Of a DNA stretch of 24,579 nucleotides, positions 1 through 24,579 are shown piece by piece. How positions within the stretch are numbered: the stretch's first letter is position 1; every line of letters starts with the position of its first letter. Source of the stretch: a virus; the IMG/VR virus record IMGVR_UViG_3300035195_000502, positions 1 to 24,579 of that record. The stretch is one strand, 5' to 3'. The position numbers were made by a program, and so were the translations under genes. The notes below the pieces were generated by a model, which was not told where the DNA came from, did no database searches, and saw nothing but the letters and a program-made list of their open reading frames with translations.

Positions 1-2090
1 GCCTGGTGCTTTTGCATGTCAGCAGCCGCGGCAGCCTCTGCTGATTTAGCATTAGACTGTGTTTGAGCCTCTATATTTTGAAGCTGTATAGATCTATCTT
101 TTTCTTCTTTTTTACGTCTACGTATTTTTAAAAGCTGATTTGCTAGTTTTAAATTTTTAACTTCACGTATATCAATAGCGTCTTCTAAGTTTATTCTTTC
201 TTTTTGAAGAGCCATTTGAATATTATTTTCTAATAAAGCTTTTTCTTCATCGTCAGGTTGTAACGTTAAGTGAATACCAAAATCGTGTAAGTGTAAATCA
301 CTAACTTCTGTTAAAGTAGCAACATTAAACTTACCTAGCGTGTTTAAAAATTGCTCCTTAGTATTAGAGTACTCTAAAACGTCTGATATTCTAAGAGAAA
401 TACATTCAGCTGTTTTAAGTGTTAAATATAAACCACCTTGTAGTATATGTCTTGTGGCTGTGTTTGAGTTAGCGGCAGCAAGTTTTTGAACACCAACTAG
501 AGCGTTTTTATCAGGAAGAGCGCCATCTCTAGCTTCGTTTAAACCAGTCACATCACGAAGCATCTGCATGTAATAATTATAAGTTTGTATTAAACTAGCT
601 ATTTTTTGATTACCACCGCTAGATTTTAACTCTTGAATAGGTACTCTACCTTGATTATAATCACCATCTTGAGTCATTGACCTTCCTATAACAGAACCAG
701 TTTGAAAGTACATATTCAAAGCTTCTTGTGGATTATAATTTGTTCCATTGCCTAAATCTATTTCAGCTATTCCATCAGCATCCATGTATACACCATCTGG
801 TACAACTCTTGATAAAACTTGTTGTAATTTCAAATGAGTTAACTGAATCATATCTGCAAAAGTTGTCATTCTACCTACTAAAGACTCAGGTCTACCTTGA
901 TAAATTCTAGGAGCAACAATTTGGTACGACATGTGACACTTAGTGAGATCTGCTTTAGGTCTAGACATGTTTTCAGCTAGCTTCCAGTCTAGCATTTTTT
1001 CAAACCCAACTATTTTAGTTCCACAATATATAACTTCTATCGATCTAGCTAGTTTCTTAAACCTTGATCTATCATCTTTCGGAGGATTAAACGTATCGTC
1101 TTTTTGCAAGGCTTTGTCGTTACCACTAGCGCCTTGTTTAACTTTATAGACTTGATTTTTATAAGTCTTGTACTCAAAGTTTAATATATGAACAAAGTTA
1201 TCGCCTGTTTTTTGCGCTTTGTAAAAATCACTTGAAGCATTGTTATTTTCTATTTCATTAATATCTTCGTCGGTTAAATCAGGAAATCTTTTCTTTAATT
1301 CAGATACAGACACTTTTTCAACTTCACCAACGTAGTATAAGTCGTCAAAATAAGGTGAATCCGTGTAAGAGTGAACTATATCAACAGGGTCTACGTATTT
1401 AATATTAATACCATCAGATATATTAAAAAAGTTTTTAACACAACCAACACCTAGTACTGTTATATCATAATCAACTCTTTTCTTTAAAAGATCATAATCA
1501 TTAATAGCAAAAACATTAGCTATAGCTTCCTCAGAAGCTATTTCAATACTCTGCTTATAATCTAACTGCATGTGCAAAGAAAGCTCTTCATTTGTTTCAG
1601 GTAAAGCTCCTGATGGTATATTTGATTTAAATAAAGAAACTTTATTAGTAGCTTCAACATGGTTATAAAAATCTTTATTACCCATATCTTCAACGATATC
1701 CTCTATGTATCTAGTTCTTTCAGCGGCAGCTACAGAGTCTTGAGAGTAAGCCTTAAGCTCATATGTTCTGTCTTGTATACCATTCACAACAATATCTACA
1801 AATTTAGGTATAATAGGTACTGGCTTCCAGTCTAAATTAAGATAAGATAAATCACCATTAATAGATAACTCATCTTTGTATTTTTGAACAGACTGTTCGC
1901 CTCTAGCGTATAATCTTAAATCGTTGTATCTTTTCTTAGAATGCAAATGTTTATTACCACCTCCATCTTTTTGAAACCACTCATGCTCTATAGATCTTGC
2001 AACTTGCAAGCCATATTCTAAACCTTCCTTCTCAACGTCTGAGACAGAGTGACTAGGAAAGCTAGATTTTTTTTGTGTAGTTATTGCCAT
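1..2090 (-). CDS. Phage portal protein (partial, C-terminus cut by window edge)
   Basis: This is an open frame of about 696 codons running off the left edge. I translated it by hand from the ATG at 2090, which directly follows the terL stop (TAA then ATG, no gap). The portal forms the dodecameric ring at the capsid vertex through which DNA is packaged and to which the neck and tail attach. The call rests on position directly after TerL, length, and a conserved-looking core: GRVPIQELKSSGGNQ near residue 480 and NEARDGALPDKNALVGVQKL near 517-536, which resemble long portals of crAss-like and marine podoviruses. A helical, highly charged segment (RRRKKEEKDRS then an Ala-rich run) near residues 655-696 looks like the start of the barrel or coiled-coil C-terminus. 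The family assignment is from memory of motifs, not from a search. Confidence 0.8.
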   Translation of the reverse strand, partial: MAITTQKKSSFPSHSVSDVEKEGLEYGLQVARSIEHEWFQKDGGGNKHLHSKKRYNDLRLYARGEQSVQKYKDELSINGDLSYLNLDWKPVPIIPKFVDIVVNGIQDRTYELKAYSQDSVAAAERTRYIEDIVEDMGNKDFYNHVEATNKVSLFKSNIPSGALPETNEELSLHMQLDYKQSIEIASEEAIANVFAINDYDLLKKRVDYDITVLGVGCVKNFFNISDGINIKYVDPVDIVHSYTDSPYFDDLYYVGEVEKVSVSELKKRFPDLTDEDINEIENNNASSDFYKAQKTGDNFVHILNFEYKTYKNQVYKVKQGASGNDKALQKDDTFNPPKDDRSRFKKLARSIEVIYCGTKIVGFEKMLDWKLAENMSRPKADLTKCHMSYQIVAPRIYQGRPESLVGRMTTFADMIQLTHLKLQQVLSRVVPDGVYMDADGIAEIDLGNGTNYNPQEALNMYFQTGSVIGRSMTQDGDYNQGRVPIQELKSSGGNQKIASLIQTYNYYMQMLRDVTGLNEARDGALPDKNALVGVQKLAAANSNTATRHILQGGLYLTLKTAECISLRISDVLEYSNTKEQFLNTLGKFNVATLTEVSDLHLHDFGIHLTLQPDDEEKALLENNIQMALQKERINLEDAIDIREVKNLKLANQLLKIRRRKKEEKDRSIQLQNIEAQTQSNAKSAEAAAAADMQKHQ

Positions 2091-4307
2091 TTATTTGTTT
2101 ATTATTTTTGACGTTTCTCCTTTATTACTATACTTAGATAAACCAAAGGATATTTTTATACTTTTTTTATCAGCAACAGGTTTATACAAGTTTCTATTAC
2201 AAGCCATTATAGCAAGCCCAGAACTAATCGTTGCATCAAATTTTGTTCTATTATTTATATCAAAGCCAGACCAATCTGCTAGTGTTCTGTTAAAATACAT
2301 GTCACCATAAGTGTTGTCTTCTTTTAAACCTACGTATTTTTGTATGTAAGTTTCTATAGCCGCGGCGTGTGCTTGCCTTATATCTTCACTAGAATTAGGT
2401 ATTCCACCTATTTCCTTTTCAGCTGTTGATAATTTATTCCAAATTTTATCAGGTCTATTCATACTAAAACCTCTGTAACCTCTTCTTTTAAAATAATATA
2501 GTAGTCTTGGTTTGTTGTTTTCACACAATAAAGGCATGCCATAAAAAACACAAGCCATTAAAACATCTTCAAAAAACATTTCTGCCGTCTGTGGTCTAGC
2601 TACATATTCTAAGAAAAACTGGTTTGGTGGAACATTTTCCATACTAAACTTAGTTAATCCATGTAAAGCTCCATTAGAACCCTTACCATCTACTGTTCCT
2701 GATATATCATAACTATCACATCCTAAAGCTCCAACATGCTCGTTTCCAGGATATTTTTTGCCATTGCGAGTGATTACGTTGTTTTGCATATTCCCATCTG
2801 GAATCCAGCTAACGTAAAACCTACCACTTGAATTAGGGTTAAAAACAACTCTAGTGTCTTTAATTCCATTAACCCACTGAAAACTACCCTGCGTAACTAA
2901 GTGTGACTTAGTAGTATCGTTTATATAATCTATTTGCTCGTATATTTTAACTAAATTAAATATACTATTTTTTGTCTCATCTCTAAAAGCATGATCTTCA
3001 CTTCTAGGAAATTGTCTATAAAATTCATTTAAAGCGTCTTGATCGTTCTTTAAACCGTCAACTTCATTCTGCCAGTGATCTATTACACCTACATCTATTA
3101 ACTCTCTGTCTGGTCCAAAGACATCATTGTTTGGATTATTAAATACTGGAAGTCCGTACTCATCAATAAACCCTTCGTAGTTCCACTCCATTGGGACAAA
3201 AAGAGAATATAATCCAGACTTTGTTTGTCCATTTGCATTTCGTTTTGTAACATCTGAGCTATCATATAATTTCTTAAAATTATCTCCTCCTTTGTCTAAA
3301 GCATTTGATGTTGAACCCATCATACACTTACCTATAACCCTAGCACCTAGTCTAAGGGTGGTTTTCGTAACACGCCAGTTGTTGAGGATGTTGTTCGGGC
3401 GTTCCCATTTCCCACTCTCATCGTGGACGAGGAGTTTGAGTTTCTCCCCATCGTAGGAGTTATCGCCGGTGTTCTTCCAATCGATCGTGGTGTCAAGACC
3501 CTGTAGGGCTTCGGGTTTGTCGGAACTGACAATACTCCGTCTTGTGAGCTTGGACGCGGGGACACGGAAGGCAAGCTCGGTCTTTGGACGGTCCATTCCG
3601 TCCTGGATAGGTTTGAAAAAGAATGGGTAATTAACGGATATCGGTACCACTTTATCTGTGAACATCTTTTTCGCATCGGGTCCAGACTTAGATAAAATAC
3701 CATATCTGGAGTCGCTAGATATGGTTGCCAAGTTAACCACCTCTCCTGATGCCATAAAGGAAAAGCCTGATCGACGATTCTTAAGGTAGCACAGTCCGTA
3801 CGATCGTACATCGGCCTTGCAAGCTTCCCAGAATATATAGAATAATCTATTTGCTTCCCGAAAGTCTGGTTTCCCGACGTCAATCTTAGACCACTGCAAG
3901 TACATATAGTGAGTGCCAGTAATATAAGTAGACTTACTTTTGTTAAAGTACCAAAAACCTTCTTCTCTTTTTTTAAATTCATCTTCTATGTAGTCTATAT
4001 ATTTCTTTTTGAAGTTTTCAGGATAGCTTTTCCAGTCAAAAATAGTTTTAATTCTATCTAACTCTTTAGGGTATTCTGTTACTTCCCACTTATTTTCTTT
4101 AAACTTATGAACAAGTTTAGGTTGTTTTGGTAAAGCTATTTTAAGATTTTGAATATCGTATATCTCTCCAATTTCACCTGTTTTAGATATAATAACAACA
4201 TCATGCTCTTTGTTATATCCATACTTCCATTTTTTAGACTTGTTAAGTCTTTTAATGGTGTTTATATTTATAGGTTCTACAACCTTATATAAGCTCTGCT
4301 CGTACAT
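2091..4307 (-). CDS. terL: Terminase large subunit (packaging ATPase/nuclease)
   Basis: This is the 738-aa motor that cuts concatemeric DNA and drives it through the portal. The ATPase half shows a deviant Walker A, KNRRSGFS at 176-183. It lacks the usual GKT lysine and resembles the K-S-A-R-V-G-Y-S form of lambda gpA. Walker B is KLLVHDE at 291-297 (D296, E297), and the coupling motif is GSTSN at 331-335. The nuclease half has acidic candidates D531/D534 (CDSYD), E576/E580 (RPQTAEMFFED) and D691 (FDATISSG). The start at 4307 overlaps the upstream stop as TAATG, and the stop abuts the portal ATG, so the three genes are probably translationally coupled. Codon use changes sharply inside the gene: positions about 3350-3900 are GC-rich with CTC/GTC/ACC/AAC codons while both flanks use TTA/ATA/AAT. 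The frame stays open throughout. Length is typical of crAss-like TerL. Confidence 0.9.
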   Translation of the reverse strand: MYEQSLYKVVEPININTIKRLNKSKKWKYGYNKEHDVVIISKTGEIGEIYDIQNLKIALPKQPKLVHKFKENKWEVTEYPKELDRIKTIFDWKSYPENFKKKYIDYIEDEFKKREEGFWYFNKSKSTYITGTHYMYLQWSKIDVGKPDFREANRLFYIFWEACKADVRSYGLCYLKNRRSGFSFMASGEVVNLATISSDSRYGILSKSGPDAKKMFTDKVVPISVNYPFFFKPIQDGMDRPKTELAFRVPASKLTRRSIVSSDKPEALQGLDTTIDWKNTGDNSYDGEKLKLLVHDESGKWERPNNILNNWRVTKTTLRLGARVIGKCMMGSTSNALDKGGDNFKKLYDSSDVTKRNANGQTKSGLYSLFVPMEWNYEGFIDEYGLPVFNNPNNDVFGPDRELIDVGVIDHWQNEVDGLKNDQDALNEFYRQFPRSEDHAFRDETKNSIFNLVKIYEQIDYINDTTKSHLVTQGSFQWVNGIKDTRVVFNPNSSGRFYVSWIPDGNMQNNVITRNGKKYPGNEHVGALGCDSYDISGTVDGKGSNGALHGLTKFSMENVPPNQFFLEYVARPQTAEMFFEDVLMACVFYGMPLLCENNKPRLLYYFKRRGYRGFSMNRPDKIWNKLSTAEKEIGGIPNSSEDIRQAHAAAIETYIQKYVGLKEDNTYGDMYFNRTLADWSGFDINNRTKFDATISSGLAIMACNRNLYKPVADKKSIKISFGLSKYSNKGETSKIINK
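3350..3900. other. GC-rich, codon-shifted patch inside terL
   Basis: A hand count of 3361-3540 gives 93 G/C in 180 bases (about 52%). The terL flank at 4081-4140 gives 17 in 60 (about 28%). The core of the patch (about 3360-3600, residues about 236-316) uses CTC, GTC, ATC, ACC, AAC, CGT and CGC codons. The left edge is abrupt near 3350 and the right edge fades between 3700 and 3900. The reading frame is unbroken and the protein motifs stay sensible, so it is not an insertion. A recombined allele from a higher-GC relative and a chimeric assembly are both possible. Confidence 0.75.
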
Positions 4308-4582
4308 TACTTAGATCTTTTCTCAGCAAAACCTGAAAAAGCTTTTTCTTCAACAACCTTACTAGTTGTACCATCTATCATGTCTTGCTCTTCCTGCAGC
4401 CTATTTAATATTTCAAAAGCATCAAATATAGCTAGCTTTTTAGTCGCAGCAGCATTCTTCAATCTATCTGCTGTTATATCATCACCTGAGTCAACTATCG
4501 CTTCTTTAGCTACCTTTATTAACTCTTCAACAGCTTTGTGCCCAGCTAGGATTATATTCTTTTTCGTTTCCTTTACGTTCAT
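4307..4582 (-). CDS. Small protein upstream of terL; candidate small terminase
   Basis: This 91-aa, mostly helical, charged protein sits immediately upstream of terL, overlapping its start by one base (TAATG). That position, the size and the helix-rich composition fit a small terminase subunit, which recognises phage DNA and recruits TerL. No clear helix-turn-helix is visible, so this is positional inference. A central segment (ADRLKNAAATKKLAIFDAFE, residues 38-57) recalls a conserved marine-phage family of unknown function. The only upstream Met gives a 56-base overlap with the end of the preceding gene, in another frame. The next internal Met lies far into the protein (residue 68), so this start is kept. 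Confidence 0.75.
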   Translation of the reverse strand: MNVKETKKNIILAGHKAVEELIKVAKEAIVDSGDDITADRLKNAAATKKLAIFDAFEILNRLQEEQDMIDGTTSKVVEEKAFSGFAEKRSK

Positions 4583-5117
4583 ATTTTATTTCTATTAAAC
4601 TTGATTTAATTTTGTAAAGAAGCTCGCCATCAATAACAAACTCGTGCTCGATATTATTTCTAAAACCGACAAGTTCATTTTGTTTATAGCCAGCACTACA
4701 GTACTTAATAACGCCAACACACGCTTTTTCCGCAGCTATGCTATACACGTTATCACTTTGTATAGGTTTTATAAAAGAGTAACCATCAACAGCTTTCCAT
4801 TTGTCAGTATTTTTATATAAAAATATACAATCTAAAGGACAATAAAATAAATCTTCTTGTATAAAAAATCTACTATTTTTTGCTTTTCCATTGTTATCAT
4901 AAGAGCTTCTGAATATGTTATGATGTATAACAACTTCATCTCCTACTTTCATACTTGTGTTACAATGTCTAGGTAAAGCAACTATAATAGCTGTTCTATT
5001 TATACTTTTGTGATCTTCTATTCTAGTATTTATGATCAACTCTTCACTACCTATTTTTTTAATATTACTATACCTGTTACCAACTGGTTTTATAATAAAA
5101 TCAAATAACCCTTGCAT
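4527..5117 (-). CDS. Tandem GroES-fold (Cpn10-like) protein
   Basis: This 196-aa protein reads as two successive GroES-like beta-barrels. In domain 1 (about 6-103), IIKPVGNRY matches the GroES N-terminal strand and SEELIINT sits where the mobile loop (GIVLTG in E. coli) would be. RTAIIVALP matches the TRGEVLAVG strand, MKVGDEVVIHH matches VKVGDIVIF, and EDLFYCPLDCIFLYK matches the closing strands. In domain 2 (about 111-181), GYSFIKPI, CVGVIKYCSAG, NELVGFRNN and DGELLYKIKSSLIEIKYE follow the same order, but the mobile-loop stretch is too short. It is distinct from the second, canonical-size GroES encoded at 21403-21660. It may act as a co-chaperonin in capsid or packaging assembly, or may simply reuse the fold. 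It starts with a TAATG overlap on the preceding gene. The gene is certain; the fold is inferred by eye. Confidence 0.75.
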   Translation of the reverse strand: MQGLFDFIIKPVGNRYSNIKKIGSEELIINTRIEDHKSINRTAIIVALPRHCNTSMKVGDEVVIHHNIFRSSYDNNGKAKNSRFFIQEDLFYCPLDCIFLYKNTDKWKAVDGYSFIKPIQSDNVYSIAAEKACVGVIKYCSAGYKQNELVGFRNNIEHEFVIDGELLYKIKSSLIEIKYERKGNEKEYNPSWAQSC

Positions 5118-5338
5118 TAGTACTCTAAATTATACTCAATTGCAATAGCCATATTTTTATTAAAGTCTTTCCAAGGTATAACATTATTACCTTTTTCAAT
5201 AAATATGCTAAACTTTTTATCTTCCTCAACTATAGCAGTGATGCTATGACCTCCGTAGACCTCTTGGCCCACGGAGTAATGCATAGCTTCATTTTTATAA
5301 TCTTTACCTATACTAATCTTTCTTATCAGCTTCGACAT
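5117..5338 (-). CDS. Conserved small phage protein (73 aa), function unknown
   Basis: I place the start at the ATG at 5338 (MSKLIRKISIG), not the earlier in-frame ATG at 5371. The extra 11 residues (MVLLLKFLKKT) would lie inside the end of the upstream coiled-coil gene and look like translated overlap. With this start the protein has 73 residues and overlaps its upstream neighbour by 26 bases. It is a mixed alpha/beta sequence. Its most conserved-looking part is MHYSVGQEVYGGHSI, followed by IPWKDFN and IAIEYNLEY at the C-terminus. I recall similar short proteins in marine phage genomes near the terminase but know no function. It ends in a TAATG overlap with the tandem GroES-like gene. Confidence 0.75.
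   Translation of the reverse strand: MSKLIRKISIGKDYKNEAMHYSVGQEVYGGHSITAIVEEDKKFSIFIEKGNNVIPWKDFNKNMAIAIEYNLEY
5251..5276. repeat. Inverted repeat / potential hairpin inside a small gene
   Basis: CTCCGT at 5251-5256 pairs with ACGGAG at 5271-5276 across a 14-base loop. It lies in a short GC-rich island within otherwise AT-rich sequence and falls on the conserved VGQEVYGG codons of the 73-aa gene. It may be a structural RNA element or only a by-product of codon choice. Confidence 0.4.
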
Positions 5339-5606
5339 CGTCTTCTTCAGGAATTTCAGTAATAGTACCATCTTGAATATTTATGCTAACCTTTCCGTAT
5401 TCTTCTTGGAGTTGGTTTTGCATATCTGCTAATTCTTTTTGAACTGCACCAAGTTGGTTAAGCATCTGGAATTTTTGATTTTCTAAGGTTCCAACTTGCA
5501 ACCTAGCTCTATCAATTAACTGAAGCTTACCTTGTAAGGTTTCTAATTGTTCATCTGTGATTTTCTCAGCTTTTGGAGCTAAGTCTACTAATTTTTCTTT
5601 TGCCAT
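5313..5606 (-). CDS. Coiled-coil small phage protein (97 aa), function unknown
   Basis: Residues about 16-70 are a long amphipathic helix with heptad-like spacing (LETLQGKLQLIDRARLQVG, then QKFQMLNQLGAVQKELADMQ), which predicts a coiled coil. It is followed by EEYGKVSINIQDGTITEIPEE and an acidic tail. The layout is prefoldin-like in general shape, but there is no evidence for that function. The leader in front of the ATG at 5606 is AATTAAATAAATAAAAAA, with no Shine-Dalgarno. It sits in the small-gene run between the fibre cluster and the terminase. Similar proteins occur in marine phages by my recollection. Confidence 0.8.
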   Translation of the reverse strand: MAKEKLVDLAPKAEKITDEQLETLQGKLQLIDRARLQVGTLENQKFQMLNQLGAVQKELADMQNQLQEEYGKVSINIQDGTITEIPEEDDVEADKKD

Positions 5607-5633
5607 TTTTTTATTTATTTAATTAAACTTAAT

Positions 5634-5963
5634 TTACGCCCAAGGTAATTCTTTAACTACTTCAGCAGGTAGGGCTTGATCTGCTAATAGTTGGTTTACG
5701 ACTGATTTATTAAAATCAACGTTAGTAGTTTTCTTAACAAACTCTCTCACATCTGCTTCTGTTAAATCAGCGTATGCTTTAAAGTTTGACGCATCTGGAG
5801 TATTTAATTTTATTCCAAAAGTATAATTTGCTGTTTTTTTATCGTCACCAGTTCCTTCACTAGCTTCGTATTTAAAAGTAACATTACAAACTACATCAGC
5901 TAAGTCATTATAGCTTTCGTAAGTTGTTACATTTAGTATTGTGTATGTGTATGTTATTGCCAT
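5634..5963 (-). CDS. Small beta-rich phage protein (109 aa), DUF7936-like
   Basis: The N-terminal two-thirds is beta-rich (AITYTYTILNVTTYE, then VVCNVTFKYEAS, then ANYTFGIKLNTP). A helical part follows (YADLTEADVREFVKK) with a C-terminal ELPWA. The order of a Thr/Tyr-rich sandwich, a YADLTE helix and a Pro-Trp end resembles a family of short proteins common beside structural genes in marine phages (DUF7936 as I recall it). The function is not known; a minor virion or tail-associated role is plausible from position. The leader lacks a Shine-Dalgarno. A 55-base spacer separates it from the upstream gene. Confidence 0.8.
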   Translation of the reverse strand: MAITYTYTILNVTTYESYNDLADVVCNVTFKYEASEGTGDDKKTANYTFGIKLNTPDASNFKAYADLTEADVREFVKKTTNVDFNKSVVNQLLADQALPAEVVKELPWA

Positions 5964-6018
5964 GTTTATATTATTACGTTATTTTCTTGTTTTTTAACTA
6001 CCTAATGTCAGTATCTCA
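5964..6018. other. Short intergenic spacer
   Basis: This 55-base AT-rich gap lies between the 158-aa protein stop (TAG) and the next start. It is one of the largest gaps in the minus-strand block. I see an oligo-T run on the plus strand but no convincing GC-rich terminator stem. Confidence 0.4.
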
Positions 6019-6495
6019 CTAAGTACACAGTGTTCTTGTTAAAACTGAACCACTACTAGTTGTTATATTATAATAAGAGTTAACAAATGGACCTACTTTA
6101 TATTGACCATTAGCTAAAGTGTTTTCTCCACCACTATCAGAGTAAGCTGTATCACCTACTGCTATTAAAGCGCTAGAACCATCATGGTAATTAGTGTTAG
6201 GTAGATTTGTACCATATCCACAAGCTGCTTTACTTTGTGTTGGTGAAGCACCAAATGAGTACAAGCTAGCCGCGGCGGAAGCGTCGTGATCATACCCATA
6301 AAACTCACTCATTTTATCTGGGTTTGTTGATGTTGGATAACTAGAACTATTTGTATTTACAGTTCCCCAAGTACCGGAACCACCACCAGATAACAAAATA
6401 ATTTCACCATCATTGTTATATGCTGTGTAATCATCTTCGTTAAACTCTGAAAATAACCCTGACATTCTTAATAATCCACTACTTGGTACCGCCAT
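6019..6495 (-). CDS. Short tail/fibre-tip-like structural protein (158 aa)
   Basis: The N-terminus MAVPSSGLLRMSGLFSEFNE and the following KMSEFYGYDHD are wording I associate with short structural proteins next to tail fibres in marine and flavobacterial phages. The rest is rich in Gly, Ser, Thr, Asn and Tyr with little helix, as expected for an extracellular beta-structured virion protein. The stop is TAG followed at once by TGA, so the protein would gain only one residue if TAG were recoded. It starts 17 bases inside the end of the S74 fibre gene, suggesting coupled translation and perhaps joint assembly. The exact role is unknown. Confidence 0.75.
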   Translation of the reverse strand: MAVPSSGLLRMSGLFSEFNEDDYTAYNNDGEIILLSGGGSGTWGTVNTNSSSYPTSTNPDKMSEFYGYDHDASAAASLYSFGASPTQSKAACGYGTNLPNTNYHDGSSALIAVGDTAYSDSGGENTLANGQYKVGPFVNSYYNITTSSGSVLTRTLCT

Positions 6496-8170
6496 CTATT
6501 CTCTCTTTAAGTGATTCAACTTCAGCTGTTAGTTCTTTTATTGATTCTATTAATAAACCTACTATGTTACCATATGATACGGAGTAATGACCGTCTGATT
6601 CTCTTTTATTAACAACCTCTGGTATTATATCTTTTACTTCTTGAGCTATAACACCCATCATTCTTTTATCACTAGAACCTTCGTCAGTTCTAACAAATGT
6701 AACACCTCTTAGTTTATTTACTTTATCTAAAGCATCAGGGATAGTTTCAACATCACCTTTAACCCTAGCGTCAGAGTAAGCAGCAACATCATGACTAGCA
6801 TATATTGATATATTACTTACATTTCCACTAACATCTAACGTATAATCAGGGCTTGAATCATTAATACCAACTCTACCTGTTTCTGCAACAGTTAAAGTTT
6901 CCCCATTATCTCCACCCATGTAAACTCTCCATCTATCAGCATCACATCTAAGTGTTGCTTGAGTTGAATCACCCGGTTCCATCACTTGACCTGAAGTACT
7001 AGCCACGAAGTTTGGCCCAATTGAACCTGTGGAATGTATTGAGCCAGCAACTGTTATACCAGCAGATACCGTGCTTAGTTTGTAAGATCCACCATAAGAT
7101 ATATTTACCTCACCACTTGCTCCACCATATTTAATTAAGTTCTGAACTGTACCGGTGCTATTTTCTGACTGGTGGTACGTGTAAGCACCGTGATTTCGGT
7201 TAGTAAACTTCATATTACCACTACTTCCAGAATGCGTTAATCTAAACAACGATGTGTCACCAAAGTCCATATTAACATTTTGATTTATTCTAACTGTAGT
7301 TGTATCAAAAGTTTGATCAGCTGTAAAAAGGTTTGCTACATTTAACCAAGCAACTTTTTTCATACTGTTCCAAGAAGATCCAGCTCCATTTCTAAAATAC
7401 AAGTTACCATCACCCGTCGAGCTATCAGCTTCACCTATAAGTTGCCAAGCAGCGTAAGTTCCACTCCAACCTTTCATTGTCATACCACTGTACCAAGAAC
7501 CTAAGTTGCTAAAGTCATCGGTAAAGCTAAACGAAACAGCATTGTCTGTAAAGTTAGCTGGAGTAACTTCACCAGAGTTTCTAGTATCTTTAATTTTAAT
7601 CTCACTAACAATTGGGCTAGTGAAAGTTTTTACACCACCTATTGTTTGATTGCCACTAGTTATTACAGCTCCAAGAGAACTAGCTGTTGGAAGTGTTTGT
7701 GAATTTATAGTGCCATCAGAAATAGCTGCGTTTAATTGAGCTGTTGTAAATGAACCTAAAACAGCTGCGTTACCAACAGATGTGACATGCCCTGTTAAAT
7801 TTGCATTAGTAGTTACTGTTGCAGAATTACCTGAACAAGTACCAGCAGAAGTAGCGGATCCAGCGTTACCGGTTAAATGACCATTAAACGTACCGTGAAA
7901 ATCATCAGCATGTATATTTGCAAATTTAACTGTACTTGTACCTACATCATAGATAGAATCTGATCCTACATATATATCTCCATCAGCAGTAATAGCACCG
8001 CTAGAGTTGACATTAAATATAGGAACACCAGATATATCTGATACAGAAAACAGATCACCAGTTAAGCTGTCTGTTACTGAAAACAATTGCCCTTGCGTAC
8101 CTTGAATATCAAGAACAGTTCCTGTGCCATCTACTACGAGGCCTTTTTTTACTTTAAATTCGTTTGCCAT
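6479..8170 (-). CDS. Tail fibre with C-terminal peptidase S74 intramolecular chaperone
   Basis: This 563-aa fibre starts with a modular head (DIQGTQGQLFSVT at 21-33, then GDLFSVSDISGVPIFNVNSS) that is nearly the same as the N-terminus of the 2041-aa fibre. A beta-helical, Gly/Ser/Asn-rich shaft follows. The last 100 residues (about 464-563) are a chaperone-of-endosialidase domain: YSDARVK with S466/D467, ALDKVNKLRGVTFV, MMGVIAQEVKDIIPEVV and a C-terminal helix ending LTAEVESLKERI. In this family the domain folds the fibre trimer and cuts itself off before S466, using the Ser-Asp pair. It is the only fibre here with this domain. The gene has a Shine-Dalgarno-like AAAGG eight bases before its ATG, unusual for this window. 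Confidence 0.92.
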   Translation of the reverse strand: MANEFKVKKGLVVDGTGTVLDIQGTQGQLFSVTDSLTGDLFSVSDISGVPIFNVNSSGAITADGDIYVGSDSIYDVGTSTVKFANIHADDFHGTFNGHLTGNAGSATSAGTCSGNSATVTTNANLTGHVTSVGNAAVLGSFTTAQLNAAISDGTINSQTLPTASSLGAVITSGNQTIGGVKTFTSPIVSEIKIKDTRNSGEVTPANFTDNAVSFSFTDDFSNLGSWYSGMTMKGWSGTYAAWQLIGEADSSTGDGNLYFRNGAGSSWNSMKKVAWLNVANLFTADQTFDTTTVRINQNVNMDFGDTSLFRLTHSGSSGNMKFTNRNHGAYTYHQSENSTGTVQNLIKYGGASGEVNISYGGSYKLSTVSAGITVAGSIHSTGSIGPNFVASTSGQVMEPGDSTQATLRCDADRWRVYMGGDNGETLTVAETGRVGINDSSPDYTLDVSGNVSNISIYASHDVAAYSDARVKGDVETIPDALDKVNKLRGVTFVRTDEGSSDKRMMGVIAQEVKDIIPEVVNKRESDGHYSVSYGNIVGLLIESIKELTAEVESLKERIDGGTK

Positions 8171-8178
8171 AATTGTTA

Positions 8179-8183
8179 CCTTT
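8179..8183 (-). promoter_or_regulatory. Shine-Dalgarno-like site before the S74 fibre
   Basis: On the minus strand AAAGG lies eight bases upstream of the ATG at 8170. It is noted because nearly every other leader in the window lacks such a motif. It could be chance in a 27-base spacer. Confidence 0.4.
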
Positions 8184-8197
8184 CATTTTCCAGGTTA

Positions 8198-9466
8198 TTA
8201 TAAGTTAAATCTATTTTTGTATGCTTTGTAATTTGAAATAGCATCTTCTTGTGTTAATGCTTTTTGATAAACTTTCCAAACTGGTATTTCACCAGGCCAG
8301 TAAGCTGTATTCCTACCTCTGTCTCTGCCTACAGAAAAACTAGGGTTGTTAGGTAGTAAAGGAATTTCATTAACTCCACTTGATAAAGTTTGTTGAACCC
8401 CATTTATCCAAACTTTTTTATTAGTATTGTTTGAGTAACCACCAGCATAACTAAGTACTATATGGTAAAATTGATCTGCCACCATTAAAGGTGAGTTGGT
8501 AAATGTAGTGTCTTTACTATAAAAATACCAGTTCATATTATTGGAGTTCACGTCTAAAGCGCTGTATTGATGTGTAGTTGAGTTACCTATAGTAAACGGA
8601 TCTTTTCTACTACCTATACTACTTTGATTAACGTTACAAGAAAATATCATTTCTATAGTGTGAGGTTGACCTAGCCCAGACATAGGTAGTACTCCAGTAA
8701 TATGATCATCAGTTTCATCGTACGAAGGTTGTCCTGTAGAAGTAAAAGAAACGTTACCTACATCTATATTAGTTGTTTTCTTTAAATCTATTAGAGATGC
8801 TGTATCTGATCTTGTTGTACCACCTTGTAACCATACTACTGAATGTAGCTTATCTGGAACAATTGCTGTTTGTGTTACGTACATTTTAGTTTCTCCACTT
8901 CCAGTAAAAAGATAAAATGTTCCGTTACCTGTTGACCCTTCTGGTACCGTGTAGCAATGTTTTACTAACTGCCAGTCCATTGTTAAACTGTGGTTGGTAG
9001 AGGCTGAATAAGCTCCTCCCCCTACTTTACTATAATATAAATGGGGTCTAACTGATTTACCCACAAATGAAGAATCTGCTGCTTTCACCCAAGCTTGTAA
9101 AGTAATTTTACTTCCATTAGCCAAGTTGGTTGATGGTACCCCGCTCCAATTCGTAGGCCCAAAACTACCTCCAGAAACATTGTGATACAGCATTGCGTTT
9201 GTAAGTTCACCATCTGGACCTGGTATATTGACTAAAGTTTTTGTTTGTGTGGTGCTAGAATAAGTGTGATACGGTGTGTTGTTTCCGTCATAAGCTCCCC
9301 AGTTATTAAAACCAGTTTGAGTCATTGCGGATATATCAGAATCTTGTGCGTTTGTAGCAGGTTCACCCTTATAAAACCTAGTTGCAGTACCATTATCGGC
9401 TATACCATGCCCGGTGTCATATCCAAATACTAAATTGTCGTTTGTTAATTTTGGTCCTGTATACAT
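8198..9466 (-). CDS. LamG/concanavalin A-like lectin tail adhesin (422 aa)
   Basis: The N-terminus (NLVFGYDTGHGIADNGTATR, then FYKGEPATN) is shared with the 407-aa protein. Residues about 85-215 look like a carbohydrate-binding jelly roll (ITLQAWVKAADSS, then WQLVKHCYTVPEGS). A linker RSDTASLIDL at 219-228 and a STGQP turn lead into a LamG-type domain at about 266-415 (HTIEMIFSCN, FYHIVLSYAGG, KKVWINGV, FSVGRD). The end is the family signature KVYQKALTQEDAISNYKAYK. LamG domains bind glycans, so this is probably a receptor-binding fibre or accessory. It is one of three related lectin genes here and is separated by one base from the preceding one. Confidence 0.85.
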   Translation of the reverse strand: MYTGPKLTNDNLVFGYDTGHGIADNGTATRFYKGEPATNAQDSDISAMTQTGFNNWGAYDGNNTPYHTYSSTTQTKTLVNIPGPDGELTNAMLYHNVSGGSFGPTNWSGVPSTNLANGSKITLQAWVKAADSSFVGKSVRPHLYYSKVGGGAYSASTNHSLTMDWQLVKHCYTVPEGSTGNGTFYLFTGSGETKMYVTQTAIVPDKLHSVVWLQGGTTRSDTASLIDLKKTTNIDVGNVSFTSTGQPSYDETDDHITGVLPMSGLGQPHTIEMIFSCNVNQSSIGSRKDPFTIGNSTTHQYSALDVNSNNMNWYFYSKDTTFTNSPLMVADQFYHIVLSYAGGYSNNTNKKVWINGVQQTLSSGVNEIPLLPNNPSFSVGRDRGRNTAYWPGEIPVWKVYQKALTQEDAISNYKAYKNRFNL

Positions 9467-9467
9467 A

Positions 9468-10223
9468 TTATATAAATCTAGCTTTCATTTGATTAAAGTT
9501 TTCTGTTATTTCAGCGTTTGACAACGGAGTGTTGTAAGTTAAAACATAACTAAAAGAATTATCCGCGTGATAACTACTTTGAGCAGATCCCCATCCGTTA
9601 AAGTTTCTTATTTTGTAAGCTGTATTGATTGGTGATGTTGTTATCTCAGTACTAAAAGTAACTCCGTTATCTGGATTACCAACAAACGCTTTTATTTTAG
9701 CAGTATTTATATCATACCTAACACCAATCATATTCCATGAGTTTTCTTTGCATGAAGCCCAGTTAACTCCAGAGTATGTACCACCAGCACCAGTTCCACC
9801 ATAACTACTATTATTCATACTTATTACAAAATTACCATTAGTTCCATTCTGTATTGTAAGTATATCACCAGAATGACCATCCGTTACAGTGTGCCACCAG
9901 TTATTAGGTACACCTGTTGTTTTATATACCCAAAACATAACAGTGAAAGATGTATCACCACCAACAACTTTATCTCCGTTAGTTATGCTACCATATCTAA
10001 TACCAGTGTCTAAACTGCCAGAACCTGTTTCACCAGCTGTAGAAGCAAAATGCCTAACACCATATGTAGTAACATCTGTAGTGTTAGCACCTAAAGTCAT
10101 TGACTTGTTACCTACGATATCTGTTAACGCGTTTGTAGATACGTTAAAGCTTTCAGGGTTAGCAGGATCTGCACAAAAGATTAATCCTTCGGTATGTATT
10201 TTAGGCCCTACTTTTGTTCCCAT
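9468..10223 (-). CDS. LamG/concanavalin A-like tail adhesin, short form (251 aa)
   Basis: This protein is essentially a single LamG-type domain. HTEGLIFCADPANPESF opens it and replaces the GYDTG opening of its larger relatives. SFTVMFWVYKTTG, NSWNMIGVRYDI and KIKAFVGNPDNG are strands typical of the fold, and it closes with SYVLTYNTPLSNAEITENFN. It lacks the N-terminal carbohydrate-binding block and the RSDTASLIDL linker of the 422-aa and 407-aa proteins, so it is a minimal version of the same adhesin. A role in binding a surface glycan is inferred from the fold. The opening phrase is common in phage and marine bacterial LamG proteins. Confidence 0.8.
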   Translation of the reverse strand: MGTKVGPKIHTEGLIFCADPANPESFNVSTNALTDIVGNKSMTLGANTTDVTTYGVRHFASTAGETGSGSLDTGIRYGSITNGDKVVGGDTSFTVMFWVYKTTGVPNNWWHTVTDGHSGDILTIQNGTNGNFVISMNNSSYGGTGAGGTYSGVNWASCKENSWNMIGVRYDINTAKIKAFVGNPDNGVTFSTEITTSPINTAYKIRNFNGWGSAQSSYHADNSFSYVLTYNTPLSNAEITENFNQMKARFI

Positions 10224-10224
10224 G

Positions 10225-10557
10225 TTATTCTTCTATTGGATTAGTCCACTCTTCTGTTGCTAATAATTCTAATATATCTGCATGGTTATATTCAGTGTAG
10301 TCTGTGCTATACACACTCGGTCTACCATACACGCCAGCTTCGATTGTATTAGTTACTTCTTCACCTGTTTCTAAATCTTCGTAAGTTTCAGTGTAAGTTT
10401 CACTTACAACACGAACTTCATATTTAACAAATGTCTCTGACTCATCTATAGATTTCCTAAGAGAATCTACATTTGACTCATGAACTTCATTAAAGTTTAT
10501 AGTATCTATTATACTTGTTGGTATTACTAACCATCTTCTGTTTTGAAATCTACTCAT
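10225..10557 (-). CDS. Fibre-associated small protein (110 aa), function unknown
   Basis: It sits between two LamG adhesin genes, one base from the next and four bases from the previous. The sequence is beta-rich and acidic (FVKYEVRVVSETYTETYEDL, then GEEVTNTIEAGVYG) with an opening RRWLVIPTSIID. A small accessory or connector protein of the fibre complex is plausible, since such short proteins are often wedged among fibre genes in marine phages. No enzymatic motif, signal peptide or membrane segment is visible. Confidence 0.75.
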   Translation of the reverse strand: MSRFQNRRWLVIPTSIIDTINFNEVHESNVDSLRKSIDESETFVKYEVRVVSETYTETYEDLETGEEVTNTIEAGVYGRPSVYSTDYTEYNHADILELLATEEWTNPIEE

Positions 10558-10561
10558 AATT

Positions 10562-11785
10562 TTATATATTAAATCTGTTTTTAAGTGATTTGTAATTTTG
10601 TGTTATTTCTGACGCTGTTAATGCTTTACTATATAATCTTGCAACTGGTACATGTCCATTGAAATACCTACTGTAACCTCCGAATTCATATCTACCAATG
10701 TACCTTGCAAAAAAAGCAGCCTTTGCTGCTGTCCAAGCAAAACCAACGTGATTACCACCTTCAGCAACACCATTTACATAAAACTGCATAGTTGTACCAT
10801 TTACTTGTACAAAAGCTATATGATACCAAGTGTTACTAGCAAACACAGTGTCACCCATCTTCCAAACATGAGAGCCTCTATCCCAAACTTGTAATCTACT
10901 TTGATGCAAAGCAAGCCAACCAGCATTATGTACGTCTTCTTCGCATCCGTTAAAATGTTGTAGTGTAGAAGCTGAATCACTGTTAAACACGTATTCTGCG
11001 GTCCAACCATTACTAGCCGCGTTTGCAACACTAGAAATTTCCACGTCAGAACCAAGGTCTACGTAATCACTACTCCCGTCCATATCAGGCTGCCCAGTTG
11101 AATCAAAAGACATATATGATAAATCTATATCTCTAGTTCTTTTTAAATCTATTAAACTAGCCGTATCTGATCTTGTACCTGATATAAATGGACTAGCTTC
11201 AGTTTCTCTTTCCACTTGATAATCTCTGTAGTAAAAGTAATCATTTAAACCGCTAACACCTGTAGTATTGTTATATATAAACCACGCATGAACGTGACTT
11301 CCTCCACTTTTAACCATAGTACTTGCAAAGTGACCATCTTGTCTGTTAGCGTTAATACTGCTACCACCATTAGTTGTGTAATTTCTGTTTATGTAATGTA
11401 CTCTGGTACCACCACCGCTTCCATCAAAAGGCATATAATAACCTTTATCACGCATGTTACCCCAGTCAAACTCAGCAGAGTGACTGTAAATAACACCTGA
11501 GTCATGAGTAGTGTAAGTCCATTGTAAAATTCTAAAATTATTACCTCTATTACTTATAGTAACTTTTTTCCATCGTGGCCCTTTTTCAGGAGCATCTGCA
11601 ACAGTAACAACATTACCATAACCACCTGAATTATGACCAGCGGCAACACCATTTACTTGTAAGTTAGTAGTTGGTTTACCCTTAAAAAATCTTGTAGACA
11701 AGCCTGGATCTGCTACGCCATAACCAGTGTCATATCCGACCACTAAACCGTCTCTTACTATATTTGCTCCTCTTGCTATTCCCAT
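10562..11785 (-). CDS. LamG/concanavalin A-like lectin tail adhesin (407 aa)
   Basis: This has the same architecture as the 422-aa protein. The opening is DGLVVGYDTGYGVADPGLST then RFFKGKPTTN. A central beta domain (about 60-195) differs in sequence from that of the 422-aa protein and includes a His-containing surface (SHVHAWFIYN). The linker RSDTASLIDL lies at 205-214, followed by a STGQP turn and a LamG domain at about 240-400 (WTAEYVFNSD, TWYHIAFVQVNG, MQFYVNGV, RYIGRYEFGG). It ends ARLYSKALTASEITQNYKSL. Conserved ends with a diverged middle suggest exchange of the receptor-specific part. It begins with a TAATG overlap on the giant fibre gene, so the two may be translated and assembled together. 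Confidence 0.85.
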   Translation of the reverse strand: MGIARGANIVRDGLVVGYDTGYGVADPGLSTRFFKGKPTTNLQVNGVAAGHNSGGYGNVVTVADAPEKGPRWKKVTISNRGNNFRILQWTYTTHDSGVIYSHSAEFDWGNMRDKGYYMPFDGSGGGTRVHYINRNYTTNGGSSINANRQDGHFASTMVKSGGSHVHAWFIYNNTTGVSGLNDYFYYRDYQVERETEASPFISGTRSDTASLIDLKRTRDIDLSYMSFDSTGQPDMDGSSDYVDLGSDVEISSVANAASNGWTAEYVFNSDSASTLQHFNGCEEDVHNAGWLALHQSRLQVWDRGSHVWKMGDTVFASNTWYHIAFVQVNGTTMQFYVNGVAEGGNHVGFAWTAAKAAFFARYIGRYEFGGYSRYFNGHVPVARLYSKALTASEITQNYKSLKNRFNI

Positions 11786-14700
11786 TATATTGCTCTTGTT
11801 AAGGCTTTAATTGTCCAAGTACTAGACGTGGTGGTTGCTCTTAGTCTCATATTGGTTCCTGATATATCTACGCTTAATGTTACATCTGATGTGTCACCTA
11901 AGTCTACTGTTGATGTTTCTGCGAACTCAACTAAAGGAGTTGACGCGCCGTTATGACAAGCATATACAATACCTGCTCTGACGTTAGTTCCATTTTTAAT
12001 AACAAAGTCAAAGAAAGCAGCTGTGTAAGTACCGTGAACTACACTGGCAACAGTTGTAGTAGTAGTAGCAGAAGTTACCGTTGCTGTTTCTATATAAGGC
12101 CTACTTGTTATATTACCCCAAGCAACAGCGTTTGCTGTAGTTGCTGTGGCTGCGTTACCCGTACACGATCCTGAAGATCCAGTTGTGTTTTGATTCCACG
12201 TTGGCACGGTACCAGTCAAACCGCTATATGCAACATTTGTAGCAGTAGCAGCGTTACCTGATATGTTTGTTTGATCACCAGTATTTGTACCTGATAAATT
12301 ACCTATATCAGTAAGATCTTGCGCTGACAAACTTCCTGTTCCAGTTATGTAGTTTCCAGCAGCTTGGTAACTTCCAGCAGCTTGAGCACCTAACTCTGAT
12401 AAAGTAGGTTTATGGCCTTCGTGATAAATCTCAGAGGTTAAATGGTGAATAGTGTTATGTTCTTCACTAAAAGCGCTTATATTACTTACAGTTGGAGAAT
12501 CATAAAAAACAGTTGTTGCTCCTCCAGAAGTTGGGTTAGCACTTTGAATACCATGACCGTATGATTTTACGTTCATCTTAAATTGACCATAACTTTTTAC
12601 CTCAGCATAAAGATCTACGTAATAAGTGTCTTGACTTGAATGATCCCAACCAGCATCTACAGGTGTTCCTAATACAAATCTAAAATGATTACAATAAGGT
12701 CCACTAGCTTCTTTTAAGTAAAGCTTTATCATGTTAGCTTGGGTGTTAGCGCCACCGTAGTCACCCATTATAGCAAATCTCAAATTAGCTGATTCATAGC
12801 TTTCAGCTGTAACATTTATCTCTAGGTTTTGCCAGTTACCATCCCAATGAGCTGGACAACCGTATAACCTACCAACATGATATCTTTTAGCTTGAGTAGC
12901 TGAAGCGTTAAGACCAGAGTAAGTGCGAAAATCTTCCGCGTGATCAATACGAGCTAAAGTAAAACCGTTTAACTGTGTAGAGTTTGTAGCTGTTGTAGCT
13001 GTAGCAGCATTACCAGTACATGAACCTGAACTACCTGATACAGATGTTACGTTTGAGTTCAACATACCAGCGTTATCAGTAAAAGCTAATGTTTTCCAAG
13101 CTTGAGTAGTATAAGCGGTAGAGTTAGAAAATTTTCTATAGTATAAATTTCCATTACTACTAAAACCTAATTGACTATTGTAATCACCAGTATGTCTATT
13201 TACAGTTAGTATAGAGTTAGAGTTATCTGCTGCTGCAAACAAGCCTGATACAGTACTACCTAATGCTCCAGTATATATTAAGTTATTAGTACCTGGGTGT
13301 GTTGATATACCACCACCATCTGTAAGCTTAGCTGCAGATCCTGCCGCACCTGAAACAGATGTTTGTGCTACGTTCTCTATATAGTTACTAACGTGAATTG
13401 TACCAGCATTTTCTGCTGACCAGTCTATAATTTGATTACCAGAAGGTATTGTTGTGTTACCTGCGTGATGTACTGTATTACCATTTATCTTTGCTTCATT
13501 TGGTAACACTTGAAAATCAGGAGTTCCACTCATTAAACTACCTGAAACATCAATTCTTAAATTATCTGGACTACCTTCGGTATAGCCAATACCGTAACCT
13601 GGATTACCTGCATTGTATTGCCATATAGGTAATATTGAAGAGCCATGACCTGTTCCGTATAGTCCACCAGTAATAAATCTACCTGTACTACCACCTATTG
13701 GAGCAAAGGCTGACGCATGTTGACCATCTAATAAATCAGCATCTAATCCTGAGCTAGCACCATCGTTACCGCTATCCCAAATTTTTCTCCAACCTGAGTA
13801 TTCATCATTATTCCATCCGGTTTGATAATGTAAACCTCCAGTATGAGGAGCATATAGTTTAAATGTTGCATTTGGCAACTGCCAAGCCAAAACACTACCA
13901 TAAGTATATGAACCAGTAGGTGTATTAGAATTACCTGTTGCTGCATGGTTGTTGATTTGGAATAAACCAGAGGTATTTGTATTTCCAGTTCCAGTTGTAA
14001 ATATAGTGTCCCAATCTCCCGCTGCTGCTACACCTTTATACTTTAAAAATCTAGCATCTGATTCAGTTTCTGTAAAATATCTACTGTCTAAATCTGTAGA
14101 AGATGCTGTTAAATATGAACCAGCAGCTTGTGCTCCTAAAGTAGATAAAGATGGTAGATTTCCTGAGTGGTATATTTCGTAAGAAGCTGCACCCATTGAC
14201 CAACCACCAACTGATAGTTTGTTTGTGCCTCCATCTAAACCAAAGTAACATGCAAAATCACCACCGACATGAAATGTCATAAAAGCATCATTACCACTTC
14301 CGTTATTGAAAATTTCTATTGCTCCTAAAGACCCAGTAGATGTCGCTATAGTATCATGATTGTTTGTATCACAACCCCTAAATTCTATTCTATCGCTCGC
14401 GGTGTCTGCAACATCACTTCTTATGTATTTTGATTGTGTAGAGCTTGATGTTAAGTAACTTGGATCAGAGCTTGGTACCCAACTAGGTGTTGTGTCAGCA
14501 CTTGTAACGCTAGCAGGTATACCTTCTATCTTAGACCAGTTAGCGTATGGTTGGTTATTGGAATGACTATCATTGTATGTTGCGCTATCTGTAGTTACAA
14601 ACTCAACAGTAAAAGGATTAGTTATCATTTCAGCGGACGACGTTGAATGTCCAGCCATGTAGTTTCTTACAACAACTTGAGGATAACCCCACGTTGTATC

Positions 14701-17700
14701 AACTTCACCAACAGCCACGTATTGTTTTTGAGCAGTTGTATTTGCGCCAAATCTAACAGTTAAATCTCTGTTATCGCTATCCATTAACGCTATTACAGAA
14801 GTATTGTACCAACTAGCATTTGAATCACTATAGGAATAACCACCAACTTGTATAGACTGCATTCTATCAGTATTATACTCGTATATATCTATAATAAAAG
14901 ACTGCATGGAATTTGCTTGGTAGTGGGGTATTGTAATACGTAATCTACCAGTTGTGGTTCCAGCACCACCAGTTAAAATTCCACCCTTAACCATTGGCAT
15001 ATAGAAACCTCCACTACCTGACTGGTAAATATGTTTATTTAAAATATACTCAGGTAACCTATCGTTATTTAACGTTCCAGATGTTATTTCAGAAGCAGCG
15101 TGATTGTGAGAAGTGGCGGCAGCTCCTATTTCACCTAACGTCCACGACACATTCGCGCCTCCATTAAATGTTTTACCTGTACTACCTATAGTTAAGGTTC
15201 TAGCTGTTGTAAGCGTATCAGCATTAGGGTGATAACTGTCATGGAAAATTCTATCAGTATAGCTTGTACCGTCGCCTATATAGAGGTTTCCGGTATTATT
15301 CATCAACCATTTTTCATTAGTGCTATTCCAAGAGGTAGCGCCTGTGTTACCGTGAGCTATCATGATTGGCCCTGTTCTTTGGAAACCGTAAACCTGAAGC
15401 TTAGCAGAAGAAGTTGATGCTATTTCACCACCAAGATTTAATTGAGTACCCTGTGTTTCTGTATCTTTTCTCAAGTACCTAGTATCGTGGTTATGTGAAG
15501 ATGCTGCGGCTCCTAGTGAAGATAATGTTTGGTCACCTGTGTTGGTACCAGATAAGTTTGCTGCAGAAATATTACCATTAGTTTCTAATGTAGTTCCTGA
15601 ATTAAAATTCGTTGTAGGGTTTTTTGTAAAGTAAGTGTCACTTGTAGTTTGATCTATATTCCAATCACCCACCCAGTCTATACCACTACCATAAAATTCA
15701 GCACCATGCACTTTATGTACTTGAACAGTTGCATACACCCACGTTGAGTTTGTTTCACCAATAGCAATACATCTTCTTTCACTAGTGCCATCGTTTCTTC
15801 TACCAAAATAAACTGGTTTATCTAAAGCACCTATAACTTGAACATTTACGTTGTGCCATTGAGTAGAACTAGTATTACCACTACCGCCACTGTTCCAGTT
15901 GTGACCACCAATTATAAGTTTTGTTGCTCCTTTAGATGAATACTCGTATATGTCTATTTCCATATACATCATATCGTAGTTAGATAACGTACCAGGTAAG
16001 TCTATAACTATTTGACCTGTTGTAGTACTGTTACCACTCCATAAAGCATTTTGACCTGGATATGCTATTTTAGGATAATTATCATCACCTACTCCTAAAT
16101 GACCATGCACTACAGCTTTATCCGTTAAGGCGTTTCCAAGTAATGTGTTGCCATTTACATTTAAATTTCCAGTTATTGTACCACCAGCTAAAGGAAGCTT
16201 AGTAGCAATACTGTTCGTAACTGTTGTACTAAAACTAGCATCATCACCTAACGCTGCAGCTAATTCGTTTAATGTATTTAATGTACCAGGTGCTGAGTCA
16301 ACTAAATTTGATACAGCTGTGCCAACAAAAGCAGTTGTTGCTAATTGAGTTGTGCTTGTTCCAGCAGACGCTGTAGGCGCAGCAGGTGTACCTGTGAATG
16401 TTGGACTTGCTTTTGGAGCTAAACCACTTAAATCTTGATCACCAGTATTTGCAGTCGCAAGCGCAGCTATATCCACACCATCGACTGTACCAGATAAAGT
16501 TATATTACCAGAAGCATCGATACCAGCTTTTTCTGTGTTACCAGCGTAAAATTTAAAACCACCGGCACCAGAACCACTAGATTGAAAAATAACATCATTT
16601 GTTGATTGGCTTACTTGAATGTATAACCCTTGAAAAGTACTAGAATCTGTATAGTGTAAAAAGTTTGCGATAGACCCTGCAGTGTCTCTAAATACACTAA
16701 GATTTCTACTTGTTGGAGCAGTACCTATACCAAGTCTTCCATCTATCTGTGTGCCACCTGAAAAAACCACATCACCAGCTTGTAAGTAACCATCTACAAC
16801 AGTGCTTGATCCAGTTGATTTTACAATTCTAACACCCTTGTATTTACCACCGCTAGACGAGTTGTTTTGTTGTTGGCCAATTCGCATAACTTTATCGTTA
16901 TAACCGCTACCAACTGTTTCTAAATTAAAATGAAAAGATTGTGTCCAATCATCACCACCAGTACCACCTTGGAATACCCATCTGTTAGAAGCGTTTCTAA
17001 ACCAAGTATAACCACTATGATCGTTTAAATCAATACTATAAGTGTCGTTAGTATTATACAAGTGACCAGCCATGTGTATATTTGCTGAAGCATTTATGTA
17101 ATCAGAAAATTGCTTAACACCGGCTATTATTTGGTTACCTGATGTTTGAACCAAAGCGTTTAGATTAGTCGCTCCTGTACCACCTTCAGCCACAGCTAGT
17201 GCGGTTCCTAATGTTAACGCGCCAGATATATCAGCATTACCGTTTATGTCTAAAGATGTAGCTTCTAGTTCGCCATTTACAAAAAACTTACCGCTTATAA
17301 AACTACTAGTTCCGTCTCCACTAAATTTAGCAAATTCAGTTTTACCGGTTTTATTATATAAGTGTAAAGTACCAGCAGAGCTACTATCGTTGTTAATCCA
17401 TATCTTAAATTCTTCCCAAGCCGTGACCATGTGTGTGTTAGCACCACCAAATGTAATGTGATCTTCAGCATCTGACCATATATTTAATTTCGATCTAAAC
17501 GTTGTAGACGTAGCTGTTGTTTCGTTTAAACCATAATCACCTCTTCTGTGTGGATATATAGATATCGAACCGTCACCTATTACTAAATCATCATTAGCGT
17601 ATTCACCACTATTATTACCACCATCAGTAAATGAACCTATTTTTATTTGACTACCAGCAGTTGGCATGATTAAATTACTATCAATAGTAGTAACACCGTC

Positions 17701-17910
17701 TAAAGTTATAGAACCTGACGAATTAACATTAAATATAGGTATACCTGATATGTCTGATACTGAGAATAAATCTCCAGACAAACCATTTGTAACGGAAAAC
17801 AACTGTCCTTGAGTTCCTTGTACATCAAAGACAGTTTCGCCAACAGCACTGTGACTGTCTACAGTAAGATTTCCGGAGGTTTCAATTCCGGTAAAAAACT
17901 TTTGATTCAT
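11785..17910 (-). CDS. Giant modular tail fibre (2041 aa)
   Basis: This is the largest gene in the window, a fibre made of repeated modules. Residues about 29-70 carry DVQGTQGQLFSVT and DLFSVSDISGIPIFNVNSS, shared with the S74 fibre. A tail-fibre repeat PTFTGTPAAPTAS then TTQLATTAFV lies near 504-534. SHNHDTRYL (about 804) and SHNHAASEI (about 937) are His-x-His motifs of the kind that can hold metal ions along T4-type fibres. Three globular-looking blocks (about 604-765, 951-1118, 1649-1817) interrupt the shaft; the first two share a TG..I.IP....DIYEY..GG pattern. LDADLLDGQHASAF near 1400 and repeated GNAATATTA and LGAQAAGSY units are further shaft modules. It has no S74 domain and ends TWTIKALTRAI. 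It is probably the main host-binding fibre. Confidence 0.9.
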   Translation of the reverse strand: MNQKFFTGIETSGNLTVDSHSAVGETVFDVQGTQGQLFSVTNGLSGDLFSVSDISGIPIFNVNSSGSITLDGVTTIDSNLIMPTAGSQIKIGSFTDGGNNSGEYANDDLVIGDGSISIYPHRRGDYGLNETTATSTTFRSKLNIWSDAEDHITFGGANTHMVTAWEEFKIWINNDSSSAGTLHLYNKTGKTEFAKFSGDGTSSFISGKFFVNGELEATSLDINGNADISGALTLGTALAVAEGGTGATNLNALVQTSGNQIIAGVKQFSDYINASANIHMAGHLYNTNDTYSIDLNDHSGYTWFRNASNRWVFQGGTGGDDWTQSFHFNLETVGSGYNDKVMRIGQQQNNSSSGGKYKGVRIVKSTGSSTVVDGYLQAGDVVFSGGTQIDGRLGIGTAPTSRNLSVFRDTAGSIANFLHYTDSSTFQGLYIQVSQSTNDVIFQSSGSGAGGFKFYAGNTEKAGIDASGNITLSGTVDGVDIAALATANTGDQDLSGLAPKASPTFTGTPAAPTASAGTSTTQLATTAFVGTAVSNLVDSAPGTLNTLNELAAALGDDASFSTTVTNSIATKLPLAGGTITGNLNVNGNTLLGNALTDKAVVHGHLGVGDDNYPKIAYPGQNALWSGNSTTTGQIVIDLPGTLSNYDMMYMEIDIYEYSSKGATKLIIGGHNWNSGGSGNTSSTQWHNVNVQVIGALDKPVYFGRRNDGTSERRCIAIGETNSTWVYATVQVHKVHGAEFYGSGIDWVGDWNIDQTTSDTYFTKNPTTNFNSGTTLETNGNISAANLSGTNTGDQTLSSLGAAASSHNHDTRYLRKDTETQGTQLNLGGEIASTSSAKLQVYGFQRTGPIMIAHGNTGATSWNSTNEKWLMNNTGNLYIGDGTSYTDRIFHDSYHPNADTLTTARTLTIGSTGKTFNGGANVSWTLGEIGAAATSHNHAASEITSGTLNNDRLPEYILNKHIYQSGSGGFYMPMVKGGILTGGAGTTTGRLRITIPHYQANSMQSFIIDIYEYNTDRMQSIQVGGYSYSDSNASWYNTSVIALMDSDNRDLTVRFGANTTAQKQYVAVGEVDTTWGYPQVVVRNYMAGHSTSSAEMITNPFTVEFVTTDSATYNDSHSNNQPYANWSKIEGIPASVTSADTTPSWVPSSDPSYLTSSSTQSKYIRSDVADTASDRIEFRGCDTNNHDTIATSTGSLGAIEIFNNGSGNDAFMTFHVGGDFACYFGLDGGTNKLSVGGWSMGAASYEIYHSGNLPSLSTLGAQAAGSYLTASSTDLDSRYFTETESDARFLKYKGVAAAGDWDTIFTTGTGNTNTSGLFQINNHAATGNSNTPTGSYTYGSVLAWQLPNATFKLYAPHTGGLHYQTGWNNDEYSGWRKIWDSGNDGASSGLDADLLDGQHASAFAPIGGSTGRFITGGLYGTGHGSSILPIWQYNAGNPGYGIGYTEGSPDNLRIDVSGSLMSGTPDFQVLPNEAKINGNTVHHAGNTTIPSGNQIIDWSAENAGTIHVSNYIENVAQTSVSGAAGSAAKLTDGGGISTHPGTNNLIYTGALGSTVSGLFAAADNSNSILTVNRHTGDYNSQLGFSSNGNLYYRKFSNSTAYTTQAWKTLAFTDNAGMLNSNVTSVSGSSGSCTGNAATATTATNSTQLNGFTLARIDHAEDFRTYSGLNASATQAKRYHVGRLYGCPAHWDGNWQNLEINVTAESYESANLRFAIMGDYGGANTQANMIKLYLKEASGPYCNHFRFVLGTPVDAGWDHSSQDTYYVDLYAEVKSYGQFKMNVKSYGHGIQSANPTSGGATTVFYDSPTVSNISAFSEEHNTIHHLTSEIYHEGHKPTLSELGAQAAGSYQAAGNYITGTGSLSAQDLTDIGNLSGTNTGDQTNISGNAATATNVAYSGLTGTVPTWNQNTTGSSGSCTGNAATATTANAVAWGNITSRPYIETATVTSATTTTTVASVVHGTYTAAFFDFVIKNGTNVRAGIVYACHNGASTPLVEFAETSTVDLGDTSDVTLSVDISGTNMRLRATTTSSTWTIKALTRAI

Positions 17911-17935
17911 ACTAAAATTTTATTTTATTCTACTA

Positions 17936-19639
17936 TTATGCGTAAACCGCCGTTTTAGCCGTAGCACCTCTAGTTGAAGATATAATAACTTCGATGTCAT
18001 TATCAGGTACAACATTAAAAGATATTCTTATTGTTGACGTACTTGCAGCTCCAGCAAAAGTTTTTCTTTCAATAAGACCTATAACTGTTTCTTTAGTTGA
18101 TGAGTCAAACATTTCTACTAAAACATCTTCAGTACCTAAATCGTGTACTATAGCAGCTTTTTTACCTGATACAAAACTAGAGTTAGATACGTCTATTGTT
18201 GAGTGTACTGATCTAGCAGCTAACGTGTCAGGAGTTAATACCTTAGAAGCTTCAACACCAGCTATTGCTTCGGTAGCATTTGCTAGTTTAGTAACACCAA
18301 GAGTACTAGCATCAGCTGTTGGCAGTGTTCTTGTAGCGTGAGCTGTAATAACACCATCAGTCATTGTTAATGTGTCAATAACATCTACACCTGAAGTATC
18401 AATATCAGTGTCAGTACCTATTTGCGTATTATATGTACCAGAAGCTTGTTTATTACCTAATTGTGTTTGAATATTAGATGTTACACCATCTAAATAGTCA
18501 AACTCAGTTGATGTTACACCTGTAGCTCTTAAATCTTTAGCGTAGTTTAAGTCGTTATGATCACCAGTAAAACCATCTATTTTATTTATTTCAGCAGGAG
18601 TTGCTGATATTGTTCCACCAGCAGCGCTTGCTAAAAGAGCAACATGACCAGATAAATTTGGTAGTGTTATTGTTTTATCACTAGTAGTTGCATTTGCAGC
18701 TGTAAGTTTCACCTCATGGTCATCAGCACTAGTACCTTCAAACTGTATTGTGTTGTTTTCTACAACTTGTACAGTTTCATTTTGTACTGTTTGTGTTCCA
18801 GAAACTATTAAGTTACCAGGAATAGTGAATGTATCAGAAGCATCACCAATTGTACCAGCACCGCCAAAACTAGCATTTAAAGCTGTTTTAACGTTTGCAG
18901 TGTCTGTTGGTGTTGCATTTGCAGTTATATTATCTAATTTGGTTTTTAAGATATTTGTAAAGTCGTTAGCTGTTTGAGAAGCTACTGAAAAATTTAACTT
19001 TCCAGCACCAACCCCACCGTCAGTGTAAGTTACACTAACACCACTTTCAGTACCACCAGTTACCATACCACCAACGATATCTTGAACCTCTTCGTTCGTT
19101 AGTTGATGTGTATCAGTCCAAGGTACGTTTATAACACCTTTACCATTACTATCAACTTGCAAGCCGTATGTTCTACCATTTACAGACGTAGGATCAGCGG
19201 CGGCATTTACTGCTTGTACTGTAGAGCTAAATAGCTTTATTGTACCAGCACCCGTAGCACTTGCTGCGCTTGGAGCAGAACCAGTAATAGTTATTTCAGC
19301 ATCACTAGCTCGTGACACTGTTACGGTTCCAGCACCTGAGAACTTTATGTCATCAGTAGTATTTGATCCAGTTGTTGGAGTACCTGTTAATCTTAATAGT
19401 ATACCAGAAGAATCTACAACAGATTGTGAGAATACCGTATTGTCATCACTAACATCGGTAGATAGCGTTTTAAACCCTGTGTTACCAGTCTCTGCGCTAT
19501 AGTACTTTAATTTGTGATCACCGGAATCGTAGTAAAACGCACCGGCTGCAGCGGTAGGAGCAGTGCCCGTAACGTGCATTTTAACATTTTTTAATTCCTG
19601 TCCACTTAAGTCCAGGTCATGGAGAAATTTAATTGCCAT
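17936..19639 (-). CDS. Tail fibre protein (567 aa), marine-phage type
   Basis: The N-terminus MAIKFLHDLDLSGQELKNVK and AAGAFYYDSGDHKLKYY are typical of fibre proteins that attach to the virion. HQLTNEEVQDIVGGMV followed by GVSVTYTDGG is a widespread marine-phage fibre motif. The shaft contains SGTQTVQNETVQVVENNTIQ, TPAEINKIDGFTG and TEFDYLDGVTSNIQTQLGNK, again common fibre repeats. The C-terminus (from about 475) is a compact beta domain (KKAAIVHDLGTEDVLVEMFD, then IRISFNVVPDN) that may bind the next component. The leader is a run of AAAC units with no Shine-Dalgarno. It is transcribed just before the giant fibre and probably forms a proximal fibre or adaptor. Confidence 0.88.
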   Translation of the reverse strand: MAIKFLHDLDLSGQELKNVKMHVTGTAPTAAAGAFYYDSGDHKLKYYSAETGNTGFKTLSTDVSDDNTVFSQSVVDSSGILLRLTGTPTTGSNTTDDIKFSGAGTVTVSRASDAEITITGSAPSAASATGAGTIKLFSSTVQAVNAAADPTSVNGRTYGLQVDSNGKGVINVPWTDTHQLTNEEVQDIVGGMVTGGTESGVSVTYTDGGVGAGKLNFSVASQTANDFTNILKTKLDNITANATPTDTANVKTALNASFGGAGTIGDASDTFTIPGNLIVSGTQTVQNETVQVVENNTIQFEGTSADDHEVKLTAANATTSDKTITLPNLSGHVALLASAAGGTISATPAEINKIDGFTGDHNDLNYAKDLRATGVTSTEFDYLDGVTSNIQTQLGNKQASGTYNTQIGTDTDIDTSGVDVIDTLTMTDGVITAHATRTLPTADASTLGVTKLANATEAIAGVEASKVLTPDTLAARSVHSTIDVSNSSFVSGKKAAIVHDLGTEDVLVEMFDSSTKETVIGLIERKTFAGAASTSTIRISFNVVPDNDIEVIISSTRGATAKTAVYA

Positions 19640-19640
19640 T

Positions 19641-19652
19641 TTTGTTTGTTTG
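19641..19652 (-). repeat. Tandem tetramer leader before the 567-aa fibre
   Basis: TTTG is repeated three times on the plus strand, giving CAAA repeats immediately upstream of the ATG at 19639. It forms an unstructured, Shine-Dalgarno-free leader and may tune translation. Copy number could vary between genomes. Confidence 0.45.
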
Positions 19653-19660
19653 TTTAGTTG

Positions 19661-20389
19661 TTAGTTTGCGTATACTATACCAGAATTTAATGTGGAAAAG
19701 AATACTTTTGAGTTATTTTTGTTTGTATGTGAGTAAGGTACGATTGCAACATCCCCAGTACTTATCTTTACAGCTATTGTTGGAAATTTACCTAAGTTAT
19801 GAGGTATTGCTAATTCATATTGGTTATTTACAAAACTTAAATCACTTGTGGAAAAAGTTTGTTCATACTCTTTATCTTGAGCCCCTGAGTATAATGTTAC
19901 GTTATAATACACTCCAGTTATAAAACCTAACCCAGAAGAATCGTTATTACTATTTAAGTGGTTAAGTGTTAAATTATAAAAATCAGTACTACCAACTTGG
20001 GATATTGCCGTAACTTTATATACAGCAAATATGTTTTGGTCTTGGATCTGACTTATTACTATTTCTTTTTCTAAAAACGTATTTAAAACAGTTAGAGTAT
20101 TTTTCGTACCATTGTTAGGAAATGCACTAACTTGCAGCGAAACGTTTGATGTTGGAAAAGGTCCAGTAGGAGTATTATTGTTGTTGTCTTTTAAGTTACC
20201 TGCCTGTAAGCTTGTATGGCTATATTTGTAAGGTATATTTGAGTGCACACCTAATACGTTGGTTTGAGATAAAAAAGCACCAATATTATCTAAAGAGTAG
20301 TTTCTTGTTCCACCACTTGAATCAGTACCTATTAACTTATCACCTCTGTCAGGAGTAGCGTCTTGACTGTAGTTTTTTATTCTAGCCAT
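19661..20389 (-). CDS. Wac-like/neck or fibre-base structural protein (242 aa)
   Basis: The start MARIKNYSQDATPDRGDKLI followed by GTDSSGGTRNYSLDNIGAFL is a recognisable opening of fibre-base or wac-like proteins in cyanophages and other marine phages. The middle is beta-rich (EKEIVISQIQDQNIFAVYKV) and the last part (about 180-242: YELAIPHNLGKFPTIAVKIS, then SKVFFSTLNSGIVYAN) looks like a small beta-sandwich such as those found at tail-fibre ends. No enzymatic motif is seen. The ending overlaps the upstream holin frame as TAATG, so it is probably coupled to the preceding gene. The precise position in the virion cannot be read from sequence. Confidence 0.78.
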   Translation of the reverse strand: MARIKNYSQDATPDRGDKLIGTDSSGGTRNYSLDNIGAFLSQTNVLGVHSNIPYKYSHTSLQAGNLKDNNNNTPTGPFPTSNVSLQVSAFPNNGTKNTLTVLNTFLEKEIVISQIQDQNIFAVYKVTAISQVGSTDFYNLTLNHLNSNNDSSGLGFITGVYYNVTLYSGAQDKEYEQTFSTSDLSFVNNQYELAIPHNLGKFPTIAVKISTGDVAIVPYSHTNKNNSKVFFSTLNSGIVYAN

Positions 20390-20844
20390 TATTTAGATAT
20401 TTTTTTGAATTTTTCAGCTCCACGAGAACCAAAATAAGCTACGTACACTGTTACTAGTAATGTTTGTAATAAATCTACCCAACCTTCACTAACACCAAAT
20501 TGCCAGTCGAAACTATCCATAACTATTAATATAATCATAGATACTGTTAAGAATATTAAAGACATTGGGCGTGTATTTTTACTTAACCATGAATCGCTTT
20601 TCATGTCGCTGGCCCAGCGCTTACTTACTTCTTGCATCTCAATCATATCCTGTTCTAATAGTTTTAATGCTTTTTCTTTATCTTCTGGTGGTAACACTGT
20701 ATCTGGCTCGTTTTGTATTAGGTTTTTAACCATACCTAAAACACCAGCGTCTGGTAGTATATCACCAGCAACGCCTATTATACTAGGGGCTACTTTAGAT
20801 AAAAAAGCACCTACTTTAGTTTCAGAGAATTTTTTCTTTGCCAT
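20389..20844 (-). CDS. Holin of the GTA/3TM type
   Basis: The 151-aa protein has a soluble helical N-terminus (with a charged EDKEKALKLLEQDMIEMQ stretch) and the hallmark RWASDMKSDSWLSKNTRP at 77-93, characteristic of gene-transfer-agent-type holins (GTA_holin_3TM family). Two clear membrane segments follow: about 94-110 (MSLIFLTVSMIILIVMD) and about 122-138 (WVDLLQTLLVTVYVAYF), with a basic C-terminus (RGAEKFKKISK). Holins open the inner membrane at the end of infection so that an endolysin can reach the wall. No endolysin is visible in the window. It is flanked by TAATG overlaps on both sides. Confidence 0.85.
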   Translation of the reverse strand: MAKKKFSETKVGAFLSKVAPSIIGVAGDILPDAGVLGMVKNLIQNEPDTVLPPEDKEKALKLLEQDMIEMQEVSKRWASDMKSDSWLSKNTRPMSLIFLTVSMIILIVMDSFDWQFGVSEGWVDLLQTLLVTVYVAYFGSRGAEKFKKISK

Positions 20845-20966
20845 TACTTTTTGGGTTTAGTGTGTGTGTAACCTTTTTTCTTTAACTCTAAATGTTTCTT
20901 ATAAGTAGCCGCTTTAACTCCTTTAGAACCTTTATACATCATGTGTACTTTGAATTTTTTTGCCAT
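20844..20966 (-). CDS. Very small basic protein (40 aa), newly read here
   Basis: I read this by hand. The ATG at 20966 opens MAKKFKVHMMYKGSKGVKAA, then a Lys-rich helix (TYKKHLELKKKG) and the end YTHTKPKK, stop TAA. It fits exactly between its neighbours with one-base TAATG overlaps at both ends, which is strong evidence that it is translated. The protein is very basic, with about a third Lys. It could bind nucleic acid or associate with the membrane beside the holin, but there is no function to assign. I recall similar tiny Lys-rich proteins in uncultured marine phages. Confidence 0.75.
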   Translation of the reverse strand: MAKKFKVHMMYKGSKGVKAATYKKHLELKKKGYTHTKPKK

Positions 20967-21406
20967 TATCTTTCACTGTCTTTTATCATATCATCTATAG
21001 CTTTATTATAAACTTTATCTGTGTATGATTTATTATTAAAAAACTTGCTTCTTTCTGAAGTAGGTAGATCTTCTTGAGCAAGCATTATTCTATATATTCT
21101 ACTTATTAACTGACTACATTTAAACGATGTTTTAAACACGTTGTACTTTATCGTAGTTCTATTACGATGCATGAAGGTTTCAATCCAACCTTCTCGCTTT
21201 AATCTCTCCCATCTGTTTTTATCCCAAGAATATGTATATACCCCATTTATAAAATCATTACGTGTGAATCTACCTTTGCAATCAAGGTATATTAACAACT
21301 CAAGATCTGCGTCTTTTAAATTATAAGTTTTACAGGCCCATTTTCTAATAAGCCTGTAATACTTTAATAAATTTAATTCCCTAACGTCTGAAGCATCTAG
21401 TCTCAT
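20966..21406 (-). CDS. Winged-helix-like protein (146 aa), possible regulator
   Basis: Residues about 30-95 fit a MarR-like winged helix: LKDADLELLIYLDCKGRFTR (helices 1-2), the WDKNRWERLKREGWIETF recognition-helix and turn region, then a basic wing HRNRTTIKYNV. The flanking helices (FKCSQLISRIYRIMLAQEDL) could mediate dimerisation. If it binds DNA it might regulate the late block, but its placement between groES and the holin also fits an assembly or DNA-associated role. No cofactor site is visible. Its start overlaps the groES stop as ATGA and its stop overlaps the 40-aa gene as TAATG. Function is tentative. Confidence 0.78.
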   Translation of the reverse strand: MRLDASDVRELNLLKYYRLIRKWACKTYNLKDADLELLIYLDCKGRFTRNDFINGVYTYSWDKNRWERLKREGWIETFMHRNRTTIKYNVFKTSFKCSQLISRIYRIMLAQEDLPTSERSKFFNNKSYTDKVYNKAIDDMIKDSER

Positions 21407-21660
21407 TCAACTATAACTACATCACCATTTTTAATTACATAAAAAACTTTATCGTCAAACTCTATAGAATGACCAGCATGCTTATCATACCAAACAATAT
21501 CTTCTTTGTTTATACCTACAACTTGCTCGCCAATACTTATAACCTTACCTTTTAAGTACCTAATGTCAGTATTCTGCAACTCTGTCATTACAAACCCTGA
21601 TTTAGATTTAGGTTTTTCTTTTATTTTATCTACAACTATATAATAATTAACTGCTTGCAT
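21403..21660 (-). CDS. groES: GroES-type co-chaperonin
   Basis: This 85-residue Cpn10 caps the GroEL ring and forms the folding chamber. VNYYIVVDKIKEKPKSKSGF gives the first strand and the mobile loop; the loop tip is G22-F-V-M-T, in place of E. coli GIVLT. LKGKVISIG at 37-44 matches the TRGEVLAVG strand, EDIVWYDKHAGHSI matches the VGDIVIF region, and KVFYVIKNGDVVIVE is the closing strand pair. It is about 12 residues shorter than E. coli GroES. Gene order is groEL then groES, the reverse of the usual bacterial operon, and the two overlap by 14 bases. T4 gp31 is a precedent for a phage co-chaperonin acting in capsid assembly. Confidence 0.88.
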   Translation of the reverse strand: MQAVNYYIVVDKIKEKPKSKSGFVMTELQNTDIRYLKGKVISIGEQVVGINKEDIVWYDKHAGHSIEFDDKVFYVIKNGDVVIVE

Positions 21661-23212
21661 TGTTCACTCTTCTATTACTTATTATACAATCTGCAGACAC
21701 TATAGTCTTTACTACACTCACTGCATGTTTGAGCGCCGTTTTTGTAACCAAAACCGGATCTATTATACCATTTTTAATCATATTTACTTCTTCACCAGTT
21801 ATAACATCTATACCATAACCATCTTTTGAAGGTATATGAGGTGTTATGCCAGCATTATCAAGTATTGTTCTAAACGGTGATATAATAGCTTTACTTAATA
21901 TCAACTCTCCATCACTACCTTCAACTATTGTTGTTGCAGCATTTAGCAGAGCAATCCCACCACCAGGTACGATACCTTCTTGCAAAGCTGCTTTAGTAGC
22001 GTATATAGCGTCTTCTACTCTATCTTTTTTTTCTTTTAACTCAACTTGTGAGTTTGCACCTACTCTAACAATACCTACATTACCTGATAATATAGCTAAA
22101 CGTTCTTGTAGTTTCTTTTTCATGAAAGGATCTTTTTGTTTTTCTATAGTTTTTTTAACTATATTTATTCTATCCTTAAATTGTGCTTCTGACTTGTCTA
22201 CTGTTAGTATTGTGTTTTTGTTATCTGTAACACACTTAACTGCTTCACCTAAGAAGCTAGTGTCAACAAGATCAAAATCATCACCTAAACTTTCATTTAT
22301 CAACTTAGCACCTGTAACAATAGCTAAGTCCTCCATTGTATCTTCTTTTGTTGGTCCAAAACCTGGAGAATCTATTATGTTTAGCTTTATGTTACCTTTT
22401 ACTTTATTAGCTAACAAGGCTGATTTAGGTACTTCTTCGACCTCACCTACTATAAGTAGTGATCTTTTCTTTTTAATAACATGTTCTAGTATAGGTTGTA
22501 TACTTCTTATGCTTTGTATTGGCGTCACAGCTAATAGTACATAAGGATTATCTAATTCAGCAACCTCTCTACCTTTGTCAGTTATTAAGTAATTCGATGT
22601 TAGTGGACATTTTAATTGTACTCCATCTACTACATCAGCATAAGTTTTATCTGTTTGTGACTCTTCTAACAGTACTACACTGTCTTTACCCACTCTATTA
22701 TATGCTTCAGATATAATTTTACCTAAAACCTTATCGTTATTACAACTAATCGTGCTAACGTGTTCTAGCATTTTACCAGATACATCTATCTTTATTTGGT
22801 CTAAATAATCATTAACTTTACTTAAACCAGCATCAATACCTGCTTTTATATCTCTTATGTTATCTTTACCTTGATATTTTTCAATTTCACTTAACAGCGA
22901 GTAAGCAAGGACGGTTGCCGTAGTGGTACCGTCTCCCGCTTCTTTCACTGTGTTTCTAGCAGCTTCTTTGATAAGTGTCGCGCCTATATTCTCAACCGGA
23001 TCATATAAGACTACAGATTCTGCAACTGTAACTCCGTCTTTTGTAATTACCGGTTTTCCGAGGGCATCCTCGTATATTACGCACTTACCAGAAGCGCCAA
23101 GGGTAGATTGAACTGCGTTCGCTAGCTGCTCAACTCCCAACATTATTTTACTCTTAGCATTACTGCCGAAAGTCAAATCTTTTACAATTTCACTTGGTTG
23201 ATTGTATTCCAT
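21647..23212 (-). CDS. groEL: GroEL-type chaperonin
   Basis: This ATP-driven 60-kDa chaperonin has 521 residues, with all three domains present. ATP-site motifs are intact: LGASGKCV at 39-45, TKDGVTV at 57-63, GDGTTTAT at 93-100 (D94 corresponds to E. coli D87) and RVEDAIYATKAALQEG at 398-413 (D401 corresponds to the catalytic D398), followed by GGG. The apical domain (about 195-385) includes QLKCPLTSNYLI and IQPILEHVI, where some substrate-binding hydrophobics differ from E. coli. The C-terminus stops soon after the last helix (DCIISNRRVNNASS) and lacks the Gly-Gly-Met tail, which accounts for the shorter length. The leader has pentamer repeats and no Shine-Dalgarno. Probable clients are the capsid or fibre proteins of this block. 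Confidence 0.95.
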   Translation of the reverse strand: MEYNQPSEIVKDLTFGSNAKSKIMLGVEQLANAVQSTLGASGKCVIYEDALGKPVITKDGVTVAESVVLYDPVENIGATLIKEAARNTVKEAGDGTTTATVLAYSLLSEIEKYQGKDNIRDIKAGIDAGLSKVNDYLDQIKIDVSGKMLEHVSTISCNNDKVLGKIISEAYNRVGKDSVVLLEESQTDKTYADVVDGVQLKCPLTSNYLITDKGREVAELDNPYVLLAVTPIQSIRSIQPILEHVIKKKRSLLIVGEVEEVPKSALLANKVKGNIKLNIIDSPGFGPTKEDTMEDLAIVTGAKLINESLGDDFDLVDTSFLGEAVKCVTDNKNTILTVDKSEAQFKDRINIVKKTIEKQKDPFMKKKLQERLAILSGNVGIVRVGANSQVELKEKKDRVEDAIYATKAALQEGIVPGGGIALLNAATTIVEGSDGELILSKAIISPFRTILDNAGITPHIPSKDGYGIDVITGEEVNMIKNGIIDPVLVTKTALKHAVSVVKTIVSADCIISNRRVNNASS

Positions 23213-23215
23213 TAT

Positions 23216-23240
23216 ATTAAATTAAATTAGATTAGATTGA
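23216..23240 (-). repeat. Degenerate pentamer repeat in the groEL leader
   Basis: Plus-strand units ATTAA, ATTAA, ATTAG, ATTAG, ATTGA fill the space before the groEL start. The transcript would read as AU-rich CUAAU/UUAAU units without a Shine-Dalgarno. This is consistent with an unstructured leader; no regulator site is recognised. Confidence 0.45.
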
Positions 23241-23242
23241 TC

Positions 23243-23563
23243 TTACTCGAATGTTTTAACCACCATAGGTCCTTTTAAAAACTCTACTTTCTTAGCATAG
23301 TGATCGATGCTTCCATCAATTGCAGCTTCTGCTCCGTCCATAGTTTCTCTTCTTGTGACATCAAGCCATTTTTCACAGCATGTGTCTTTTTCTGGTTCAC
23401 ACTGACAATCTATGTCTTTGTATTCCGTCTGATAGAAACCATTAGGTAGTTGTACAATCCTCCAGTTTTTCTTTTCTGCAAGGTGTTTCCAAAGTTTTAT
23501 TTGGTCTTCGGTTACTTGTGGTTGACTACTCCACGTGTTAGTCTTGTAATAAAAATACGTCAT
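23243..23563 (-). CDS. Conserved phage protein with Cys cluster (106 aa)
   Basis: An aromatic N-terminus (MTYFYYKTNTWSSQPQVTED) leads to a helix (QIKLWKHLAEKKNW), then a beta part (WRIVQLPNGFYQTEYKD). A cysteine cluster follows (C53, C55, C62, C63; DCQCEPEKDTCCEKW), which could hold a metal or form disulphides. The C-terminal part has AEAAIDGSIDHYAKKVEFLK. I do not recognise the family by function, though similar proteins occur in uncultured marine phages by recollection. It sits between the basic 77-aa protein and groEL with short spacers, inside the same operon. Confidence 0.78.
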   Translation of the reverse strand: MTYFYYKTNTWSSQPQVTEDQIKLWKHLAEKKNWRIVQLPNGFYQTEYKDIDCQCEPEKDTCCEKWLDVTRRETMDGAEAAIDGSIDHYAKKVEFLKGPMVVKTFE

Positions 23564-23595
23564 TATTTAAGGTATTTAGTTTATCAGAGGTATGG

Positions 23596-23829
23596 TTATT
23601 CTTTCTTCGTACCGTGTCCTCTGTTTCCACGGTTCGCTTTTATACTTGTAAATCTCTTGGTTTTGTGATCGTAATCCTTGCCTTTTATGTTTTTACCAGC
23701 CTTAATAGCAGCACGTCTTTTACGTTGGTTTTCAGCTCTCATTGCTTTACGACGAGGACTGTTGGCTACTTTAAGATCTCTTTTCTTTTTAGCTGCTCGA
23801 GCCTTAAGACTTAGTTTTTGTTTAGGCAT
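23596..23829 (-). CDS. Small very basic phage protein (77 aa)
   Basis: About one-third of the residues are Lys or Arg (MPKQKLSLKARAAKKKRDLK, then SPRRKAMRAENQRKRRAA), followed by GKDYDHKTKRF and the end NRGNRGHGTKKE. It resembles a recurrent marine-phage family with the same AENQRKRRAAIK and GKDYDH signatures, sometimes called a structural protein. Strong positive charge suggests contact with DNA or RNA, perhaps internal to the capsid. It is the first gene of the minus-strand block after the divide, so it probably has the promoter for the block upstream. Confidence 0.82.
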   Translation of the reverse strand: MPKQKLSLKARAAKKKRDLKVANSPRRKAMRAENQRKRRAAIKAGKNIKGKDYDHKTKRFTSIKANRGNRGHGTKKE

Positions 23830-24034
23830 AATATTTTTCTATATCTATATAATTACATAGTAAAGCGAAGATTTAATAAAAGTATGACACAAGCCTGTTA
23901 CTAAGATATACTTAAAGGCTATTGTCACAAAAAAATACGTTAGAAATATTGAGGTTAAGGGTAGCGCCTACTCTTCACCGTAATTACTTCGTAATAAAAA
24001 CGCAATATGTAAACGCCACGGGCCCCTTTTTCAT

Positions 24035-24057
24035 GTGAAACACTGTAGAATTTTCAC
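24035..24057. repeat. Inverted repeat GTGAAA...TTTCAC
   Basis: GTGAAA at 24035-24040 pairs with TTTCAC at 24052-24057. An overlapping small palindrome TTTCATGTGAAA at 24029-24040 shares its first arm. The arrangement resembles a regulator-binding site or a small stem. It lies just outside the AT-rich island. Confidence 0.4.
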
Positions 24058-24078
24058 CTTTTACTTTATATTAATATT

Positions 24079-24100
24079 TATATATATATAATAGTACTAT
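24079..24100. repeat. (TA)6 run followed by palindrome ATAGTACTAT
   Basis: Six TA units are followed directly by a perfect ten-base palindrome. Such sequence melts easily and would suit an origin or promoter, though in AT-rich DNA it may arise by chance. Confidence 0.45.
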
Positions 24101-24131
24101 ATAAATACGACTATATGTGGATAATAATAAT

Positions 24132-24248
24132 ATGAGAATAAATACTAATAATAATATAGAAGTTGTGAGAGTGTGCGCTGTACTACTAATACAATTCCAA
24201 ATGTTAAACAAAGTATATACTTTTATACAATTCATTTACGAAGCATAA
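24132..24248 (+). CDS. Possible small plus-strand gene (38 aa)
   Basis: I read this by hand: ATG at 24132, MRINTNNNIEVVRVCAVLLI then QFQMLNKVYTFIQFIYEA, stop TAA at 24246-24248. Its stop overlaps an ATG at 24248 (TAATG), the junction type used throughout the opposite arm, and that ATG opens only a 10-codon frame (to 24280) before the 75-aa gene. The central part is hydrophobic and could be a short membrane helix. Composition is slightly less AT-rich than the surrounding spacer. It could equally be chance in open, AT-rich DNA. Confidence 0.3.
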   Translation: MRINTNNNIEVVRVCAVLLIQFQMLNKVYTFIQFIYEA

Positions 24249-24289
24249 TGGATAATAATAATGTAACAAATAATAAATAAATAATAACT

Positions 24290-24517
24290 ATGTCAAATTT
24301 AATTTCAAAGAGATTCGTAATAAGAAAATCTCTAATCGGTAAAAACCAAAACATCACTGTTAACTTCAAAAATGGTAAAACAGTAACTTACAATCACGAT
24401 AAAGTGTATGAAGTAATGAAGTCAAAACTAGAAACTATGAACTGTTTCGTTAAGTACAAATCTTACACTTCTTCAACTTCAATTCCAGTAATTGCAAGAG
24501 AATTAGTAAGTGCGTAA
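24290..24517 (+). CDS. Small plus-strand phage protein (75 aa), function unknown
   Basis: This is the first well-supported gene of the opposite arm. Two beta strands open it (KRFVIRKSLIGKNQNITVNF), with a likely turn NGKTVTYNHD, then a helix KVYEVMKSKLETMN and a C-terminal TSIPVIARELVSA. It has about 13 Lys and Arg residues. The leader AATAAATAAATAATAACT has no Shine-Dalgarno, as in the minus-strand genes. In two-arm phage genomes the opposite arm usually carries early genes, so this may be an early or host-takeover protein, but no family is recognised. The 62 bases after it show no clear terminator or further start. Confidence 0.72.
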   Translation: MSNLISKRFVIRKSLIGKNQNITVNFKNGKTVTYNHDKVYEVMKSKLETMNCFVKYKSYTSSTSIPVIARELVSA

Positions 24518-24579
24518 GTACTACACAAAGTCGAGTTAGTTCCACTTGTTCCCTCGTATAATCAAATATGAACAAGTAA

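Follow-up and report, generated by a model that had tools for sequence, protein, structure and literature searches.

Two fibre genes located on the minus strand of a 24,579-nucleotide stretch of viral DNA (IMG/VR record IMGVR_UViG_3300035195_000502, here called the window) encode proteins with a nearly identical segment close to their N-termini. The question raised by this locus is whether such a shared head is the anchor by which both fibres dock on one site of the virion, as a first-pass annotation had proposed, or a structural element of another kind. The shorter fibre, of 563 aa (6479..8170; all features described here are on the minus strand), belongs to the MANEF class and carries a Peptidase_S74 end, as recognized from its ORF, Pfam, and the PHROG tail fibre families. 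The longer one, of 2041 aa (11785..17910; ORF, Pfam, and PHROG), is free of S74. Between the two are found four genes for proteins of 407, 110, 251, and 422 aa (8198..11785; ORFs, Pfam, and locus comparison), of which the 407-aa protein is concanavalin A-like (Laminin_G_3) according to Pfam, and upstream of the longer fibre lies the gene for a 567-aa protein (17936..19639; ORF and tail comparison). Genes resembling the four inter-fibre ones in size and start are found in the same order in three related loci (L040, L043, and L047). The 563-aa and 2041-aa proteins are in all likelihood distinct fibres that share a single conserved cassette, and both would be present in virions. A promoter-like 16-mer occurring twice in the window was discarded as a candidate: it is present in none of 162 loci, and 15 of 100 shuffles likewise gave at least two matches with up to 3 mismatches.

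The shared head is borne out. Both ORFs are present, and the motifs GTQGQLFSV, LFSVSDISG, and IFNVNSS are found in both proteins (8000-8101 and 17716-17817 of the window). The conserved segment is slightly longer than the first-pass annotation gave, comprising 45 residues: 19-63 of the 563-aa fibre (7982..8116; motif match and alignment) and 27-71 of the 2041-aa fibre (17698..17832; motif match, alignment, and tree). The two copies are 85% identical over 40 residues at the protein level and 74% identical in DNA. This likeness is far above chance: 41 residues of the 2041 copy, used to search the window's record, found the 563 copy at an E-value of 2.9e-20 and no third place at E <= 0.001. The same annotation had overlooked that the two proteins have unlike extreme N-termini, and that the 2041-aa protein has a conserved C-terminal domain of its own.

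The segment was also proposed to be a place for recombination. A recent duplication or gene conversion, with the segment as a live crossover point between the two genes, would explain the direct repeat of 146 nt that holds both copies (7975-8120 and 17691-17836, 73% identical) and would agree with the mosaicism that follows the segment across the family. When the 563-aa protein is compared with 30 relatives, the median identity is 0.79 in the tail, 0.76 in the segment, 0.21-0.24 in the body, and 0.43 in the S74 region, and fibre bodies change family-wide at a border just after the segment. However, the two copies use the same codon at only 16 of 34 same-residue positions, and their longest exact DNA run is 14 nt, a stretch that would serve homologous recombination poorly. 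The two window genes show no sign of exchange with each other: for 30 of 30 within-locus pairs, each member has a closer copy in another contig. The segment tree, which was built from 120 columns and whose bootstrap is not settled, clusters the copies by position, with 8 changes for the MANEF N-terminal copies against 36.7 when shuffled. Such an origin is largely refuted, and a most improbable explanation of the likeness.

A docking head should be confined to the N-terminus and kept in proteins encoded at the same place. The related loci used for this comparison were obtained with three baits, namely the segment, the 563-aa protein, and the 2041-aa protein, and the nearest were kept, so that proportions among them are not natural frequencies. 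Scanning with only the segment profile yielded at least 575 related stretches, the best 80 of which were kept and correspond to 78 loci, and a scan of bacterial and archaeal genomes contributed 2 loci out of 250 pattern matches. The census of positions covers 101 non-redundant ORFs, which together carry 119 copies (143 before those at 95% were removed): 63 are N-terminal, 51 internal, and 5 unclear, and 18 of the 101 ORFs have two copies. Most of the internal copies (39 of 51) belong to ORFs whose start is complete, and 34 of those 39 lie past residue 300. The five best DNA matches of the 2041 copy are themselves internal copies in other fibres, and in the tree this copy pairs with an internal one at residue 389 of locus L005 (support 87/96, not starred). 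In a phage collection searched at E <= 0.01, matches to the segment came only from S-SKS1 and from an uncultured phage of 735 kb, with two records each. S-SKS1, the sole cultured phage found with the segment, has it at residues 1496-1539 of a 1728-residue protein, close to the C-terminus; this protein is annotated as a baseplate wedge subunit.

Conservation in same-place counterparts differs between the two classes. Among ORFs of the 2041 type, the segment is missing from 21 of 32, including the counterparts in L043 and L047, which have MAQKFLNGI tails and the same gene position and order. Of 61 MANEF-type N-termini, 50 have the segment after the MANEF tail and 11 do not. Tails similar to that of the 563-aa fibre may be followed by the segment, as in the KKG subtype, or lack it, as in the KNG subtype: 10 of the 11 segment-free N-termini are of the KNG subtype, and the remaining one (L155) has a different tail. 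In the window's own subtype (MANEF..KKG, where KKG stands for residues 8-10), the segment is kept in 44 of 44 sampled N-termini. There is, in addition, a natural 160-aa mini-fibre (L039, L040, and L042) consisting of tail, segment, and S74 and nothing else. Because of these 44 N-termini and the mini-fibre, the tail and the segment may function jointly as a single base in this class.

The extreme tails themselves are not shared by the window's two fibres. The 18 residues that precede the segment in the 563-aa fibre (MANEFKVKKGLVVDGTGT, 8117..8170) differ from the 26 residues in the 2041-aa fibre (MNQKFFTGIETSGN..., 17833..17910), which are like the MAQKFLNGI tails and unlike the MANEF tail. The anchored score is -9 for the 563/2041 comparison versus 12 for 567/2041, the tail of the upstream 567-aa protein (MAIKFLHDLDLSG) being similar to that of the 2041-aa fibre. 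Attachment of both fibres at one virion site through the segment, with competition, mixing, or alternation as a consequence, would suit its place near both N-termini at such high identity, its retention in the KKG subtype, and the economy of the mini-fibre. The internal and duplicated copies, the S-SKS1 location, the segment-free counterparts with a like tail, and the differing tails of the two window proteins stand against it, making this attachment mode very unlikely. Competition and hetero-fibres depend on the same docking head, and the internal copies and segment-free counterparts speak equally against them. The first-pass reading is partly supported: the segment is real, and the recombination proposal holds in half, in that family bodies switch behind the segment, but neither the docking head nor an exchange between the two genes is supported.

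Very probably, the shared head belongs to fibre shafts as a movable structural segment and is by itself no anchor to the virion. Its occurrence deep inside other fibres and its absence from close counterparts point in all likelihood to a reusable shaft block rather than a common plug. The segment, of about 45 residues, would consist of short beta strands repeating about every 12 residues, and it is reused at various points in many phage fibres. A structure model of the first 75 residues of the 563-aa protein places strands at 39-44, 50-55, and 60-62; as this single-chain model is weak (pLDDT 72.7, pTM 0.44), the segment is best described as a putative shaft element. The segment profile A1 gave 0 PDB sequence matches at E <= 10. 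In PHROG searches, one of the two 41-residue segment copies gave a single weak match (E 0.37), whereas neither the other copy nor 235 residues from the N-terminal part of the 2041-aa protein matched anything. The short N-terminal tails are the better candidates for attachment.

The two fibres also differ at their other end. The S74 chaperone is indeed limited to the shorter one, as first suggested: Peptidase_S74 (PF13884) is found in the 563-aa protein with an E-value of 2.7e-14, its 53.6 bits exceeding the cut-off of 22, and a Pfam search of the 2041-aa protein gave nothing at E <= 1. The chaperone would extend from the predicted cleavage site at Ser466 to residue 563 (6482..6775; Pfam, motif, and published mechanism). 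A Ser-Lys dyad with the Lys five residues after the Ser is present (S466/K471), and the pattern S[DE]x[RK]xK is found in 70 of 81 distinct S74 starts of the loci. By analogy with this mechanism, the chaperone should release itself at Ser466 once it has folded the 563-aa fibre, presumably as a trimer.

The longer fibre ends instead in a domain named here TIP (residues 1937-2041, 11788..12102; profile and structure model), which is predicted to be eight-stranded and to have the fold of the C-terminal domain of T4 gp9. The model has a pLDDT of 93.8 and matches gp9 residues 170-281 with a Z-score of 13.1 and an rmsd of 2.0 over 104 residues, with a Foldseek E-value of only 1.6e-3. The window's TIP copy has no Pfam match, and a Pfam search of the whole 2041-aa protein (E <= 1) likewise gave no match to the baseplate-binding N-terminal domain of gp9. 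A like fold is seen in Acinetobacter tailspikes, namely vB_ApiP_P1 (residues 628-745, Z 9.1) and Fri1 gp49 (residues 671-770, Z 8.3). The 2041-aa fibre would keep this domain permanently, and it is TIP that probably registers and trimerises that end. The idea that the longer fibre is defective, or depends on the shorter one, for want of S74 was dropped once the TIP domain had been found.

The gp9 fold would also allow another arrangement, in which the long protein is proximal and its tip serves as a socket that takes up, coaxially, the base of the S74-matured 563-aa fibre. The short protein would then be an exchangeable distal piece plugging in by its N-terminal tail and segment, and a change of host would be possible by swapping the distal gene alone. 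According to the cited part of PMC3004832, the long tail fibres of T4 attach coaxially to the gp9 C-terminal domain, and 27 of 32 TIP-ending genes in the sampled loci are followed within 12 kb downstream by a MANEF-class gene, a count for which the MANEF protein itself was partly the bait. Gene neighbourhood is weak evidence; moreover, the fold is also found at the high-numbered end of the Acinetobacter tailspike chains, and certain MANEF-class proteins are themselves TIP-ending (L061, L070, and L073), so that a two-part fibre is a very unlikely arrangement. The side-by-side position of both classes in those 27 cases likewise makes it unlikely that the two are alternative fibres, as had also been suggested.

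Relatives swap S74 and TIP endings. The MANEF tail is combined with TIP in the three proteins just mentioned, and the S74 ending is found with the tails MPNWKK (L095, L099, and L121), MAQKF (L003), and MAIxFL (L004). With redundant copies included, pieces of the 2041 shaft turn up in 13 ORFs that end in S74, in 6 that end in TIP, and in 11 that are cut or of other kinds. Modules have clearly been shuffled across the family. In the reading favoured here, each of the two fibres consists of its own short tail, the segment, a variable shaft, and one of two interchangeable C-terminal modules.

A conserved stretch at the N-terminus of a fibre is easily mistaken for an anchor; here it would be a movable shaft piece, and the candidates for the anchor are the 18-26 residues ahead of it. 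The open-access literature, outside which most subscription journals lie, yielded no paper with pieces of the segment, the tails, or the TIP domain. The window's fibres are a modular pair of an ordinary kind, containing two modules for which no record was found in print: the segment, and a Pfam-less domain of gp9 fold that exchanges with S74. Both aid in interpreting the host-recognition genes of phages for which metagenomes are the only source.

Kindred terminases occur in podoviruses, namely MW202828 and the Flavobacterium elemo and Cellulophaga phages; the terminase is 62.9% identical to that of MW202828 and 44.5% to those of the elemo phages. The 563-aa fibre resembles the Peptidase_S74 chaperones of K1F endosialidase, T5 pb1, the neck appendages of phi29 and GA-1, and MYRF; its dyad has the spacing of five given for T5 pb1 (S1264/K1269) and MYRF (S578/K583) in the cited passages of PMC4690869 and PMC3742443. 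It has no Arg or Asp at the offsets from the Ser that correspond to the R1250 and D1239 named in T5, and is otherwise nothing unusual. As modelled, TIP has a C-terminal beta-sandwich fold in common with T4 gp9 and with parts of Acinetobacter phage tailspikes. Unlike gp9, it terminates a fibre of 2041 aa; the identity in the structural alignment is 10%, and a profile of 49 TIP domains retrieved no gp9 among PDB sequences (E <= 10). Finally, the mosaicism of phage receptor-binding proteins, as outlined in the cited portion of PMC10684548, combines a conserved N-terminus, a variable body, and a conserved C-terminal module. The window's fibres follow the same plan, with modules common to otherwise unrelated proteins, but differ from the mosaicism outlined there in that one element of 45 residues is found at various positions and may appear twice in the same chain.

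The 563-aa fibre ORF lies at 6479-8170 and the 2041-aa fibre ORF at 11785-17910, both on the minus strand. The first-pass annotation had noted one head, GTQGQLFSV..DLFSVSDISG.PIFNVNSS, near both N-termini, and this is confirmed: a 45-residue segment spans residues 19-63 (7982-8116, minus strand) in the shorter protein and residues 27-71 (17698-17832, minus strand) in the longer one, with 85% protein and 74% DNA identity over 40 residues. The words common to both fibres fall within 8000-8101 and 17716-17817, and both copies sit inside a 146-nt direct repeat of 73% DNA identity. Their longest exact run is 14 nt, the same codon is used at 16 of 34 same-residue codons, and no third copy was found in the 24,579-base record at E <= 0.001. 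Equally correct was the claim that the shorter fibre alone carries an S74 chaperone: Pfam matches Peptidase_S74 in the 563-aa protein (residues 466-520, E 2.7e-14) and no family at E <= 1 in the 2041-aa protein.

The proposal that this head docks both fibres on the same virion site is not supported by its position across the family. Three baits were used to fetch loci: the 2041-aa protein brought in 15 and the 563-aa protein 66, and for a segment-only profile the best 80 of at least 575 related stretches were kept (78 loci). The segment profile was searched against all stop-to-stop frames of at least 40 residues in these loci and, after removal of 95% identical ORFs, 101 of 143 were left, holding 119 segment copies. 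In this sample, whose proportions reflect the baits rather than nature, 63 of the 119 copies lie at most 80 residues from the first methionine, 51 lie beyond position 110, and 5 are unclear. Complete-start ORFs hold 39 of the 51 internal copies, 34 of them past residue 300, and the remaining 12 belong to ORFs truncated at their 5' end. The farthest are at residues 3318 of 3841, 2789 of 2942, and 2525 of 2680 (loci L125, L150, and L156). The sole cultured phage found with the segment at E <= 0.01, S-SKS1, carries it at residues 1496-1539 of 1728, in a protein annotated as a baseplate wedge subunit.

Two copies per ORF are present in 18 of the 101 non-redundant ORFs. In these fibres (L024, L033, L041, L043, L046, L052, L143, L152, and others), copy one follows the N-terminal tail and copy two stands several hundred residues further, often a few hundred residues ahead of S74, as if one fibre had been placed on another.

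Counterparts of the 2041-aa fibre also argue against shared docking. The gene order of the window is preserved in L040, L043, and L047: first a 2041-type fibre, then genes of about 400 aa and of 110 or 111 aa, two further genes, and finally a fibre of the MANEF tail class (the 563-aa type). At its extreme N-terminus the 2041-type fibre of L040 reads MAQKFLNGI, as do those of L043 and L047, and the latter two lack the segment. Among 32 non-redundant 2041-type ORFs with complete ends that finish in TIP, the C-terminal domain of the 2041-aa fibre, 11 have the segment; a MANEF-class gene follows within 12 kb downstream in 27 of the 32, of which 7 have the segment, near the N-terminus in 5. The segment is present in 50 of 61 distinct MANEF-type N-termini and absent from 11, namely 10 of the KNG subtype and L155, which has a different tail. 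By subtype, it accompanies 1 of 11 KNG tails and 44 of 44 KKG tails. Therefore, tails of both classes are found without the segment and the segment without those tails; in the window's own subtype, KKG, tail and segment always occur together in this sample.

A natural mini-fibre of 160 aa (L039:3367-3849, L040:10001-10483, and also L042) consists only of tail, segment, and S74, with a serine at 76, so that cleavage would leave a tail-plus-segment piece of about 75 residues. Such a remnant hints at a cap or at a base carrying some other part. Tail and segment of the MANEF KKG class may together make up a single base, a reading that does not extend to the 2041-aa fibre because its counterparts manage without the segment. 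Competition for a site and hetero-fibres, which the first-pass annotation had suggested along with alternative fibres, are not supported either.

The N-terminal tails themselves, MANEFKVKKGLVVDG in the 563-aa and MNQKFFTGIETSGN in the 2041-aa fibre, are dissimilar. When tails were compared, anchored, over their first 16 residues (500 permutations), those of genes directly upstream of a 2041-type fibre (13 distinct, several plainly belonging to other genes) resemble 2041-type tails (28) with z 5.0, none of the 500 permutations being as high, and MANEF tails (28) are not significantly like either set (71/500 and 51/500 as high). The upstream gene of the window encodes a 567-aa protein (17936-19639, minus strand) with a tail like those of 2041-type fibres, no Pfam match at E <= 1, and no PHROG match at E <= 0.01. 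Anchored scores are 12 for the 567/2041 pair, -5 for 567/563, and -9 for 2041/563. If any pair here shares a docking peptide, it would be the 567- and 2041-aa proteins, a lead from sequence rather than a demonstration.

The segment had further been proposed as a place for recombination; module shuffling across the family is supported, while exchange between these two genes is not. When 118 copies were compared, both members of 30 of 30 within-locus pairs were closer in DNA to a copy in another contig; the best of more than 100 others is an easy bar, yet the margins were mostly large. A tree built from 112 copies requires 8 changes for the N-terminal MANEF copies (36.7 when shuffled) and 11 for the internal ones (37.1 when shuffled), with 0 of 500 shuffles as low for either class. 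This tree, which has 120 columns, many open forks, and an unsettled bootstrap, joins the 2041 copy to an internal one of L005, at residue 389 (support 87/96, not starred), and the copy of the 563-aa fibre to that of the L039 mini-fibre (100/80, starred). From tree and within-locus pairs, the window's two copies look like old, position-specific lineages.

Compared with 30 MANEF-S74 relatives, the 563-aa protein shows a median identity of 0.79 for its tail, 0.76 for the segment, and 0.43 for the chaperone region, against 0.21-0.24 for three parts of the body. Tail and end classes mix among 122 non-redundant, complete ORFs that carry segment, S74, or TIP: MANEF tails go with S74 in 40 and TIP in 3, MPNWKK tails with TIP in 9 and S74 in 3, MxQKF tails with TIP in 5 and S74 in 1, and MAIxFL tails with TIP in 7 and S74 in 1; in the remaining 53 the tail (42) or the end (11) is of some other class. 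Stretches of the 2041 shaft (at least 40% identity over at least 60 residues, redundant copies counted) recur in ORFs ending in S74 (13) or TIP (6) and in 11 that are cut or of other kinds; residues 1646-1840 match L005 (TIP) at 71% and L004 (S74) at 72%. Passages of PMC10684548 describe module shuffling of this sort in general terms, and the fibre pair is ordinary in kind. The segment and the gp9-fold TIP domain were not found in the open-access literature, and these two modules are a useful by-product.

Between the fibre genes (8198-11785) are encoded a Laminin_G_3 protein (407 aa) and proteins of 110, 251, and 422 aa. Repeats of 90 and 35 nt (at 72-74%) and a PHROG match are common to the 407- and 422-aa genes, and the 251-aa gene resembles them by eye only. 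Elsewhere, ATACTGACATTAGGTA occurs exactly twice (5999-6014 and 21557-21572, minus strand), each time inside a 36-nt repeat that lies in a gap upstream of a minus-strand gene; it is absent from the 162 fetched loci and could be a phage promoter element.

For the terminase of the window, identity is 62.9% with the enzyme of Podoviridae sp. ctfjg026 (MW202828, Manatee Spring) and 44.5% with the terminases of Flavobacterium elemo phages; Cellulophaga phages also match. Together with PHROG matches to a portal (phrog_6547) and GroEL (phrog_5725; 21647-23212, minus strand), these make the window read as a podovirus fragment, with Bacteroidota as the inferred hosts. MW202828 also has an annotated GroEL, adjoining a chaperonin 10-kd gene.

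A weak monomer model of residues 1-75 of the 563-aa protein (pLDDT 72.7) places segment strands at 39-44, 50-55, and 60-62, and the segment is most likely a shaft piece. TIP, the C-terminal 105 residues (1937-2041) of the 2041-aa protein, was aligned with 48 relatives. Pfam yields no family at E <= 1 for the window's copy and a weak gpW match for 14 of the 49 domains (best E 0.0056), and the profile found nothing of note among PDB sequences (two matches, E 1.6 and 8.4). Its AlphaFold2 model has eight strands (pLDDT 93.8). T4 gp9 is the best PDB chain in Foldseek (E 1.6e-3, none reaching E <= 0.001), and VIA-align superposes 104 residues on gp9 residues 170-281 (Z 13.1, rmsd 2.0). The next best are a baseplate chain of Klebsiella phage KP1 (Z 10.7), the Kp9 fibre gp42 (9.2), and two tailspikes (9.1 and 8.3). 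A search of BFVD gives 97 matches at E <= 0.001 among predicted viral proteins, and some of these are named tail fibres.

What follows on trimers and cleavage, and any presence in the virion, is inferred. The S74 domain would help the 563-aa fibre to trimerise and would be cut off before Ser466, leaving a fibre of 465 residues; the 2041-aa fibre would instead keep a permanent gp9-fold domain serving at its C-terminal end. The Ser-Lys dyad of the 563-aa fibre fits the spacing of S1264/K1269 in T5 pb1 (excerpt of PMC4690869) and that of S578/K583 in MYRF (excerpt of PMC3742443). The T5 Arg and Asp have no counterpart at the same offsets. As for the 2041-aa fibre, its modelled TIP has the same fold as the C-terminal domain of T4 gp9, to which, according to an excerpt of PMC3004832, the long tail fibres attach coaxially.
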